Shown: in pieces, positions 1 to 64,000 of the stretch
Layout: every line of letters starts with the position of its first letter
Position numbering within the stretch: position 1 is the first letter of the stretch
Assembly (NCBI RefSeq): GCF_000496835.1
Contig: NZ_KI543236.1
Location: 369,866 to 433,865, forward strand
Length of the DNA: 64,000 nt
Origin: Thalassobacillus devorans MSP14
GTDB lineage: Bacteria > Bacillota > Bacilli > Bacillales > Halobacillaceae
Direction of reading: 5' to 3'
Position numbers and translations under genes: made by a program
Notes under the pieces: generated by a model
The model's input: the letters and a program-made list of their open reading frames with translations, nothing else
Databases searched by the model: none
What the model was told of the DNA's origin: nothing

Positions 1-2
1 AC

Positions 3-839
3 ATACCTGGAGGTAGTTTTTTTATGGGGGCAAAGGATAAGGAGGGTTACCCTGAGGATGGCGAAGGACCTGTTAGAAAGGTAAAGGTAAATTCATTTTA
101 TATGGATGCCCATGCTGTTACGAATGCCGAATTTAAAGACTTCGTCAAAGAAACAGGTTATATTACGGAATCAGAGAGGTTTGGATGGTCATTTGTATTC
201 TATCAATTTGTTAGTGATCAAACAAAACGCAAAGTGAAACAAATCGTTCAACAGACACCCTGGTGGCTCGTCGTACATGGAGCATCATGGAAACATCCCG
301 AAGGCCCAGACTCTGGCATTGAGGAGAAATTGGATCATCCTGTTGTACATGTGTCCTGGAATGATGTGCAAGCTTATTGTAAATGGGCTGGAAAAAGGCT
401 GCCAACAGAGGCGGAATGGGAATTTGCCGCACGTGGCGGATTGAAACATAAGAAATTTCCATGGGGAGATAATCTTTCACCAAATAAAGAACATCTTTGT
501 AATGTTTGGCAAGGAGAGTTTCCAAAGACTAATACAGTAGAAGATGGTTACATAGGTACTGCGCCAGCCAAATCGTTCCCGCCAAATGGATACGGTCTTT
601 ACAATGTTGTTGGTAACGTATGGGAATGGTGTTCAGATTGGTTTGCAAGAAGTATGCGAGATCGAGGTGGAAGGAATAATCCCAAAGGGCCAAAATCAGG
701 TGAATTTCGTGTTATGCGTGGGGGTTCTTATCTTTGCCATCATTCTTATTGTAATCGTTACCGAGTAGCAGCAAGGTCAAAAAATACTCCTGATAGTGCG
801 TCAGGGAATATTGGTTTTCGTTGTGTGAGAGATGTTTAA
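3..839 (+). CDS. Formylglycine-generating enzyme (sulfatase maturase), 5'-partial
   Basis: The reading frame is already open at the left edge. Codons before the internal ATG at 24 give IPGGSFF, which joins MGAKDKEG to make the usual FGE opening, so the real start lies outside the window. The family (SUMF1/FGE-sulfatase) oxidises the Cys of CxPxR in type I sulfatases to formylglycine. Diagnostic stretches are [30 protein letters not shown] and the C-terminal [16 protein letters not shown]. The last carries both cysteines of the catalytic pair (Cys238 and Cys243 counted from the ATG at 24), which separates true FGEs from the many SUMF1-fold proteins that lack them. The next gene, 44 bases downstream, encodes a sulfatase with the target motif and is the obvious substrate. 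The enzyme has no visible signal peptide in the part present, so it probably acts in the cytoplasm before export. Confidence 0.9.
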
Positions 840-883
840 AGAAATTACGTTAGTAGTCTATCATTAAAAGGAGGAAAATAATT

Positions 884-3190
884 TTGGAGTATAAAAAGAG
901 AGAAGAAAAACCCTGGGCTAAGTATGTCAATAAAATTTCGATGTTGGGTTCGGTGGCTTTGTCAGCAACCGTTTTATTAGGTGGTTGCCAGGCTCAGTCA
1001 GAAGAAGGGGATGAAATTCAAAAAGAAGATACCAAAAATCAGGCAAAGGTAGAAGAGAAAACAAATGTAATGTATGTAGTTTTAGATGATGCAGGTTTTT
1101 CTGATTTAGGTAGCTTTGGATCTGAAATCAGTACCCCAAATATAGATGAGCTTGCAGAAAACGGTTTAAAGTATAACAATTTTCATGCAACACCAGTTTG
1201 TTCTCCGACACGTGCCTCCTTATTAACGGGTCGGAATCATCATGCTGTTGGCATGGGGAATGTTGCGAACTTTGATTTTGGAGAAGGACATCCAAGCAGC
1301 AGAGCTGAAATACCAAAAGAAGCTGGTTTCGTAACAGAAGTTCTTGGGGAGAATGGTTATACCAACTTTGGGGTTGGGAAATGGCACATTACGCCGACTG
1401 TAGAGCTTTCTCCAGCAGGTCCGTATGATAGATGGCCGCTTGGAAGAGGATTCGATCGATACTATGGAAACTTAGAGGACTCTTCTGATCAGTTCCGTCC
1501 AGAATTATTTAGGGATAATAGTGCAGTACCTTTACCTGATGTGGAAGATTATCATTATTCAGAGGACATTGTTAAAAATGCAAGACAATATATCACGGAT
1601 CATGTATCCATTCGACCAGATGATCCATTCTTTATGTATCTTGGATTTGGTGCACAGCATATGCCACATCAGGTACCTGAAGAATATATAGAAATGTATG
1701 AAGGTAAATTCGATGAGGGATGGGACGTAATTAGGGAAGAACGATTTGAAAAACAAAAGAAACTGGGCATTATTCCCAAAGATGCAGAACTTGCTCCTCG
1801 GGCCCCAGGTGTTCCAGCATGGGATAGCCTGAACGAAGACCAAAAGAAACTATACACCAGGTTTATGGAAACATACGCCGGCTTTCTAACGCATACGGAC
1901 GAACAAGTCGGTAAATTAGTTGATTCCTTAAAGGAGATGGGCGAATTAGATAATACGCTTATTGTATTGATTTCCGATAATGGTGCCAGTTTCTCAGGTG
2001 GAAAGAATGGGGCTACGAATCAAGCCTTGGCTTATAATAAAATTCCTGAAGATTTTGAATCCATCTTAGAAAAATACGATCAAATTGGAGGGGAAAAGAC
2101 GAATAGCGATTATCCTTCTGGATGGTCTCAAGTCAGTAATACACCATTTGCAGGATTTAAAGGAACGACACTTGCTGGAGGAATTCGCACTCCTATGATT
2201 GTTCACTGGCCTAATGGTATAAAGTCAAAAGGCGAAACCAGAACACAATTCACACATGTCAGTGATATTACTCCAACAATATATGACGTCCTGGGAATTG
2301 AAATACCAGATCAGATAAATGGCATCGAGCAAATGGAAGTGACTGGAGTCAGTTTTGCTAAAACTTTTGACAAATCCAATGCAGAAACGGTCAAGGACAC
2401 CCAATACTTTGAACATAGCGGAAAGCGAGCGATTTATCATGATGGATGGAAAGCAATTTCAAAGCATGAACCAAGTACAGATTTTGAAGACGATGAATGG
2501 GCCCTCTACAATGTCAAAAAAGACTTTTCAGAACTGAATAATGTGGCAAAAGAACATCCGGACATACTTGAAAAACTTATTGACCTTTGGAATAAGGAAG
2601 CAGAAAAGAATGATGTATTCCCTTTATCAGAAAAATTCTTAGAAGGCCTGAAAAATGTACCTGAGGATAATTTGAGAGCAAGGAAATCATTTACGTATTA
2701 TCCAGGAATGTCACATTTAAGTGAATCGGCTGCACCGCTTACATTAGATCGTAATCATAAGATCACCATTCCGATAGATTACGCTAAAGAAGATGAGGGG
2801 GTATTATTAGCTTTAGGTAACGATAAGAGCGGTTATACCTTCTATGTAAAAGAAAATACTCTCCATTATGAATATCATAATGGGAGAGAAAGATTTATTA
2901 TCGACTCGGATAAGAGCTTAAATGAAGGTGAGAATCTGATCACATTTGTATTTGAAAACACAGGGGAAAACAAAGGTACCGGTACATTATTCGTTAATGA
3001 TGAGCCTGTTGGGGAAACGGAAATACAAACTCTACCACTTAAAACGTCTTTTGAAGGTTTGGATATTGGAAAAGATTTATTATATCCTGTCAGCCCTGAA
3101 TATGCGGACGAGGGAAAATTTCCATTCACCGGTGAAATTGAAAAGGTTCAATACGATTTTGATAAAGCTGAGTATATAACAATTGAATAA
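884..3190 (+). CDS. Arylsulfatase, Cys-type (type I), exported lipoprotein
   Basis: Hydrolyses sulfate esters using formylglycine. The start is TTG at 884, placed by AAAGGAGG at 866-873. The N-terminus has basic residues, a hydrophobic stretch (about 19-33) and the lipobox LLGGC with Cys35, so the enzyme should be anchored outside the membrane. Metal-binding Asp68-Asp69 lie in YVVLDDAGFSDLG. The formylglycine motif CSPTR has Cys106 and Arg110, followed by ASLLTGR. At 768 residues it is a large AtsA-like sulfatase. The last 130 residues look like the beta-rich C-terminal domain of that group. It follows the FGE maturase and precedes a ring-fission-product hydrolase and a phenol-type pathway, which suggests aryl sulfates such as phenyl sulfate as substrates. 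That substrate is inference; an alkyl or polysaccharide sulfate remains possible. Confidence 0.92.
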   Translation: MEYKKREEKPWAKYVNKISMLGSVALSATVLLGGCQAQSEEGDEIQKEDTKNQAKVEEKTNVMYVVLDDAGFSDLGSFGSEISTPNIDELAENGLKYNNFHATPVCSPTRASLLTGRNHHAVGMGNVANFDFGEGHPSSRAEIPKEAGFVTEVLGENGYTNFGVGKWHITPTVELSPAGPYDRWPLGRGFDRYYGNLEDSSDQFRPELFRDNSAVPLPDVEDYHYSEDIVKNARQYITDHVSIRPDDPFFMYLGFGAQHMPHQVPEEYIEMYEGKFDEGWDVIREERFEKQKKLGIIPKDAELAPRAPGVPAWDSLNEDQKKLYTRFMETYAGFLTHTDEQVGKLVDSLKEMGELDNTLIVLISDNGASFSGGKNGATNQALAYNKIPEDFESILEKYDQIGGEKTNSDYPSGWSQVSNTPFAGFKGTTLAGGIRTPMIVHWPNGIKSKGETRTQFTHVSDITPTIYDVLGIEIPDQINGIEQMEVTGVSFAKTFDKSNAETVKDTQYFEHSGKRAIYHDGWKAISKHEPSTDFEDDEWALYNVKKDFSELNNVAKEHPDILEKLIDLWNKEAEKNDVFPLSEKFLEGLKNVPEDNLRARKSFTYYPGMSHLSESAAPLTLDRNHKITIPIDYAKEDEGVLLALGNDKSGYTFYVKENTLHYEYHNGRERFIIDSDKSLNEGENLITFVFENTGENKGTGTLFVNDEPVGETEIQTLPLKTSFEGLDIGKDLLYPVSPEYADEGKFPFTGEIEKVQYDFDKAEYITIE

Positions 3191-3243
3191 GAAATTACTC
3201 TACTAAGCGAAAGTGAATCATATTTCAGGGAGGAGTTAATTGA

Positions 3244-4002
3244 ATGAAGTATGTACGTTTTAAAGACAAAGATGAAGTGATGTTTGGAATAGTAGAAGGG
3301 GATGAAATCATTCCATTGGATGGAGACTTTTTGCAAGGCAAACCAAGCAAACTGGATTCTACTTATAACCTGAATGAAGTGAAACTTTTACCACCCGTTT
3401 CACCAGGACAGGTTGTAGCAATTGGTCTGAATTATGCGCTTCATGCAGAAGAAAGCGGGATGCCCATTCCTGATGAGCCGATGATGTTCATGGTGTCTCC
3501 AACTTCTATTATTGGTAATGAAGACAACGTTATCCTGCCTAACTTAGAGCACAGAATTGATTATGAAGCAGAACTTGCAGTCGTGATAGGCAAGAAAGCT
3601 AAAAATGTTTCCAGGGATGATGCACTGTCTTATGTATTTGGTTATACCTGCAATAACGATATTTCTGACAGAACCCTTCAAAAAAAGGATGGTCAATTTA
3701 CAAGAGCTAAGTCTTTTCCTACTTTTAAACCACTAGGGCCGGTAATTGAAACAGAGCTTGATCCTAATCATGTAGAGGTTAAGTTGACAATTAATGGAGA
3801 AGTCAGACAACACTCCAACACGAATGACCTCATTTATAAGATTGAGGATTTAATTGTCAAAGTTACAGAAGTGATGACGTTAAACCCTGGTGATATTATT
3901 ATCACTGGAACCCCTTCTGGAGTGGGTCCTCTAAATCCAGGCGATCAAATCGAATTAGAGATAGAAGGCATAGGGAAACTGGAGAACCAAGTAGTCTATT
4001 AA
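3244..4002 (+). CDS. Fumarylacetoacetate hydrolase family protein (HpaG/HpcE-like)
   Basis: A 252-residue FAH-fold protein. The family includes 2-hydroxyhepta-2,4-diene-1,7-dioate isomerases, acylpyruvases and oxaloacetate decarboxylases, all acting on 2-oxo or enol diacids with a divalent metal. Visible signatures are the approach VVAIGLNYALHAEESG, the metal-binding region with Glu in HRIDYEAELAVVIGK, the GYTCNNDISDRTLQ stretch, and the C-terminal ITGTPSGVGPLNPGD loop. A Shine-Dalgarno GGGAGGAG is at 3229-3236 and the start is ATG 3244. It sits 53 bases after the sulfatase on the same strand, so co-transcription is likely. In this context it probably acts on a ring-cleavage product. The decarboxylase and hydratase steps of the catechol meta pathway are already encoded twice downstream, so its exact substrate is uncertain. 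Confidence 0.85.
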   Translation: MKYVRFKDKDEVMFGIVEGDEIIPLDGDFLQGKPSKLDSTYNLNEVKLLPPVSPGQVVAIGLNYALHAEESGMPIPDEPMMFMVSPTSIIGNEDNVILPNLEHRIDYEAELAVVIGKKAKNVSRDDALSYVFGYTCNNDISDRTLQKKDGQFTRAKSFPTFKPLGPVIETELDPNHVEVKLTINGEVRQHSNTNDLIYKIEDLIVKVTEVMTLNPGDIIITGTPSGVGPLNPGDQIELEIEGIGKLENQVVY

Positions 4003-4025
4003 TCTCTTCTTTAATTTAACCGAAG

Positions 4026-4082
4026 AAAGTACCTGCGCCCCAGTGACTGAACATAATACTATATATGGGCCAGGTACTTCTT
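4026..4082. repeat. Dispersed palindromic repeat, copy 1 (terminator-like)
   Basis: Arms AGAAAGTACCTG and CAGGTACTTCTT enclose a CCCCAGTGA...GGGCC core. This is the most diverged copy of a family also at 32363, 43834, 47033, 54065 and 58990. It lies just downstream of the FAH gene. Confidence 0.6.
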
Positions 4083-4130
4083 ATTAAATGATAACCTGAA
4101 TGTATGAATCACAGGTCCTTCTTTCAGTGT

Positions 4131-4166
4131 AAAACGTAATCCATGAGTGATGGATTACGTTTTTTA
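4131..4166 (+). terminator. Rho-independent terminator
   Basis: A perfect 14-bp stem (4131-4144 with 4150-4163, arm AAAACGTAATCCAT), loop GAGTG and a T run. It probably ends the FGE-sulfatase-FAH transcript. The remaining stretch to the next gene at 4446 holds no convincing gene. Confidence 0.85.
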
Positions 4167-4445
4167 AAATGATGAGTGCAGGCGTTTTCAATGAAAATGG
4201 AAAGCATTCCAGAATCCTGATTGCAACCATCAGCTATAGAGCTGGCTGTGGGAATCATCACATTTACTTCCTATTCGTCAAAGAACCATTATCCAAAGCA
4301 GCCCTTGGCAGCATAGTTAGCCAGATAGCTTCAGTACTTTGCACGCATTTGAATACGTAAAGATCATTCACTATAATGTGAATATTGAAAAAATTAAACG
4401 AAGAATCGGGTTAATAAATTGTAATTTAAAAGGAGTGAAGGATTT

Positions 4446-6335
4446 TTGAAAAAGCCTCTGGAGCTTGAACGAGATTTAAAATTAGCAGATGACGGGTTGA
4501 TCTATACGGAGGATAACAGGGCCATCTTAGTCCCCACGTCTTCTTTCGGTATTTTGAGAAAAGATTTATATACAAACATAGGTAAGGAGCGAGTGAAGGG
4601 TTTCTTAATGCGTTATGGTTCGGATCTTGGTCGCAAAGATGCAAAGATCATCCAGGAAAAATTTAATCATGAATCCAAAGAGACGATTATAAAAAAAGGC
4701 CCAATCTATCATCAGTTACAAGGACATGTTGTTCCGACTTTAACTAAAATTAAAGTAGAACACTATGATGATAAAGTATCCACTTATATAGAAGGTACCT
4801 GGGAGCATTCTTATGAGGCAGAGGAACATATTGAACAATTCGGAATATCTGATGAACCTGTTTGTAATACACTGGTTGGATATGCGAGTGGATTTCTTAG
4901 TGAGGTATGCAATCAAACTGTTCTATTTAAGGAAGTATCTTGTGTAGGAAAGGGAGATGAGGTATGTAAGTGGGTAGGGAGAACAGTTGATTATTGGACA
5001 AATGAAATGAATGATGAACTGAAGTATTACAAGGAAGAACCAATTGTAAAAGAGCTGGAGTTAACTTATGAAAAATTACTGGAAGAAAGAAACTATTTAA
5101 AAAAGGCTTCCGTTATCTATAACCAATTAACGGAAGAAATTTTAAAAGGGAAAGATTTGGATACGATCATGGATTTTGTCTACAACTTAACTAAAACAGC
5201 AATATTAATCGAAAGTCCAGAATTACAACTGATTGCATCTGGTGGTGTACCCAATAAAGATTTGGACGGGATTAATCATTCTTTTTTTAATTATATTCAC
5301 AACAAAAATTCCATGAAAAAGACTTTACACCAAACAAAAATTATAAAATTAGAGGAACATAAAAGAATTGTTACTCCGATATTCCTTCAAGGGAAAATAA
5401 TCGGGTATTGTTCGTTTGTTTATTATGAAGATTCAGAGGAAGAAAAATTAAGATTTCTCCAAATGATAATTGAGAGAATCTCATCGATATGTGCTTTATA
5501 TATCTTAAACAAGAAAACTGAAACAGAAGCAGAAGAGCGAATGAAGGGGAGGTTTTTGGAGCAGATTCTAAATGGAGAGTATACAAATGAGGAGATTCTC
5601 AGACGAGGCAGCTTTATTGGTTTGGATCTTTTTCAACCGTATTACATAGTAGTAATAAACTTTCAAAAACCTAATCAAAATTATAAAGAAGAATTAACTT
5701 TTTTGGAAGAGGTTAAAAATGAAAGCACCATGTATTTCCAGAGATTTGATATTAATATACTTTTAGGGCAACAGGCAAATGACTTAGTTCTTTTATTTTT
5801 AAAAAGCGAAATTGCTGATCGAGGAATTAAAGCTACTTGTACAAAGTACTTAGATCACCTTTCTAATTTGTATCCATCTGTAGTGTTTTCTGCTGGAATT
5901 AGCATGCAGTCGAATAAAATAGAAAACGCTTCAAATAGTTATCATGAGGCTGTTACATCCCAAAGAATGACAACTAATAAAAATAACGTCATAGAATTTC
6001 AAACTTTAGGGATATTAGGTCCATTAATCAATTCAAATAATGAAGAAGAAGTAAAAAGGATAGCAATATATACATTAAGGCCACTTTGTGATGATTTAGA
6101 TGATGATAAAAAAATGGAAACAATCAAAACGTTGTATATGTATTTACTTAATGGGGGGAATTTAGAGCAAACTGCTACCGATATGGCATTATCTTTAAGT
6201 GGACTTAGATATAGAATAAGAAAAATAGAAGATCTGATGGAACAGGACTTAAGAAACCCGGAAGTATCGTACAAGTTATTGCTGTCTATTCAAGCGTTAC
6301 TATCTATAGGAAAAATAAATATTTCAAACTATTAA
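4446..6335 (+). CDS. XylR_N / V4R / PucR-type transcriptional regulator
   Basis: A 629-residue regulator with three parts. Residues about 1-85 resemble the XylR_N phenol-sensing N-terminal region. Residues about 90-185 form a V4R domain; EVSCVGKGDEVCKWVGR carries the Cys pair typical of its metal site, as in DmpR and PoxR effector domains. The C-terminal half is PucR/CdaR-like, ending in the helix-turn-helix NLEQTATDMALSLSGLRYRIRKIEDL at residues 570-600. DmpR-type phenol sensors normally carry a sigma-54 AAA+ domain, which is absent here; a PucR output takes its place. The start is TTG 4446, set by AAAAGGAGTG at 4428-4437. It lies directly before the monooxygenase operon and is the best candidate for its aromatic-responsive activator. 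Confidence 0.85.
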   Translation: MKKPLELERDLKLADDGLIYTEDNRAILVPTSSFGILRKDLYTNIGKERVKGFLMRYGSDLGRKDAKIIQEKFNHESKETIIKKGPIYHQLQGHVVPTLTKIKVEHYDDKVSTYIEGTWEHSYEAEEHIEQFGISDEPVCNTLVGYASGFLSEVCNQTVLFKEVSCVGKGDEVCKWVGRTVDYWTNEMNDELKYYKEEPIVKELELTYEKLLEERNYLKKASVIYNQLTEEILKGKDLDTIMDFVYNLTKTAILIESPELQLIASGGVPNKDLDGINHSFFNYIHNKNSMKKTLHQTKIIKLEEHKRIVTPIFLQGKIIGYCSFVYYEDSEEEKLRFLQMIIERISSICALYILNKKTETEAEERMKGRFLEQILNGEYTNEEILRRGSFIGLDLFQPYYIVVINFQKPNQNYKEELTFLEEVKNESTMYFQRFDINILLGQQANDLVLLFLKSEIADRGIKATCTKYLDHLSNLYPSVVFSAGISMQSNKIENASNSYHEAVTSQRMTTNKNNVIEFQTLGILGPLINSNNEEEVKRIAIYTLRPLCDDLDDDKKMETIKTLYMYLLNGGNLEQTATDMALSLSGLRYRIRKIEDLMEQDLRNPEVSYKLLLSIQALLSIGKINISNY

Positions 6336-6338
6336 AAG

Positions 6339-6364
6339 TGTCTCCTCAACAGGAGGCATTTTTT
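6339..6364 (+). terminator. Rho-independent terminator after the PucR-type regulator
   Basis: Stem TGTCTCCT / AGGAGGCA with loop CAAC, followed by six T. It separates the regulator from the catabolic operon. Confidence 0.75.
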
Positions 6365-6431
6365 AATAGTTACAAAACTGACAGTAAATGTTTGAAAATT
6401 GTATATATTCAGACGCTAGGTGTCGTTGTAA

Positions 6432-6445
6432 TGAAAGCGCTTTTA
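6432..6445 (+). promoter_or_regulatory. Candidate cre (CcpA) site upstream of the monooxygenase operon
   Basis: TGAAAGCGCTTTTA fits the consensus TGWAARCGYTWNCW at 13 of 14 positions. Its position in the leader, 60 bases before the first gene, fits carbon catabolite repression. Binding is inferred. Confidence 0.6.
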
Positions 6446-6504
6446 TTAAAAAATAAAGATAAGCACTATTTAAATGATTAATATACTGCATGGGAGGATT
6501 AGTT

Positions 6505-8019
6505 ATGTTAACAGGAAAAGAATACTTGGAGAGTTTAAAAGACGGCAGGGAAGTTTATTTAAACGGGGAAAAGGTGGAGGATGTAACAACACACCCAGCA
6601 TTTCGCAATTCGGCTCGTTCTTATGCACGACTGTATGACAGCCTTCATGATCCGGAATTGAGTAAAAAATTAGTAACCGAAAATGAATACGGCGATAAAA
6701 CGCATTGGTTTTTTAAAACACCTAGAAGTTCAGAAGATCTATTAAAAACAAGAGATGCAATAGCGGAATGGTCCAAGTTAAATTATGGTTTTATGGGACG
6801 TACTCCTGATTATAAGGCTTCATTTATTGGTCACTTACATGGTTATGCCGACTTTTTTGAGGGGTTCGAAGATAATGCCAAAGAATGGTATAGGAAAGTA
6901 TCAAAGGATGTATCCTTTGTTAACCACACGGTGATTAATCCACAAGTGGATCGTTCAAAACCACTTCATGAGAATAAGGATGTATTTGTCCGTGCAGTCG
7001 ATGAAAGAGATGATGGAATCATAGTAAGCGGTGCCAAAATGGTTGGTACATCTGCTCCATTAACACACTATAACTTTGTTGCGAACTACGGTCCCAAAGA
7101 TTTAGGAGATGGCGATCAAAGTCACGCACTTATTTTCATGGTACCAATGAACGCGCCAGGCGTGAAGATGATTAGTCGTCCTTCCTATGAATTACAGGCC
7201 GCTACAAATGGCACACCATTTGATTACCCACTTTCAAGTCGATTTGATGAAAATGATGCAGTGATTGTACTGGATAATGTATTTATTCCGTGGGAGGATG
7301 TTTTATCTTATAAAAACGTAGAGGTATCAAATAACTTTGTACCAGGAACGAACTTTGTAAATAGATTTTCTTTTCATGGTGGAACCAGATTGGCTGTAAA
7401 ACTTGATTTTATGGCAGGGTTACTGCTTAAAGCTACAGAGGGAGCTGGTACGAAACAATTTAGAGGAGTTCAAGTCAATGTAGGTGAAGTTTTGGCTTTA
7501 CGTAATATGATGTGGAGTCTGACAACTGCAATGGCTAGTGATCCAGATGTAGGAATGAATGGTGTAGCGGTACCAAATAGTTTTTCATCACATGCCTATC
7601 GTGTACTGGCACCGAATACTTGGGTAAAGGTAAAGAATATCTTCGAACAAGTAGTTGCAGGCGGTTTAATTCAGTTGCCATCGAGTTCTAAGGATTTCCT
7701 AAATGAAGAATTACGGACACATATTGATAAATATTACCGTGGCACAGGTATCTCTGCGGAAGAACGGGTGAAGTTACTGAAGTTGGTTTGGGATGCAATT
7801 GGTTCCGAATTTGGAGGACGTCATGAACTTTATGAAATAAACTATGCCGGCAATACCGAAAATATCCGCATTGAGACATTGAAACATGCAGAGTTTTCAG
7901 GTGCAGCAGATTCCTATAAAGCCTTTGCAGAATCAGCAATGAGTGATTATGATTTGCATGGATGGACGAATAATACATGGGTTAACCCATCTAAAGTAGA
8001 AGATTTGGTGAAACAGTAA
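6505..8019 (+). CDS. FADH2-dependent aromatic monooxygenase, oxygenase component (PheA1/HpaB family)
   Basis: Hydroxylates a phenol to a catechol using O2 and reduced flavin supplied by a separate reductase. The 504-residue length and the sequence (opening MLTGKEYLESLKDGREVYLNG; NHTVINPQVDR; a long acyl-CoA-dehydrogenase-like body) fit the HpaB family, which includes 4-hydroxyphenylacetate 3-monooxygenase and Geobacillus phenol hydroxylase PheA. The start is ATG 6505 with GGGAGG at 6492-6497; an upstream in-frame ATG at 6490 overlaps that site and is unlikely. It is first in cluster A, followed after 23 bases by its reductase and then by an extradiol dioxygenase. Downstream enzymes are those for catechol rather than homoprotocatechuate, so phenol or a simple alkylphenol is the likely substrate. 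That assignment is inference. Confidence 0.9.
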   Translation: MLTGKEYLESLKDGREVYLNGEKVEDVTTHPAFRNSARSYARLYDSLHDPELSKKLVTENEYGDKTHWFFKTPRSSEDLLKTRDAIAEWSKLNYGFMGRTPDYKASFIGHLHGYADFFEGFEDNAKEWYRKVSKDVSFVNHTVINPQVDRSKPLHENKDVFVRAVDERDDGIIVSGAKMVGTSAPLTHYNFVANYGPKDLGDGDQSHALIFMVPMNAPGVKMISRPSYELQAATNGTPFDYPLSSRFDENDAVIVLDNVFIPWEDVLSYKNVEVSNNFVPGTNFVNRFSFHGGTRLAVKLDFMAGLLLKATEGAGTKQFRGVQVNVGEVLALRNMMWSLTTAMASDPDVGMNGVAVPNSFSSHAYRVLAPNTWVKVKNIFEQVVAGGLIQLPSSSKDFLNEELRTHIDKYYRGTGISAEERVKLLKLVWDAIGSEFGGRHELYEINYAGNTENIRIETLKHAEFSGAADSYKAFAESAMSDYDLHGWTNNTWVNPSKVEDLVKQ

Positions 8020-8042
8020 ACTTTTAAAGAGGAGGATTTATA

Positions 8043-8522
8043 ATGGATGATCGTCAATTCAGATTTGCAATGGGACAATTTGCAACAGGTGTTAATGTCA
8101 TTACAACAGAAGCAGATGGAAATATTCACGGCATGACTGCTAATGCCTTTATGTCAGTGTCGTTAAATCCAAAGTTAGTAGTCATTTCCGTTGGCGAGCA
8201 GGCAAGCATGTTAGAAAAAATTAGAAAAAGTAAAAAGTACGCTGTCAGCATTCTATCTCAGGATCAAAAAGAATTATCCATGTTATTCGCTGGACAAATC
8301 AAAGAAGACAGAGATGTTTCTTTTGATAGATTAGCAGGGTTACCAGTAATTGAAGGAGCACATACTCAAGTTTCCTGTGAAGTTGTCAATGAACACGTGG
8401 AAGGAGACCATACCCTGTTTATCGGCAAAGTCATTGATCTTAAGCTTCAGGATTGCTCAGATCCGTTGCTTTTTTATAAAGGACAATATTGTTGTATGAA
8501 GGCTTCCGAAGAAGTTATGTAA
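8043..8522 (+). CDS. Flavin reductase component of the monooxygenase (PheA2/HpaC family)
   Basis: A 159-residue NAD(P)H:flavin oxidoreductase of the flavin_reduct family. It shows the typical opening FRFAMGQFATGVNVITTEADG, the flavin-binding HGMTANAFMSVSLNPKLVVISV, and the C-terminal segment HTLFIGKVIDLKLQDCSDPLLFYKGQY. It should supply free reduced flavin to the adjacent oxygenase in the cytoplasm. GAGGAGG at 8030-8036 precedes the ATG at 8043. The length is standard for HpaC-type reductases. Confidence 0.92.
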   Translation: MDDRQFRFAMGQFATGVNVITTEADGNIHGMTANAFMSVSLNPKLVVISVGEQASMLEKIRKSKKYAVSILSQDQKELSMLFAGQIKEDRDVSFDRLAGLPVIEGAHTQVSCEVVNEHVEGDHTLFIGKVIDLKLQDCSDPLLFYKGQYCCMKASEEVM

Positions 8523-8570
8523 ATTTCTTGAACTTTTAGCAATTAAACTGAAAAAGTGGAGGGATTAGTA

Positions 8571-9551
8571 ATGAGCGAATTTAAAGAGCCGATTTTCGAT
8601 GTAGCGCAATTAGCACACATTGAGATTTTTTCACCGAAGCCGGAAGAAAGTGTAGAATTTTTTACTAGATTTTTAGGAATGGATGTTACGGCCAGGGCTG
8701 GCCAGTCTGTTTATTTGAAAGCATATGAGGATACGTACCACAACACATTAAAAATAACGGAATCAAATGAGGCGGGTCTAGGCCATGCAGCTTGGCGGAC
8801 CATGTCTCCTCAAGCGTTAGAGCGACGGGTGGAAGCGGTGAAAAATACCGGTTTAGGTCAAGGCTGGATTGATGGAGATGTTGGCCATGGTCCTGCATAT
8901 CAATTCACCACACCTGACGGCCATAAGATGGAACTCCTTTTTGACGTAGAATATTATCAGCCTAGGGAAGAAGAAAAAACAAGACTTTTAAATCGGAATG
9001 TAAAACGTCCAGATCGTGGGGTACCTGTTCGCCGATTGGACCACATTAATCTTATGAGTTCTAATCCCGGAAGAGATACAGACTTTTTAGTGGATGCGCT
9101 TGGGTTCAGATTAAGAGAACAAATCCAGGATAATGGACAGGTTCTGGGAAGCTGGATGAGTGTTTCTAATCTTGTTCATGAAATCGCTTACATGCCTGAA
9201 CCAAATCAAATTCCAGGGAAGTTGCACCATTTATGTTACTGGTATGGAGTTCCGCAAAATTTGTATGATATTGCAGACCTCTTGAAAGAAAATGAGATAT
9301 TTATCGAAGTACCTCCTAACAAACATGGCATTAGTCAAGCGTTCTGTATGTATGTATATGAGCCAGGCGGAAACCGTGTGGAATTATTTGGAGATGCAGG
9401 ATATTTAATCACCGATCCCACATTTGAACCTGTTATATGGGAAATGAAAGACACGCCTGGTTATGGAGATACATGGATCGGAACCGCGTTTCCTGATTCC
9501 TGGTGGAATCAAGGGACTCCAGTAACTGTTCCTGAAATTGCCAAAAAGTAA
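8571..9551 (+). CDS. Catechol 2,3-dioxygenase (extradiol, VOC superfamily), copy A
   Basis: Cleaves catechol next to the hydroxyls to give 2-hydroxymuconic semialdehyde, using Fe(II). It has two VOC modules (about 12-130 and 152-280). Fe ligands in the C-terminal module are His158 (RRLDHINLM), His219/220 (KLHHLCYW) and Glu271 (GNRVELFG). Second-shell His252 (NKHGIS) and Tyr262 match the active-site residues known for XylE. The start is ATG 8571 because GTGGAGGG at 8556-8563 is the ribosome site; a GTG at 8556 lies within it. The gene is 48 bases after the reductase. A paralogue lies at 25382. Confidence 0.92.
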
Positions 9552-9560
9552 TCAGTGGAT

Positions 9561-9604
9561 AATGATTTCTTTAAAAAGGTCTACTCTTTTTTAAAGAAAT
9601 CATT
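9561..9604. other. Long A/T-rich hairpin between ring-cleavage and lower-pathway genes
   Basis: AATGATTTCTTTAAAAAG at 9561-9578 pairs with its complement ending at 9604. No T run follows the stem, so it is not a standard terminator. It may process or stabilise mRNA, or partly separate the upper three genes from the lower pathway. Confidence 0.5.
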
Positions 9605-9671
9605 CCATTACAAGCTTTATCGTTTTCAGTAACCTGGCTTTTTTAGTTAGTAGAGAGGAAGGTGAAAAGAA

Positions 9672-10586
9672 GTGTCCAAAGTAAAGGTAGGCATTTTAGG
9701 GTCTGGAAATATAGGTACGGACCTTATGTATAAAATTTTAAAAAACGATGGACCTATGGAACTATCATTAATGGCCGGTATCGATCCCAATTCTGAAGGA
9801 CTAATGAGAGCGAGGGAAATGGGGATAGAAGCAAGCCATGAAGGAATTAATGATATTTTAGCTGATTCAGATATTAAGATTGTTTTCGACGCAACGAGTG
9901 CAAAGGCTCATATTCAAGCTGCTGAAAAGTTGAGAGCAGAAAATAAAATGGCAATTGACTTGACACCTGCAGCTGTCGGGCCTTATCTGGTACCACCGGT
10001 AAATTTAAATGATCATATCGAATCGAAAAATATAAACATGGTTTCTTGTGCCGGCCAAGCAACTACACCACTTGTTCACGCTGTTTCACGGGAGGTTCCT
10101 GTTCAATACGCAGAAACGATTGCAACGGTGGCCAGTCGTGCAATCGGGACGGGTACAAGAAAAAATGTAGATGAGTTTACGCGAACTACCGCAAACTCTT
10201 TAGTAAAAGTTGGCGGTTCCATAAGTGCAAGAGCAGTACCGGTATTTAATCCTGCAGAACCGCCAATAACAATGGTTAACACGATTTATACAGTGATTAA
10301 AGAAAAAGATTTTGATGTGGATGCAGTCAAAAAATCTATCAAGGATATGGTTAAAAACGTATCTGAGTATGTTCCAGGTTACCGGTTAAAAGCGGAGCCA
10401 ATTATTGACTATCGTGAGACTCCATGGGGACGTTTGCCTGTGGTAGTTATTATGAATGAAGTGGAAGGTGAGGGAGACTTTTTCCCGAAATATGCTGGAA
10501 ATTTAGATATCATGACTGCATCAGCACGAAAAGTCGGTGAATTATACGCTAGTCATATCTTACAAAAAGAGGAGGTACAGCAGTGA
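9672..10586 (+). CDS. Acetaldehyde dehydrogenase (acylating)
   Basis: Converts acetaldehyde, NAD+ and CoA to acetyl-CoA, the last meta-pathway step (DmpF/MhpF/XylQ family). The N-terminal Rossmann motif is [13 protein letters not shown] and the catalytic Cys126 is in [17 protein letters not shown]. At 304 residues it has the normal length. The start is GTG 9672, preceded by GAGAGGAAGGTG. Its stop overlaps the GTG start of the aldolase by four bases. In homologous pairs the two proteins form a channelling complex that passes acetaldehyde directly, so translational coupling makes sense here. Confidence 0.94.
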
Positions 10587-11605
10587 AAATCCCAAGGCTT
10601 ACGGACACGACATTAAGAGACGGTTCGCACGCGATAAGCTATAGTTATACTTCTGATCAAGTGAAAGATATTGTCCATGGTCTGGATAAGGCGGGTGTTC
10701 CGGTAATTGAAGTGAGTCATGGCGCAGGTTTGAATGGTTCTACGATTCAGCAGGGATTTTCTAAAACCCCAGAATCCGAACTGATCAAAGTAGCGGTTGA
10801 AACAGCTAAACAAGCAAAAATTGCCTCCCTATTTGTACCTGGTATTGGTACAAGCGAAGAATTAAGAGATGCAATAGAAATTGGGATCAAGATGGTAAGA
10901 ATTGCTGTGCATTGTACAGAAGCCGATGTTACTGAACAGTATTTCCATTTGGCAAAAGAATTAGGAATTGAGGCTGTTGGATTTTTAATGATGTCTCATA
11001 CACAACCTAAAGAAGTGCTTGTAGAACAGGCGAAACTGATGGAATCTTATGGAGCAGACTGTGTATATGTAGTAGATTCAGCAGGGGCACTGGTTCCAGA
11101 TGGGGTAAGGGAAAGAGTTTCCGCTCTAAAAGATGCATTAACTATTGATGTAGGGATGCATGCCCATAATAATTTAGGGTTAGCTATCGGTAACACAATA
11201 GCGGCACTGGAGGCAGGAGCAGATCAAGTTGATGGAACTGTAAGGGGGTTGGGCGCTGGTGCAGGCAATGCACCAACAGAAGTAATCGTAGCCGCTTTGA
11301 ATAAAATGGACATTGATACGGGCATCAGTCTATCTGTATTAATGGACTTGGCAGAAGAAGTTGTAGCGCCAATTATCCCGTCTCCAATAGTTATTGATCG
11401 TGATAATTTATCCAGTGGATATGCAGGGGTATACAATAGTTTCTTATTGCATGTAAGACATGCAGCGGAAAAATTTGATTTAAATCCTACTGAAATTATG
11501 GAGGAACTGGGAAAACGTCAAGCTATTGCAGGTCAAGAGGATTGGATTATAGATGTAGCAATTGAACTGGCAGAGAAGAAAAAAGGTCTTCAAAGTATTA
11601 AGTAA
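10583..11605 (+). CDS. 4-hydroxy-2-oxovalerate aldolase
   Basis: Splits 4-hydroxy-2-oxovalerate into pyruvate and acetaldehyde (DmpG/MhpE family, HMGL-like TIM barrel). Visible are the opening [16 protein letters not shown] with the conserved Arg-Asp pair, metal-binding [13 protein letters not shown] (His-x-His) and [13 protein letters not shown]. The C-terminal part is the communication domain that docks with the acylating dehydrogenase. At 340 residues it has the family length. Its GTG start overlaps the previous stop. This and the dehydrogenase are the only copies of the last two steps in the window, so the second hydratase/decarboxylase set (cluster B) must rely on them or on genes elsewhere. 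Confidence 0.95.
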
Positions 11606-11618
11606 AGGTGGAGGATAT

Positions 11619-12392
11619 ATGGTACCACAAGAAGCAGCAACAAAATTGCTGGAGGCAGAGAAGAAAAAAGATGTTATTCCACCCTTAACGGAGACATTTC
11701 CAGGTCTAACCGTTGATGAAGCTTACCATACTCAATTAGAAATTATCCGGCATAAAGTTGACGAAGGGGCTATCATAGTTGGAAAGAAAATTGGAGCGAC
11801 CAGCCAGGCAATTCAAAGTATGTTTGGCGTAGAGCAACCGGATTATGGCCATCTATTAGACGACATGTTGCATGTCGAAGGGGATGAGCTCCAAATAGAT
11901 GACTTTATACAGCCAAAAGTAGAATTTGAGATTGCTTTCAAGTTAAAGAAAGACTTGAAGGGTCCAAATGTGACGGTAATGGATGTTATAGAAGCAACTG
12001 ATTATATTTCTCCTGCTATTGAGATTATTGATAGCAGAATCCAGGAGTGGCAAATTAACTTTGAAGATACGGTAGCAGATAATGGCTCTTCAGCAGCTGC
12101 TGTCATTGGTGGAAAACCTACAAAATTAGATGGTATAGATTTAACTCATATTGGAATGGTTGCTTATAGAAATGGTGAAATGATTGATTCTGGTGCTGGA
12201 GCGGCGGTTTTGGGGAATCCACTATGGTCGGTAGTTTGGTTGACAAACTCATTAAGCAACTATGATGTTCACCTTAAAGCAGGAGAAGTTGTATTATCCG
12301 GAGCATTAACGAGTGCAATAGAAGCAGAAGGTGGAGACACATTTACAGCTGAGTTTGATCATATCGGCTCTATTTGTGTGACGTTTAAATGA
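11619..12392 (+). CDS. 2-oxopent-4-enoate (2-keto-4-pentenoate) hydratase, copy A
   Basis: Adds water to 2-hydroxypenta-2,4-dienoate to give 4-hydroxy-2-oxovalerate. It is assigned to the DmpE/MhpD side of the hydratase/decarboxylase family from VGKKIGATSQAIQSMFGVEQPDYGHLLDDM, the metal-site pattern QPKVEFEIAF, IIDSRIQEWQINFEDTVADNGSS, and SGAGAAVLGNPLWSVVWL. The true start is ATG 11619 after GGTGGAGG (607-614), giving 257 residues; an upstream in-frame ATG at 11562 lies inside the aldolase. The adjacent decarboxylase is homologous, and in Pseudomonas the two form a complex. It groups with the copy at 18501 by motif. Confidence 0.85.
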   Translation: MVPQEAATKLLEAEKKKDVIPPLTETFPGLTVDEAYHTQLEIIRHKVDEGAIIVGKKIGATSQAIQSMFGVEQPDYGHLLDDMLHVEGDELQIDDFIQPKVEFEIAFKLKKDLKGPNVTVMDVIEATDYISPAIEIIDSRIQEWQINFEDTVADNGSSAAAVIGGKPTKLDGIDLTHIGMVAYRNGEMIDSGAGAAVLGNPLWSVVWLTNSLSNYDVHLKAGEVVLSGALTSAIEAEGGDTFTAEFDHIGSICVTFK

Positions 12393-12413
12393 TAGAAGGA
12401 AAGAGGTGAATCC

Positions 12414-13205
12414 ATGATAAAAACGGATGTAGTGGATACAATTGCAAGAAATTTGCTGGAAGCAGAAAAGAATAAAACTGCACTCAATAATTTTGTTGAT
12501 AAATATCCTGATTTAAATGAGGAAATGGGATATATCATTCAAGATAGATTAGTTGAAATGAAAGAAAAAGAAGAAAACACAAAGAGAGTTGGCTGGAAAC
12601 TAGGTTTGACGAGTAAAGCAAAACAACAGATGATCGGTGTACATGAGCCTTCTTACGGAGTTCTTTTAGAGAGTATGCAATTATATGAGGGTGAATGGAT
12701 TTCGACCGCTCCATTTATTCATGCCAAGGCAGAGCCGGAAATTGCATTTGTCTTAAATCAAGAGTTAAAAGGAGCGCATATAAGTGTAGCTGATGTACTG
12801 ACCGCAACAGAATATGTCGCACCGGCTATTGAAATTATTGATAGTAGATTTTATGGGTATAAATTTACTTTAGCTGATGCGGTAAGTGACAATTCCTCTT
12901 CTTCCAGATTTATTATCGGGGAGCGTTTTTACCATCCTAAAAACGTGGATCTAAAACGTATGGGGTTTGTTTTTAGAAAAAATGGAGAAGTGTCAGCAAC
13001 TGGTGCTGGAGCAGCTGTAATGGGACATCCCGCAAGAGCAATTGCCTGGCTTGCCAATCGACTTCAAAAAGTTGATAAGAGTTTGAAGCCAGGGGAAGTG
13101 ATTTTAAGTGGATCTCTATCCGCTGCTGGTGATATTTCACCAAAAGATATTTTTACCGCCAGTTTTGATGGCATCGGTTCTGTCCATGCGATGTTTACAG
13201 AATAA
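12414..13205 (+). CDS. 4-oxalocrotonate (2-oxo-3-hexenedioate) decarboxylase, copy A
   Basis: Decarboxylates 2-oxo-3-hexenedioate to 2-hydroxypenta-2,4-dienoate, the DmpH step. It has the same fold as its upstream neighbour. Decarboxylase-type features are KRVGWKLGLTSKAKQQMIGVHEPSYGVLL, HAKAEPEIAFVL and EIIDSRFYGYKFTLADAVSDNSSS; a Tyr/Phe-rich IDSR segment is typical of DmpH rather than DmpE. It also keeps TGAGAAVMGHPARAIAWLANRL. It is 263 residues with ATG 12414 preceded by AAAGAGGTG. It lies between hydratase and tautomerase, the order also seen in cluster B. Assignment between hydratase and decarboxylase rests on motifs only. Confidence 0.82.
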   Translation: MIKTDVVDTIARNLLEAEKNKTALNNFVDKYPDLNEEMGYIIQDRLVEMKEKEENTKRVGWKLGLTSKAKQQMIGVHEPSYGVLLESMQLYEGEWISTAPFIHAKAEPEIAFVLNQELKGAHISVADVLTATEYVAPAIEIIDSRFYGYKFTLADAVSDNSSSSRFIIGERFYHPKNVDLKRMGFVFRKNGEVSATGAGAAVMGHPARAIAWLANRLQKVDKSLKPGEVILSGSLSAAGDISPKDIFTASFDGIGSVHAMFTE

Positions 13206-13229
13206 AAACAATCAATAGAGGTGAAAAAT

Positions 13230-13424
13230 GTGCCATTTATTCAAGTAAATATTTTAGAAGGAAGAGCACCAGCAACAAAAGAGCGATTTATTCGTGAAGT
13301 GACAGATTTAGCTACAGAAGTTTTTGATGCGCCTGAGCAAAGTGTACGGGTGATGATTAATGAACTCCCACCCGAACACTGGGGAATAGCTGGAGAATCA
13401 GTGAAAAAACGGAGGGAAAAATAA
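13230..13424 (+). CDS. 4-oxalocrotonate tautomerase, copy A
   Basis: Isomerises 2-hydroxymuconate to 2-oxo-3-hexenedioate. The family needs Pro1 as catalytic base exposed after removal of initiator Met. That fixes the start at GTG 13230, directly before the Pro codon, giving PFIQVNILEGR. The upstream in-frame GTG at 13221 is part of the ribosome site AGAGGTG. The conserved Arg11 and Arg39-type positions (EGR, VRVMINEL) and the C-terminal HWGIAG are present. It has 64 residues. The stop at 13424 almost abuts the next ATG at 13426. Confidence 0.92.
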   Translation: MPFIQVNILEGRAPATKERFIREVTDLATEVFDAPEQSVRVMINELPPEHWGIAGESVKKRREK

Positions 13425-13425
13425 G

Positions 13426-14898
13426 ATGCCAAGAGTAACTGCAGATGTTAAGGATATTGGTTTATATATTAATGGAGAGTATGGGCCTGCGGAGAATGAA
13501 GACATATTTGAGGTGACAAATCCAGCTACACAAGAAATCATTGCCCGTGTCAGTGAGGCTACGGAAGAGGATGTAGACCGTGCCTGTCGAGTTGCAAGAG
13601 ACGCCTTTGAAAATGGGCCGTGGGGAAAAATGTCCGTAGCTGAACGTAGTGCAAAACTAAGGAAGATGGCAGATATCATTTTAGAAAGAAAAGAAGAAAT
13701 TGCACGATATGATGCGATGGATGTTGGAAAGCCATATGAAGCAACTGTAGGTCATGAAGTTGCCCGTGCAGCGAATAATATCCGTTTCTTCGCAGATTTT
13801 GCAGAAAAGCAAGGTGGAGAAACATATCCAATGGGTGAAGAATTTATCAACTATACAAGATATGAGCCAGTGGGTGTTGCTGCACTGATTACACCTTGGA
13901 ATGTCCCATTCATGTTAACGACATGGAAATTGGGACCTTGCCTGGCAGGAGGGAATACGGTTGTCATTAAACCAGCTGAAAACACTCCTCTATCTGTTTC
14001 ACTACTCGGTGACATTGCCAAAGAAGCGGGGGTTCCTGATGGAGTTGTAAACGTTGTTCAAGGAAGAGGTGATATCGTCGGGAACGCTTTGACGACTCAT
14101 CCAGAAGTCGATTTAGTTTCTTTCACTGGTTCAACTGCTACCGGAAAGAGGATTCTGAAAAGCGGAGCAGATACATTGAAGAAAGTATCATTTGAGTTAG
14201 GGGGAAAAGCAGCCAATATTATTTTTGAAGATGCAGACCTGGAAAAAGCTGTACCAGAATCTATTAAAGCAGCATTCATGAACTCTGGGCAAGTATGCCT
14301 TGCCGGCTCTAGAATTCTAGTACAACGCTCCATTTTTAATCAGTTCCTTGAGAAGTTTAAGAAAGCTGCACAGGATTTGAAAGTAGGCGATCCCCAAGAA
14401 AACGGTACAGATATGGGGCCATTGGTAAGTGAAACACACTACAATAAAGTAACAAGCTACCTGGAGATTGCGGAAGAAGAGGGTGCTACACTAATTTGTG
14501 GAGGCAAACGTCCAGAACTGCCGCAGTATTTGAGCGATGGCTATTATCTCGAACCGACAATATATGTCCACGAAAATTCTAAAGCCCGGATTTGTCAGGA
14601 GGAGATCTTTGGTCCAGTTGTAACGGTAATTCCATTTGATACAGAAGAAGAGGCCCTCCATATCGCTAATGATACGGATTACGGATTAAACGGGGTAGTC
14701 TGGACAGAAAACCTGCAAAGAGCACATCGTATTTCTCATCACGTTCGTGCAGGGACGATTTGGGTTAACTGCTGGTTCGTTCGTGATCTTCGTGCACCAT
14801 TTGGCGGATTTAAAAAGAGTGGGATCGGTAGGGAAGGCGGTCATCATAGTATGGAGTTTTTCACCGAAGCTAAAAATATTTGTATTGCATTGAATTAA
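13426..14898 (+). CDS. 2-hydroxymuconic semialdehyde dehydrogenase, copy A
   Basis: Oxidises the ring-fission semialdehyde to 2-hydroxymuconate with NAD+ (XylG/DmpC family within the ALDH superfamily). Catalytic Cys291 is in NSGQVCLAGSR and general base Glu257 is in FELGGKAAN. The cofactor region FTGSTATGK is present. At 490 residues it has the usual length. Its linkage to tautomerase and decarboxylase is what points to HMSDH rather than another ALDH. Cluster B has a second copy at 17036. No hydrolase for the competing branch was found, so ring fission products should flow through this oxidative branch. Confidence 0.9.
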   Translation: MPRVTADVKDIGLYINGEYGPAENEDIFEVTNPATQEIIARVSEATEEDVDRACRVARDAFENGPWGKMSVAERSAKLRKMADIILERKEEIARYDAMDVGKPYEATVGHEVARAANNIRFFADFAEKQGGETYPMGEEFINYTRYEPVGVAALITPWNVPFMLTTWKLGPCLAGGNTVVIKPAENTPLSVSLLGDIAKEAGVPDGVVNVVQGRGDIVGNALTTHPEVDLVSFTGSTATGKRILKSGADTLKKVSFELGGKAANIIFEDADLEKAVPESIKAAFMNSGQVCLAGSRILVQRSIFNQFLEKFKKAAQDLKVGDPQENGTDMGPLVSETHYNKVTSYLEIAEEEGATLICGGKRPELPQYLSDGYYLEPTIYVHENSKARICQEEIFGPVVTVIPFDTEEEALHIANDTDYGLNGVVWTENLQRAHRISHHVRAGTIWVNCWFVRDLRAPFGGFKKSGIGREGGHHSMEFFTEAKNICIALN

Positions 14899-14946
14899 TG
14901 TTACCTGCAATATAGGTTAATCGACCAATGGAAGGGGAGAAAGCAA

Positions 14947-15786
14947 ATGAAAACTATTTATTTACATTCACAAAACCTTGCTTTCTGGCAGAAACATTCC
15001 AGAGAAAATGTAATTGCATTAGGATTCTTTGATGGCGTGCATAAGGGACATCAAAAAGTAATACGGCAAGCCAAAAAAGAAGCGGAAAGAAGAGGTGTGG
15101 ATTTAACAGTGATGAGCTTTTTCCCCCATCCTAAAGTTGTGCTTTCCGGAGGGAAGAAAAAGTTTAACTACCTGATGCCGCTGAAAGCTAAAGCCGAGGT
15201 GCTGGAATCACTCGGGGTAGATCGTTTCTATATCGTAGAGTTTGATATGAATTTTGCCTCTCTTTCCCCTCAAGACTATGTAGAAAAATATCTTTTGAAA
15301 TTCAGCACTGTACATGCCGTAGCTGGATATGATTTTCACTATGGCAAGTTGGGCGAGGGAAGTATTGATCGACTGAAAGAGGATTCTGCCGGTAGATTGG
15401 ATGTGACAAAGGTCAACAAAGTAGAGTACCTGGGAAAGAAGATAAGCTCTACACGGATTAGACGCGCAATCGTGGAAGGGCAGGTAAATGATCTGTCTGT
15501 CATGATGGGACGTTTATATGAAGTGAAAGGAAAGATCTTAAATCATTCTTTCTTTCCCGATGACTATTATATGCTGCCACGAAGCGGGAACTACGAGGTA
15601 ACGATTAACTCCGGAAGTGAGGTTTTTTACACAACCGTTCAAAACAATCCGGAAGAAGGCAGGCTTGAAATTTCAGATGAAAGAATAGGGCAGGAGCTGA
15701 ATGGATTATATATTTCCGTCACTTGGAGGAAGCGCCTTTCCGATGTAAGATTGTATGAGCTTGTATGCTCAAGAATAGAAGCGTAG
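14947..15786 (+). CDS. RibF-like FAD synthetase (FMN adenylyltransferase)
   Basis: The N-terminal nucleotidyltransferase domain is clear: VIALGFFDGVHKGHQKVI with the HxGH-type motif, MSFFPHPKVVL and KKISSTRIRRAIVEGQV. Bifunctional RibF proteins are about 310-320 residues and carry a riboflavin-kinase domain with a PTAN motif. This one has 279 residues, and in its last 90 residues no PTAN motif is visible, so it may only adenylylate FMN. It begins 48 bases after HMSDH with GGAAGGGGAG upstream and appears to be the last gene of the cluster A operon. A role in raising FAD supply for the flavin monooxygenase is a reasonable inference. Confidence 0.85.
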   Translation: MKTIYLHSQNLAFWQKHSRENVIALGFFDGVHKGHQKVIRQAKKEAERRGVDLTVMSFFPHPKVVLSGGKKKFNYLMPLKAKAEVLESLGVDRFYIVEFDMNFASLSPQDYVEKYLLKFSTVHAVAGYDFHYGKLGEGSIDRLKEDSAGRLDVTKVNKVEYLGKKISSTRIRRAIVEGQVNDLSVMMGRLYEVKGKILNHSFFPDDYYMLPRSGNYEVTINSGSEVFYTTVQNNPEEGRLEISDERIGQELNGLYISVTWRKRLSDVRLYELVCSRIEA

Positions 15787-15893
15787 TAATAATGGTGAAA
15801 ACTATAGGAAGCAGTGAAAGAAATTTATTAAACAGAAAAAACGTCAGCCGATAGTTTACACTAAAGAAACGGGTGTTTTTTTACTTGGATATA

Positions 15894-15928
15894 AAAAGGA
15901 AGGCAGTCGAAATGGCTGCCTTCCTTTT
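15894..15928. terminator. Bidirectional terminator between cluster A and the IclR gene
   Basis: A 13-bp stem AAAAGGAAGGCAG / CTGCCTTCCTTTT with a 9-base loop, flanked by A and T runs. It can stop transcription from both sides. Confidence 0.85.
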
Positions 15929-15963
15929 CATTCACTTGATAACATTTTTTTGTGGAACAAGCA

Positions 15964-16755
15964 CTAAAGGCGTCTGAAATATCGTTCATCATACCCCAGG
16001 CGTTCCGACGCCTCTTTTCCAGCTTCCATCACTTTTTTCGCAATATCCGGTATTTTACTATCTTTCATGCGCTGGATGGGTCCGACTACGGTAATGGCGC
16101 TGACCACTTTTCCTTTGTAATCCCGTATCGGTGCAGCAACGGACTTCGTTCCTTCAGTCAGTTCTTCTGTACTGACCGCGTAGCCTTTTTTCCGTATGGA
16201 TTGAAGTTCTTCTTGAAGAAGGTCAGGATCTGTAATGCTGTTCTCCGTATGGGCCACTAATCCCTGATTAATGACAGCTTCTACAATGTGATCGTCACTA
16301 AAGGCAAGTAATACTTTGCCTGAGCTTGTACAGTAGGAAGGGTTTCTCCTACCGAGGTGAGTGAGAATCCGGACGGGATGATTGCACTCCTCTTTATGGA
16401 TATAAATCGTGTCGAGTCCGTCCATGATTGCTAAGTGTGCTGTTTCCCCGGTATCATTGACCAGTTTATATAAAACTGGAGCAGATTCTTTATGGATTTC
16501 CAGATTGTTGGTGACGATACCACCGAGCGTAAGGACGGACATCCCCAATCGATAGGCATTGGTTTTTGGATCTTTAATGACGAACCCTTCACTGGCAAGG
16601 GTAGATAGTAAGCGGCTGACCGTGCTTTTGGCCAGGCCTAAGGATTCTGCCAGTTCACTTACTTTTTTGGTCGGCTCATAGGTAGAAAAACTTTTTAAAA
16701 TCAGCAATGCGTTTTTTACAGAAGAAAGGGTTTGCGGCTGCTTCTTTTTTGGCAT
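15964..16755 (-). CDS. IclR-family transcriptional regulator
   Basis: A 263-residue regulator. It has an N-terminal winged helix (about 8-70; TLSSVKNALLILKSFST and AESLGLAKSTVSRLLSTLASEGFV) and a C-terminal effector-binding domain (TGETAHLAIMDGLDTIYIHKEE, GRRNPSYCTSSGKVLLAF, VSAITVVGPIQRM). IclR proteins commonly control aromatic and beta-ketoadipate-type pathways, as activators or repressors. It is divergent from the HMSDH-B operon with a 280-base intergenic region that holds an inverted repeat at 16990-17014, so control of cluster B is likely. Confidence 0.92.
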   Translation of the reverse strand: MPKKKQPQTLSSVKNALLILKSFSTYEPTKKVSELAESLGLAKSTVSRLLSTLASEGFVIKDPKTNAYRLGMSVLTLGGIVTNNLEIHKESAPVLYKLVNDTGETAHLAIMDGLDTIYIHKEECNHPVRILTHLGRRNPSYCTSSGKVLLAFSDDHIVEAVINQGLVAHTENSITDPDLLQEELQSIRKKGYAVSTEELTEGTKSVAAPIRDYKGKVVSAITVVGPIQRMKDSKIPDIAKKVMEAGKEASERLGYDERYFRRL

Positions 16756-16942
16756 TTTTTCACCTCTATTAAGTGTGGTTCTTTATAAGGGAACGTTTCT
16801 GTCGCGTGATAGAAAAGTAATTATACGCTAATTATATAGAATTAGGGCCATTTTCTAAATAGCAGTTGAAGAAAAACTTGATTATTTTTAATTTTGTTGC
16901 ATATAGAGGAACATAGGGATTTTTAAAAGTCTGGATCGTTTC

Positions 16943-17014
16943 TATAATGAACATGTATTGAACAAATAAGGATTTTTGATATCTATTTATCGGAAACAGT
17001 CTGTAGGTTTCCGA
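16943..17014 (+). promoter_or_regulatory. Promoter and inverted repeat upstream of cluster B
   Basis: A TATAAT -10 box lies at 16943-16948 with only a weak -35 (TTTTTA, 17-base spacer), the pattern of an activator-dependent promoter. Downstream is an inverted repeat TCGGAAAC-N9-GTTTCCGA at 16990-17014. Its GGAAAC/GTTTCC arms resemble IclR-type half sites, but the 9-base gap is wider than the classical site. Operator function is inferred. The rest of 16756-17035 shows nothing further. Confidence 0.5.
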
Positions 17015-17035
17015 AAAATTAAGGAGGCTTTCTAT

Positions 17036-18490
17036 ATGCAATCTACAAAAACAAAAGCTATTGATTGTGCCCATTATATTAATGGTGCCTATGCCGAGTC
17101 AGGAAATGGGAAAACGTTTGAAAATGTTAATCCAGCAACAGAAGAAGTACTGGGCACCGTTGCGGAAGGTGGAAAGGAAGAAGTTGATCAGGCAGTAAGC
17201 GCTGCCAGAAAAGCCCTGAAAGGTGAATGGGGTACTATGCCATTAAAAAAGCGATCAAATATCATCCGTAAAATCGGGGATTTGATTTTGGAGCGAAAAG
17301 AGGAACTCGCTGAGCTGGAATCCTTGGACACGGGTAAACCGCTATGGCTTTCCAACAAGGTTGATATCGATCGGGCAGCCAACAATTTCTATTTCTTTGC
17401 AGATTATATGACAACAGTTGGAACCGAGGCTTACCAGCAGGATGATATTGCTATTCATTATGCCGTTCGTAAACCTGTCGGTGTGGTAGGACTCATCAAC
17501 CCATGGAATTTGCCACTCTTCCTGATGACATGGAAGTTGGCTCCGGCTCTCGCGGCGGGAAATACAGCTGTCATGAAACCATCGGAAGTGACTCCTATGA
17601 CTGCAACCGTACTGGCTCAAATTTGTAAGGATGCGGGGGTACCGGATGGTGTGGTCAATATGGTCCACGGCTTTGGTGAAACAGGTGCTGCCCTTTCTTC
17701 CCACGATGATGTCGATGCGATCGCCTTCACTGGTGAGACGGTGACTGGTACAGCCATTATGAAAGCTGCCGCGCCAACACTTAAGAAGCTATCCTTTGAA
17801 CTTGGCGGCAAGAACCCGAACATTATTTTTGCCGATGCCGACCTGGATGATGTCATTGAAACTACGATAAAATCCAGCTTCATTAATCAAGGGGAAGTCT
17901 GCTTGTGCGGTTCAAGAATTTATGTGGAACGTTCGGCTTATGATGAGTTTCTTGAAAAGTTTGCAGCAAAAACAAAAGAACTCAAAGTTGGCGATCCATT
18001 TGATCCTGATACAAATGTCGGAGCATTGGTCAGTGAAGAACACTATAACAAGGTGGTCAGCTACCTTGATATTGCCAAAGAAGAAGGCGGTACCTTCCTG
18101 ACCGGCGGTAAGCCTGCTGAAGGCTTTGATAAAGGATTCTTCGTAGAACCTACAATTATTACCGGGCTCAGTAGTGAAGCCAGATGTGTACGCGAAGAAA
18201 TCTTCGGACCGGTCGTAACCGTTGTTCCATTTGATACAGAAGAAGAAGTACTTGAACAAGTGAATGATACGCATTATGGTTTGAGTGCAAGCCTCTGGAC
18301 GAGTGACATCAAACGTGCTACCCGCTTCAGCGGCCAGATTGAAGCAGGGATGGTTTGGGTGAACACATGGTTCCTTCGCGACTTGCGTACACCATTCGGA
18401 GGAATGAAGCGTAGTGGTATTGGCCGCGAAGGCGGAGCTCACAGTTTTGATTTCTACTCTGAATTAACAAATATTACGTTAAAAATGTAG
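17036..18490 (+). CDS. 2-hydroxymuconic semialdehyde dehydrogenase, copy B
   Basis: A second XylG/DmpC-type ALDH, 484 residues from ATG 17036 with AAGGAGG at 17021-17027; the longer open frame upstream lacks a ribosome site. Catalytic Cys289 (NQGEVCLCGSR) and Glu255 (FELGGKNPN) are present, as is FTGETVTGT. It is clearly homologous to copy A but diverged throughout and looks more G+C-rich, so a recent tandem duplication is unlikely. It is the first gene of cluster B, followed within 10 bases by the hydratase. Confidence 0.9.
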   Translation: MQSTKTKAIDCAHYINGAYAESGNGKTFENVNPATEEVLGTVAEGGKEEVDQAVSAARKALKGEWGTMPLKKRSNIIRKIGDLILERKEELAELESLDTGKPLWLSNKVDIDRAANNFYFFADYMTTVGTEAYQQDDIAIHYAVRKPVGVVGLINPWNLPLFLMTWKLAPALAAGNTAVMKPSEVTPMTATVLAQICKDAGVPDGVVNMVHGFGETGAALSSHDDVDAIAFTGETVTGTAIMKAAAPTLKKLSFELGGKNPNIIFADADLDDVIETTIKSSFINQGEVCLCGSRIYVERSAYDEFLEKFAAKTKELKVGDPFDPDTNVGALVSEEHYNKVVSYLDIAKEEGGTFLTGGKPAEGFDKGFFVEPTIITGLSSEARCVREEIFGPVVTVVPFDTEEEVLEQVNDTHYGLSASLWTSDIKRATRFSGQIEAGMVWVNTWFLRDLRTPFGGMKRSGIGREGGAHSFDFYSELTNITLKM

Positions 18491-18500
18491 GAGGATGACA

Positions 18501-19295
18501 GTGAAAACAGATAACGTAACCAAAAAGGAAACTCATGCGAAACATTTGTTAGATGCCTGGAGTAAAGGGGAAGGGGTTCAGCCGATTACGGAGCTGGATC
18601 CTGAGCTCTCCCTTGATGAAGCTTACCAGGTACAGTTATATACAATTGAACAAAAAGTGAATCAGGGACAGCGGATTACAGGGAAGAAAATCGGCCTGAC
18701 CTCTAAGGCCATGCAAGATTCCCTTGGTGTAGATGAGCCGGATTATGGCCATTTGTTAGACCAAATGGAGTGTCCAAACCGGGGGAAGATCTCTTCTGCC
18801 CAAGTGTTACAGCCAAGGGTAGAAGGAGAAATTGCCTTTATTTTAAAAGATGATTTAGTAGGACCCAATGTAACGACATTAGATGTATTAAAGGCAACAG
18901 ATGTTGTGGTTCCAGCGCTTGAAATCGTCGACAGCCGTATCAAAGATTGGAACATTACGTTAGCTGATACCGTGGCCGATAATGCTTCTTCCGGTATGTA
19001 CATCCTTGGAGGAAGGCCAAAAAAGATTGAAGACATCGACCTGAAGCATATGGGGATGGCCCTTTATAAAAATGATGAATTATTGAATACAGGTGTTGGT
19101 GCTGCTGCCTTGGGAGATCCGGCCAAATGTGTCGCCTGGCTCGCCAATAAACTGGCAGCCTATGACATTACATTAAAAGCGGGAGAAATTATTCTATCAG
19201 GAGCATTATCTGCTGCCATGCCTGCTGAACCTGGTGATCATTTTTACGCGAAATTCGCAGAGCTGGGAGAAGTGCATGTTTCATTCACGGAGTAA
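18501..19295 (+). CDS. 2-oxopent-4-enoate hydratase, copy B
   Basis: DmpE/MhpD-type hydratase, 264 residues. Motifs are ITGKKIGLTSKAMQDSLGVDEPDYGHLLDQM, QPRVEGEIAFIL, EIVDSRIKDWNITLADTVADNASSG, and TGVGAAALGDPAKCVAWLANKL, very close to the Pseudomonas hydratase pattern. GTG 18501 is preferred over the ATG at 18495 because TAGGAGG (18488-18494) sits six bases before it and directly against the ATG. The ribosome site overlaps the HMSDH-B stop codon, indicating tight coupling. Confidence 0.87.
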   Translation: MKTDNVTKKETHAKHLLDAWSKGEGVQPITELDPELSLDEAYQVQLYTIEQKVNQGQRITGKKIGLTSKAMQDSLGVDEPDYGHLLDQMECPNRGKISSAQVLQPRVEGEIAFILKDDLVGPNVTTLDVLKATDVVVPALEIVDSRIKDWNITLADTVADNASSGMYILGGRPKKIEDIDLKHMGMALYKNDELLNTGVGAAALGDPAKCVAWLANKLAAYDITLKAGEIILSGALSAAMPAEPGDHFYAKFAELGEVHVSFTE

Positions 19296-19309
19296 AGGAA
19301 GGGTTTATT

Positions 19310-20095
19310 ATGGATAATAATCAAATCAAAGAGCTTGCTGATTATGTACATCATGCAGAAAAAGAAAAACGGGAAATCACAAAAATTACGGCAGATTTAT
19401 ATCCGGAACTTTCTATTGATGAGGCCTATATCATTCAGGAAGAACTGATTCGCCAAAAGAAAGCGGAAGGCTTACAAATCATTGGTCCGAAAATGGGTAT
19501 TACCAGTGAGGCCAAAATGAAGCAGATGGATGTGGATGATCCGATCTATGGCTATGTATTCGACAATATGGTGGTTGAGGATGGAGATTCTATTTCCATC
19601 TCGGATTATATTCATCCGAAAGTGGAACCTGAAATCGGGTTTATGTTAGCAAGAGATTTAGAAGGACCAAACGTGACCGCTCTTGACGTACTACGAGCCA
19701 CAGAATATGTATTTCCTGCAATAGAGATTATCGACAGCCGGTATGAGAACTTCAATTTCACGCTGCCGGATGTTATCGCAGATAACACTTCTGCAGCAGG
19801 TGCTGTGTTTGGAACTTATTTAAGAAACCCTGATGAGTTAGACCTTGATGTGGTCGGTGTAACATTATCTATCAATGGTGAAATTCAATCATTGGGGGCC
19901 GGGGCTGCTGTGCTTGGAAACCCAGCCAATTCCGTTGCGAGACTGGCCAATATGTTAAGTAAAAAAGGAGAAAAAGTAAAAGCGGGACAGCCGATTTTAA
20001 CCGGCGGTGTCACTGCAGCAGTGCGACTATCTCCTGGTGATTTTGTCCAGGCGGAATACGGCGGGTTAGGCAGCGTGTCCTTTACGGTACGTTAA
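19310..20095 (+). CDS. 4-oxalocrotonate decarboxylase, copy B
   Basis: DmpH-type decarboxylase, 261 residues. MGITSEAKMKQMDVDDPIYGYVFDNM, HPKVEPEIGFML, EIIDSRYENFNFTLPDVIADNTS and LGAGAAVLGNPANSVARLANML match the decarboxylase branch closely, more so than copy A. It begins 14 bases after the hydratase with GGAAGGG upstream. The cluster B order hydratase-decarboxylase-tautomerase is the same as in cluster A, but HMSDH is first here and last there. Confidence 0.88.
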   Translation: MDNNQIKELADYVHHAEKEKREITKITADLYPELSIDEAYIIQEELIRQKKAEGLQIIGPKMGITSEAKMKQMDVDDPIYGYVFDNMVVEDGDSISISDYIHPKVEPEIGFMLARDLEGPNVTALDVLRATEYVFPAIEIIDSRYENFNFTLPDVIADNTSAAGAVFGTYLRNPDELDLDVVGVTLSINGEIQSLGAGAAVLGNPANSVARLANMLSKKGEKVKAGQPILTGGVTAAVRLSPGDFVQAEYGGLGSVSFTVR

Positions 20096-20219
20096 AATAT
20101 TTAACTCTATTTGAGGGCTAAAGGATAAGAAGAACCTAAGGCTTTCGCCATAAGTACTTGGCGATAAGCCAGTTTTTCTAATCAAAGAATAGTGGAATGC
20201 TTTAGAGGTGGTGAAGGAT

Positions 20220-20411
20220 TTGCCAATTATTAATGTACAATTAATGGAGGGTAGAGATCCAGAAAAAATTGAAACACTGATGAAGAATCTAACCGAAACA
20301 GTCAGTGAATCACTGGGTGCCCCCAAGGAAAATGTACGTGTGCTTGTCAACGAAGTACCAAAAACGCATTGGTCTATTGGAGGTACGAGTGCCAAACAAT
20401 TAGGAAAATAA
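20220..20411 (+). CDS. 4-oxalocrotonate tautomerase, copy B
   Basis: A 63-residue tautomerase. The start is TTG 20220, immediately before a Pro codon, so processing leaves Pro1 in PIINVQLMEGR; the GTG codons at 20208 and 20211 lie in the Shine-Dalgarno region AGAGGTGGTGAAGG. Conserved elements are EGRD, VRVLVNEVPKTHWSIGG. A 124-base gap separates it from the decarboxylase. It ends just before a strong terminator. Confidence 0.9.
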   Translation: MPIINVQLMEGRDPEKIETLMKNLTETVSESLGAPKENVRVLVNEVPKTHWSIGGTSAKQLGK

Positions 20412-20415
20412 AAAT

Positions 20416-20481
20416 AAGCGCAGAGACAATTTTCTGACTTCCACCTGTTGGAGGGTGAAGAATTGTCTCTGCGCTTTTTTA
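20416..20481. terminator. Bidirectional terminator between cluster B and the LysR gene
   Basis: Sixteen-base perfect arms AAGCGCAGAGACAATT (20416-20431) and AATTGTCTCTGCGCTT (20461-20476) followed by T6. It separates the tautomerase from the convergent LysR gene, whose stop lies at its edge. Confidence 0.88.
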
Positions 20482-21360
20482 GACTTCAGTATACTTATGG
20501 TTAATAATCGAGTAAATGATTTTTTTAGCCAAACTCTCGATGCGGGAATTATTGCGAAACTGGACATAGACTTCGTTAGGAATACTATAAATTTCATCGA
20601 TTTCCCGTACTTCCACTTCAGCATCGTACCTTTTATCAATCCCCAGTTTAGGAATGATGCCAATCCCGATGTCATTGGCAACAGCATTGAGCAGCATTTC
20701 ATTATTGTCGACATCCATACGTGTTATATTCTGGGCACCGATGAGCTGCTTATCAATCAAGTTCCACAGCGTGGAATTTCTCCTATAACTGATGATTGTT
20801 TCTCCGCTTAAGTCTTTCACAAGAAGTGATTGTTTTTGACATAATGGATGGTTTTTTGGAAGGACAACCACCAGATTATTATCAAATAAGTATTCGGAAG
20901 TAATGTCAGGATTATTCGCTAGAACATTTCTCGTAAAGATCAAATCTACCTCTCCTGATAAAGCCCGTTCATTTAAACTGACAGAATCATAACCTTCGAT
21001 CACTTGCACATCAATATCCCCTAATGATTTGATCGTTTTTAAGAGTTCTACGATAAAGGAATGCGAGTATCCCGGAGAGAAGCCGACTTTGATGATCGGA
21101 TCTTTCACCATGTTTGGGATTTCCTTGGAATGGTTGATATAGATTAGGATGTTTTTGGCATATTCGATGAACAGGTTGGCTTCTTCTGTTAGAAAGATTT
21201 CGTGTCCGATTCTTTTAAAGAGCTGACATTGCAGGATGTCTTCTAACGCCTTTATTCGTGAGGTAACGGTCGGCTGTGTAACTTTAAGGTCTTCAGCCGC
21301 TTTGGAGTAGCTTCTATGCTGGACGACGGTAAGAAACGTATGTAATTGGCTTTCATTCAT
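20479..21360 (-). CDS. LysR-family transcriptional regulator
   Basis: A 293-residue LysR protein. The N-terminal winged helix-turn-helix reads ESQLHTFLTVVQHRSYSKAAEDLKVTQPTVTSRIKALED (each part standard for the family), followed by a type 2 periplasmic-binding-like effector domain (IIKVGFSPGYSHSFIVELL to the C-terminus). The start is taken as the ATG at 21360, since AGGAGG lies just upstream of it; a longer frame to 21435 has no such support. It is convergent with cluster B and divergent from the Rieske operon across about 1.1 kb of non-coding DNA, so either cluster B or cluster C could be its target. Confidence 0.92.
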   Translation of the reverse strand: MNESQLHTFLTVVQHRSYSKAAEDLKVTQPTVTSRIKALEDILQCQLFKRIGHEIFLTEEANLFIEYAKNILIYINHSKEIPNMVKDPIIKVGFSPGYSHSFIVELLKTIKSLGDIDVQVIEGYDSVSLNERALSGEVDLIFTRNVLANNPDITSEYLFDNNLVVVLPKNHPLCQKQSLLVKDLSGETIISYRRNSTLWNLIDKQLIGAQNITRMDVDNNEMLLNAVANDIGIGIIPKLGIDKRYDAEVEVREIDEIYSIPNEVYVQFRNNSRIESLAKKIIYSIINHKYTEV

Positions 21361-21490
21361 CTGGTTTCCTCCTAAATCTTCCTTATTAATAATCTCTGCT
21401 TTATGATGCAGATTTTTGATAAGAGGCTTATTCAACTAAATGTTTGTAAAGTCGAAGACTTTACTTCGAGAAGTTTATCTGAATAACGGT

Positions 21491-21660
21491 CCGGTGGGGA
21501 ACGACTCCCTTTCCGCAGGCATGCGCTGATCCTCCTCAGACTTCGTCTTGCGGGACTTCAGCTATCCCGTATATCCCACAGGACGTTGAATTTCATCCAG
21601 ACTTAATCCACGCACGAAGGAAATGTGTAGCATTTTCAAGGAGTCTCACGGTTTCCCTAC
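21491..21660 (-). repeat. Bacillaceae dispersed repeat, inverted copy
   Basis: Read on the minus strand it carries GGGAAACCGTGAGACTCC, a CCTGTGGG block, GACGAAGTCTGAGGAGG, and CCTGCGGAAAGGGAGTCG. These match, in the same order, blocks of the copy at 21823-21960. This copy looks mosaic or partly decayed in its middle. Confidence 0.6.
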
Positions 21661-21822
21661 GCCCCTTGCCATAAGAGGCTTGTAATCACACTTGTGAAAA
21701 TTGCCCCATGAAAATAAAAAGAAGTTATTGGTATCTTTATACCCTTTATAAATGAGTTTGGATGAAGCTTTTAGTTGTACCTTCATTCTCCTAATTGAAG
21801 GGCCCGTTTATGACAAAACTGG

Positions 21823-21960
21823 CTGGATGGGAAGGGAAACGGCGAGACTCCCGCGGGAGAAGGGGCTAGGCGAGATCCCACAGGGCTTTAGCCCGAGGAA
21901 GCTTGCCAGCTCCCCCGCAGGAAAGCGAGTTGTTTTCCCGGACCATCCCATTCCTCTCAT
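21823..21960 (+). repeat. Bacillaceae dispersed repeat, direct copy
   Basis: Contains GGGAAACGGCGAGACTCCCG, a CCACAGGGCTTTAGCCCGAGGAAGC hairpin-like block (21878-21902) and CCGCAGGAAAGCGAGTTG. The style (GAGACTCC...CCGCAGG...GAGGAGGC...GGAAAGCGAG) is that of high-copy repeats I associate with Bacillaceae genomes. With the inverted copy at 21491 it frames about 160 bases of unrecognised sequence. An apparent frame across it is not a gene. Confidence 0.6.
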
Positions 21961-22021
21961 GGTAACGGCCCCACTATCTTAAAAAAGGTGTTAAAAAAAG
22001 TAGCTTATCTGCTTTAACCGT

Positions 22022-22035
22022 AGAAAGCGCTTTCA
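22022..22035 (+). promoter_or_regulatory. Candidate cre (CcpA) site upstream of the Rieske operon
   Basis: AGAAAGCGCTTTCA fits TGWAARCGYTWNCW at 13 of 14 positions and is almost palindromic. It lies about 240 bases upstream of the candidate promoter, farther than usual for a roadblock or repression site. Confidence 0.45.
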
Positions 22036-22211
22036 AAGATTACTAAGAAATGGTGGAAATTTAGGGATCAATTACCCAAGAATCTGTTAAATCTACTATT
22101 TAATAGGGGAAAAGTTCCCCTTAGAGATTAGCATACGATGATTATATTGATAAAAAAGTGAACTTGTCAACCTGGATTACAGACAATTCTGTATTTTGAA
22201 ACCGCTGTATA

Positions 22212-22283
22212 AATTATTTTTTGCTATTCGCAGGAAAGCAAAAAATAATTCAATTGGTATCTAAAAATTCTGACTTTTATAAT
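22212..22283 (+). promoter_or_regulatory. Inverted repeat and sigma-A promoter of the Rieske operon
   Basis: A perfect 14-bp inverted repeat AATTATTTTTTGCT-N11-AGCAAAAAATAATT spans 22212-22250. It ends four bases before a TTGGTA -35 (22254-22259), followed after 18 bases by TATAAT (22278-22283). The placement directly upstream of -35 suits an activator such as LysR or IclR. The remaining 22036-22211 includes GGGGAA-N3-TTCCCC at 22106-22120, another operator-like palindrome. Confidence 0.6.
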
Positions 22284-22350
22284 GGTAAGTAAGCAATTTA
22301 AACAACACGAATATAGTGAAAAACAGTTAAGGAGGAATTGCGAAAACTTA

Positions 22351-22497
22351 TGAAAGTGTTTACAAGATTGATGAGTAAACAAATGCAAGCGTTAACAAAA
22401 GAACATCAAACGCTGCGCCAAGGAATCTTTTCAAAACAGAGAACCGGGAATACATGGCCGAGTACATGATCAGTCAATCGCAGAAGTGCCAGGCTTA
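22351..22497 (+). pseudogene. Small ORF upstream of the Rieske gene, probably frameshifted
   Basis: ATG 22351 has a good AAGGAGG (22330-22336) and encodes 39 residues opening MKVFTRLMSKQMQALTKEHQ, ending at a TGA at 22468. A second frame overlapping its end reads ENREYMAEYMISQSQKCQA and stops at 22497, just before the Rieske gene. Joining the two by one frameshift gives a helical protein of about 49 residues. I do not recognise a family. It could equally be a real 39-residue peptide. Confidence 0.4.
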
Positions 22498-22523
22498 AGT
22501 AATCTAAAAATGAGGTGAATAAA

Positions 22524-23801
22524 ATGGAAGAATTAATCCGTGATAATCGGGAGAAAAATGAATTTCTAGTTCATAGAAGTGTGTTTACAGACAAAGAAAT
22601 GCTGGCAAGAGAACGTGCAGAAATTTTTAATAAGTGCTGGCTGTTTATTGGACATGAAACAGAAGTTCCTGAAAAAGGGGATTACAAACGGAAAAAAGTT
22701 GGTGGTCGTAACTTGCTACTTGTCCATAGCCAGGATGGTGAAATCAGAGCGCTATATAATACATGTCCACACCGCGGCGCGCTTGTGGCAAGGGAAAACG
22801 AAGGTAATTCCAGAGTATTCCGTTGTTTCTACCATGCATGGAGCTTTAAAAATGATGGTCAATTGAACGGGATGCCGGGTAAAGATGGTTTCCCTGATGA
22901 TTTCAACTGCGAAGGCACGAAAGATATGAAAGCGGTTAATCGCCTGGAAAGCTATCGTGGGTTCATGTTTGTCAACTTCGACGATCAGGCTGTTTCCCTA
23001 GAGGAGTACTTAGCGGATGCGAAAGAGTATATTGACTTGGCGGCAGACCAATCCGAAGCCGGACTGGAAGTTCTTGGCGGAGTACAGCAATACAGTGTCC
23101 GGGCCAACTGGAAGCTGTTAGCTGAAAATAGCGTCGACCTCTATCACGGGATGCCAACCCATAAGACGTATTTTGATATTAAACAAGCCCAGGATCCTGA
23201 TTTGAAACGCGTGAAGCTGGAAGGAAGGGGCAAAGACCTGGGTAACGGTCATGCTGTCATGGAATATGTGGCACCGTGGGGTAGACCGGTTGCTCAGTGG
23301 ACACCTATTTGGAGTGAAGATTTAAAACAGGATATGGAGAAAATGAAAGAAAAATTAGTGGAAAGGTTCGGAGAAGAACGTGCCGATCGCATCGCTAACT
23401 ACAACCGCAACATTATCATTTTCCCTAATCTGGTTATCAACGACATCATGGCGATTACAGCAAGAACTTTCTATCCATCAAGCCCTGGTTATATGGAAGT
23501 TTCCGGCTATTCACTGGCTCCTAAAGGAGAAGATGCAGAGCATCGAATGGCAAGAAATAATAACTTTTTAGAATTCCTCGGACCAGGCGGTTTTGCGACT
23601 CCGGATGATAACGAGGCACTGGAACTTTGTCAGGAAGCTTATAACAATAATCAGGAAGTTCAATGGAATGATATTTCGAAAGGCATGGTCAGAGGAGAAG
23701 AAAATGCCATGGCAACGGATGAACTTCAAATGAGGAGCTTCTGGAGGCAATACAAGGTCAGAATCGAGGAATCCATGAAGAAGGAGGTTGCTCAGACATG
23801 A
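22524..23801 (+). CDS. Rieske aromatic-ring-hydroxylating oxygenase, alpha subunit
   Basis: Catalytic subunit of a multicomponent Rieske non-haem iron oxygenase, 425 residues. The Rieske [2Fe-2S] ligands are Cys81, His83, Cys101 and His104 (NTCPHRG and RCFYHAW). The mononuclear iron site shows Asp205-x2-His208-x4-His213 in NSVDLYHGMPTH. The start is ATG 22524 with GAGGTG at 22512-22517; a GTG at 22515 is inside that site. The beta subunit overlaps its stop. The substrate cannot be read from sequence. A benzoate, anthranilate, cumate or similar carboxylated ring is plausible because the operon also encodes a decarboxylase-type amidohydrolase. Confidence 0.93.
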   Translation: MEELIRDNREKNEFLVHRSVFTDKEMLARERAEIFNKCWLFIGHETEVPEKGDYKRKKVGGRNLLLVHSQDGEIRALYNTCPHRGALVARENEGNSRVFRCFYHAWSFKNDGQLNGMPGKDGFPDDFNCEGTKDMKAVNRLESYRGFMFVNFDDQAVSLEEYLADAKEYIDLAADQSEAGLEVLGGVQQYSVRANWKLLAENSVDLYHGMPTHKTYFDIKQAQDPDLKRVKLEGRGKDLGNGHAVMEYVAPWGRPVAQWTPIWSEDLKQDMEKMKEKLVERFGEERADRIANYNRNIIIFPNLVINDIMAITARTFYPSSPGYMEVSGYSLAPKGEDAEHRMARNNNFLEFLGPGGFATPDDNEALELCQEAYNNNQEVQWNDISKGMVRGEENAMATDELQMRSFWRQYKVRIEESMKKEVAQT

Positions 23802-24286
23802 CAGTAGCAGCGCTGACACGGCAGGATGTCATTGATTTTCTATATCAGGAAGCCAAATTACTGGATGAGTGGAAATTAAAAGAATGGGCCGCTTTATTTA
23901 CGGATGAGGGCACGTATAAGGTTCCGCCGATCGGCGAACCGGATGCCAGCCCGACGGAGTCGCTCTTCTATGTCCATGATAACCGGTCACGTCTGCAGGA
24001 GCGGGCAGAGCGGCTATTGAAAAAAGAAGCCCATGTGGAATATCCGCATTCTACCACGCTTCGCAACTACCATAATATCCTGGTTAGTGGTCTTGAATCT
24101 GATGTGATCACGGTGGAGTGCAACTTTACAACACACCGGACCAAAAGAGAAGTGTTAGATACGTTTGTTGGAAAACACACGTATGAAATTGTTCAGCAAA
24201 ATGGCGAACTTGCGATTAAGAGTAAAAAAGTGGTCTTATATCTGGATAGTTTACGACCACATGGAAAAATCAGTTTAATTCTTTGA
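23798..24286 (+). CDS. Aromatic-ring-hydroxylating dioxygenase, beta (small) subunit
   Basis: A 162-residue NTF2-like small subunit: DVIDFLYQEAKLLDEWKLKEWAALFTDEGTYKVPP, with the acidic helical opening and cone-shaped fold typical of the ring_hydroxyl_B family, then STTLRNYHNILV and ECNFTTHRTKREV. It has a structural role in alpha3beta3 oxygenases. Its ATG overlaps the alpha stop by four bases (ATGA), ensuring equimolar synthesis. Confidence 0.9.
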   Translation: MTVAALTRQDVIDFLYQEAKLLDEWKLKEWAALFTDEGTYKVPPIGEPDASPTESLFYVHDNRSRLQERAERLLKKEAHVEYPHSTTLRNYHNILVSGLESDVITVECNFTTHRTKREVLDTFVGKHTYEIVQQNGELAIKSKKVVLYLDSLRPHGKISLIL

Positions 24287-24316
24287 TAGATTCCGAACAG
24301 AGAGGTGGTGAATGGT

Positions 24317-25342
24317 ATGAGTAACGAACACGAAGTTTACGACATTACCATTGTAGGCGGTGGTCCAGTAGGTATGTTTACTGCCTTCTACGCGGGGATG
24401 CGCCAGGCGAGTGTGAAAGTGATTGAGAGTCTGCCACAGCTGGGCGGCCAGCTGGCTGCATTATATCCTGATAAATATGTCTATGATGTTGCTGGATTTC
24501 CTAAGGTGAAAGCCAAGGATCTAGTGTCCCAGTTGAAAGAGCAAATGGATCAATTTGAGAATGAGGTTTGCCTGGGGGAAGAAGTCACAGAGGTGACGAA
24601 AGAAGATGATATTTTCACCATCAAAACCAATACCCAGACCCATTACTCGAGAACGATTATTGTAACTGCAGGAAATGGTGCCTTTAAACCGCGTAACATG
24701 AACTTGGAAAGAGAAGAACAGTATACCGGGAAGAACCTTCATTACAGTATCGAGGATATCAATGATTTTAAAGATAAAGATGTGGTCGTTTGCGGCGGCG
24801 GAGATTCTGCGGTAGATTGGGCGCTCATGTTAGAGAATGTTGCTTCATCAGTAAATATCGTCCACCGCAGAGATCGATTCAGAGCACATGAACATAGTGT
24901 CAATTTATTAAAGGATTCGTCTGTTAATATTCTGACTCCGTATTCACCATGTGAATTACTGGGAGACGAAAAAATAGATTGCGTAAAGCTGAAAAAAGCC
25001 AAAACAGAAGAATTTATGGAATTAAAAGCCGATGAATACCTGGTCAATTACGGGTTTATATCCAATCTTGGCCCTATTAATGACTGGGGACTTGAAATAG
25101 AAAAGAACTCGATCCTGGTAAACTCAAAAGCAGAAACCAGTATCCCCGGCATCTATGCCGCGGGGGATATCTCAACCTATCCTGGCAAAGTCAAATTGAT
25201 GGCAACCGGTTTTGGTGAAGCTCCGATTGCCGTGAGTAATGCCAAGGTTTATATCAATCCGAACGAATCCTTACACGCGGCTCATAGTACATCCATCATG
25301 AGCAGGAAGGATAAGAAGAAGAAAGAAAAAGTAGTCACTTGA
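24317..25342 (+). CDS. Ferredoxin-NAD(P)+ reductase, thioredoxin-reductase-like (YumC type)
   Basis: A 341-residue two-dinucleotide-binding flavoprotein. The FAD site is [19 protein letters not shown] and the NAD(P)H site is [17 protein letters not shown]; the second FAD motif is [14 protein letters not shown]. The redox-active CxxC of thioredoxin reductases is absent between the two, as in YumC-type ferredoxin reductases. The start is ATG 24317 with AGAGGTGG at 24301-24308. Position between the oxygenase subunits and a ferredoxin gene points to an electron path NAD(P)H to this reductase to ferredoxin to oxygenase. The C-terminal end is unusually Lys-rich ([10 protein letters not shown]). Confidence 0.9.
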
Positions 25343-25381
25343 TATAAAAGGGCTGTTTTTATAAAAGAGGAGGAACATAAT

Positions 25382-26392
25382 ATGTCAAAAGTAAAAGAAG
25401 ATATCATCAGTAAGGAATCAGCACAGGAGAGGCTGGAAACGTATTTACGTACAGTTGCCCACATCGGCCATGTTGAAATCAGCGTAACCAATTTTGAACA
25501 ATCGCTATGGTTTTTTACCGAAGTCATGGGACTTGTATTAACCGAAACAGATGGGGATCGTGCTTACCTGAGGGCATGGCAGGACTTTGACCATCACACG
25601 CTCGTTCTGAAGGCGTCCAACACATCCGAAGTCAACCGCATGGGCTGGCGTGTAAGCACGAAGGAATCCCTGGAACTATTTGAAAAGCAATTACAAGTAA
25701 TGAATATCGACTATCACTGGGTAGACGGCGGTCAAAAGAAAGCATTGGGAGACACGCTTCAGTTTAAATCCCCTGCCGGCATCCCGGTTGAATTATATTG
25801 GGAAAAAGAATTGTTTGTTACCGATGACCCGGCTTTGAAGTCGAACTTACCAAGTCATCCAAGTAAGTATATGGCAAAAGGTGTCTCCCCTCGCCGTTTT
25901 GATCATGTCAACCTGATGGTGAATGATGTTGCCGAAGAACAGCAGTGGTGGACGGATCTGCTTGGTATTCATCACCGCTATTATATCCAGAACCAGGAGG
26001 ATGTCCGCTTAGGTTCCTGGTTGAGCCGTACCAACATTGCGCATGAAATCGCGTTGATGAGAAATTCCAACCAGGACGGGGCAGCTTTCCACCATTTAGC
26101 CTATTACCTGGATTCTCCGGATGAACTGCTGCGTGCCTCCAATATCATGGCAGAAAACGGCATCAAGATTGAATGGGGTCCTGGTAAGCATGGTACCAGC
26201 GGCGCACAATTCATCTATGTCTTTGAACCTTCAGGACATCGTGTGGAAATCTGGACAGGCGGCATCCTTATGTTCTCCCCGGATTGGGAACCGATCAAAT
26301 GGTCTTCGGATGTTGGCCAGCTAGGCTTGGAAATGTGGGGAAGCACACCGCCGGAATCCTATCTGACTTATGGAACCAAAATAGGAGAGTAA
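25382..26392 (+). CDS. Extradiol (catechol 2,3-dioxygenase-type) dioxygenase, copy B
   Basis: A 336-residue two-module VOC dioxygenase related to the copy at 8571 but well diverged and with an N-terminal extension of about 12 residues. Likely Fe ligands are His175 (RRFDHVNLM), His237/238 (AFHHLAYYL) and Glu289 (GHRVEIWTGG). His270 (GKHGTSG) and Tyr279 fill the second shell. AAAGAGGAGGAA precedes the ATG. Being in the Rieske operon, it should cleave the catechol made by that pathway, possibly a substituted or carboxylated one. Confidence 0.9.
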   Translation: MSKVKEDIISKESAQERLETYLRTVAHIGHVEISVTNFEQSLWFFTEVMGLVLTETDGDRAYLRAWQDFDHHTLVLKASNTSEVNRMGWRVSTKESLELFEKQLQVMNIDYHWVDGGQKKALGDTLQFKSPAGIPVELYWEKELFVTDDPALKSNLPSHPSKYMAKGVSPRRFDHVNLMVNDVAEEQQWWTDLLGIHHRYYIQNQEDVRLGSWLSRTNIAHEIALMRNSNQDGAAFHHLAYYLDSPDELLRASNIMAENGIKIEWGPGKHGTSGAQFIYVFEPSGHRVEIWTGGILMFSPDWEPIKWSSDVGQLGLEMWGSTPPESYLTYGTKIGE

Positions 26393-26401
26393 TGGATATA
26401 G

Positions 26402-26428
26402 AGAGACTAGTTTACTAGTCTCTTTATT
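26402..26428 (+). terminator. Hairpin with short T run between dioxygenase B and the amidohydrolase
   Basis: AGAGACTAGT / ACTAGTCTCT (26402-26411 with 26414-26423) followed by TTTATT. It is probably a partial terminator or expression-tuning element within cluster C. Confidence 0.55.
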
Positions 26429-26459
26429 CAGAAACTATCAATGCTGGGAGAGGTCATTT

Positions 26460-27506
26460 GTGCAATCAAACATTAACATTGATTTTCATACACATATCAT
26501 TTCCGAGGAATTTTTGAATTTAGCTGAAAAATATGGCGATGACCGCTGGCCTGTGTTAGAGAAAACCTGTGATTGTGGTGCCAATATCATGATCAAGGGG
26601 AACAAATTCCGGGAGATAACGGACCAGACGTGGGATGCCGAAAAACGAATAAGTGACATGGATAAAGAAGGTATTGATATCCAGGTTTTATCCCCGATAC
26701 CGGTTACATTCAGTTATTGGGCAGACCCGGAACAAGGGTTGGAAATGGCCAGGTTCCAGAACGATTTCATTGCATCCGTCACACGGGAACACCCGGACAG
26801 GTTCATTGGGTTAGCTACCGTCCCATTACAGGATGTTGATTTAGCCATAGAAGAAATGGGTCGGGCAGTCAATGAACTGGGATTAAAAGGGATCGAAATC
26901 GGAAGTAACGTGGAAGGCAAGAATCTCGATGACGAGTCATTAGAACGTTTTTTCAAAGCTGCCAATGATCAGGAAGTGCCATTGTTTGTGCATCCTTGGG
27001 CGACATTAGGAAGAGAACGCATGCCACGCCATAACTTCATGTATATGGTAGGGATGCCTTCTGAAACAGCACTGGCAGCCGGAAGTATCATTATGAGCGG
27101 GATGCTGGATAGGTATCCAAAATTAAAATTATGTTTCGCCCATGGCGGCGGTGCTTTGCCGTATTTATTACCACGAATGGATAAAGGCTGGCATGTCTGG
27201 CCGCAAATCAGGAAGACAGAAAAGCCGCCAAGTCATTATGCGAAACAACTTTATTATGATTCACTCGTTTACGAGGAAGATAATTTACAGTTTATGATCG
27301 ATAAATTCGGTGTTGATCAGATCATAGCAGGTTCTGATTATCCTTTCTTATTACGTGAAGCACCATCCGGTAAAGTGGTAGACCAATTGTCGACACTGAG
27401 TGAAGCGGAAAAGGAAAAGATTCTCGCGATGAATGCTTTAGATTTCTTAAATCTGAATAAAGAAGACTACTTGAAGTCGGTCAACAAGGAATATAGTACG
27501 AAGTGA
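26460..27506 (+). CDS. Amidohydrolase-family decarboxylase (ACMSD-like)
   Basis: A 348-residue metal-dependent amidohydrolase_2 protein. Metal ligands are visible as His10-x-His12 (NIDFHTHIISEEF), a His in LFVHPWA, a His in CFAHGGGALPYL, and the Asp in AGSDYPF. The family includes 2-amino-3-carboxymuconate-6-semialdehyde decarboxylase, gamma-resorcylate decarboxylase and related non-oxidative decarboxylases. Placed right after an extradiol dioxygenase, it likely decarboxylates a carboxylated ring-fission product, as ACMSD and cumate-pathway enzymes do. The start is GTG 26460 with GGGAGAGG upstream. Confidence 0.82.
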   Translation: MQSNINIDFHTHIISEEFLNLAEKYGDDRWPVLEKTCDCGANIMIKGNKFREITDQTWDAEKRISDMDKEGIDIQVLSPIPVTFSYWADPEQGLEMARFQNDFIASVTREHPDRFIGLATVPLQDVDLAIEEMGRAVNELGLKGIEIGSNVEGKNLDDESLERFFKAANDQEVPLFVHPWATLGRERMPRHNFMYMVGMPSETALAAGSIIMSGMLDRYPKLKLCFAHGGGALPYLLPRMDKGWHVWPQIRKTEKPPSHYAKQLYYDSLVYEEDNLQFMIDKFGVDQIIAGSDYPFLLREAPSGKVVDQLSTLSEAEKEKILAMNALDFLNLNKEDYLKSVNKEYSTK

Positions 27507-27570
27507 AACTGGATGATTGAGACAGATTGGAAACAAGTCATCAAAACAGATAGAAAAGGAGAGGATCATC

Positions 27571-27804
27571 TTGGCATTTGTAATAACGAGTCCTTGCCAG
27601 CATGAAAAGGCAGCAGGGTGTGTTGACGTATGCCCGGTCGATTGTATTGCAGAAGGGGAGGATCAATATTATATTGATCCAAATACTTGTATAGACTGTG
27701 GTGCTTGCGTTGCAGCCTGCCCGGTTGAGGCAATCTTCGATGAACATGAGTTAACACCCGAACAGGAAGAACAACTGGAAAAAGCCGAAAACTTCTTCGG
27801 CTAG
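27571..27804 (+). CDS. Dicluster (7Fe/8Fe) ferredoxin
   Basis: A 77-residue ferredoxin, starting at TTG 27571 with AAAAGGAGAGG at 27554-27564. Eight cysteines are at 9, 17, 21, 25, 40, 43, 46 and 50 (CVDVCPVDC and CIDCGACVAACP). The longer first spacing (Cys9 to Cys17) is the pattern of bacterial [3Fe-4S][4Fe-4S] ferredoxins. It is the likely electron carrier between the TrxR-like reductase and the Rieske oxygenase. This replaces the [2Fe-2S] ferredoxin of most Proteobacterial systems. Confidence 0.9.
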   Translation: MAFVITSPCQHEKAAGCVDVCPVDCIAEGEDQYYIDPNTCIDCGACVAACPVEAIFDEHELTPEQEEQLEKAENFFG

Positions 27805-27858
27805 GGAGCGTGGGGCACGCCCCCTGAATCCCTGGCTGTCATTTGTATAGATATTTTC

Positions 27859-27888
27859 GGGAATGTTGGAGGCAACATTCCCCTTTTT
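27859..27888 (+). terminator. Rho-independent terminator after the ferredoxin gene
   Basis: A perfect 10-bp stem GGGAATGTTG / CAACATTCCC with loop GAGG and five T. It probably ends the Rieske operon, so pyruvate carboxylase is transcribed separately or by read-through. Confidence 0.88.
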
Positions 27889-27949
27889 CATTTAAAGTAA
27901 TGGTGGAAAAATGATCATAGCAGACAAAGAACGAAATGGAGAGTGGACT

Positions 27950-30900
27950 ATGGCAGACGTTAAGAAAATCAATAAAGTTTTAGTAGCAAACCGCGGGGAA
28001 ATTGCTATCCGCGTTTTCCGTGCATGTACAGAACTCGATATTCGCACCGTAGCAGTCTATTCCCAGGAAGACACTGGTTCTTATCACAGGTATAAAGCGG
28101 ATGAAGCTTATTTAGTAGGGGAAGGAAAGAAACCGATCGACGCCTATTTGGATATCGAAGGGATCATTGAAATCGCTAAACATGTAGGTGTTGATGCGAT
28201 TCATCCTGGTTACGGGTTCTTATCCGAAAACATAGAGTTTGCCCGCCGTTGTGAGCAGGAAGGGATCACCTTTATTGGACCGACGAGCGAACATTTAAAT
28301 ATGTTTGGGGATAAAGTGAAAGCACGGGATCAAGCGGTTCAGGCAGATATTCCTGTAATTCCTGGAAGCGATGGACCCGTAAGCGGCCTTCAGGAAATCC
28401 GCGACTTTGGTGAGGAACACGGCTATCCATTAATGATAAAAGCAGCCATGGGTGGCGGCGGACGCGGGATGCGCGTGGTCCGGAGTGCCGATACCCTGGA
28501 TGAAGCGTACGACAGAGCTCGTTCCGAAGCACGCGCTGCTTTTGGCAGTGATGAAGTCTATGTAGAAAGATTGATCGAAGAGCCGAAACATATTGAAGTG
28601 CAAATCATCGGGGATGCTGAGGGCAATATTGTCCATTTATATGAAAGAGACTGTTCGGTGCAAAGGCGCCATCAGAAAGTGGTAGAGGTGGCTCCGAGCG
28701 TAAGCTTGACGGACGAATTGAGGGAGCGGATCTGCCAGGCAGCCGTCAAGCTGATGGACAATGTCAAGTACATCAATGCAGGAACCGTTGAATTCCTTGT
28801 TACAGAGAATGAATTTTATTTTATTGAAGTGAATCCCCGTGTCCAGGTGGAGCACACGATCACAGAGATGATCACAGGAGTGGACATCGTCCAGACGCAA
28901 ATCCTTGTAGCAGAAGGATACAGTCTCCATGGCAATCGAATTGGTATTCCTGCACAGGCTGAGATCCATACCCATGGCTACGCCATCCAATCCCGTGTCA
29001 CCACAGAAGATCCGTTGAACAACTTTATGCCTGACACAGGGAAGATCATGGCCTACCGGACAGGGGGCGGGTTCGGCGTTCGGCTTGATGCCGGAAACGG
29101 ATTCCAGGGAGCGGTCATATCCCCATACTATGATTCTTTGCTGGTGAAGCTGTCGACGTGGGCATTAAGTTTTGATCAGGCTGCCAAAAAAATGGTACGT
29201 AACTTAAAAGAGTTCCGCATCCGCGGTATTAAGACGAACATTCCATTTCTGGAAAACGTCATTCAGCATAAACAATTCCTATCCGGCGAGTACCATACAA
29301 CTTTTATCGACCGGTCTCCGGAATTGTTTGTATTTCCGAAAAGAAAAGACCGCGGAACGAAGATGCTGTCCTATATTGCGGACCGGACGGTTAACGGCTT
29401 TGAAGGGAATGGAAACCGGAAGAAACCAGCGTATTCCAAACCCAGGATTCCTAAGATTAAACATTACGAGTCGATCCCAAATGGGACCAAGCAGATTCTG
29501 GAGGAACGTGGAGCAGAGGGGCTGGCCGAATGGCTGAAGGAACAGGAAGAAGTACTTATGACAGATACAACCTTCCGCGATGCCCACCAGTCCTTATTAG
29601 CGACAAGGGTCCGGACAAAAGATCTGGAAAATATCGCGGAACCGACAGCCTGTCTGCTTCCGGAATTGTTTTCCATGGAGATGTGGGGAGGCGCTACGTT
29701 TGATGTAGCCTACCGGTTCCTCAATGAGGATCCATGGGAGCGGTTATTGAAACTGCGCAACAAGGCACCGAACGTACTGTTCCAAATGCTCCTGAGGGCT
29801 TCCAATGCGGTAGGATATAAAAACTACCCGGACAACTTGATTCGTGAATTTGTAGAGAAAAGTGCCGATGCAGGTATCGGTGTGTTCCGTATATTCGACA
29901 GTCTTAACTGGATTGATGGCATGAAGCTGACCATTGATGCGGTCAGGGAAAGTGGCAAGGTAGCTGAGGCGGCGATGTGCTACACCGGGGATATCCTTGA
30001 TTCCAGCCGTCCGAAATATGACCTGGCGTATTATCAAAAGGTAGCGAAAGAGCTGCAGGATTCCGGGGCACATATCCTCGGGATTAAAGATATGGCTGGA
30101 TTGTTAAAACCGGAAGCAGCATATCAATTGATTTCCACCTTGAAAGAAACAATTGATATACCGATTCATTTGCATACCCACGATACAAGCGGAAACGGCC
30201 TGTTCACCTATGCCCGTGCCGTTGAAGCAGGGGTTGATGTCGTAGATGTGGCCGCAGGTTCGATGGCAGGATTGACCTCCCAGCCGAGTGCCAGCAGCCT
30301 ATACTACGCTTTAGAAGGAAACGAAAGAAAGCCGAACGTTGATATTAGCGCTTACGAAAAACTGGGACGCTATTGGGAGGATACACGAAAATACTATCAG
30401 GACTTTGAAAGCGGCATGAACGCCCCGCACACAGAGGTATATGAACATGAAATGCCTGGCGGGCAGTACAGTAATCTTCAGCAGCAGGCCAAAGCAGTCG
30501 GGCTTGGCTCCCGATGGGACGAAGTGAAGACCATGTACCGTCGCGTCAACGATATGTTCGGGGATATCGTCAAAGTGACACCATCTTCAAAGATTGTCGG
30601 GGACATGGCCCTTTATATGGTGCAAAATGATTTGAATGAGGATGATATTTATGAAGAAGGGGAATCTCTCGACTTCCCGGATAGTGTGGTCGAGTTTTTC
30701 CAAGGTTATTTGGGTCAGCCTTATGGCGGATTTCCTGCCGAACTGCAGCGGATTATCCTGAAAGGTCGCGAGCCGATCGGTGTCCGTCCGGGTGAACTGC
30801 TGGAGCCTGTGGACTTCAATAACCTGAAAGAGACGCTGTTCCATTCCCTTGATCGGCAGGTCACCAGTTTTGATATGATCAGCTATGCCTTGTATCCGAA

Positions 30901-31393
30901 AGTATTCATGGACCATCAAAAGTTCATGGAGCAATACGGCAATGTGTCCGTGCTGGATACCCCGACGTTCTTCTACGGGATGAGACTCGGTGAAGAAATC
31001 GAGCTGGATATTGAGCAGGGGAAGACACTGATTGTCAAATTGATTTCTATAGGGGAGCCGCAAATCGACGGAACGAGGACCGTCTTCTTTGAGCTGAATG
31101 GCCAGCCGCGTGAGGTAGTCGTCAAGGACCAGAATGTGAAAGCCACTGTCCAGGAGCGGCCTAAAGCAGATAAATCGAATGATAAACACATTGGTGCCAC
31201 GATGCCGGGAACGGTTATTAAGGTGCTGTCAGGAAAAGGTGAACAGGTGAAAAAAGGCGATCATTTAATGATCACGGAAGCCATGAAGATGGAGACAACC
31301 GTCCAGGCGCCTTTTGATGGAAAAATAAAGGATATCTATGTAGAAAGTAATGAAGCCATTCATGTAGGCGATTTAATGATCGAATTTGAATAA
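27950..31393 (+). CDS. pycA: Pyruvate carboxylase
   Basis: Makes oxaloacetate from pyruvate, bicarbonate and ATP with biotin. From N-terminus: biotin carboxylase (KVLVANRGEIAIRVFRACTE; GGGGRGMRVV ATP-grasp loop near 170), carboxyltransferase TIM barrel from about 520 (DTTFRDAHQSLLATRVRT, a metal-site HLHTHDTSG), and a C-terminal biotinyl domain with Lys in EAMKMET. ATG 27950 with GGAGAG upstream gives 1147 residues, almost the length of Bacillus PycA; ATG 27911 would add 13 residues. Finding it in an aromatic cluster rather than beside haem A genes suggests a role in anaplerosis from meta-pathway pyruvate, perhaps as a second copy. Confidence 0.95.
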   Translation: MADVKKINKVLVANRGEIAIRVFRACTELDIRTVAVYSQEDTGSYHRYKADEAYLVGEGKKPIDAYLDIEGIIEIAKHVGVDAIHPGYGFLSENIEFARRCEQEGITFIGPTSEHLNMFGDKVKARDQAVQADIPVIPGSDGPVSGLQEIRDFGEEHGYPLMIKAAMGGGGRGMRVVRSADTLDEAYDRARSEARAAFGSDEVYVERLIEEPKHIEVQIIGDAEGNIVHLYERDCSVQRRHQKVVEVAPSVSLTDELRERICQAAVKLMDNVKYINAGTVEFLVTENEFYFIEVNPRVQVEHTITEMITGVDIVQTQILVAEGYSLHGNRIGIPAQAEIHTHGYAIQSRVTTEDPLNNFMPDTGKIMAYRTGGGFGVRLDAGNGFQGAVISPYYDSLLVKLSTWALSFDQAAKKMVRNLKEFRIRGIKTNIPFLENVIQHKQFLSGEYHTTFIDRSPELFVFPKRKDRGTKMLSYIADRTVNGFEGNGNRKKPAYSKPRIPKIKHYESIPNGTKQILEERGAEGLAEWLKEQEEVLMTDTTFRDAHQSLLATRVRTKDLENIAEPTACLLPELFSMEMWGGATFDVAYRFLNEDPWERLLKLRNKAPNVLFQMLLRASNAVGYKNYPDNLIREFVEKSADAGIGVFRIFDSLNWIDGMKLTIDAVRESGKVAEAAMCYTGDILDSSRPKYDLAYYQKVAKELQDSGAHILGIKDMAGLLKPEAAYQLISTLKETIDIPIHLHTHDTSGNGLFTYARAVEAGVDVVDVAAGSMAGLTSQPSASSLYYALEGNERKPNVDISAYEKLGRYWEDTRKYYQDFESGMNAPHTEVYEHEMPGGQYSNLQQQAKAVGLGSRWDEVKTMYRRVNDMFGDIVKVTPSSKIVGDMALYMVQNDLNEDDIYEEGESLDFPDSVVEFFQGYLGQPYGGFPAELQRIILKGREPIGVRPGELLEPVDFNNLKETLFHSLDRQVTSFDMISYALYPKVFMDHQKFMEQYGNVSVLDTPTFFYGMRLGEEIELDIEQGKTLIVKLISIGEPQIDGTRTVFFELNGQPREVVVKDQNVKATVQERPKADKSNDKHIGATMPGTVIKVLSGKGEQVKKGDHLMITEAMKMETTVQAPFDGKIKDIYVESNEAIHVGDLMIEFE

Positions 31394-31411
31394 CGAAAGA
31401 AGGGGAGTGAA

Positions 31412-32347
31412 ATGATGAATAATATTACGGTACTTGGAGCAGGTGTTATGGGGCATGGTGCCGCTCAATTATTTGCCCAGGCAGGAAAAAATGTAAAAAT
31501 CCGGGCCAGACGCGAGTCATCATTAGAAGATGCAAGAGAACTTATGACGAATAGCTTGAAAATTATGGTTGAAAAAGAGATGCTGACGGAAAACGAGATG
31601 CACCAGGCGTTAGCCCGTATCACGTATACCACGGATTTGCACGAAGCTATCCAAGGTGCTGACTTTATTTTTGAATCCATTCCGGAAGATCTTGAAAAGA
31701 AACTCGATACTTACGAAGTTATTGAACGTATTGTTTCAGACGATACGATTATTTCTTCTAATACTTCCACTTTCCCGCTAAAGGAATTAACTCAAAAAGC
31801 AAAGCATCCGGAGAGGTTTGTCATTACACACTTCTTTAATCCGCCACAGCTTGTACCTATTGTGGAAATTGTGAAGGGAGAAAAAACAGAGGAACATGTG
31901 GTAGAAACAACCTATAAGCTAATACAAGAAATCGGAAAAAATCCGGTAGTGCTGAAAAAAGAAATTTCAGGCTTTATTGTTAACCGTGTTCAAGTAGCTA
32001 TGCTTCGGGAAGCGTTCTATTTAATGGAAGAGGGAGTAGCTACTGCGGAAGATATTGATGTTGCTATGAAAGGAAGTATGGGTTTTAAATGGGCTTTTTG
32101 CGGACCAATGGAAAGTCAGGATTTAGCCGGCCTGCAAACCACCCAGGCGATGGTTGGAAAGATAGTAGAAGATCTATCCAATACAAGAGAAGTCCCAGCT
32201 TTCTTGAAGAAAATGGTGGAAAATGAACAGTTTGGAATCAGAACAAATAAGGGTTTTTACGAATATGACGATCACGGTGAACAAGCCATTCACAAACGAG
32301 ACGACCATTTTCTGGATCTCTTAAAGTTATTACAGCAAAAAGGTTGA
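31412..32347 (+). CDS. 3-hydroxyacyl-CoA dehydrogenase (3-hydroxybutyryl-CoA dehydrogenase-like)
   Basis: A 311-residue NAD-dependent dehydrogenase. The Rossmann motif is ITVLGAGVMGHGAAQLFAQAG. The catalytic region SSNTSTFPLKELTQKAKHPERFVITHFFNPP contains the conserved Ser, Asn and His. The C-terminal helical domain has GFIVNRVQ and LAGLQTT. Two adjacent ATG codons (31412, 31415) follow GAAGGGGAGTG; either can start. It is 18 bases after pycA and so probably co-transcribed. What acyl-CoA it serves in an aromatic context is unclear. Confidence 0.87.
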   Translation: MMNNITVLGAGVMGHGAAQLFAQAGKNVKIRARRESSLEDARELMTNSLKIMVEKEMLTENEMHQALARITYTTDLHEAIQGADFIFESIPEDLEKKLDTYEVIERIVSDDTIISSNTSTFPLKELTQKAKHPERFVITHFFNPPQLVPIVEIVKGEKTEEHVVETTYKLIQEIGKNPVVLKKEISGFIVNRVQVAMLREAFYLMEEGVATAEDIDVAMKGSMGFKWAFCGPMESQDLAGLQTTQAMVGKIVEDLSNTREVPAFLKKMVENEQFGIRTNKGFYEYDDHGEQAIHKRDDHFLDLLKLLQQKG

Positions 32348-32362
32348 ACAAGAGACGTTAAA

Positions 32363-32415
32363 AAGTGCCTGATCCCCAGTGAGTTAACGCTTTACTGCAG
32401 TGGGGGTCAGGCACT
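32363..32415. repeat. Dispersed palindromic repeat, copy 2 (terminator-like)
   Basis: AAGTGCCTGATCCCC pairs with GGGGTCAGGCACTT around AGTGAGTTAACGC. It is one of the best-preserved copies. It follows the dehydrogenase gene and probably terminates the pycA transcript. Confidence 0.75.
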
Positions 32416-32466
32416 TGTTTGTCTCCGGTGAGTTACAGCAGGAGGGAGTATCCAGTACCTATCAAC

Positions 32467-32478
32467 GAAACCGGTTTC
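32467..32478 (+). promoter_or_regulatory. LacI-type operator upstream of the glucan transporter
   Basis: GAAACCGGTTTC, a perfect 12-bp palindrome. The same core is at 32592 and 38259, with a variant at 32522. It is the likely site for the LacI regulator at 35846. Confidence 0.75.
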
Positions 32479-32519
32479 TGAAAAATAGAGAAAAAGTTAT
32501 GTAAAATTCAAAAAATATA

Positions 32520-32548
32520 TTGAAACCGGATACATTTATAGTTATAAT
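32520..32548 (+). promoter_or_regulatory. Sigma-A promoter of the glucan operon
   Basis: TTGAAA (32520-32525), 17-base spacer, TATAAT (32543-32548). A degenerate operator GAAACCGGATAC covers the -35 and spacer, so repressor binding would occlude RNA polymerase. Confidence 0.85.
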
Positions 32549-32577
32549 CACCTTGAAGTTACATTTTTGCTGGTTTT

Positions 32578-32617
32578 TTTTAAACATTAACGAAACCGGT
32601 TTCGTTAATGTTTAAAA
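32578..32617 (+). promoter_or_regulatory. Forty-bp perfect palindromic operator
   Basis: The sequence is a perfect inverted repeat centred between 32597 and 32598. It carries GAAACCGGTTTC at its core and extends through CATTAACGAAACC on each side. It lies about 40 bases downstream of the promoter, in the leader. It is probably the primary LacI-family operator, and the RNA could also fold into a long hairpin. Confidence 0.8.
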
Positions 32618-32651
32618 ACTTCAAATCTATCAAACAAAGGGGAAGGTTTAG

Positions 32652-33923
32652 GTGAAGAAAAACTTACTTGTGTTTCTGGTATTGAGTTTGTCGGTGTTCC
32701 TTTATGCGTGTAATGGTGAAAATGATCAATCAGCTTCAGGGGAAGGTACAGTGACATTGGACTTTTGGGTGTTTGGTGCCACCAATTATGAAGAATTGGC
32801 CAAAGAGTATGAAAAAGAAAATCCGAATGTGAATATTAAAATCAAAAATTCAGAGCTCGGGGATCATCATGATAGTTTATTTACATCCATCTCTGCAGGG
32901 ACAGGCGCACCTGACCTTACGATGATTGAAGTGGACCAGTTGGATCGTTACCGGGAAGCACAAGATAGATTTGTGAATTTATATGATTTAGGTGCAGAAG
33001 AAATCAAAGATAAATACTTAGATTGGAAATGGCAAATGGCGGAAAATGGTGAAGGGGATTTCCTTTTCGGTTTGCCGACGGACATAGGCCCAAAAGCGAT
33101 GTATTACCATACGGAGGTTTTTGAAAAAGCAGGACTTCCGACAGACCCGGATAAGGTAAGTGATTTGATATCTTCTCCTGAGAAGTTTGCTGAGGCTGGA
33201 AAGAAAGTATTGGATGCTACAGGGAAACCAATGGTTGACAGTATGGAAATGGCTTTCCGTGCCAATATGGATGCATTAGAAGTCAGCTATTTTAATCGTG
33301 ACGGGGAACTATTGATCGATCAGCCGGACAATGGAGTGAAAGAAGCATATGATTATGCGGTCAAACTTCAACAGCAAGGCCTAGTCGGCGAATATCAAAT
33401 GTGGACGCCTGAGTGGGCGAATGCATTGAATCAAGGGGAATTTGCTGTTGAGATGGCACCAGCCTGGCTGAAAGGGTACATGACAGAAAATGCACCTGAG
33501 GCAGCAGGAAAGTGGCGTGTCACGCCTCTGCCTACTAACTTTACTGGAAACTGGGGAGGATCTTATATAGCCATTCCAGCTGAAACAGAACATAGCAAAG
33601 AAGCATATGAATTTGCGAAATGGCTGGTATCTCCTGAAAATCAGTTGAAATCGTTTACGGAGAGCGGGTTGTTCCCATCAGCTCCTGAGGTTTACGAAAT
33701 GGAAGCATTCAAAAATAACAAGGATGAATATTTCGGGGGCCAGAATACCGCTGCTGTCTTCGCAGAAGCAGCAAAAGAAATTCCAGAAGTGTATAAAGGA
33801 CCGAAATACGTGACAGTCAATAATGAAGTTCTTACTGCTCTGAGAAATGTACAAGAAGGGGCAAATCCTGAAAAAGAGTGGGAAGCAGCAATTAAGCGAA
33901 TCAAAGGTCTGTTAGAACGTTAA
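32652..33923 (+). CDS. ABC transporter sugar-binding lipoprotein
   Basis: Extracellular family 1 solute-binding protein, 423 residues. The start is GTG 32652 after AAAGGGGAAGG. It has a lipoprotein signal with LYAC (Cys20), then a classic fold: VTLDFWVFGATNYEELAKEYEKENPNV, APDLTMIEVDQLDRY, FAVEMAPAWLKGYM, WRVTPLPTNFTGNWGGSYIAIPAETEH. It captures oligosaccharides outside the membrane. With a GH16 endo-glucanase and GH1 glucosidase in the same locus, laminari-oligosaccharides are the likely ligand. Confidence 0.93.
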   Translation: MKKNLLVFLVLSLSVFLYACNGENDQSASGEGTVTLDFWVFGATNYEELAKEYEKENPNVNIKIKNSELGDHHDSLFTSISAGTGAPDLTMIEVDQLDRYREAQDRFVNLYDLGAEEIKDKYLDWKWQMAENGEGDFLFGLPTDIGPKAMYYHTEVFEKAGLPTDPDKVSDLISSPEKFAEAGKKVLDATGKPMVDSMEMAFRANMDALEVSYFNRDGELLIDQPDNGVKEAYDYAVKLQQQGLVGEYQMWTPEWANALNQGEFAVEMAPAWLKGYMTENAPEAAGKWRVTPLPTNFTGNWGGSYIAIPAETEHSKEAYEFAKWLVSPENQLKSFTESGLFPSAPEVYEMEAFKNNKDEYFGGQNTAAVFAEAAKEIPEVYKGPKYVTVNNEVLTALRNVQEGANPEKEWEAAIKRIKGLLER

Positions 33924-33981
33924 AAAGAAAAGGGCTGGATGAAACTGTCTGGCCCTCCTTACATAATGAGGAGGGAAACTA

Positions 33982-34935
33982 GTGGAGAATGTGCAGAAAC
34001 AACAACACATTTCAAAACAAAAGACGGCTGCACAAATGTCTGAAAAGAAAAAAGATATGCTATCCGGATATTTGTATATCGCACCATTCTTTATCATTTT
34101 TGCAATAATCGGTTTATACCCGGCCGTTTTCAGTATTGTGCTCGCTTTTCAAAAATGGAATGGTCTGGGAGCGATGGAATATGTCGGCCTGAACAATTTT
34201 TCAATCGTACTGCAAGACCCATTATTCTGGAAGTCATTATATAACACAGTCGTCATCGGTTTGATGGGAACAGCCCCTCAATTGATTGTCGGTATCATCC
34301 TGGCTTTCTTTCTTAACATGGCTGTCATTCGTTTCACTGATTTTTTCCGGGTGACCATTTTTATGCCCTACATCACTTCAATGGTTGCCGTTGCATTGGT
34401 TTTCGGGGTTTTCTTCAGCAGCAGTGAAACAGCATTGGCTAACTATTTGATTGGTTTGTTCGGCTTGGATCCTGTCAGTTGGAAGACGTCTGAATGGGGA
34501 GCTAAAATTGCTATATCCCTAATGGTTTTTTGGAGGTGGGTCGGATATAATACGATCATTTACCTGGCAGGTTTACAGAGCATTCCAAAAGATTTGTACG
34601 AAGCAGCCACCATTGATGGAGCCGGCAAGGTTCAACAGTTTTTCCATATTACGATTCCGATGCTGAAACCATTTATTATCCTTACTGTTTTCATGTCTAC
34701 AGTAGGGGCATTGCAATTGTTTGCAGAACCGGCTGTTTTTTTAGGTTCTTCCGCGTTCAACCGTGACGAGGCTATGACTGTGGTGATGTATCTTTATCGG
34801 GATGCTTTCAACTTGGGCTCCTTTGGAACCGCTTCAGCGACTGCCGTATTATTGTTGATCATCATCGTTGGTGCAGCGGCATTGAATACATGGCTGACTT
34901 CTGGTATTGGCCGCAAAAAGAAAAGGAAGGTGTAA
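33982..34935 (+). CDS. Sugar ABC transporter permease (MalF/UgpA type)
   Basis: A 317-residue inner-membrane permease with six predicted hydrophobic segments. It carries the EAA loop LYEAATIDGAGKVQQFFHITIPMLKP that contacts the ATPase. The cytoplasmic N-terminus is Lys- and Gln-rich. The start is GTG 33982 after GAGGAGGG. A hairpin-forming stretch at 33930-33957 between the binding-protein gene and this one may account for higher binding-protein levels. No ATPase gene is present, so it probably uses a shared MsmX-type ATPase encoded elsewhere. Confidence 0.93.
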   Translation: MENVQKQQHISKQKTAAQMSEKKKDMLSGYLYIAPFFIIFAIIGLYPAVFSIVLAFQKWNGLGAMEYVGLNNFSIVLQDPLFWKSLYNTVVIGLMGTAPQLIVGIILAFFLNMAVIRFTDFFRVTIFMPYITSMVAVALVFGVFFSSSETALANYLIGLFGLDPVSWKTSEWGAKIAISLMVFWRWVGYNTIIYLAGLQSIPKDLYEAATIDGAGKVQQFFHITIPMLKPFIILTVFMSTVGALQLFAEPAVFLGSSAFNRDEAMTVVMYLYRDAFNLGSFGTASATAVLLLIIIVGAAALNTWLTSGIGRKKKRKV

Positions 34936-34938
34936 GAG

Positions 34939-35772
34939 ATGAGAAAAAACCAAAAGTTGAAATCGGGATCGCTCCCTGTTTATATTGTGCTGTTTTTCGC
35001 TTCACTCTTATCCCTGTTTCCTTTCTATTGGATGTTCGTCATGGCTACAAGGCCCAGTGCTGCTTACAATTCCATTCCACCAACACTTTTACCTGGGGGC
35101 CAGCTGGTAAATAATTTCATGAAAGTACTGGATACTATTCCCTTCTTTCAAGCGATGTGGAATACGATTATTTTGTGTACGACAGTGACGATAGCAGTTT
35201 TAATCATCAGTTCTCTGGCAGGCTTCGCTTTTGCGAAATTTCAGTTTCCGGGGAAGAATTTCTTTTTCATCTGTATCCTGCTGACAATGGTAGTCCCGCC
35301 TCAATTGGGATTGATTCCGCAATATTATCTCATTTCTCAGCTGGGGTGGCTGGATACATTACTTGGAGCAGGTGTGTTGTTTTTACTAAATCCGCTTGGA
35401 ATATTTTTGATGCGTCAATATATCAGTGAATCGGTTCCGGATGAATTGATTGAAGCAGCAAAATTAGATGGCTGCTCTAACTTCAGAATTTACCGGAGCA
35501 TCGTGCTTCCTATCATTAAACCTGCTTTTGCAACGTTAGGTATCATTGTGTTTACGCTTGTCTGGGGTGAGTTCTTATGGCAGTTTACGGTCTTGCGTGA
35601 TCCGTCTTCCTACACACTGCAAGTAGCTCTTGCCTCGTTGAACAATGCTTTTCGAGTTGACTTCGGTATGCTGCTCTCAGGAGTGTTCTGGGCCACGGTT
35701 CCATTGATCATCATTTTCCTGATTTTCAATCGCTGGTTCATAGCAAGTATTACAGAAGGCTCGATCAAATAA
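34939..35772 (+). CDS. Sugar ABC transporter permease (MalG/UgpE type)
   Basis: A 277-residue permease starting three bases after the previous stop. Six hydrophobic segments are visible. The EAA motif is LIEAAKLDGCSNFRIYRSIVLPIIKP. The short N-terminal tail and the ending WFIASITEGSIK are typical of the MalG-like partner that forms a heterodimer with the MalF-like subunit. Confidence 0.93.
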   Translation: MRKNQKLKSGSLPVYIVLFFASLLSLFPFYWMFVMATRPSAAYNSIPPTLLPGGQLVNNFMKVLDTIPFFQAMWNTIILCTTVTIAVLIISSLAGFAFAKFQFPGKNFFFICILLTMVVPPQLGLIPQYYLISQLGWLDTLLGAGVLFLLNPLGIFLMRQYISESVPDELIEAAKLDGCSNFRIYRSIVLPIIKPAFATLGIIVFTLVWGEFLWQFTVLRDPSSYTLQVALASLNNAFRVDFGMLLSGVFWATVPLIIIFLIFNRWFIASITEGSIK

Positions 35773-35845
35773 TATAACTTTTCTTCCAATTGTTGATACA
35801 ATAGATGGAAATAATTGACCGCACCTTTTAAGGAGAGAACAAGGC

Positions 35846-36868
35846 ATGAACTTAACAATTCGGGATATCGCAAAAATGGCTGGTGTATCTCCGGCCACTG
35901 TATCAAAAATTATCAACAATTATGGAGGCATCAGCGAGTCGACAAGGCAAAAAGTTTTCAAAGTTATCGAGGATACCAAATATCAACCAACGTTTTCAGC
36001 CAAATCACTGGCGACGAAAAAATCGAATCTGATTGGGCTGATTTATGCAGGGAAGATCAATGTTGATTTTAAACACCCTTTTTTCAACGAAGTGGTAAAT
36101 ACATTCAAAAAAACAGTGGGTGGTCTCGGGTATGATCTCCTGTTGTTTTCCAACGAAAAATTCTATCAGGGGGAAAGCAAGTACCTGGAAAGGTGTCAGC
36201 ATTTCCATGTTGATGGCTGTCTTATCATTGCTGGTGATGAGATCGAGGAAGCTGTCCATGAAATTGCAAAAAGCGACATCCCTTGTATCGGTATCGATTT
36301 AAAACTGGAGGGACCAAGGTCCAGCTATATCATGACAGACAATGCAAAAATCGGTTTGAAAGTTGTGGAATATTTATATTTACACCAAATACGGAACATT
36401 GCCTATATTGGTGGTAAACAGGACTCTCTGGTTGCGAGCATCAGAAATATTGGCTTTATTGATGCTATGAATCAGTTCGGTCTTACGGTCAATCAGGATT
36501 GGATTCAGTACGGAGATTTCTTTGAGGATAGCGGCTATGAAGCTATGAAAAAGATTTTAAGTGGGGATCGGCTCCCGGAAGCAGTGTTTGCAGCTTCCGA
36601 TATGATGGCGCTTGGAGCATTGAAGGCAATGAAAGAGAAAGGCCTGTCTGTACCTGAAGACATTCAGCTGATCGGATGCGATGATATTGAAGCCTGCCGA
36701 TACAGTGATCCTCCATTGACAACGGTAAAACAAGATAAACATAAATTAGGTAAACTGGCAGCTTTTATGCTTGAAGATCTTATTAAGGATGAGAATGACG
36801 AGCGTGAAATTCAGGATGTAAAGGTCGATCCTGAACTGATTCCCCGGGGATCTACATTAGAACGCTAG
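35846..36868 (+). CDS. LacI-family transcriptional regulator of the beta-glucan locus
   Basis: A 340-residue LacI/GalR regulator. The N-terminal HTH is LTIRDIAKMAGVSPATVSKIINNYGGISESTR with the hinge YQPTFSAKSLATKKS, then a sugar-binding domain (FPNEKF region; DGCLIIAGDE, AAFAASDMMALGALKAMKEKG-like segment at about 250, QLIGCDDIEACRYSDPPLTTV). It sits inside the transport and hydrolase locus. Four GAAACCGGTTTC-type operators nearby fit the LacI-family preference for a central CG-containing palindrome. It has ATG 35846 with AAGGAGAG upstream. Confidence 0.92.
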   Translation: MNLTIRDIAKMAGVSPATVSKIINNYGGISESTRQKVFKVIEDTKYQPTFSAKSLATKKSNLIGLIYAGKINVDFKHPFFNEVVNTFKKTVGGLGYDLLLFSNEKFYQGESKYLERCQHFHVDGCLIIAGDEIEEAVHEIAKSDIPCIGIDLKLEGPRSSYIMTDNAKIGLKVVEYLYLHQIRNIAYIGGKQDSLVASIRNIGFIDAMNQFGLTVNQDWIQYGDFFEDSGYEAMKKILSGDRLPEAVFAASDMMALGALKAMKEKGLSVPEDIQLIGCDDIEACRYSDPPLTTVKQDKHKLGKLAAFMLEDLIKDENDEREIQDVKVDPELIPRGSTLER

Positions 36869-36897
36869 TTTCCTAAAGACTTTCTGGAGGTTAGACA

Positions 36898-38241
36898 ATG
36901 ACAAACATACAATTTCCTGACACGTTAAAGTGGGGAGCAGCAACGGCTTCCTATCAGATTGAAGGAGCAGCAGATGAAGGCGGACGTTCTCCTTCGATAT
37001 GGGATGTTTTTTCCCATACTCCTGGGAAAGTAAAAAATGGTGACACAGGGGATCACGCCTGTAACAGTTATCATTTATATAAAGAAGATGTTCAACTTTT
37101 ACGCGAACTCGGGATAGACCAGTATCGCTTTTCCATCTCCTGGTCACGGGTGATTCCGGACGGTACGGGACAGTTAAATAAAGAAGGTATAACCTACTAT
37201 CGAAACTTGATCCAGGAACTGATTGATAACGGGATTGAGCCTATGATCACCCTTTATCACTGGGATCTTCCTCAAGCACTTCAAGAAGCGGGAGGATGGG
37301 AAGTCCGTGAAATAGTCGAAGCATTTCAGTCCTATGCGGAAACCATGTTCCAAGAGTTCGGAAATAAGGTGAAGAAATGGCTGACAATCAATGAACCGTG
37401 GTGTGCCTCCTTTTTGTCCAATTATTTAGGGATCCATGCCCCTGGGAAGACAAACCTGCAGACGGCTGTCGATGTTTCTCATCACTTATTGCTTGCTCAC
37501 GGAAAGGCTGTACAGTCATTCAGAAAAATAATACCTGATGGCGAAATTGGATACGCTCCTAATGTTGGATGGCTGGAGCCTTACAGTCCTAATCAAGCAG
37601 ATGTAGATGCCTGCCGGCGGTCGATGATGTGGCAGAAAGAATGGTTTATGGACCCTGTATTTAAAGGTACATATCCCGAAACGCTGGTCCAGCTCTTTGC
37701 TGAGCATAATGCAAAGCTGAATGTCGAAGAAGGGGACCTTGCCATCATTTCCGAGCCGGTCGATTTTATGGGAATCAACTATTATACAGGCAGTCTCGGC
37801 CGATTCAAAAAAGGTGAAGGCTTGTTCCAGGTAGAAGAAATTCCACTGGATGAACGCCGCACCGATATCGACTGGCCGATTTATGCCGATGGTTTCTATA
37901 AAGTACTTACCGATATCCATCAAACTTATGGTGACGTTCCCATCTATATCACGGAAAATGGAGCTTGCTATAATCATGGCGTGGAAGATGGAAGGGTTCA
38001 TGACAAAGACCGCATTGAATATCTTAAGCAGCATTTGACAGCGCTGCATCGAGCGCTGGAAGCTGGAGTGCCAATTGCAGGGTATATCGTCTGGTCTCTA
38101 CTGGACAACTTTGAATGGGCTGAAGGGTATGAGAAAAGATTCGGCATCATCCATGTGAATTACGCTACATTTGAACGGACGAAGAAGGACAGTTATTACT
38201 GGTATAAAGAGACCGTGAAAAATCAAGGATTCCATGTATAA
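36898..38241 (+). CDS. Beta-glucosidase, glycoside hydrolase family 1
   Basis: A 447-residue cytoplasmic GH1 enzyme that splits beta-linked glucosides or laminari-oligosaccharides after uptake. The N-terminal signature is FPDTLKWGAATASYQIEGA. Acid/base Glu166 is in LTINEPWC and nucleophile Glu353 is in YITENGA. The C-terminal SLLDNFEWAEGYEKRFGI is the usual substrate-binding segment. It has no signal peptide. The gene is 29 bases after the LacI gene, with CTGGAGG upstream of ATG 36898. Confidence 0.95.
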   Translation: MTNIQFPDTLKWGAATASYQIEGAADEGGRSPSIWDVFSHTPGKVKNGDTGDHACNSYHLYKEDVQLLRELGIDQYRFSISWSRVIPDGTGQLNKEGITYYRNLIQELIDNGIEPMITLYHWDLPQALQEAGGWEVREIVEAFQSYAETMFQEFGNKVKKWLTINEPWCASFLSNYLGIHAPGKTNLQTAVDVSHHLLLAHGKAVQSFRKIIPDGEIGYAPNVGWLEPYSPNQADVDACRRSMMWQKEWFMDPVFKGTYPETLVQLFAEHNAKLNVEEGDLAIISEPVDFMGINYYTGSLGRFKKGEGLFQVEEIPLDERRTDIDWPIYADGFYKVLTDIHQTYGDVPIYITENGACYNHGVEDGRVHDKDRIEYLKQHLTALHRALEAGVPIAGYIVWSLLDNFEWAEGYEKRFGIIHVNYATFERTKKDSYYWYKETVKNQGFHV

Positions 38242-38258
38242 TTTTTTTGACGGTTAAG

Positions 38259-38270
38259 GAAACCGGTTTC
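38259..38270 (+). promoter_or_regulatory. LacI-type operator upstream of the GH16 gene
   Basis: GAAACCGGTTTC, identical to the sites at 32467 and 32592. It lies 156 bases before the GH16 start and suggests coordinate control of transporter and secreted hydrolase. Confidence 0.75.
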
Positions 38271-38369
38271 GCTCTTACGGGAAACTGGCAGCTATAACAA
38301 GGGGAAGCTCGATACTTCTGTGAAATAACTCCTATTCCTGTTACAGAGGTTACAAGGAAGGGCAATCTC

Positions 38370-38395
38370 ACGGAAAGTGTTCGGCTTCCCTTTTT
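38370..38395 (+). terminator. Weak hairpin with T run in the GH16 leader
   Basis: GGAAAG and CTTCC pair around TGTTCGG, followed by CTTTTT. An alternative long-range pairing uses GGGGAAGC at 38301-38308 with the CTTCCC arm. It could end the GH1 transcript or act as a leader attenuator. Confidence 0.45.
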
Positions 38396-38425
38396 AAATC
38401 AATAAATCCTTAAGGAGGAGACGGA

Positions 38426-41389
38426 TTGAAAAAAGCTTTTTATTTCTTTATTGTGCTGTTTATTGTTTGGGGAGGTTTATCACCAGCGCACGCCAAACAA
38501 GGAGACAATACTGCCGCGTTGGAACAATATTGGCAGGAAAAAGAATTGTTTGATACTTTGAACAATAAGAAAAATGTAAACGCATCCATGTCCCATCAGG
38601 AATATGCAGTTGTACTCAGTCATTTGTTTGGAGTGAAAGCGAAAGAAGTCATCGAAATAACACAAGAGCTTAGCGATCAGGAAGTACACCCCCAGTCAGT
38701 CATTGACCATAAGAAAGCAAAGAAGGTACTCGCTGAACTTCTTCCTTCCCAGCTGGAAGAGGACTTCAACCAACTGTTGGATACTGACCAGCCGGTTAAG
38801 CGAATAAATATTCTCCAAATGGTGGATGCTTTCATCGCTGCTTACTATTACAAAAAGGGTGACTATGCAGGGGAAGAGATTAATGGAAACGCGTGGATCA
38901 ATCATGCCGGTGTTACACTCTCGGAAACTACCATCGATGGTGACCTGGTGATTACTGGTGGAAAAGACATCACTTTACAGGACGTAACGGTTTCTGGCAC
39001 GGTTTATATCCATGAAGATATGCAAAATGAGGTCACCACCCTCGGTTCTGACTTGAATCCAATCGTTGTTTTTAATCCTTCTAAAGAAAAATCGGATTGG
39101 TCGCTAGTATGGTCGGATGAATTTTTAGCCAACGAAATTGACCCATCCAGGTGGACCTATGATATTGGGAACTGGATCGTTGATGAGGAAGGACAACCGA
39201 TCGCCCCTGGTTGGGGAAATAACGAACAGCAATATTACACAGATTCCGATGAGAACTCTTATCTCAAAGATGGAAAACTTGTTATTGAAGCTCAAAAGGA
39301 AGCCGAGCCGATCACGGATGAATTTGGATCCTATGATTATACTTCTGCAAAGCTGAAGACAAAAGGCCTGTTCAGTAAAAAGTATGGGAAATTCGAAGCC
39401 AGGATGAAACTGCCGGAAGGACAAGGGTTCTGGCCTGCTTTTTGGATGATGCCGGAGGATGACGTTTACGGTCCTTGGCCGACATCCGGAGAGATTGACA
39501 TCATGGAGGCAGCCGGAAATGACACAAGTGAAATCGGCGGCACGATTCACTATGGGGAAGAATATCCAAACAACACGTACAGCGGTAAAGAATATCATTT
39601 TCCTGAGGGAGAAGATTACACAGGTTACCATACGTATGCTGTAGAGTGGGAACCTGGTGAAATTCGCTGGTATGTAGATGGGAAACTGTATCAGACGCAG
39701 AATGAATGGTTCAGCAAAGGAAAAAACCAGGCGGATAAATACGCTTTTCCTGCTCCTTTCGATCAGGAATTCTACTTGATACTGAATTTAGCTGTGGGTG
39801 GCTGGTATGGGGGAAATCCCGATGAAACAACCGAATTCCCAGGGCAAATGGAAGTAGACTATGTCCGAGTCTATGAATTGACAGGGAGAGACTATAAAGA
39901 CCCGGTAGAACCAACGGTTGAGGAAGAAACGTTACCGGAGGATGCGAAACAGCCATTGGAGGATGGGAATCTGATTTATGATCAGAACTATGAACGAGCG
40001 ATCACGGTTATTGAACACTCCGAAGCAGAGTTTCATCCAACGGATTGGAATTTTGTGAAGCTGCCGGACTTTGAAGGTGAGGGGGTTATTACTACTACTG
40101 AAGTGGATGGAGTTACTTTTGCCAAAACAGAGATCGAACACCCAGGGAACGCCTTATGGTCGCTACAGCAAATCCAGAAACTCCCGATTTTGAAAGGCCA
40201 TTCGTATAAGGTGACGTTTGATGCGAAATCAGACACGCACCGAAATTTGATGACAAAGGTATCAGGTGGAGCTGAGAGAGGCTATGCCAATTATTCTGGA
40301 GAAAAAACGATGTCCCTGACTGAAAATGTCCATTCTTATGACTACACATTTACCTTGAACCAGGATACAGATTTAGGGGCAAGACTGGAGTTCAATATGG
40401 GAGCGAATGGTACCGCTCCTGTGTGGATTGGGAACGTGCGTGTGGAAGACATAACCGATGAAGTCGCTGAAGATACATCTAAACCAGCGTTAGGGGATGG
40501 CAACCTCATTTATAACGGCACCTTCGATCAGGGGGATATGACCCGCCTGAATTATTGGGAGTTATCCTCGGAGAATGGTGCTACCGCTGAAGTCAGTGTG
40601 CCTGAATCGACTCGGGAAGCTGAAATCGCAATTGATACTGAAGGAGAGCATCCGGAAGACGTTGTCTTCAAGCAAACACGGATCCCGTTGCAGACAAACA
40701 AGGAATACGAGCTCACCTTTAATGGCCAAGCGTCAGAAAAAAGAAGTATTCAGGTTGAAATCGTAAATGAGGATGGTACTTCCAGTTATTTACTAGTAAA
40801 AACAGTGCAACTGACAAATGAAATGAATGCTACCACCATCACGTTCCAGATGCCGAAAGACACTTCTGTTGAAGAAGGGCAATTAAGTTTTTTGCTCGGT
40901 GGACAGGGCGGAGATGTGCATTTGGATGATATCAGGCTTATCCAGACCTCCAAAGCTATCGATGAAGCGCCACTGAAAAATGGTGATTTTTCAAATGGAA
41001 TGGAATTCTGGTCAGAATATATTCATTTTGACGCCCAGGCACAGGCCTCTATTGCAGGGGAACAACTGCAGTTAGATATTGAGAATGCGGGGAACGAAAC
41101 CTGGAGTGTGTTAATGGAACAGCCGAACCTTTCTCTAGGCAAGGAAGTCACGTATACGTTATCGTTTGAGGCCCGTGCTTCTATAGCAAGGCAGATAGAA
41201 CTGACCATCGAAAATGGATCCTATCACCGTTATTTCAGTGAAGTGGTGTCCCTGGAGGAGGAAATGCAGCACTACGAATACACTTTTAACATGACAGCAG
41301 ATGATATAGCTTCGTTGAAATTTTTGATGGGTAATTTCTCAGGTCAGCATGAAATTTTCATTGATAATGTGAAGCTTGAAGTGAAATGA
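38426..41389 (+). CDS. Secreted laminarinase-like glycoside hydrolase family 16 with carbohydrate-binding modules
   Basis: A 987-residue exported enzyme. A signal peptide (FYFFIVLFIVWGGLSPAHA) precedes an N-terminal region to about residue 205 rich in acidic helices, then a short beta-rich stretch. The GH16 domain spans about 215-490. Its catalytic motif GEIDIMEAAG has nucleophile Glu356, Asp358 and acid/base Glu361; GKFEARMKLPEGQGFWPAFWMMPE and the extra Met in the motif indicate a laminarinase (endo-1,3-beta-glucanase) rather than lichenase. Three related beta-sandwich modules follow (about 515-680, 690-845, 850-987), each with a GNL/NGDF opening and ending in IGNVRVE, LDDIRLI or IDNVKLE, typical of CBM4/9-like domains. 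The start is TTG 38426 after AAGGAGGAG. Confidence 0.9.
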   Translation: MKKAFYFFIVLFIVWGGLSPAHAKQGDNTAALEQYWQEKELFDTLNNKKNVNASMSHQEYAVVLSHLFGVKAKEVIEITQELSDQEVHPQSVIDHKKAKKVLAELLPSQLEEDFNQLLDTDQPVKRINILQMVDAFIAAYYYKKGDYAGEEINGNAWINHAGVTLSETTIDGDLVITGGKDITLQDVTVSGTVYIHEDMQNEVTTLGSDLNPIVVFNPSKEKSDWSLVWSDEFLANEIDPSRWTYDIGNWIVDEEGQPIAPGWGNNEQQYYTDSDENSYLKDGKLVIEAQKEAEPITDEFGSYDYTSAKLKTKGLFSKKYGKFEARMKLPEGQGFWPAFWMMPEDDVYGPWPTSGEIDIMEAAGNDTSEIGGTIHYGEEYPNNTYSGKEYHFPEGEDYTGYHTYAVEWEPGEIRWYVDGKLYQTQNEWFSKGKNQADKYAFPAPFDQEFYLILNLAVGGWYGGNPDETTEFPGQMEVDYVRVYELTGRDYKDPVEPTVEEETLPEDAKQPLEDGNLIYDQNYERAITVIEHSEAEFHPTDWNFVKLPDFEGEGVITTTEVDGVTFAKTEIEHPGNALWSLQQIQKLPILKGHSYKVTFDAKSDTHRNLMTKVSGGAERGYANYSGEKTMSLTENVHSYDYTFTLNQDTDLGARLEFNMGANGTAPVWIGNVRVEDITDEVAEDTSKPALGDGNLIYNGTFDQGDMTRLNYWELSSENGATAEVSVPESTREAEIAIDTEGEHPEDVVFKQTRIPLQTNKEYELTFNGQASEKRSIQVEIVNEDGTSSYLLVKTVQLTNEMNATTITFQMPKDTSVEEGQLSFLLGGQGGDVHLDDIRLIQTSKAIDEAPLKNGDFSNGMEFWSEYIHFDAQAQASIAGEQLQLDIENAGNETWSVLMEQPNLSLGKEVTYTLSFEARASIARQIELTIENGSYHRYFSEVVSLEEEMQHYEYTFNMTADDIASLKFLMGNFSGQHEIFIDNVKLEVK

Positions 41390-41459
41390 ATTGGCTGGCA
41401 CACGGTTCTTTATCCGTTAATTAATAATCCATTCACCAAGTGGTAAGCAAGACACAGGA

Positions 41460-41491
41460 AATGCTCGGAGGACAATCTCCGAGCATTCTTT
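41460..41491. terminator. Bidirectional terminator between GH16 and the aldo/keto reductase
   Basis: AATGCTCGGAG / CTCCGAGCATT, 11-bp perfect stem with loop GACAAT, between convergent genes. Confidence 0.85.
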
Positions 41492-41506
41492 CGTCCATTC
41501 CTGCAT

Positions 41507-42496
41507 TTATTTTTTAGGCAGAGGTGCTTGCTGAGAAATGAAGCCCTTGTTCACTAACGTCTCCCAGAATTCTTTCGGGATGTCCCGCTGGATCATTTCA
41601 ATATCTTCTTTGATGCGGTCCGGTCGCGTTGAGCCAGGAATGGCGGCTCTCACGGCAGGATGGGCAGTGGAAAATTGCAGGGCTGCCGCTTTTAATGGTA
41701 CATCGTACTGCTCGCCAATTTTCTTCAATTGATTAACATGGTTTACAATCTCCTGTGGGGCTTGTTCATAATTGTAATGGTCTCCACCTAACAGAACACC
41801 AGAATTATAGGGACTGCCTACGACAATATCAATATTTTTCTCTTCGGCCTTCTTCATCATGCGCTGTAAGGCATGCTCATGTTGCAAAAGCGTGTATTGG
41901 GTGGCAGACAGGCACATATCCGGCTGTGTTTCCTCCAGATCCATGGCCAGTTCAATCGGTTCCGTCGTATTGACTCCTAGTCCCCAGGAGCGGATGACTC
42001 CTTCTTCGCGGAGTTGCGTCAATACACGAAACGCTCCATTTTTAGCCTCGGCGAATTTGTCGATCCACTCGTCGCCATGGAAATCGGGAGAAACATCATG
42101 GACAAACACGAAGTCCAACCGGTCGGTCTTTAACCGCTCCAGGCTTTGCTCAATCGACCGCTTCGTAGCATCTTCCGTGTAATCGGTAATGACCTTATTG
42201 TCTCGTGCATCCGCAAATAACCCCTCTTTTTCTTCTTTTTCATCGGTCATGTAGCGGCCGACTTTGGTGCTTAACACATAGTCATCGCGATCATAGTTGG
42301 GCAGAACTTCTCCAAGGCGCATCTCCGCTAAACCTGCTCCGTAGAAGGGGGCTGTATCGAAATAACGTACACCCTGATCCCATGCATGCTGAATCGTTTC
42401 CCGTGCTTCTTCTTCGGGCACGTCACGGAACATATTTCCTAACGGGGCTGTGCCAAGGCCAATTTTATGTTGTAATGCCTGATCAAGTGATTTCAT
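41507..42496 (-). CDS. Aldo/keto reductase
   Basis: A 329-residue NAD(P)-dependent TIM-barrel oxidoreductase of the aldo_ket_red family. Features: KIGLGTAPLGNMF, GVRYFDTAPFYGAG with the catalytic Asp and Tyr, LSTKVGRYM with the Lys, and DFVFVHDVS with the His position. RAAIPGSTRPDRIKED binds the cofactor phosphate. Resemblance is to the D-threo-aldose (L-fucose) dehydrogenase/pyridoxal dehydrogenase subgroup. ATG 42496 is preferred over 42502 because the Shine-Dalgarno AGGAGG lies seven bases away from the former and abuts the latter. It may act on sugars released by the neighbouring glucan system, but nothing links them directly. Confidence 0.87.
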   Translation of the reverse strand: MKSLDQALQHKIGLGTAPLGNMFRDVPEEEARETIQHAWDQGVRYFDTAPFYGAGLAEMRLGEVLPNYDRDDYVLSTKVGRYMTDEKEEKEGLFADARDNKVITDYTEDATKRSIEQSLERLKTDRLDFVFVHDVSPDFHGDEWIDKFAEAKNGAFRVLTQLREEGVIRSWGLGVNTTEPIELAMDLEETQPDMCLSATQYTLLQHEHALQRMMKKAEEKNIDIVVGSPYNSGVLLGGDHYNYEQAPQEIVNHVNQLKKIGEQYDVPLKAAALQFSTAHPAVRAAIPGSTRPDRIKEDIEMIQRDIPKEFWETLVNKGFISQQAPLPKK

Positions 42497-42556
42497 TGTC
42501 ATACCTCCTGTTGTTTCATGGATATAAGACTATATCCATAAAACGGGAATATAAAA

Positions 42557-42583
42557 CACCCCGGGTCCTCCAGTATATGGTAA
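42557..42583 (+). repeat. 27-bp dispersed repeat, copy 1
   Basis: CACCCCGGGTCCTCCAGT followed by ATATGGTAA. Related copies are at 46608, 52947 and 59111, all in the same orientation. It lies between divergent genes here. Confidence 0.85.
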
Positions 42584-42680
42584 ATGGTAGTTTCTGACTT
42601 AAACTAGGATGCTTTCATATTGTAGATATCGATGGCTCGTGCGACAATAATAATAAGTTGCGAAAGGAGTGGATGTGAAT

Positions 42681-43382
42681 ATGGAACGTGCAGGTATCAT
42701 AGGTGGTTTAGGGCCCGAGTCGACCGTGGATTATTATAAGCTCTTCATTGAGAAGTACCAGCAGCGTGTGAACAGCAGGCAGAAGCTCCCGGAACTCTAT
42801 ATCAACAGCATCAATATGTATAATATTTTCCATTTTATTTCTGAGAACCAAATGGATGAGCTGATTGAATATGTCGGGGGTGCTGCAAAACAACTGGAAT
42901 CGATAGGTGCTGATTTCATTGTGATTGCTGCCAATACGCCGCATATCGTATTTGAGGAAATCCGGAAACAGGTAAACGTTCCAATGATCAGTATTGTCGA
43001 AGCGACCTATGAGCGGACCAGGGAGCTTGGAATAAAAAATGCAGGTCTGCTGGGAACGAAGTTTACGATGGAGCATGACTTTTTCAAGGAACAATTCTGG
43101 AAGCATAAGGAACCAATCACCGTCCCATCTGAACAGCAGCAGGCACACCTGCATGAAAAAATTGTTGATGAGTTGGAAAATGGAATCGTTAAGGAAAATA
43201 CGAAAGAGGACTTCCTCCGCGTGATCAATCAGATGATCGAAGAGTCTGGCATTGATGGGCTGATTCTTGGGTGTACCGAGCTTCCGATGATTCTGAAAGA
43301 AGGGGACGTTGCTATCCCGCTCATTAATACGATGGAGATCCATGTAGATAAAATGGTGGAGCATATGTTCCGTGATGAATGA
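42681..43382 (+). CDS. Aspartate/glutamate racemase family protein
   Basis: A two-domain Asp/Glu racemase-fold protein of 233 residues, opening MERAGIIGGLGPESTVDYYK. Classical members use two cysteines in CNT and GCTE motifs. Here the second is intact (Cys198 in LILGCTELPM), while the first reads AANTPH with Ala84 in place of Cys. E. coli YgeA-type racemases have Thr at that position with a single Cys, so the enzyme may have altered substrate or one-sided activity. The start could also be GTG 42675 or GTG 42669. A terminator follows directly. Confidence 0.85.
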   Translation: MERAGIIGGLGPESTVDYYKLFIEKYQQRVNSRQKLPELYINSINMYNIFHFISENQMDELIEYVGGAAKQLESIGADFIVIAANTPHIVFEEIRKQVNVPMISIVEATYERTRELGIKNAGLLGTKFTMEHDFFKEQFWKHKEPITVPSEQQQAHLHEKIVDELENGIVKENTKEDFLRVINQMIEESGIDGLILGCTELPMILKEGDVAIPLINTMEIHVDKMVEHMFRDE

Positions 43383-43428
43383 TTAAGAAAAGATTTTTAA
43401 AACGCTGTTAATTTAGTGAAGGAAAGCC

Positions 43429-43457
43429 AAAAGCCTGTAATCACAGGCTTTTTTTAT
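43429..43457 (+). terminator. Rho-independent terminator after the racemase gene
   Basis: AAAAGCCTGT / ACAGGCTTTT with loop AATC and a T run. Confidence 0.9.
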
Positions 43458-43606
43458 GTTAGGGCTTAACGCTTCTTTAATCAGCTAGTAAATATGACAA
43501 TTTTTCAAAGATGTACTGGGAGTGCATCTTTTCATCTGTTTATGCTTTATAATTTAAGTAGCAGGAAAATAGGATTAACCCTAATACATGAAGGAGGGCT
43601 TAACGG

Positions 43607-43765
43607 ATGAGCACACGACAGGACGATAAAGCGATGAGGCTGCATACGATGTTAGAAGAAGTTCTTAAGCCGGTAATGATGAAACTAGAAAGCCTGGAAG
43701 AAGAAGTGGCAGCATTAAGAAAGAGACAGGAGGAACTAATTCTGGAACAGGAAAACAATAAATAG
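43607..43765 (+). CDS. Coiled-coil microprotein, 52 residues
   Basis: A complete small gene: AAGGAGG at 43591-43597, ATG 43607, TAG at 43763. The product opens MSTRQDDKAMRLHTMLEEVL and continues as one charged amphipathic helix (MKLESLEEEVAALRKRQEEL) with Leu at heptad spacing, so it should form a coiled coil. It has no Cys and no membrane segment. I recognise no family. It sits alone between terminators, with a terminator-like hairpin at 43779-43823 behind it. Confidence 0.75.
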   Translation: MSTRQDDKAMRLHTMLEEVLKPVMMKLESLEEEVAALRKRQEELILEQENNK

Positions 43766-43833
43766 CGGTCATATTAAACGTGCCTGAACTTCTGTTAACA
43801 CGCAGAGGAACAGGCGTTTTTTTATGATTGGAA

Positions 43834-43876
43834 AAATGCCTGACTCTGGTGATGGAACACGCAGGGTCAGGCATTT
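43834..43876. repeat. Dispersed palindromic repeat, copy 3 (terminator-like)
   Basis: AAATGCCTGAC / GTCAGGCATTT arms with a shorter core. It lies between the microprotein gene and the convergent FNR-like gene and overlaps the stop of the latter. Confidence 0.7.
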
Positions 43877-44591
43877 ACAGGTTTTCCAGACGGTTTTTAT
43901 CAAGCAGGCGGAAGCGTTTCGGATCAAGTTTATGAATGAGTCCTTTTGCTTCGAGGTCGGCGAGCCTGCGGCTGATCGTTTCCGGTGTGGTACCGAGAAA
44001 GGAGGCAAGGTCTTTTTTGTTCATCGGCAGGCGGATCGTATCACTGCCTGATGCTTCCGCCAGCTCTGCCAAATACAGGGAAAGGCGCTTTCCGACGCTT
44101 TCCGTAGCTAGGCTGGTGGTCTGTTTTTCCGATTGTTCGAGGCGGGCGGAATAGGTCTTCAGTATTTTTAAGACGATGGAAGGATAGCGCATTAAAAAAT
44201 CCTGCAGGTTGTTTCGGCGGATTGTACAAATCGTGACAGGCTCATTTGCTTCGGCATACGACTCATGAAGCGATTCACTGAATAGCGCATATTCCCCGGT
44301 GAAATCCCCAGGCTGCAGGAGACGTACCACCTGTTCTTTACCAGAATCGGAAATCCGGTAAATACGTACCGAGCCCGTATTGACGATATATAGCGAGTCA
44401 GAAGGATCACCGGCCCGGTAAATGATATCTCCCTTTTGATAGGTGAGCGACCGGATGGCTTCGGTGACCGCATCCATCTGGTCATTATCAAGGTGGTTGA
44501 AAATCGGTACCCGGGCTACGCACGTATGGCCGGAAGCCTGATGACAATGCTGGCAAATGGGCCGGTCACCGGAATTTTTCATCATACTCAT
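43875..44591 (-). CDS. Crp/Fnr-family regulator, FNR-like oxygen sensor
   Basis: A 238-residue regulator. Cys13, Cys16 and Cys24 lie in an N-terminal cluster (CQHCHQASGHTC) and Cys122 is in the sensor domain (VTICTIRR). This matches the E. coli FNR arrangement (three N-terminal Cys plus Cys122) of a [4Fe-4S] oxygen sensor, unlike Bacillus Fnr with its C-terminal cluster. A cNMP-like barrel (about 25-150) and winged helix follow. The recognition helix reads TPETISRRLADLEAKG, whose E--SR residues read TTGAT half sites in FNR. A matching box lies 80 bases upstream. The ATG at 44591 follows AAGGAGG; a longer frame to 44639 lacks support. Confidence 0.88.
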   Translation of the reverse strand: MSMMKNSGDRPICQHCHQASGHTCVARVPIFNHLDNDQMDAVTEAIRSLTYQKGDIIYRAGDPSDSLYIVNTGSVRIYRISDSGKEQVVRLLQPGDFTGEYALFSESLHESYAEANEPVTICTIRRNNLQDFLMRYPSIVLKILKTYSARLEQSEKQTTSLATESVGKRLSLYLAELAEASGSDTIRLPMNKKDLASFLGTTPETISRRLADLEAKGLIHKLDPKRFRLLDKNRLENL

Positions 44592-44668
44592 CCACGTATC
44601 CTCCTTCCATTTTCTTTCATTATAGCATGATGGTCGCATGAAATTATGGGCACAGAATTTGTGAAAAC

Positions 44669-44710
44669 TTGATCTGGGTCAAAGAAAAGACGGACTAAGG
44701 CGAGGATAAT
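44669..44710 (+). promoter_or_regulatory. FNR box and class II promoter of the divergent operon
   Basis: TTGATCTGGGTCAA at 44669-44682 matches the FNR/ANR consensus TTGAT-N4-(A/G)TCAA. A -10-like GATAAT lies at 44705-44710. If transcription begins about seven bases beyond it (44717), the box is centred at -41.5, the classical activating position of FNR. No good -35 is needed or seen. Activation of the 44735-46627 operon without oxygen is therefore predicted. Confidence 0.8.
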
Positions 44711-44734
44711 GGAAAACAAAGGAGGAGATGTTTT

Positions 44735-44872
44735 ATGACGAATCAAGCATTGCTTTCTATTGATTTGGATGTGGATCGGATGATCAATGAAGGTCTGGGC
44801 GGGGGATATATTCTGTCTAAAATTGATGAGCGCAGGTTCGATGACTTGGAAGCAGGGGAGGAAAAGATATGA
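44735..44872 (+). CDS. Small protein, 45 residues, first gene of the FNR-box operon
   Basis: ATG 44735 follows AAAGGAGGAG (44718-44727). The product opens MTNQALLSIDLDVDRMINEG and ends KIDERRFDDLEAGEEKI. It has a Gly-rich turn (GLGGGY) and an acidic end, with no membrane segment. The next gene's ATG overlaps its stop (ATGA), so translation is coupled. No family is recognised. Confidence 0.75.
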   Translation: MTNQALLSIDLDVDRMINEGLGGGYILSKIDERRFDDLEAGEEKI

Positions 44873-45180
44873 TGTATCTCCCGGAAGTGTATGCCTGGGT
44901 CCTCTATGCTGGTCTATTAGCTTTGGCGGCGGCGGTCGTTCTCCGAAGCGTGAAAATGTTCTCGGTGGAAATAGTGCTGCTGGCGGGCATAATGGTCTTA
45001 CTGGATGGTCAGCTATTGATATTCGCGGGAATGATCCAGTTGGTAATCAGTGCGATGCTGCTCCTCGGGATGCTGCGCGCAATCGATCGCAATTACCGGC
45101 TCGTGTTGGAAAAAACGCATCGAATTCCAAGAAATCTTACGTATCGAGGCGCTGATGGAGCCCGGGCTTCTTTTTTATAA
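44869..45180 (+). CDS. Small integral membrane protein, 103 residues
   Basis: Three hydrophobic segments (about 8-26, 32-50 and 52-70) are followed by a basic cytoplasmic tail (RAIDRNYRLVLEKTHRIPRNL). ATG 44869 or the directly following ATG 44872 may be used. It is coupled to the 45-residue gene upstream and sits 12 bases before the next membrane-protein gene. No family is recognised with confidence. The context points to anaerobic membrane or respiratory function. Confidence 0.75.
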   Translation: MMYLPEVYAWVLYAGLLALAAAVVLRSVKMFSVEIVLLAGIMVLLDGQLLIFAGMIQLVISAMLLLGMLRAIDRNYRLVLEKTHRIPRNLTYRGADGARASFL

Positions 45181-45192
45181 GGAGGGAGGGAA

Positions 45193-45678
45193 ATGCGCGA
45201 ACTGGTTCTATTCATCCATATTCTGCTTGGCGTCATGTGGGCGGGGGGCATTCTTTTTATCGGCTGGGGCGTGTTTCCCGCGGCAGCAAAAATGCCTGTG
45301 GAAAGACAGCGTACTTTCCTCATTGGTCTGATGAAGCACACGCATTACTTGTTTACGATGGCGGGAACAGGAGTGGTCCTCACCGGTATCATACTCGGAA
45401 CCGTATTCGGCCCCCTCCACAGCTGGGATACCATTCGCAGCACCACGTACGGACATCTTTGGCTGACCGCACTCTCGATCGGAACATTCGCCTTGTTCTG
45501 GGGAGTTTTTGTGGGTTACAGGGAAATGATGCTCGTATTCACGGACGATTATTTATGGAAAGAAGCAGCAGCTGGCAGCCGGAAAGCCCTTTCGCGGGAT
45601 CTTTTCCGGCTTGCCGCTTTAGAGTCGGTGGAAGTGCTCAGTTTGGTGGCGCTTATTTTTCTTATGGTGAAATGGTAA
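45193..45678 (+). CDS. CopD/DUF2269-like membrane protein
   Basis: A 161-residue membrane protein with four hydrophobic segments. The opening ELVLFIHILLGVMWAGGILFIGWGVFP and the later LMKHTHYLFTMAGTGVVLTGIILG place His residues (His9, His49, His51) within or at the edge of helices, as in CopD-like and b-type cytochrome-like proteins that can hold haem. AAGGAGGGAGGG precedes ATG 45193. A haem or metal role is inference. Confidence 0.65.
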   Translation: MRELVLFIHILLGVMWAGGILFIGWGVFPAAAKMPVERQRTFLIGLMKHTHYLFTMAGTGVVLTGIILGTVFGPLHSWDTIRSTTYGHLWLTALSIGTFALFWGVFVGYREMMLVFTDDYLWKEAAAGSRKALSRDLFRLAALESVEVLSLVALIFLMVKW

Positions 45679-45691
45679 GGGGGCGAAAAAC

Positions 45692-46627
45692 GTGCGGGCA
45701 TACAAAACAGCACCACAGCTGGAGAAGGACATTCCTTATACCTGCAAGCTGTCCTGGCTGCAGCTGATGCGGCCGTTGACATGGAGTGGAACCATCAGTC
45801 CCATTCTGGCAGGGAGTCTTTTGGCCGGGAGCGAAAATGCATTACACTACGAAAAGACCGGGTTACTGGTTATTGCCGCATTGCTGATCCAAAGCGGTGC
45901 CAATCTGTTCAATGACTATTTCGACTTCCGGCATGGCCAGGATAACGAACGCTGGCACAAAGTACAGGGATCTTCCACAAACAGGTACCCCTGTCATCAT
46001 CAGGTTCCGGCTGCCGGTGCGATTCTGATGGCTGCTGCTGTGCTCCTTGGGGGAAGGCTTGCATTCCTCACCGGGTGGTGGGTGGCGGTTGTAGGAATCC
46101 TCGGTATCCTTGCGGGAATTTCCTATTCTGCCGGCAGGCGCTCGCTCGCATCACGCGGGCTTGGTGAATGGACTGCCGGGCTATTTCTGGGAATGGTGAC
46201 AACGCTTCTCGGGTACAGCGTCCAAACCGGAACGATCACTGTGGAGGCTGTGCTGACTGGAATCGTTTTTGCATTATTAATCAGTTCGATGGTGCTTACC
46301 AATAACATCCGGGACATCAAAAAAGACGAAGGCTTCCGGCGTACCATCGCAATGAAGCTTGGCCACCGGAATGCGATCCGTCTTTTGAAAGGGTTGTTGT
46401 TTAGTGCATATCTGCTGGTAATCATACTTGTCACTTTTTCCTTTGTTCCAGTTGGAGTGCTGGTTGTGCTCCTCGCTTTTCCGCTTGCTATCCGGATTCC
46501 TCGTTCTTTTGGAGCTCAGCAGGAGGAAGCACAGCTGGCGATGAAGCGGGCTGCCTTGCATCACTGGGCATTCGGAATGCTTTTCATACTGGGAATGGTG
46601 ATTGGATCACCCCAGGTCCTCCAGTAA
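45692..46627 (+). CDS. UbiA-family prenyltransferase (MenA-like)
   Basis: A 311-residue membrane prenyltransferase with eight to nine hydrophobic segments. The first Asp-rich motif is NLFNDYFDFRHGQDNERW (N-x3-D-x2-D pattern) and the second region is TNNIRDIKKDEGFRRTIAMKLG (D-x3-D). These bind Mg-prenyl diphosphate. MenA makes demethylmenaquinone from 1,4-dihydroxy-2-naphthoate, which fits a gene under oxygen-responsive control. It is not beside other men genes, so it may be a second, specialised copy. The start is GTG 45692 after AAGGGGG. Its last codons run into the 27-bp repeat at 46608. Confidence 0.85.
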   Translation: MRAYKTAPQLEKDIPYTCKLSWLQLMRPLTWSGTISPILAGSLLAGSENALHYEKTGLLVIAALLIQSGANLFNDYFDFRHGQDNERWHKVQGSSTNRYPCHHQVPAAGAILMAAAVLLGGRLAFLTGWWVAVVGILGILAGISYSAGRRSLASRGLGEWTAGLFLGMVTTLLGYSVQTGTITVEAVLTGIVFALLISSMVLTNNIRDIKKDEGFRRTIAMKLGHRNAIRLLKGLLFSAYLLVIILVTFSFVPVGVLVVLLAFPLAIRIPRSFGAQQEEAQLAMKRAALHHWAFGMLFILGMVIGSPQVLQ

Positions 46628-46634
46628 ATGGTAA
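46608..46634 (+). repeat. 27-bp dispersed repeat, copy 2, overlapping the UbiA stop
   Basis: CACCCCAGGTCCTCCAGT then AAATGGTAA. It encodes the last residues of the prenyltransferase (PQVLQ) and its stop codon. Confidence 0.85.
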
Positions 46635-46661
46635 TATAGCAGAGAGGGGAGTGGTGGAGAT

Positions 46662-47017
46662 ATGAATAATAATCTGATGGAACAAATGAAGGAATTGGAG
46701 AAGAGTCATTTGAATCTGGAAGTACGGAAATCTTCAGAAGAGCTGGATAACATTCTGGCGGATGACTTTTTTGAAATTGGCAGCTAATGATTTACAAGGA
46801 AGAATGTATTACGAATGGGGTTGACCCCGATGAAATGGAGCTATATGATTTTGAGCTTCATCCACTGGGAGCAGATGTCGTGTTGACCACTTATTTCATC
46901 CACAACAAAACTAAAAATCGCAATACGCTTCGGAGCTCGATTTGGAAACACCGGGAAGGGAGATGGCAGTTATATTTTCATCAGGGGACCATTACAAACA
47001 GGCCAATTCCTAATTAA
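46662..47017 (+). pseudogene. DUF4440/NTF2-like protein broken by a frameshift
   Basis: ATG 46662 after GGTGGAGA encodes 41 residues ending LADDFFEIGS, stopped by TAA at 46785. The next frame, from ATG 46787, reads IYKEECITNGVDPDEMELYDFELHPLG and continues to 47017 with SSIWKHREGRWQLYFHQGT. Together they make the 117-residue NTF2-like DUF4440 pattern (LL..DFFEIGSSG.IY.KE...LRSS.W....WQ..FHQGT). One base lost near 46784 would account for the break. The overlapping TAATG could allow coupled synthesis of two halves, but a recent pseudogene or sequence error is more likely. Confidence 0.75.
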
Positions 47018-47032
47018 AAGTTAATATATATA

Positions 47033-47082
47033 GTGCCTGCTCCCTAATAAGTTAACGCATCACTAAAGTGGGGGTCAGGCAA
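47033..47082. repeat. Dispersed palindromic repeat, copy 4 (terminator-like)
   Basis: GTGCCTG...AGTTAACGC...GTGGGGGTCAGGCA. It lies between the broken DUF4440 gene and the convergent Ig-like gene, and its 3' side is T-rich. Confidence 0.7.
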
Positions 47083-47145
47083 TTTTATTTTGACAAAGAA
47101 AAAAGAACTCCATCCCTGGATGAAGCTCTTCATAAACGCTAACCT

Positions 47146-49428
47146 TTAATCTCCAGGCGTATTGATGATGTTACGTTCAATTGTTGCATTTCTTGAGAGA
47201 CGGACTTCTTTGATCAGGGAGCCATCCTCTGACTCAGGATTTACGAGATTTAGGTTATCGACATAACCTGCCGGGGTTTCTTCAAGCAAAACATAGCCTC
47301 CAAGCTTCAGCGTTTCTCGGGGCACTTGCCATTCAACGATTCCCTGGCTGTTTGTGACACCGATCAGCTTCACTTCATCACTATACCGCTGGTTGTCACT
47401 GTCCCAATAGTCTTCCCAGGTCAATTCCTCGATTGGGATATCACCAAGTTCTCTGGCAAGGATGAACGTTATCCCTTCAGGATTGCCGTCCAAACGCCCG
47501 CCTACCATCTCCAGGGAGACATGAATATTATCTTCAGGGACAGATGGAACGGCGGTGCCGATCGTGAAGTTCGTTCGTAACGTTAAATCTTCTTCCGGAG
47601 GAAAACTTGGGTCTGTGCTCATTGAAACAAAGTAGCGGGCACTATAATTTTGTGTTGTTTCGAAAAGTGTCGCTGTATACAGGTTAAACTCTATAGTATC
47701 TGGTGTGATTACAACTTCCCCTTCACCAAGTATCCGATTACTTCCAGACTGCTCCACCTTTACATAATACGTGGTCGGTGCCTCAATAGGTTTATAAGTT
47801 ACCAGGTTTTCGACGTTGATCACGACGTCCTGAGGACGGGTATACACTTCCTGTGTTGGATAAATCAACTCTATTTCAGGAGCAGGGGCAATGGATAATT
47901 GCGTCATAGCACGATGTCCCCCATCTACTGTTTCGACAGTGATTACTGCAAGGCCTGGGGATAGTGCTGTCACCAATCCAGTTTCCGATACAGTTGCCAC
48001 ACTTTCATCCGAAGAATACCAGATGACTGCTTTTGTTGTAGCATCAGCCGGGCTTACTTCAGCGATCAATTGAAGTGTGTTGCCAACGTATACGGTTGCG
48101 GTGTTTGGCATTACACTTACTCCTGTTACAGGCACAGCTCCAGGGGGGGCGGCAGTAACTTCAATAACCAGTTCAGCATCCTGATTTGTACCGGATACAT
48201 CTCCTCTTAGTGTATAGGAAGCAGCCGGGTTAGGCGGTACAACAAATGTGTTACCTAATTGTTCGGACCCATCATACCAGGTCACAGGAACTTCCATTAT
48301 TGTGTTGTTACTCACTTCTACGATAACAGTCTCAGGCAGCAACACAACCTGATTACTTACAGCGGTAATCGATGATGGATTTCGTACACTCTCAATTACG
48401 ACAACCTGTATGGTTGCCTGATCCTGAAAGCCTCCCTCGGCAGTAGTAACTGTAATTTCCGCAGTCCCTTCAGAAATTGCTGTTACGCCTCCCTGGTTAT
48501 TTACGGTGGCAACCGCAGGATTGCTGCTCGCCCAGGAGACTTCCTGGTTGTTGGCATTTCGAGGGAAGACCGTAGCAATCAGCTGTTCTTCTTCACCTGG
48601 TAGTAGCTGCAGGTTTTCCTGGTCCAGTCCGACACCTGCGACAGGTACAGAGGCTGCGACATATTCCAGCGTTTCTGTTACATATTGCTGTCTGCCAGGC
48701 AGACGGATTTGTTTTGCAGGTGTAATGAAACCAGGTATATCTTCACCTCTGATAACGATATCCCCGCTTGGGTTGGTTACAAATGTCGCTACACCATCCA
48801 CGGTACGTATGATCGTCTCCGTATCTTCCCTGATCAGAGAAACATCCACTTCTCTTGGATCCGTGCCTTCGGGCCATTGGACCGTAACAGCAAGGACAAC
48901 TTTTCCTGGTTCATTACCAGGGTCCGGTCTGCCGCTGTCTATATAACCGGTTACTTCACTTAATTTCAGTGTGACAACACGTTTGCTGCCGTCATGCTCT
49001 TCCACTTCCAACGTGACAGTTTCAGCCGATACGTCAAGCAGTACACCAGTAATGGGCTCTGTCTGGCTCGAGGTGATTAATTCCACTCGATGGCCGATAA
49101 GGTTCTGCAACTCGTCTGCAAGAGGATCCCTTTCACCGCATCCTCCCTCTGTTGCCGGTACAAACCCGATAATATCGTCTATATGATAGATTCCGATTTT
49201 TGGCTCCTGACTGGCTTCTGGGGTATGGCTGTCGTGTTCTTCTCCTAGCTGCATCTTGATAATATCTTCATAAACTTCAAGTAATCTTCCTGTGATATTC
49301 GGGCGCCTTCCTGCCGGCGGACATGCTGGGATAATCAATTGTATTTGTTTATTAATAGTTTTTTTTAATTGTTCTCTCAGCTGCCTATTATCTCTGCAAA
49401 TGATTCTTCCAAAAAAGTTTCCAATCAA
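47146..49428 (-). CDS. Multi-domain Ig-like (BIG2) protein without signal peptide
   Basis: A 760-residue protein. TTG at 49428 is preferred as start because AAGGAG lies eight bases before it, whereas the GTG at 49437 overlaps that site. Two N-terminal Sm-like units (about 15-60 and 105-160; ITGRLLEVYEDIIKMQL, ITGVLLDVSAETVTLEV) resemble repeats in Bacillus spore coat proteins such as CotB. They are followed by a beta domain, two BIG2 Ig-like domains (about 262-345, 435-515; SWASSNPAVATVNNQGGVTAI and WYSSDESVATVSETGLVTAL) and a C-terminal prealbumin/SpaA-like domain (LLEETPAGYVDNL). With no export signal or LPxTG anchor, a spore-surface location is a reasonable guess. Confidence 0.75.
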   Translation of the reverse strand: MIGNFFGRIICRDNRQLREQLKKTINKQIQLIIPACPPAGRRPNITGRLLEVYEDIIKMQLGEEHDSHTPEASQEPKIGIYHIDDIIGFVPATEGGCGERDPLADELQNLIGHRVELITSSQTEPITGVLLDVSAETVTLEVEEHDGSKRVVTLKLSEVTGYIDSGRPDPGNEPGKVVLAVTVQWPEGTDPREVDVSLIREDTETIIRTVDGVATFVTNPSGDIVIRGEDIPGFITPAKQIRLPGRQQYVTETLEYVAASVPVAGVGLDQENLQLLPGEEEQLIATVFPRNANNQEVSWASSNPAVATVNNQGGVTAISEGTAEITVTTAEGGFQDQATIQVVVIESVRNPSSITAVSNQVVLLPETVIVEVSNNTIMEVPVTWYDGSEQLGNTFVVPPNPAASYTLRGDVSGTNQDAELVIEVTAAPPGAVPVTGVSVMPNTATVYVGNTLQLIAEVSPADATTKAVIWYSSDESVATVSETGLVTALSPGLAVITVETVDGGHRAMTQLSIAPAPEIELIYPTQEVYTRPQDVVINVENLVTYKPIEAPTTYYVKVEQSGSNRILGEGEVVITPDTIEFNLYTATLFETTQNYSARYFVSMSTDPSFPPEEDLTLRTNFTIGTAVPSVPEDNIHVSLEMVGGRLDGNPEGITFILARELGDIPIEELTWEDYWDSDNQRYSDEVKLIGVTNSQGIVEWQVPRETLKLGGYVLLEETPAGYVDNLNLVNPESEDGSLIKEVRLSRNATIERNIINTPGD

Positions 49429-49665
49429 TCGTTTCACTCCTTCGCCATAGTATTCTCTATAGAATATTCAATAACCATATTATGGAAGGGGCGTGGGACA
49501 CAAAATCACATGCCCAAATTACAAGAAGGAGCACATCTAACGTATAAAGGATGAGATAAAAAAATATAGTGACACACAGGAATTATTGTTAGAATGCAGA
49601 ACCTGAAGCGCCACTGAGTCTGAACCAAGCCAGTAAACGTTTAGCTATAGTGGGGCTGAAGAGTG

Positions 49666-49719
49666 TTGACATATAACTAATTGGTGTTATATTATATATG
49701 AAACCAAAAGGTGTTATAA
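49666..49719 (+). promoter_or_regulatory. Promoter and repeats upstream of the SRPBCC/ArsR pair
   Basis: TTGACA (49666-49671), 16-base spacer, TATATT (49688-49693). A GGTGTTATA repeat occurs at 49684 and 49711, one within the spacer and one just downstream, which is suitable for autoregulation by the ArsR protein. The rest of 49438-49732 shows no gene. Confidence 0.65.
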
Positions 49720-49732
49720 AAGGAGAGGTAAA

Positions 49733-50164
49733 ATGAGTGATAAAAACAAGTCAGTGCCTGAAATTAGAAAAAATGTAGTGTTTGATGCTCCCATCGAGAA
49801 AGTCTGGAAGGCGGTTACTACCGCTGAGGGAATAGAAGCGTGGTTCATGCCCAATAATTTTGAACCTGTAGAGGGTCACGAGTTTTACATCAAGTCACAG
49901 TTCGAAACATCTGCATGTAAGGTATTGAAAGTAGTTGAACCAAATGAAGTTTCCTTTACCTGGGGAGAGCAAGGCTGGGTTATCACTTTCTATCTGTCAG
50001 AATTGGATGGCAAGACCGGATTCACGTTAATTCATTCTGGTTGGGGTGCACCTGATGAGCTGATGAGCCCTGCCAACCGAACACAACAGGATGTCCGTAA
50101 CACAATGAACAATGGCTGGGATAAAATTGTTGATGATCGTTTACGAAAAGTGGTTGAAAACTGA
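49733..50164 (+). CDS. SRPBCC/AHSA1-domain protein
   Basis: A 143-residue Bet v 1-like (START/AHSA1) ligand-binding domain: RKNVVFDAPIEKVWKAVTTAEGIEAWFMPNNFEP at the N-terminus, then VSFTWGEQGWVITFYLSELDGKTGFTLIHSGW and a long C-terminal helix NNGWDKIVDDRLRKVVE. In Firmicutes such proteins commonly pair with an ArsR repressor as small self-regulated modules; the ligand is unknown. The ATG follows AAAGGAGAGG. Its stop overlaps the ArsR start by one base. Confidence 0.88.
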   Translation: MSDKNKSVPEIRKNVVFDAPIEKVWKAVTTAEGIEAWFMPNNFEPVEGHEFYIKSQFETSACKVLKVVEPNEVSFTWGEQGWVITFYLSELDGKTGFTLIHSGWGAPDELMSPANRTQQDVRNTMNNGWDKIVDDRLRKVVEN

Positions 50165-50481
50165 TGGCTGCCACTGCCAGGCATGACGTATACCAGGCAA
50201 TCGCTGATCCAACCAGACGTCAAATCCTGAAGCAATTGGCAGAAAAAGATGCCTCCATCAAAGAAATCGCTGACACTTATTCCCAGAGCAGAACAGCTAT
50301 CGTCAAGCATTTGCAAGTATTGCAAGAGGCACAGCTCGTCCGTGATCGAAAAGAAGGACGAGCCAAAATATACTCCCTTCAGCCCGCACAGCTGATGGAA
50401 GTGAAAGAATGGGTTTCCTTTTTTGAACAATATTGGGATAACAAGCTGGGTAACTTGAAAAATCTGGTTGAAGAGGAATAA
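50164..50481 (+). CDS. ArsR-family transcriptional regulator
   Basis: A 105-residue winged-helix protein: DVYQAIADPTRRQILKQLAEKDASIKEIADTYSQSRTAIVKHLQVLQEAQLVRDRKEGR. No ELCVC metal motif is present, so it belongs to the non-metal ArsR group usually linked to SRPBCC proteins. The ATG is fused to the upstream stop (TGATG). It probably represses its own promoter. Confidence 0.9.
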   Translation: MAATARHDVYQAIADPTRRQILKQLAEKDASIKEIADTYSQSRTAIVKHLQVLQEAQLVRDRKEGRAKIYSLQPAQLMEVKEWVSFFEQYWDNKLGNLKNLVEEE

Positions 50482-50614
50482 CTATATGGTAGAATCCAAA
50501 TGTTATTAACCTATTGACAAATGGAGTGAATACAAGTAACATAGTTGTTTAGTATTAAAAATTATAATTTGAATATAAATCGGCAGTAATGTACTAGGCG
50601 ATAGAACTGGTCAT

Positions 50615-50654
50615 AAGCCAAAAGAAGGTACCTTGTCTTCTTTTGGCTTTTTTT
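50615..50654 (+). terminator. Rho-independent terminator
   Basis: A 13-bp stem AAGCCAAAAGAAG / CTTCTTTTGGCTT with a 9-base loop and T run. It ends the SRPBCC/ArsR unit. Confidence 0.85.
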
Positions 50655-50711
50655 AAGGAACTTTACAGGGAACCAATATAAGCGGAATGCTTTATGAAGG
50701 GGAGTCTGTTA

Positions 50712-51119
50712 ATGGAGAATTCTATCGTCATTCCTATCACGAATGAAGAAGATATCGTCATTGCCAGGAAAACAGGCAGGGAGTTTTCAGACATGCTCGG
50801 TTTTCCGACGATCAGCAAAACAAGAGTCATTACTGCTGTTTCGGAGCTTGCCAGAAATATTTATCGCTATGCAGGGAATGGCTGGATCCGGTTGGAATTG
50901 GTCCAGGCTACTCATAGCAAAGGGCTAAGGATTACAGCAGTAGATAAAGGTCCCGGAATTATAAATATATCGGAAGCTTTAACGGTGGGCTATTCCAGTT
51001 CCGGAAGTCTCGGTGCCGGTCTGCCCGGAACAAAGAAAATGATGGATGAGTTTAATATAAAATCTACGCCTGGCCTTGGAACGCAGGTCACAGCGGTAAA
51101 ATGGATGAAAATGATATAG
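50712..51119 (+). CDS. RsbT-like anti-sigma/switch protein kinase
   Basis: A 135-residue GHKL ATPase of the RsbT/RsbW group. It opens NSIVIPITNEEDIVIARKTGREFSDMLGF, has the N box in VSELARNIYRYA and the G1 box in DKGPGI, then GLPGTKKMMDEF and GLGTQVTAVKW. In Bacillus, RsbT starts the stress cascade by phosphorylating stressosome RsbR/RsbS and activating RsbU. Here it is a single gene flanked by terminators with no rsbR, rsbS or rsbU neighbours, an orphan. ATG 50712 is chosen because AAGGGGAG (50697-50704) precedes it; an ATG at 50694 is upstream of that site. Confidence 0.9.
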   Translation: MENSIVIPITNEEDIVIARKTGREFSDMLGFPTISKTRVITAVSELARNIYRYAGNGWIRLELVQATHSKGLRITAVDKGPGIINISEALTVGYSSSGSLGAGLPGTKKMMDEFNIKSTPGLGTQVTAVKWMKMI

Positions 51120-51121
51120 AG

Positions 51122-51170
51122 AGTGTCTGCCTTGAGGTGAAGATTTGTCCTTTGGGTAGACACTTTTTTA
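51122..51170 (+). terminator. Rho-independent terminator after the RsbT-like gene
   Basis: AGTGTCT (51122-51128) pairs with AGACACT (51158-51164), followed by T6. Confidence 0.7.
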
Positions 51171-51279
51171 TTTTGCTGAGATTTAATATTTTAATTCGAT
51201 AAAAATGACATTTTAGTTTGTAGTGTCCTCGTCTAACTTTTCCTTGTAGCTTTCCGGGCAGTTATTTGATAAAATCAAA

Positions 51280-51298
51280 TAGTTACCTATGCTAACTA
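51280..51298 (+). promoter_or_regulatory. Candidate MarR operator
   Basis: TAGTTA-N7-TAACTA, with a further TAACTA half site at 51309. It lies 38 bases upstream of the MarR gene, as expected for autoregulation. The rest of 51171-51335 shows nothing else. Confidence 0.6.
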
Positions 51299-51335
51299 TT
51301 ACCCATGATAACTAATTGAAAAAAGGAGACTGGTC

Positions 51336-51755
51336 ATGAAAACGGCACAGGAATTTTTCCAGGAGTTGATAATGCTTTATCGGCCCTTTGAGAATAAGCT
51401 GAATCTCAAGCTCGCCAGGCATAACCTGCAGCGGGCACAGTGGACGATCCTTTATTACCTTTATCAGAAAGGACCTGCTTCAAATGTGGAAATCTCTCAT
51501 TATCAAAGTGTGGAGAAGCCTACCATAACGAGGACGATCCACCGGTTAGAGGAAGCTGGCTACATCGAAAAGATCCCCGGACGGGACAAAAGGGAAAAGC
51601 GGATGAAGCTGACGGAAAAAGGGACAGCAGTTTATCAGGATGTCCGGGTCGCCATCGACCATTTTGAACAGGAGATACTTAAAGGTATCAGTGAAGAAAA
51701 GCAAATCGAAGTGATTGGCATCATGAAACAGATTAGACAGAATATCAACAGTTAA
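51336..51755 (+). CDS. MarR-family transcriptional regulator
   Basis: A 139-residue winged-helix dimer. The DNA-binding part reads ASNVEISHYQSVEKPTITRTIHRLEEAGYIEKIPGRDKREKRMKLTEKG (a clear wing with the DKREK stretch). The helical ends form the dimer. GGAGACTGG lies upstream. The gene is followed after 12 bases by an efflux transporter, the common repressor-pump arrangement, so it probably controls that pump in response to a small molecule. Confidence 0.92.
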   Translation: MKTAQEFFQELIMLYRPFENKLNLKLARHNLQRAQWTILYYLYQKGPASNVEISHYQSVEKPTITRTIHRLEEAGYIEKIPGRDKREKRMKLTEKGTAVYQDVRVAIDHFEQEILKGISEEKQIEVIGIMKQIRQNINS

Positions 51756-51767
51756 GGAGTTTTAGTT

Positions 51768-52973
51768 ATGAACGGAGATCGCAGACTTTGGACAAAGGAT
51801 TTCATCCTTGTATCCGTTGCGAATTTTTTCATTTATTTAATCTTTTACCTATTACTGGTTACGATGGCGGTGTATGCCGTAGAGGAGTTCGGTGCCCCGG
51901 AAAGCCAGGCGGGACTGGTGACCGGTATTTTCATCATTGGCACATTGATCGGAAGGCTGTTTCTTGGACGAATGATTACCACGATCGGTAATAGGAGGAT
52001 GCTTTATATCGGCATGACAGCTTTCCTGTTAACCTCCTGCCTGTATTTTATAGAAAACGGAATCAGCTTTCTGTTGTTCACCCGTTTTCTTCACGGTATC
52101 GCGCTTGGGTTAGTTAGCACAGCGACCGGCACCATCATTGCAGAGATTCTTCCTCAGTCGCGAAAAGGGGAAGGCATCGGCTACTATAGCATGAGCATCA
52201 CCCTTGCTACAGCTGTAGGGCCGTTTATCGGGCTTTATATGAGCCAGCAAACCAGTTATCAAATGATTTTTATGTTTTGCCTTGTTCTTGGCCTCATCAG
52301 CTTTATGAGTTCATTATTTGTCACGATTCCAAAAGGGGCAGCCCTGGCTAAGGGAACGACAGGTAGGCAGAAGTTCAGCCTGTCCAGCTTCATCGAACTG
52401 AAGGCACTGCCGATTGCTCTGGTCGTACTGCTGGTATCCCTTGCCTACTCTAGCATTCTTTCTTTTATTAATTTTTACGCTATTGAAATTGATCTTGTAG
52501 ACGCGGCAAGTCTATTTTTTGTAGTTTATGCGATAGCGATTCTCGTATCCCGGCCATTTACTGGGAGGATGATGGATCTTAAAGGAGAAAAGTCGGTCAT
52601 GTATCCTGCTTTTATCCTGTTCATTGCCGGATTGTTCCTGCTAAGTGCAGCAGGAAATGGTGTCTACCTGCTGGCGGCGGGTGTACTGATCGGCTTGGGT
52701 TTTGGAAATATGCAATCGATCACACAGGCTATTGCTGTCAAGGCGGCACCAGTGGAACGGGTAGGGCTGGCAACGTCCACTTATTATATCGCTCTGGATG
52801 CGGGGCTAGGCTTTGGTCCCTATGTATTAGGGTTCATCATTCCGTTTACAGGTTATCGCTCTCTTTACATGATGATGGGATTACTGGTTGCCGCTACGCT
52901 GATCATATACTTCATTCAAAAAAGAGATCACACACGCGTGGCAATGCACCCCGGGTCCTCCAGTAAATGGTAA
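51768..52973 (+). CDS. Major facilitator superfamily transporter
   Basis: A 401-residue, 12-helix MFS protein. Motif A between helices 2 and 3 reads GRLFLGRMITTIGNRRMLY. The ends of its halves and SRPFTGRMMDLKGEKSVMYP (second motif A-like loop) are visible. It resembles YwoG/AraJ-type drug or sugar exporters. The C-terminus (HPGSSSKW) is encoded by the 27-bp repeat at 52947, so the repeat appears to have replaced or extended the original gene end. Confidence 0.92.
   Translation: MNGDRRLWTKDFILVSVANFFIYLIFYLLLVTMAVYAVEEFGAPESQAGLVTGIFIIGTLIGRLFLGRMITTIGNRRMLYIGMTAFLLTSCLYFIENGISFLLFTRFLHGIALGLVSTATGTIIAEILPQSRKGEGIGYYSMSITLATAVGPFIGLYMSQQTSYQMIFMFCLVLGLISFMSSLFVTIPKGAALAKGTTGRQKFSLSSFIELKALPIALVVLLVSLAYSSILSFINFYAIEIDLVDAASLFFVVYAIAILVSRPFTGRMMDLKGEKSVMYPAFILFIAGLFLLSAAGNGVYLLAAGVLIGLGFGNMQSITQAIAVKAAPVERVGLATSTYYIALDAGLGFGPYVLGFIIPFTGYRSLYMMMGLLVAATLIIYFIQKRDHTRVAMHPGSSSKW
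52947..52973 (+). repeat. 27-bp dispersed repeat, copy 3, inside the MFS gene end
   Basis: CACCCCGGGTCCTCCAGT then AAATGGTAA. It supplies the last eight sense codons and the TAA stop of the transporter. Confidence 0.85.
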
Positions 52974-53050
52974 TTATTTTCTTCACATGTTTTAGCAGTT
53001 GCCAGGACAGGGAATTTATTAACAAATATAAAGAAAAGGAGGAGAAGGTA

Positions 53051-54038
53051 ATGAGTGGTTTAGTCGGTTTAAATAAATCTCCCAACGGTGTAGTGCTTGG
53101 TTTAGTACAGTTACAATTGCCGGTTGTGGAGACAAAAGAAGACTTAACCGAGCAGACAGAGAAAGTGTGCGAAATGGTACGGAAGGCCAAGCGGTGCAGC
53201 ACCGATTGATTTAGTAGTTTTTCAAGAGTATATGCTGCATGGTCTTTCGATGGACACTAGTGACGAAATCATGTGCTCGATCGAAGGGCCTGAGGTTTCT
53301 AAGCTCAAAGAAGTTTGTAAAGAAAACGATATTTGGGGATGTTTTTCCATTATGGAGTACAACCCGGATGGCAATCCATACAACACAGGATTAATCATTG
53401 ATAATCATGGGGAGATCAAACTCAATTATCGTAAATTACATCCTTGGACGCCGGTTGAACCCTGGGAACCGGGTGATGTAGGGCTTCCTGTCTGTGAGGG
53501 ACCAAACGGAAGTACCTTAGGTTTAGCCATTTGTCATGACGGGATGTTTCCGGAAGTCAGCAGAGAGCTGGCTTACAAAGGAGCCGATGTCATTTTACGC
53601 ACGGCAGGTTACACGCGCCCAATTCGTCACTCCTGGCGGATCACCAACCAGGCCAATGCATTCTGCAACCTGGCATACACTGCTTCCGTAGCTATGTGTG
53701 GCAGTGATGGCACGAATGATTCCATGGGTGAAGGAATGATTGTCGGTTTTGATGGCGTGCCATTAGTAGATGGTAGTGACCGGCCTGACGAAATTATTAC
53801 AGGAGAGGTACGTCCCGATTTAGCATTAGAAGCCAGGAAGCACTGGGCTGTCGAAAATAATATCTATCAGCTTGGGCATAGAGGCTATGTCGCAGTAGAA
53901 GGCGGTGTCATGGATTCGCCTTATACTTATATGAAGGATCTTCAGGAAGGGAACTATCATCTGCCTTGGGAGGATGAGATTGTCCATAAAGACGGCCAGG
54001 CTTATGGCTTTGGTCCTCCACGAAAAAAAGAATCATAA
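53051..54038 (+). pseudogene. Formamidase/aliphatic amidase (AmiF-like), frameshifted
   Basis: A nitrilase-superfamily amidase gene split between frames. ATG 53051 (after AAAGGAGGAGAAGG) reads MSGLVGLNKSPNGVVLGLVQ to a TGA at 53207. Around 53195 the frame must change to read GAAPIDLVVFQEYMLHG, which carries the catalytic Glu of the triad. The rest is intact: Lys in NYRKLHPW and Cys in LAICHDGMFPE. CFSIMEYNPDGNPYNTG and ENNIYQLGHRGYVA match formamidase closely. A one-base change restores about 329 residues. The downstream frame alone, from ATG 53232, would lack the Glu and be inactive. It is either a recent pseudogene or a sequencing error. Confidence 0.85.
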
Positions 54039-54064
54039 TATATAAAGCTTGACTAATTTGTTAT

Positions 54065-54110
54065 TGCCTGACCCTAGTGAGTTCTAGTTGATTAGAATGG
54101 GGTCGGGCCT
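54065..54110. repeat. Dispersed palindromic repeat, copy 5 (terminator-like)
   Basis: TGCCTGACCCTAGTGAGTT...ATGGGGTCGGGC followed by T5. It terminates the amidase region. Confidence 0.75.
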
Positions 54111-54239
54111 TTTTGTGTCATAAAACAGATTTCCTTTATATGGATAAAAATTCACACGAAGTCCTTGATACATAAACTTTTAACCTATGTGTTCAAAATT
54201 GCAAAACATACCATTACAAACTCTGCACAGTGAAACCCC

Positions 54240-54268
54240 TTACAAAACTATCAATAAGCCGTTATACT
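54240..54268 (+). promoter_or_regulatory. Candidate sigma-A promoter of the PTS operon
   Basis: TTACAA (54240-54245), 17-base spacer, TATACT (54263-54268), 85 bases upstream of the regulator gene. The rest of 54111-54353 shows nothing else. Confidence 0.6.
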
Positions 54269-54353
54269 AAGGTCATAAGATGACCATCGAATTAATAGCC
54301 GTATAATTTTGCAAAAATAATCTTGAAGGCAAAAGAAAGTAAGGGGGATCCCC

Positions 54354-56465
54354 ATGGTATTGGATAAAAGACGTGCACACTTATTATCCATCATTCAACA
54401 ATCTACTGATCCCATCCCGACAAAAGAGCTGGTTGCAAAAATGAACGTGTCGCAACGCACCGTTTATTATGATCTCGATCAGATCAACAGCTGGTTAGAG
54501 GATCAGGAATTAGCACCGATTGAAAGCAAGCATGGCGCAGGGGTTTATCTGCCTGAGTCATCAAAAACGAAATTGAATCTTCAAAAGGATGCGGGGTTTG
54601 AGGATTGGCAATATCAATTATCGAAAGAAGAACGGGAAGTGCTCATCAAAGCGAAAATATTGTTAGAAGAACAGGATGCCTCGATGCAGAGCTTCATGGA
54701 TATGACGAGCATGAGCCGGGGAACGGTCGCTAAAGTTCTTAAAGTCATTAAAGACGAATTCAGACAGGCAGGGCTGAAGCTGTATTATCAGAAAGGTGCC
54801 GGCTACCGATTGAGTGGCCGGGAGGAAGCGAAAAGGAAGATGCTTTCCGATATCCTGGCCGTCATTTTTTCTCATCCGGAATGGCAGCATGTCCGCCATG
54901 AAATTAATCAGATGATCGAACCGGGAGCCGAGGAATCGTCCCAGGAGACAGATCAGCGGCTTACGGTAAGAAATCTTCTTTATGAAGCGGAACAAACATT
55001 AGGATTGACGTTGACCGATGAGATGGTGGAGATTCTATCTCTGCAAATCTTAATGATTATGAAGCGAATCCAATTACAGAAGTATATCGTGGTGGAAGAA
55101 GAAGAAAAACAGGTGCTGCAGCAGACGGAAGCATATCAGGCATCCCTGCTCATTACGAATAAACTGAAAGAATTATGGGAGATTTCCTTCCCGGATGATG
55201 AAATTTGCTTCATTACTATGAATCTATTAGGCTCCAAGGTCCAGCACGATGACTTCAGCCGTTATACGGAACGTGAACTGTCCGGGCTGCGGAATGTGGT
55301 TCGGGAAATGATAGCTGACTTCCAATTGTATTCCTGTGTCGTGTTTGATGATAAAAAAGGGCTTGAGGAAAACCTGATTTCTCATATCAAGCCGACGTAT
55401 TACCGTTTGAAGTACGGTGTGACAATTGCCAATGACTTAGCTGATCGTATTCAGGAAAATTATCCGGACATTTTCCACTTGACGAAACGCGTGATGAAGC
55501 ATTTAGAGCTTTATGTTGGAGAGACAATCCCCGATGAAGAGACGGCTTATATAACACTCCACTTTGGTGGGTGGCTGACAAAAGAGAAAAAACAGGTCGA
55601 AACGAAATTCAAAGCGATCATAGTTTGTGAAAACGGGATTGGAACCTCCAACATGCTGCGCACCCAATTGGAAAATCTGATTGTCGGTTTGAATGTAACG
55701 AGGACCATGTCCATCAGGGAATACCAAGCGATCGAACCTGATGCAAACGTTATTTTTTCTACCAATTATATTAAGGCAAAAGAAATTCCTGTCATCCATG
55801 TTCCAGCAATCCTGACCAATCTTGAAAAGGAACAGATTATGCGACGGATGAATGAGCTTTTCCATTCGAAGCATCAGGAGAAGGATTCGACGGATCTGCT
55901 GATGGATGTGATTGAACGCTATGCAACTATTCACCAGAAAGAAGAACTGAAAAGTGAACTGGTCCATCTTTTAGAACAAAATACCCCGCTGACAAAGGAG
56001 CTGCGAAAGCCTATGCTCAACGAGCTATTAACGGAACAAACGATACACTTCAAAGATCATGTCTCCAGCTGGGAGGAAGCTATTAAAACAGCTGCTCAAC
56101 CCCTGATTGAACAGCAGGCGATTCGACCTGAGTATATTCAGGCGATGATTGATAATGTTAATGAATTGGGGCCTTATATCGTCATTGCCCCGGGAATCGC
56201 AATTCCCCATGCCCGACCTGAAGCAGGAGTAGAAAAACTTGGAATGAGTTTTCTAAGACTGAAAAATCCTGTTTATTTTTCAGATAAAGAAAAACACCGG
56301 GCCCAGCTGGTCATCGTCCTGGCGGCAATTGATAATCAAACCCACTTAAAAGCATTAGCTCAGCTCACGGAGATGTTATCCAATGATGAAAATGTCGAGC
56401 AGCTAATTGCAGCTAGTGACCCGAAGCATGTGATCGAAATCGTAGACGAAACTGTGGAAGTTTAA
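54354..56465 (+). CDS. PRD-containing PTS-regulated transcriptional activator (MtlR/UlaR/BglG-type)
   Basis: A 703-residue modular regulator. Order: an HTH_11 domain (DKRRAHLLSIIQQSTDPIPTKELVAKMNVSQRTVYYDLDQI), a Mga-like second HTH (about 75-160), PRD1 (about 185-300), PRD2 (about 305-415), an EIIB-like domain with Cys in IIVCENGIGTSNML (near 427) and an EIIA domain with His in GIAIPHARPE (near 621). PTS enzymes phosphorylate the PRD, EIIB and EIIA sites, linking transcription to sugar uptake and carbon status. It is the first gene of an operon with ascorbate-type EIIB and EIIC. GTAAGGGGGATC precedes ATG 54354. Its EIIA domain might also serve transport because no separate EIIA gene is present. 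Confidence 0.92.
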   Translation: MVLDKRRAHLLSIIQQSTDPIPTKELVAKMNVSQRTVYYDLDQINSWLEDQELAPIESKHGAGVYLPESSKTKLNLQKDAGFEDWQYQLSKEEREVLIKAKILLEEQDASMQSFMDMTSMSRGTVAKVLKVIKDEFRQAGLKLYYQKGAGYRLSGREEAKRKMLSDILAVIFSHPEWQHVRHEINQMIEPGAEESSQETDQRLTVRNLLYEAEQTLGLTLTDEMVEILSLQILMIMKRIQLQKYIVVEEEEKQVLQQTEAYQASLLITNKLKELWEISFPDDEICFITMNLLGSKVQHDDFSRYTERELSGLRNVVREMIADFQLYSCVVFDDKKGLEENLISHIKPTYYRLKYGVTIANDLADRIQENYPDIFHLTKRVMKHLELYVGETIPDEETAYITLHFGGWLTKEKKQVETKFKAIIVCENGIGTSNMLRTQLENLIVGLNVTRTMSIREYQAIEPDANVIFSTNYIKAKEIPVIHVPAILTNLEKEQIMRRMNELFHSKHQEKDSTDLLMDVIERYATIHQKEELKSELVHLLEQNTPLTKELRKPMLNELLTEQTIHFKDHVSSWEEAIKTAAQPLIEQQAIRPEYIQAMIDNVNELGPYIVIAPGIAIPHARPEAGVEKLGMSFLRLKNPVYFSDKEKHRAQLVIVLAAIDNQTHLKALAQLTEMLSNDENVEQLIAASDPKHVIEIVDETVEV

Positions 56466-56486
56466 AAAAATGAGGAGGAATCGGAA

Positions 56487-56753
56487 ATGAAAAAAGTATT
56501 AGTGGTATGTGGAAATGGTTTAGGAAGCAGCATGATTGTCGAGATGAATGTGAAAGCGGCACTGAAGGAAATGGGGAAAGAAGCAGAAGTGTCCCATACA
56601 GACTTGACGACAGCAAAGACGGAACAAGCAGACCTCTTCTTAGGTTCCGAGGATATTGTCGGAAGCCTGGAAGATGGAAATAAAAATGTAGTGAAACTGA
56701 AAAACCTGATGGATAAAAATGAGCTCCGTGAAGCATTAGAAAAAAATATGTAA
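56487..56753 (+). CDS. PTS EIIB component, ascorbate (UlaB/SgaB) family
   Basis: An 88-residue cytoplasmic phosphocarrier. Phosphorylated Cys8 is in KKVLVVCGNGLGSSMIVEMN, the standard P-loop of the family. It receives phosphate from an EIIA and passes it to the incoming substrate on EIIC. It is 21 bases after the regulator with GAGGAGG upstream. Confidence 0.92.
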   Translation: MKKVLVVCGNGLGSSMIVEMNVKAALKEMGKEAEVSHTDLTTAKTEQADLFLGSEDIVGSLEDGNKNVVKLKNLMDKNELREALEKNM

Positions 56754-56794
56754 GAGGCGACGGGAATTAAATCTAAAACAAAGGAGCGTTACAC

Positions 56795-58162
56795 ATGATT
56801 GATTTAATAATGAAGGATGTCTTAGGAACCCCTGCCATACTTGTCGGTTTATTCGCGCTGATCGGACTGCTTGTGCAACGCAAAGATATCGGAGATGTTG
56901 TCTCAGGAACACTGAAAACCGTGATGGGCTTTGTGATTCTTGGGGCCGGGGCGAATGTACTTGTCCAGTCCCTGGGTCAGTTCAGCAGCATGTTCAATGA
57001 AGCGTTTTCCGTAGACGGAGTAATCCCGAACAATGAAGCCATCGTCGCCCTCGCGCAGGAAAGCTTTGGTACAGAGACGGCAATGACCATGCTGTTCGGT
57101 ATGGTTGTCAATATTCTTCTCGCCCGCTTCGGTCCCTTCAAATATATCTTTCTGACTGGTCACCATACGATGTTCATGGCCTGCTTAATCGCTGTTATTT
57201 TAATCACAGGCGGATTTTCCGGAGCATCTATGATCATCCTGGGCTCGATCATCCTTGGTTCCCTGATGGTTTTATCCCCAGCTATGCTGCAGCCGTTCAC
57301 TCGTAAAATTACGGGTTCGGATGACTTTGCCATCGGCCACTTCGGTTCATTCGGCTATCTGGTTTCCGCTTTAGTAGGAAAAGCTGTCGGAAAAGGCTCG
57401 AAATCAACCGAAGAAATTAAAGTACCGAAATCCCTCAGCTTTCTAAGAGACACATCCGTTTCCGTGTCCCTGACGATGGCCATCCTCTTCTTTGTCGTCG
57501 CAGGTGCTGCCGGACCGGCCTTCGTTGAAGGTGAATTGAGCGGCGGACAGAACTTTCTTGTCTTCGCCTTTATGCAAGGACTTACATTCGCTGCTGGTGT
57601 CTACATCATTTTAGCTGGTGTGCGTATGCTATTAGGTGAAATTGTACCCGCCTTTAAAGGTATTGCGGACAAGGTTGTTCCAAATGCCAAACCAGCATTG
57701 GACTGTCCTGCTATCTTCCCATTCGCAGGAAACGCAGTTATCATCGGATTTTTCTTCAGCTTTATTGCCGGTCTGGTCAGTATGCTATTCCTGCCGTTGC
57801 TGGGATTGAAAGTCATCGTGCCGGGACTGGTCCCTCATTTCTTCACCGGTGCAGCTGCCGGAGTGTTCGGGAACGCAACCGGCGGAAGAAAAGGAGCGAT
57901 CATTGGTTCGATGGCCAATGGCGCCATCATCAGCTTCTTGCCAGCACTGTTGCTGCCGGTACTTGGCTCGCTCGGATTCCAGGGAACAACCTTCGGAGAT
58001 GCTGACTTCGGTGTCGTAGGTATTGTCCTTGGTAACCTGATCCGCATCGTAGAAGCGAACAGTATCATATTCGCAGCTGTTTTAGTCATCATAGGAATTC
58101 TTTTCTTCCTCGGCTCCAGATCGAAAACCAATGAGGAAGAGGACAGTACAGATGTAGCTTAA
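56795..58162 (+). CDS. PTS EIIC component, ascorbate (UlaA/SgaT) family
   Basis: A 455-residue permease with about ten to eleven hydrophobic segments: GTPAILVGLFALIGLLVQRK, VSGTLKTVMGFVILGAGANVLVQSL, LTGHHTMFMACLIAVIL, HFFTGAAAGVFGNATGGRKG. These motifs fit the SgaT/UlaA family that imports L-ascorbate, though members of unknown sugar specificity exist. No ula catabolic genes (lactonase, decarboxylase, epimerases) follow, so the substrate is not established. A terminator follows. Confidence 0.92.
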   Translation: MIDLIMKDVLGTPAILVGLFALIGLLVQRKDIGDVVSGTLKTVMGFVILGAGANVLVQSLGQFSSMFNEAFSVDGVIPNNEAIVALAQESFGTETAMTMLFGMVVNILLARFGPFKYIFLTGHHTMFMACLIAVILITGGFSGASMIILGSIILGSLMVLSPAMLQPFTRKITGSDDFAIGHFGSFGYLVSALVGKAVGKGSKSTEEIKVPKSLSFLRDTSVSVSLTMAILFFVVAGAAGPAFVEGELSGGQNFLVFAFMQGLTFAAGVYIILAGVRMLLGEIVPAFKGIADKVVPNAKPALDCPAIFPFAGNAVIIGFFFSFIAGLVSMLFLPLLGLKVIVPGLVPHFFTGAAAGVFGNATGGRKGAIIGSMANGAIISFLPALLLPVLGSLGFQGTTFGDADFGVVGIVLGNLIRIVEANSIIFAAVLVIIGILFFLGSRSKTNEEEDSTDVA

Positions 58163-58173
58163 TAACTTTTTAA

Positions 58174-58206
58174 AATCCCTTCCTGAAAGCCAGGGAGGGA
58201 TATTTT
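58174..58206 (+). terminator. Terminator-like hairpin after the PTS operon
   Basis: ATCCCTTCCTG / CAGGGAGGGAT (one G-T pair) with loop AAAGC, tail ATTTTAT. Confidence 0.7.
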
Positions 58207-58374
58207 ATGCTGTTATCAATCCTAATCCATTCTATTATCAGTTTCTCATTAATATAGAGGTTCACCATTTCCAGCCTTTAAAAATATGGGCAGATGAATC
58301 AATTTATGGATGAATGTACCCGAAGCTGCAAAAAAATGAATAGGATGAGGGTGTATATCAAGGAGGCGAATGAC

Positions 58375-58974
58375 ATGTATTATTATGATCCTTATCAACC
58401 GCTAGCTAACCCTTATCCTCGCCAGCAAAATAGCGGTCAAGGTCCAATGGTGTGCTTTCCTAAGGACAGTGCGCCACAAATTGAAGGAGGAATGGAAGGG
58501 ACTATCGGCGAAGACGAACTCTCTGTCATCTGTTATCCTGTCCCGGCACAGGGAGCACCTGGGGGAAGCGGGCAAGGCACCGGACAAGGAAACGGCCAAG
58601 AAAATGGTCAAGGAAACGGTGGGCAGCAAGGAATACCATACGGTGATATATTGGAACAATTTCCACTGCCGGGTCAGGGCAATGGTGGAGGAACCGGCCA
58701 AGGTCAGGGAAGTGGTATGCCAGGCGGTATGATGCCGCAGCTTCCATTTCCGGGCCAGGGAGGAACCGGTCAAGGCGGCATGCCTGGATTTCCAGGACCC
58801 GGCCAGGGTATGCCAGGTATTGGACCAGGTAATGGTCAAGGCGGTATGCCGGGCGGAGGCATGATGCCTGGATTCCCAGGGGCTGGCCAAGGGCAAGGCA
58901 GCATGATGCCAGGGCAGCAAAATAGGCATGGGTGTAATTCGTATTTTAATCCGGGCAGCACTTATTATTGGTAA
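58375..58974 (+). CDS. Gly/Gln/Pro-rich low-complexity protein, possibly spore or surface
   Basis: A 199-residue protein with ATG 58375 after AAGGAGG (58360-58366); the longer upstream frame has no ribosome site. It opens MYYYDPYQPLANPYPRQQNSG and ends CNSYFNPGSTYYW, with Tyr-rich ends. Between them is about 120 residues of GQG, GNGQG, GMPG and PGQG repeats with Met in the later part. There are three Cys and no signal peptide. Tyr-rich, Gly-rich, unexported proteins of this kind in Bacillaceae are often spore-coat components. No family can be named. Its repeats are encoded by near-repeating GGNCAAGG units prone to length change. Confidence 0.7.
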   Translation: MYYYDPYQPLANPYPRQQNSGQGPMVCFPKDSAPQIEGGMEGTIGEDELSVICYPVPAQGAPGGSGQGTGQGNGQENGQGNGGQQGIPYGDILEQFPLPGQGNGGGTGQGQGSGMPGGMMPQLPFPGQGGTGQGGMPGFPGPGQGMPGIGPGNGQGGMPGGGMMPGFPGAGQGQGSMMPGQQNRHGCNSYFNPGSTYYW

Positions 58975-58989
58975 AGATATTTTGATTAA

Positions 58990-59047
58990 AAAAGTGTCTG
59001 ACATCCTGTGAGTTATCGCGTAATTTCACTCGGGGCCAGGCACTTTT
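58990..59047. repeat. Dispersed palindromic repeat, copy 6 (terminator-like)
   Basis: AAAGTGTCTGAC...GTGAGTTATCGCG...GGGGCCAGGCACTTTTT. It lies between convergent genes and has T and A runs on both sides, suiting a two-way terminator. Confidence 0.75.
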
Positions 59048-59110
59048 TGTTATTTACCGATGGAAAGAGGTACAAATATATCTCAGCTTGGATGGAGAGA
59101 TACCATGTTT

Positions 59111-59137
59111 CACCCCAGGTCCTCCAGTTAATGGAAA
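59111..59137 (+). repeat. 27-bp dispersed repeat, copy 4
   Basis: CACCCCAGGTCCTCCAGT then TAATGGAAA. It lies between convergent genes, about 65 bases after palindromic repeat copy 6. Confidence 0.8.
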
Positions 59138-59154
59138 ATGACGCCGAGGAATCT

Positions 59155-60987
59155 TTAATTTAAATTTTTCAGCTTTCTGTATAATGTAGTTCTTCCGATA
59201 CCAAGAATTCTTGCGGTCTGTGAAATATTCCCTTCAGTTTTTTTCAGGGTTTCATTAATGGTCTGTAGTTCAGATTCTTTGAGCGAACTGATCGTTTTTT
59301 TCTGATTCAAGTCAGTAAGAATATAGTGTGGAAAGTGAGTGGGTTCGATATGCCGGGTCTCGGTTAAAAAAGCAGCTTGTCGCAATGCACCAATTAACTG
59401 ACGAACATTTCCCGGCCAGTCGTAGCTGCTTATCAATTGTTTAGTATCAGTAGAGAGATTGAGGATCTTCTTATTCAATTCTTTTTGAATAATTTCCAGG
59501 AGAAATTCAGCTATATTCAGCTTATCAGTACGTTCGCGCAGCGGTGGCAAGTTAATATGTAGATTTTGTAATCGATAAAACAAATCTGCCCGAAAACTTC
59601 CCTCCTGAACCTTTTCCCATAAATCTTCGTTCGTAGCTGCAATTATGCGGATATCAAGTTGAAGAGGCTTGGTTCCCCCAACTCGGGTAATTGTATTATC
59701 ATTCAATACACGCAGTAAAACCACTTGCATCTCAGGCGGCATTTCGGAAATTTCATCAAGAAATAATGTTCCGCCTTCAGCCATCTCGAATTTTCCAGGC
59801 TTCCCTGATTGCTTGGCTCCCGTGAAAGCCCCTGCTTCGTAACCAAACAATTCGCTTTCCAGCAAGGAGTTGGTGATGGCGCCGCAATTAACAGCTATGA
59901 ACGGTTGATGAGACCGGTCGCTGGAATGGTGGATGGCCTGACTCACCAGGTCCTTCCCTGTGCCACTTTCCCCGGTAACCAGGATGGTATAGTCGGTGCT
60001 GGCGGCTTTTTTGGCAAGTTCTATGGCAGCATTAAACTTTTGGTCACATCCGAAGATTTGATCGAATCTACATAGGGAGGATTGGTTTCCTTGTAGATGT
60101 TTTTTGCTTGTTTGTTGGCTCTTTCCCGAGATGTATTTGCGTTTGTCATACAATATCTGTGATTTCCATATGAGCTGATTATTCCTTTTACTTTTGAGAG
60201 ATAAAAAATTGTGAGAAGATAAAATGCTTGAACGCTTGAGAAGCGGTTTAACATTAGAGAAGATCTCGGAAAGGTGGATATTTCCAAGCGACTGATGATC
60301 AATATCAATGATTTCTTTTGCCTCCCGGTTGACGCCTGTTAAAACCCCGTCGTCATCCACTGCAAGCAAGGCCTGTCGATAAAGATTGTCTTCGGAATTC
60401 AAAGAGATGATCAGGTGGTTGTTCGAATCTTCAATTAGAATACGATCCTCTATTTCTCTGGCAGCTACATCTACGATACCAAGGATATGGGGATGATAAT
60501 TTTTATAATGGCCACTGATGTTTAGTACAGCACATAGCTTTCCAGAGGAATCAAAAATCGGTGAGGCAGCACAGTATAGACGATGGTTTCTTTCCAAATA
60601 ATGTTCTTTTCCTACTACAACTAACGGTTTTTTCTCAATAATGACCGTACCTACAGAATTCGTACCCTGCACCTGTTCTGACCAACAGGCTCCCCTGTGT
60701 ACATGAATTGCTTGCATATCTTTTAAGAACCTCACATCACCCTTGGCTTCCAATACATATCCTGAGGGATTACAAATATTAACAATAGAGCTGGTCCCCT
60801 TCAACCACCTGGCCAAACGATCCATGGTAGGAATTATTTTCTGAAAAAGGGTTTTATATTGTTCTCTATAAATCTTGAATTCCGAGTCCTCAATAATTGC
60901 TTCTCCAGCAATTGAGGGATCCACATTCTGCATTTGACTTCGTTCCCAGGATTCTTTTAACCATATAGCTTCATTTTGTGGCATCAT
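59155..60987 (-). CDS. Sigma-54-dependent transcriptional activator, AcoR type
   Basis: A 610-residue enhancer-binding protein. The N-terminal region (about 50-200) is a GAF-type sensor (VNICNPSGYVLEAKGDV, GACWSEQVQGTNSVG, KPLVVVGKEHY) as in AcoR regulators of acetoin or alcohol catabolism. A PAS-like segment follows. The AAA+ domain (about 315-540) has Walker A GESGTGKD, the sigma-54 contact motif GAFTGA, and a Walker B-like GGTLFLDEISE. The C-terminal Fis HTH reads GNISQTARILGIGRTTLYRKL. ATG 60987 follows GAAAGGGTG; a longer frame to 61047 has no ribosome site. It is divergent from the dehydrogenase operon that it probably activates. Confidence 0.93.
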   Translation of the reverse strand: MMPQNEAIWLKESWERSQMQNVDPSIAGEAIIEDSEFKIYREQYKTLFQKIIPTMDRLARWLKGTSSIVNICNPSGYVLEAKGDVRFLKDMQAIHVHRGACWSEQVQGTNSVGTVIIEKKPLVVVGKEHYLERNHRLYCAASPIFDSSGKLCAVLNISGHYKNYHPHILGIVDVAAREIEDRILIEDSNNHLIISLNSEDNLYRQALLAVDDDGVLTGVNREAKEIIDIDHQSLGNIHLSEIFSNVKPLLKRSSILSSHNFLSLKSKRNNQLIWKSQILYDKRKYISGKSQQTSKKHLQGNQSSLCRFDQIFGCDQKFNAAIELAKKAASTDYTILVTGESGTGKDLVSQAIHHSSDRSHQPFIAVNCGAITNSLLESELFGYEAGAFTGAKQSGKPGKFEMAEGGTLFLDEISEMPPEMQVVLLRVLNDNTITRVGGTKPLQLDIRIIAATNEDLWEKVQEGSFRADLFYRLQNLHINLPPLRERTDKLNIAEFLLEIIQKELNKKILNLSTDTKQLISSYDWPGNVRQLIGALRQAAFLTETRHIEPTHFPHYILTDLNQKKTISSLKESELQTINETLKKTEGNISQTARILGIGRTTLYRKLKNLN

Positions 60988-61082
60988 TTTCACCCTTTCC
61001 ACAATAAATAATACTGATATCAAAATATTACCATAATTTTCAGACATTTTACTACATTATATTGGAAATATTTCAATAGCGT

Positions 61083-61118
61083 TGTTCCAAACTGGAACAG
61101 TTGTACCATTTTGGAACA
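61083..61118 (+). promoter_or_regulatory. Two palindromic upstream activating sites
   Basis: TGTTCCA-AAC-TGGAACA (61083-61099, perfect) and TGTACCA-TTT-TGGAACA (61102-61118, one mismatch), with centres 19 bases apart. They lie 40-75 bases upstream of the -24 element, the usual setting of enhancers for sigma-54 activators, and probably bind the AcoR-type protein. Confidence 0.8.
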
Positions 61119-61158
61119 TTCAATTATTTATGTCCCCTTGGAATAGAAGGGTTGAGAG

Positions 61159-61175
61159 TTGGCATGAATTTTGCA
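61159..61175 (+). promoter_or_regulatory. Sigma-54 (-24/-12) promoter
   Basis: TTGGCATGAATTTTGCA matches TTGGCACGRNNNTTGCW at all positions but one (T for C), with the GG and GC dinucleotides at correct spacing. Transcription should start near 61187 towards the dehydrogenase genes. Confidence 0.85.
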
Positions 61176-61234
61176 ATCAATTTAGGTTGAGACAAGTTCT
61201 AAATAGTCAGAAGGAGGTTGATCGTAGTAAAATT

Positions 61235-61248
61235 TGTAAGCGTTTTCT
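61235..61248 (+). promoter_or_regulatory. cre (CcpA) site downstream of the sigma-54 promoter
   Basis: TGTAAGCGTTTTCT fits TGWAARCGYTWNCW at all 14 positions. Located about 50 bases into the transcript, it could act as a roadblock in the presence of preferred sugars. Confidence 0.7.
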
Positions 61249-61372
61249 GTTAGGTGGATTGTTTAGCTCGATCAATCGATTCACTGCCAATCTTGGGTGC
61301 ATCAGGACTGTTAGCTAATGGATAGTAAAGAATAGGAAACACAAATGCTGTATACGAAAAAGGATGGTGGAA

Positions 61373-62425
61373 ATGAAAGCACTAGTTTTAGAAGAATTTA
61401 AAAAACCTTTGACAGTTAGGAATATGGAAGATCCTGAGCTTTCACCAGAAGGGGTGATTGTCCGCGTAGAAGCCAATGGCGTATGCCGTAGTGACTGGCA
61501 TGCCTGGCAGGGGGATTGGGATTGGATTGGAATCGAAATTCCACTGCCACATGTATTAGGACATGAGTTTTCTGGAGTGGTCGAGGAAGTCGGGAAAGAC
61601 GTAAAAAATTTCAAAGCAGGAGACCGTGTTATCGTTCCATTTACTATTGGTGACGGCACATGTCCTTATTGTCAAAGCGGCCATCATAACATCTGTGAAA
61701 ATATTCAGATGCCTGGGTTTACATCTTGGGGCGGTTATGGTCAGTTTGCCCATGTACCGAATGCAGATACGAATTTAGTCCGGCTTCCTGAAAATATCAG
61801 CTTTGTGGAAGCGGCGGGTATGGGATGTCGTTTTATGACTGCCTTTCATGGGGTGACTGATCAGGCGCGTGTAGGTGCCGGAGAATGGGTTGCTGTCCAT
61901 GGTTGCGGAGGCGTAGGGTTATCCTCGGTTCAAATCGCCACGGCTCTTGGTGCTAATGTCATTGCGGTAGACATCGCTGATGATAAGTTAGAATTTGCGA
62001 AAAAACTAGGTGCAGTCGCAACAGTGAATGCTAAAAAAGAAAATGTTCCAGAGGCGATTCAACATATTACAAAGGGTGGTGCCAATGTATCGATTGATGC
62101 ACTGGGTATTCAACAAACTTGCCAGGCTTCTGTCAGCAGTCTGCGCAAGCGGGGAAGACACTTGCAAATTGGGTTGACGACCAGAGAGGAAGAAGGCATG
62201 ATTCCACTTCCCATTGACCTGATCGTTCAGTATGAAATCGAAGTAATTGGATCCCTTGGCATGCAGCCTTCCAGATATCCATATATGCTTGAAATGGTGG
62301 AAAAAGGCAAGTTAAGTCCTAAATCTTTGATTACCAATACCATCCCGTTGGAAGAAGCACCCAGAATTTTTAATGAAATGCAAACCTATGAAAATATCGG
62401 AGTGACGGTAGTAGATAAATGGTAG
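61373..62425 (+). CDS. Zinc-dependent alcohol dehydrogenase
   Basis: A 350-residue medium-chain dehydrogenase. Catalytic zinc ligands are Cys in NGVCRSDWHAWQG and His-Glu in VLGHEFSGVVEEVG. The structural zinc site is CPYCQSGHHNIC (three Cys visible plus a His where the fourth might be expected to differ). The NAD site is HGCGGVGLSSVQIA with an Asp at the end of beta 2 (VIAVDIADDK), favouring NAD+. The start is ATG 61373 after GGATGGTGG; ATG 61364 lies within that region. With the next aldehyde dehydrogenase it can oxidise a primary alcohol to an acid. The natural alcohol is unknown. Confidence 0.92.
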   Translation: MKALVLEEFKKPLTVRNMEDPELSPEGVIVRVEANGVCRSDWHAWQGDWDWIGIEIPLPHVLGHEFSGVVEEVGKDVKNFKAGDRVIVPFTIGDGTCPYCQSGHHNICENIQMPGFTSWGGYGQFAHVPNADTNLVRLPENISFVEAAGMGCRFMTAFHGVTDQARVGAGEWVAVHGCGGVGLSSVQIATALGANVIAVDIADDKLEFAKKLGAVATVNAKKENVPEAIQHITKGGANVSIDALGIQQTCQASVSSLRKRGRHLQIGLTTREEEGMIPLPIDLIVQYEIEVIGSLGMQPSRYPYMLEMVEKGKLSPKSLITNTIPLEEAPRIFNEMQTYENIGVTVVDKW

Positions 62426-62527
62426 ATAATTAGTCGGCATGTTGACAGAGCCGACTTAACCCCACCTTGCCATAAACTTCAATTTAATGTAATTCCTACT
62501 AAATAAAACGAAGGAGGAAGGAATCGT

Positions 62528-64000
62528 ATGAGTCAATTAGCTGTCGATTTAAGGGAAAGAGTGGAAAATTTTCTATCTGGTAATAAAAGGCTATTTATCA
62601 ATGGAGAGTTTGTGGAAAGTGTCTCCGGAAAGACTTTTGAAAGCTATAATCCAGCAACGGGAGAAGTGTTAGCTCATGTGTCTGAAGCAGGACCGGAAGA
62701 CATTGATTCAGCCGTCAAAGCAGCCAGAAAAGCTTTTGACGAAGGTCCCTGGTCTAAAATGGGGACAGCAGAGAGAAGCCGCTTAATGTATAAACTCGCG
62801 GATCTGATGGAAGAACATAAGGACGATCTTGCTCAGTTGGAAACATTGGATAACGGCAAACCGATCAGGGAAACGACACACGGAGATGTACCGCTGGCTA
62901 TCGAGCATATGCGTTATTTTGCAGGGTGGTCTACCAAAATTGTCGGCCAGACTATTCCAGTAAACGGACCGTTTTTAAATTATACCCGCCATGAAGCTGT
63001 CGGTGTAGTTGGGCAGATCATTCCGTGGAACTTCCCGTTATTAATGGCGATGTGGAAATTGGGTGCTGCTCTGGCAACGGGGTGTACCGTCGTATTAAAA
63101 CCGGCTGAACAGACACCTCTTTCTGCTCTTTACCTGGGAAAGCTGGCTCAGGAGGCTGGTTTCCCGGAAGGGGTTATTAATATTGTTCCTGGATTTGGAG
63201 AAACTGCAGGCCAGCCACTTGTCGATCACCCGGAAGTGAACAAAATCGCCTTTACAGGTTCTACTGTAGTCGGAAAGCAAATTATGGAAAGGGCTTCCAA
63301 AACTTTAAAACGCGTCACACTGGAATTAGGCGGGAAGTCTCCGAATATCATCTTACCTGATGCGGATTTGAATCAAGCGATTCCAGGTGCCCTGAATGGC
63401 GTCATGTTCAACCAGGGTCAAGTATGTAGTGCAGGTTCCCGTGTATTTGTACAAAAGAAACATTTTGATAATGTCGTTGCTGATATGGTCAGTCATGCAG
63501 AAAAAATTAAGCAGGGAGCAGGGATTCATCAGGACACAGAAATTGGTCCACTGGTTTCTACCGAACAACAGGACCGGGTATTAGGCTATATAGAAAAAGG
63601 AAGAGATGAAGGTGCGGAACTATTAGTCGGGGGTAGTAAGCCATCCGAACAAGGCTATTTTGTATCTCCAACTATATTTGCCAATGTACAGGATGAAATG
63701 ACGATTGCCAAAGAAGAAATTTTTGGCCCAGTCATTTCAGCCATGCCTTATGATGATTTGGATGAGCTGATCAACCGGGCCAATGACAGTGACTATGGTC
63801 TTGCTGCTGGTGTTTGGACTAGAGATGTAGGAAAAGCCCATTATATTGCTGATAATCTTAAAGCAGGTACGGTATGGGTAAACTGTTACAACGCTTTTGA
63901 TGCTGCTTCACCATTTGGTGGGTACAAGCAATCCGGTATCGGCCGAGAGATGGGATCCTATGCGCTGGAGAATTATACTGAAGTGAAAAGTGTCTGGGTT
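62528..64000 (+). CDS. NAD-dependent aldehyde dehydrogenase, 3'-partial
   Basis: The frame from ATG 62528 (after AAGGAGGAAGG) stays open for 491 codons to the window edge and lacks only the last few residues. Sequence is classical [42 protein letters not shown], Glu in [11 protein letters not shown], catalytic Cys in [11 protein letters not shown], and [15 protein letters not shown]. The last codons read [11 protein letters not shown], which is near the normal C-terminus. It is similar to Bacillus DhaS and AcoD-type enzymes. It is about 100 bases after the alcohol dehydrogenase and probably forms a two-gene alcohol-to-acid operon under the AcoR-type regulator. Confidence 0.93.

What the first reader, a model, noticed from the sequence alone, without database searches (positions are those of the whole stretch)
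43875..46627. FNR-type regulator with a class II FNR box driving a new four-gene membrane operon
The regulator has the E. coli-like Cys13/16/24/122 set and an ETISR recognition helix. TTGATCTGGGTCAA lies upstream at -41.5 relative to the predicted start of an operon encoding two unrecognised small proteins, a CopD-like protein with His-bearing helices and a UbiA/MenA-like prenyltransferase. This could be an undescribed anaerobic quinone or haem module.
Basis: partly seen in the sequence, partly recalled or inferred. Interest (0 to 1): 0.75.

Follow-up and report, generated by a model that had tools for sequence, protein, structure and literature searches.

The report
FNR-switched membrane prenyltransferase gene pair
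In a bacterium of the salt-loving genus Thalassobacillus, a regulator of the oxygen-sensor type sits beside a predicted switch for four small membrane-related genes, and the core of that set, a spare quinone-type prenyltransferase with a membrane partner, stands behind the same kind of switch in about twenty related genomes although its job is unknown.

Summary
Between a Crp/Fnr regulator (43875-44591, -) and four genes (44735-46627, +) lies TTGATCTGGGTCAA (44669-44682), followed after exactly 22 nt by GATAAT: a class II layout (-41.5). The genus is Thalassobacillus; T. devorans keeps box, spacing and -10. The widely conserved unit is the last two genes, a CopD-like four-helix protein and a UbiA-family prenyltransferase. 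In 22 such loci from Bacilli, UbiA follows directly in 21. A Crp/Fnr-type box plus exactly 22 nt plus a -10 lies upstream in 20 of 22 (21 with one mismatch), against 0.007 per set in shuffles and 1 of 266 other genes (pattern partly post hoc). The prenyltransferases form their own clade beside MenA (100/100) and keep the Asp motifs; the own genome has MenA and CtaB besides. The four-gene operon was seen only in Thalassobacillus, and a CX2C pair is in 4 of 14 close orthologues. Oxygen response, Fe-S cluster and product are untested. Best reading: an FNR-controlled second prenyltransferase module for low-oxygen respiration; the papers searched did not describe it.

The parts
43875..44591 (-). 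FNR/FLP-type regulator gene (238 aa from MSMMKN); Cys13, 16, 24, 122; helix GTTPETISR
   Evidence: the longest-ORF rule starts it at 44639
44669..44682 (.). FNR box TTGATCTGGGTCAA, predicted class II site (-41.5) for the operon
44705..44710 (+). predicted -10 element GATAAT, 22 nt after the box
44735..44872 (+). small ORF, 45 aa (S45), no family; relative in T. devorans and a weak one (21 residues, E 0.002) ahead of an OsmC-globin gene in G290
44869..45180 (+). 103-aa small hydrophobic protein (M103), number of membrane helices not settled; relatives divergent from the pair in G1132, G1075, G1039
45193..45678 (+). CopD-like membrane protein, four long helices in the predicted model; H9, M47, H51, E147, M158 the same in 21 of 21 aligned
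45692..46627 (+). UbiA-family prenyltransferase (GTG start), own clade beside MenA; Asp motifs kept

Best explanation
The locus is an FNR/FLP-regulated accessory membrane module. Step 1 (strong by sequence, not by experiment): the regulator, presumably active when oxygen is scarce, binds the dyad centred at -41.5 and recruits RNA polymerase as a class II activator. Step 2 (strong comparative evidence): the core of the operon is a fixed pair, a CopD-like 4-helix protein plus a second MenA-like prenyltransferase, kept behind the same promoter design across Bacilli. Step 3 (inferred from intact motifs): the prenyltransferase is active and moves a polyprenyl chain from its diphosphate to an aromatic acceptor, as MenA does. 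Step 4 (speculative): the acceptor differs from or supplements DHNA, giving a quinone or quinone-like lipid suited to low-oxygen or anaerobic electron transport; the CopD-like partner, with constant His, Met and Glu, binds haem, metal or the product and acts with it. The 103-aa protein (and perhaps the 45-aa one) are accessory. My probabilities: steps 1-2 about 0.9, step 3 about 0.8, step 4 (quinone-type product) about 0.4.
For: Box and spacing: KTGAYN4RTCAM, then exactly 22 nt, then a -10 (4/6 or better, A2 and T6) in 20 of 22 pair loci, 21 with one mismatch, G319 without; mean 0.007 and maximum 1 per set in 300 shuffles; 1 of 266 other genes of the same loci, a flavodoxin-like gene (by eye) divergent from a pair. 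With TTGAYN4RTCAA and one mismatch: 12 of 22, 0.03 per set in 200 shuffles, 3 of 268 other genes, and 12 of 15 boxes with the -10 at 22 nt. UbiA directly follows CopD-like in 21 of 22 loci; gaps measured in 18 are 5-196 nt, one of them an ORF overlap. The regulator is next to the pair's operon in the window, T. devorans and G1132, and one gene away in G1086. UbiA clade 100/100 with 20 rows, apart from MenA and CtaB; N74, D75, D78, N204, N205, R207, D208, K211, D212 in 18 of 18 aligned. The own genome has CtaB and, beside menF/menD-like ORFs (by eye), MenA as well. dN/dS against T. devorans 0.08-0.26 for fnr, M103, CopD-like, UbiA; not computable for S45. In G1132 the pair precedes heme-copper-oxidase-like genes, a TIGR04053 radical SAM gene and an Fe-S repair (RIC) gene; G1075 looks the same by eye.
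Against: No expression, cluster, enzyme or quinone data exist here. The 22 loci are not independent (16 numbered genera plus Virgibacillus; G1038 and G1017 share the same promoter letters). Only 13 of 22 pair genomes have a close orthologue of this regulator (E 1e-80 or better: 9 of the 12 strict-box genomes, 4 of the other 10); G051, G319 and G1060 reach 1e-60 to 1e-46, five more only 1e-38 to 1e-34, G081 none at 1e-30, so other regulators must act on some promoters. V. indicus has CopD-like without UbiA beside it. Oxidase-like genes adjoin in 2 of 22 loci. The relaxed design in the own genome is near background: 16 and 23 matches against 16 and 6. CopD-like is rare: 3 of 61 relatives, 14 strong hits of 397 in the order, absent from 3 of 4 other genomes of the genus searched; so it is not needed for anaerobic life in general.
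Confidence: 0.5

Rival explanations
1. Haem-modification module: the UbiA protein prenylates a haem and the 4-helix protein acts like a half-size CtaA on it, supplying a special haem for a low-oxygen heme-copper oxidase.
For: In G1132 (and G1075 by eye) the pair precedes heme-copper-oxidase-like genes, an SCO-like ORF by eye, and a radical SAM gene whose second-best model is AhbD haem synthase. CopD-like has two His constant in 21 of 21 aligned.
Against: The prenyltransferase lies in the MenA branch, far from CtaB; its CtaB score is 33 bits against a cut-off of 210. A CtaB is already present. From the helix limits of the model the two His sit at different depths (inference), which argues against one bis-His haem. 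Oxidase-like genes adjoin in only 2 of 22 loci.
Confidence: 0.17
2. Metal-handling module: the regulator belongs to a metal/redox-stress circuit (P1B ATPase, HMA protein, ferritin-like protein) and the CopD-like protein moves or binds copper or iron, with UbiA as a passenger.
For: Close orthologues of the regulator stand near a P-type ATPase in G009, G015, G056 and G049, with ferritin-like genes in G056 and G049; each of these ATPase genes follows a box with 22 nt to a -10, counted by eye. T. devorans has an HMA gene and a heavy-metal ATPase behind such a box next to fnr. CopD-like is a remote relative of CopD (6 of 11 members at E up to 0.1, best 4.5e-6).
Against: UbiA is the most constant neighbour (21 of 22) and keeps its Asp motifs; of the pair stretches read I saw the ATPase only in T. 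devorans; the window protein does not meet the Pfam CopD cut-off.
Confidence: 0.15
3. Other prenylated lipid: the enzyme prenylates a non-quinone acceptor (membrane or signalling lipid) needed at low oxygen.
For: The clade lacks the SVGIGG-IVR-like stretch that follows the first Asp motif in most MenA rows and has W88 (18 of 18) and another loop there.
Against: Nothing seen in the neighbourhoods points to a lipid pathway.
Confidence: 0.15
4. The FNR box is a chance match and the promoter is constitutive.
For: TTGA/TCAA dyads are common here: 43 sites in the genome against 8 for the reversed pattern, most inside genes; the relaxed full design is near background.
Against: Position, spacing and -10 recur in 20 of 22 loci against 0.007 by shuffling.
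Confidence: 0.03

Closest known systems
FNR of Escherichia coli type; solved 'FNR type regulator' (5cvr and others)
   Same: cNMP and Crp HTH domains; ET-SR recognition helix; Cys at the 122 position; TTGAT-type dyad at class II position; E about 3e-21 to the solved FNR
   Different: CX2CX7C instead of CX2CX5C (E. coli spacing recalled); NCBIfam Fnr subfamily 95 of 228 bits; the number of N-terminal Cys varies from one to three among orthologues
FLP / FNR-like proteins of lactic acid bacteria and streptococci (L. casei FLP, L. lactis FlpA, S. suis FlpS)
   Same: Gram-positive, often two Cys instead of four (passages in PMC5039431); here Cys24 and Cys122 equivalents in 14 of 14
   Different: not compared by sequence here; the window protein has four Cys
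Fnr regulon of Bacillus subtilis (box TGTGANNNNNNTCACA, table row in PMC8151001)
   Same: GTGA-type boxes upstream of the pair in several other genomes fit this consensus
   Different: the window regulator has N-terminal Cys; that B. subtilis Fnr has a C-terminal cluster is recalled. Two other own regulators (L056, L059) end in Cys-rich tails
MenA, DHNA polyprenyltransferase, and UBIAD1 (8djk)
   Same: UbiA family, both Asp motifs, nearest branch; UBIAD1 E 5e-17
   Different: separate clade 100/100; below the MenA cut-offs; other loop after the first Asp motif
CopD (copper resistance protein D) domain, as in CopC-CopD-YtkA proteins
   Same: weak profile match, helical membrane domain
   Different: below Pfam cut-off; stand-alone, paired with UbiA, no CopC part

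Membership tests
E. coli-type FNR | cNMP-like sensor and Crp-type HTH | tested here: met
   Pfam 88.6 and 64.1 bits, above cut-offs
E. coli-type FNR | four Cys (three N-terminal plus Cys122) and ET-SR helix | tested here: met
   present in the window protein, but CX2CX7C; a CX2C pair in 4 of 14 close orthologues
E. coli-type FNR | NCBIfam Fnr subfamily score | tested here: not met
   95.3 bits, cut-off 228; so it works like an FNR but is not filed as that subfamily
E. coli-type FNR | oxygen-labile [4Fe-4S] cluster | not testable with these tools
   needs purified protein
class II FNR-dependent promoter | dyad centred at -41.5, fixed distance to a -10 | tested here: met
   22 nt from box to -10 in 20 of 22 loci; transcription start not mapped
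MenA (DHNA polyprenyltransferase) | UbiA domain with both Asp motifs | tested here: met
MenA (DHNA polyprenyltransferase) | score over an NCBIfam equivalog cut-off | tested here: not met
   best 200.5 of 277; TIGR00751 101.3 of 102.15
MenA (DHNA polyprenyltransferase) | groups with the MenA rows of Bacilli | tested here: not met
   own clade 100/100; not filed as MenA
CtaB / haem O synthase | score and clade | tested here: not met
   33 of 210 bits; other side of the tree
CopD (PF05425) | gathering score | tested here: not met
   18.9 of 32.1 bits; fold comparison could not be run
FLP (lactic acid bacteria) | two-Cys redox switch | not testable with these tools
   only Cys positions seen

The most novel reading that the evidence does not exclude
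Bacilli carry an undescribed low-oxygen cofactor pathway: an FNR-induced second prenyltransferase and a dedicated four-helix His/Met/Glu membrane partner make a new prenylated quinone (or prenylated haem) used only when oxygen is scarce.
Probability: 0.3. Interest if true: 0.8.

Novelty: new variant of a known kind. Interest (0 to 1): 0.58.

Why it matters
Menaquinone is described as the sole quinone of most Gram-positive bacteria (abstract of PMC6257245, seen in the listing). A scattered but conserved, FNR-type-regulated second MenA-like enzyme with a fixed membrane partner would mean that some Bacilli change a respiratory cofactor with oxygen. The promoter rule found here (Crp/Fnr box, exactly 22 nt, -10) gives a way to look for regulon members near these genes, and the question becomes directly testable: quinone and haem profiles of strains with and without two adjacent genes.

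Tried and rejected
Considered and rejected: chance box (controls); the pair's UbiA as the housekeeping MenA (own MenA elsewhere, separate clade); CtaB; CopC-CopD copper proteins (the 11 weak hits of the order scan lie in frames of 542-575 aa; the one scanned, L052, is CopC-CopD-YtkA); presence outside the class (15 of 398 in the phylum scan: the own genome strong, the other 14 at 43 bits or less, not followed up).

Left out before counting: G075 (L050: CopD-like 34% identical and without H51, UbiA outside the clade, reverse gene order), G380 (partial match, 3.6e-13) and G348 (CopC-CopD) of the nine class hits. Checked afterwards, G075 and G380 lack the promoter; G319 has a one-mismatch box without a -10 at 22 nt. 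In one search the CopD-like alignment holds 21 of 22 (G1017 left out) and the UbiA alignment 18 of 21 (G081, G319, G1017 left out); of 30 regulator rows printed, 14 were counted (best match of each genome at 1e-60 or better) and 16 dropped. In one search rows that one search flagged as long or wrongly picked, and several CtaB-like rows, were left out. In one search the window and T. devorans promoters were measured from the first operon gene, the others from the CopD-like start, whose position in G1086 I chose by the conserved region.

Led nowhere: nine paper searches (five of them on the pair's families) listed no paper that I could take for a description of the pair; I judged by titles and abstract starts. 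PDB profile search of CopD-like: one hit at E 0.9. Hydropathy script merged segments and does not settle helix numbers. Notes and hold two errors (fnr start near 44600; Cys13/16 only in Thalassobacillus), corrected.
Full report
WHERE IT IS. The window lies in a 3.94-Mb genome. Its genus is Thalassobacillus: genome G004 is of the same genus, and its contig C4 has the length and the match of the T. devorans record NZ_FXEH01000006.1. Gene order: regulator on the minus strand, 43875-44591; then on the plus strand 44735-44872 (S45), 44869-45180 (M103), 45193-45678 (CopD-like) and 45692-46627 (UbiA). The plus-strand genes overlap or lie within 13 nt of each other, as an operon would.

THE SWITCH. 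TTGATCTGGGTCAA (44669-44682) is followed by 22 nt and GATAAT. In T. devorans the same box is followed by 22 nt, largely different, and GATACT. All 43 TTGAYNNNNRTCAA sites of the own genome (8 in the reversed control) were placed on ORF maps: 36 inside ORFs, 7 flagged outside, one of these (L020) at a start codon. Among the 7, only the window site has a 5/6 -10 at 22 nt; L080 has one at 21 nt. A scan of the whole design with one mismatch gave 16 forward and 23 reverse matches against 16 and 6 in the control, near background; I followed one intergenic candidate, before an Mrp/ApbC-like gene on C5, and did not place the others.

THE REGULATOR ELSEWHERE. A search of 61 relatives at E 1e-30 found it in 7. 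Besides the window and T. devorans I read the surroundings of the other five: G009 and G015 (P-type ATPase and a 99-aa protein without family), G056 and G049 (P-type ATPase and ferritin-like protein), G051 (none of these). In the first four the ATPase gene starts 65-73 nt after the first base of a box of the same design; the 22 nt were counted by eye. The ATPase and ferritin families were scanned in one to two members each, the rest judged by eye. T. devorans has such a box before an HMA gene and a heavy-metal ATPase next to fnr. Flavodoxin-like genes lie next to or near the orthologue in G1086, G290, G1014 and G999 by eye; the one of G290 was confirmed by Pfam. In 14 close orthologues Cys24, Cys122 and ET-SR are constant; a CX2C occurs in 4 (window, T. 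devorans, G1014, G999). So the family straddles E. coli FNR and two-Cys FLP proteins; the passages of PMC5039431 that I saw say that Gram-positive FNR-like proteins often have two Cys and that cluster control is debated.

THE PAIR ELSEWHERE. CopD-like homologues: 3 of 61 relatives; 9 of 398 in the class, 7 of them at about 1e-29 or better; 25 of 397 in the order, 14 of them at 1e-44 or better; 15 of 398 in the phylum, of which only the own genome is strong. One genome-contig scan gave T. devorans and two Virgibacillus. From these I took 22 loci: own, G004, G051, two Virgibacillus, five of the class scan (G297, G081, G290, G394, G319) and twelve of the order scan. UbiA is the next gene in 21; Virgibacillus indicus lacks it there.

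THE PROMOTER TEST. First test, FNR box with one mismatch, 22 nt, and a -10 of at least 4/6: 12 of 22 loci, 0.03 per set in 200 shuffles, 3 of 268 other genes: a spurious ORF on the window's own promoter, the divergent flavodoxin-like gene, and one in L174. The ten other loci were then read; nine have a GTGA...TCA box at the same place, and G319 has none that fits. Second test, with KTGAYN4RTCAM: 20 of 22 without mismatch, 21 with one (G081), G319 missing; mean 0.007 and maximum 1 in 300 shuffles; 1 of 266 other genes; 20 of 24 boxes have a -10 at 22 nt, and no other spacing has more than 3. The second pattern is post hoc, and loci of one genus are not independent. GTGA...TCAC fits the B. subtilis Fnr consensus TGTGANNNNNNTCACA given in a table of PMC8151001 (passages seen). 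A close orthologue of the window regulator (1e-80 or better) is in 13 of 22 genomes, 9 of the 12 with the strict box and 4 of the 10 without, so the pair has probably been handed between Crp/Fnr regulators while the class II position was kept.

THE PROTEINS. UbiA: 18 of 21 aligned; N71, N74, D75, Y76, D78, G82, Q83, W88, N204, N205, R207, D208, K211 and D212 in 18 of 18, D84 in 17. In the tree 20 pair enzymes form one clade (100/100) beside, not within, the MenA clade of Bacilli and far from CtaB (10 rows, one of them a duplicate). UbiA-family genes were counted in 8 of the 22 pair genomes: each has at least three over the cut-off. Of the genus members without the pair G001 and G003 have two and G002 three. 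In the own genome the other two are MenA and CtaB; in G297 and G081 no row fell in the MenA clade, so MenA beside the pair is not a rule. CopD-like: H9, W16, G18, G19, F22, M47, H51, V61, G65, G69, G73, G104, G128, E147 and M158 in 21 of 21 aligned; the left-out G075 lacks H51. Predicted model from four sequences: pLDDT 85.6, four long helices 2-31, 36-70, 85-116, 131-160. M103: four relatives, 24-58% identical to the window protein, with a conserved Y-L--EK tail; divergent from the pair in G1132, G1075 and G1039. S45 has a relative in T. devorans and a weak one in G290, there behind a second class II box and ahead of an OsmC-globin fusion.

SELECTION AND AGE. dN/dS between window and T. devorans is 0.08-0.10 (fnr), 0.12-0.24 (M103), 0.19-0.26 (CopD-like), 0.23 (UbiA); S45 could not be computed. 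dS is about 0.7-2.1, against 0.37-0.55 for MenA of the same two genomes, the only core gene compared. So the genes are under constraint, but the locus is more diverged than that core gene and CopD-like is missing from G001-G003 of the genus: an accessory, perhaps transferred, island.

WHAT IT PROBABLY DOES. Shown by sequence: regulator type, box, fixed spacing, pair conservation, intact motifs, separate clade. Inferred: activation at low oxygen, active prenyl transfer. Speculative: a quinone-type product; haem and metal rivals are kept at 0.17 and 0.15. In G1132 the pair precedes heme-copper-oxidase-like genes (below NCBIfam cut-offs), a TIGR04053 radical SAM gene and an Fe-S repair (RIC) gene, both over cut-off, with molybdenum-cofactor-like genes near by eye; G1075 shows the same oxidase neighbours by eye. 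This respiratory setting fits either the quinone or the haem reading.

NOVELTY. Nine searches of the open library, five on the pair's families, listed no paper that looked like a description of such a pair, judged by titles and abstract starts; subscription papers are mostly missing from that library, so this is weak evidence of absence. I rate it a new variant of a known kind: known regulator type and known enzyme superfamily in an apparently undescribed, conserved regulated module.

Noticed in passing
window 46662-46787 and 46787-47017: A DUF4440-type protein appears broken into two ORFs right after the operon; only the second part matches PF14534. Described only.
   Followed up: no
window 44641-44682 (-): Read on the minus strand, the box has TAATTT 22 nt away, a possible divergent control of fnr itself; not kept in T. 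devorans by eye.
   Followed up: partly
L056 and L059 (own genome): Two further Crp/Fnr regulators end in Cys-rich tails (CENCPIVLC, CDQCGVQNC), like the B. subtilis Fnr type as I recall it.
   Followed up: no
L057 (own genome, C1:250000-253000): A nitric-oxide-reductase-like ORF (by eye), a Crp/Fnr regulator without the N-terminal Cys, a DUF2249-like ORF (by eye) and a COX1-like ORF (below cut-off) stand together.
   Followed up: no
L047 2731-3790 (G290): An OsmC-globin fusion gene behind an S45-like small ORF and its own class II box, divergent from the pair.
   Followed up: partly
L034 (own genome): ctaB follows a pyruvate-carboxylase-like ORF (by eye) with about 500 nt between and no ORF of 150 aa (so no ctaA) in the gap.
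   Followed up: no
L050 (G075): A remote CopD-like/MenA-like pair in reverse order beside a Crp-type regulator, a hemerythrin-domain protein and DUF2249-like ORFs (by eye).
   Followed up: partly
L202 2523 (own genome, C5): TTGATGCAAATCAC, 22 nt, TATACT upstream of an Mrp/ApbC-like gene: a possible second target of the regulator.
   Followed up: partly
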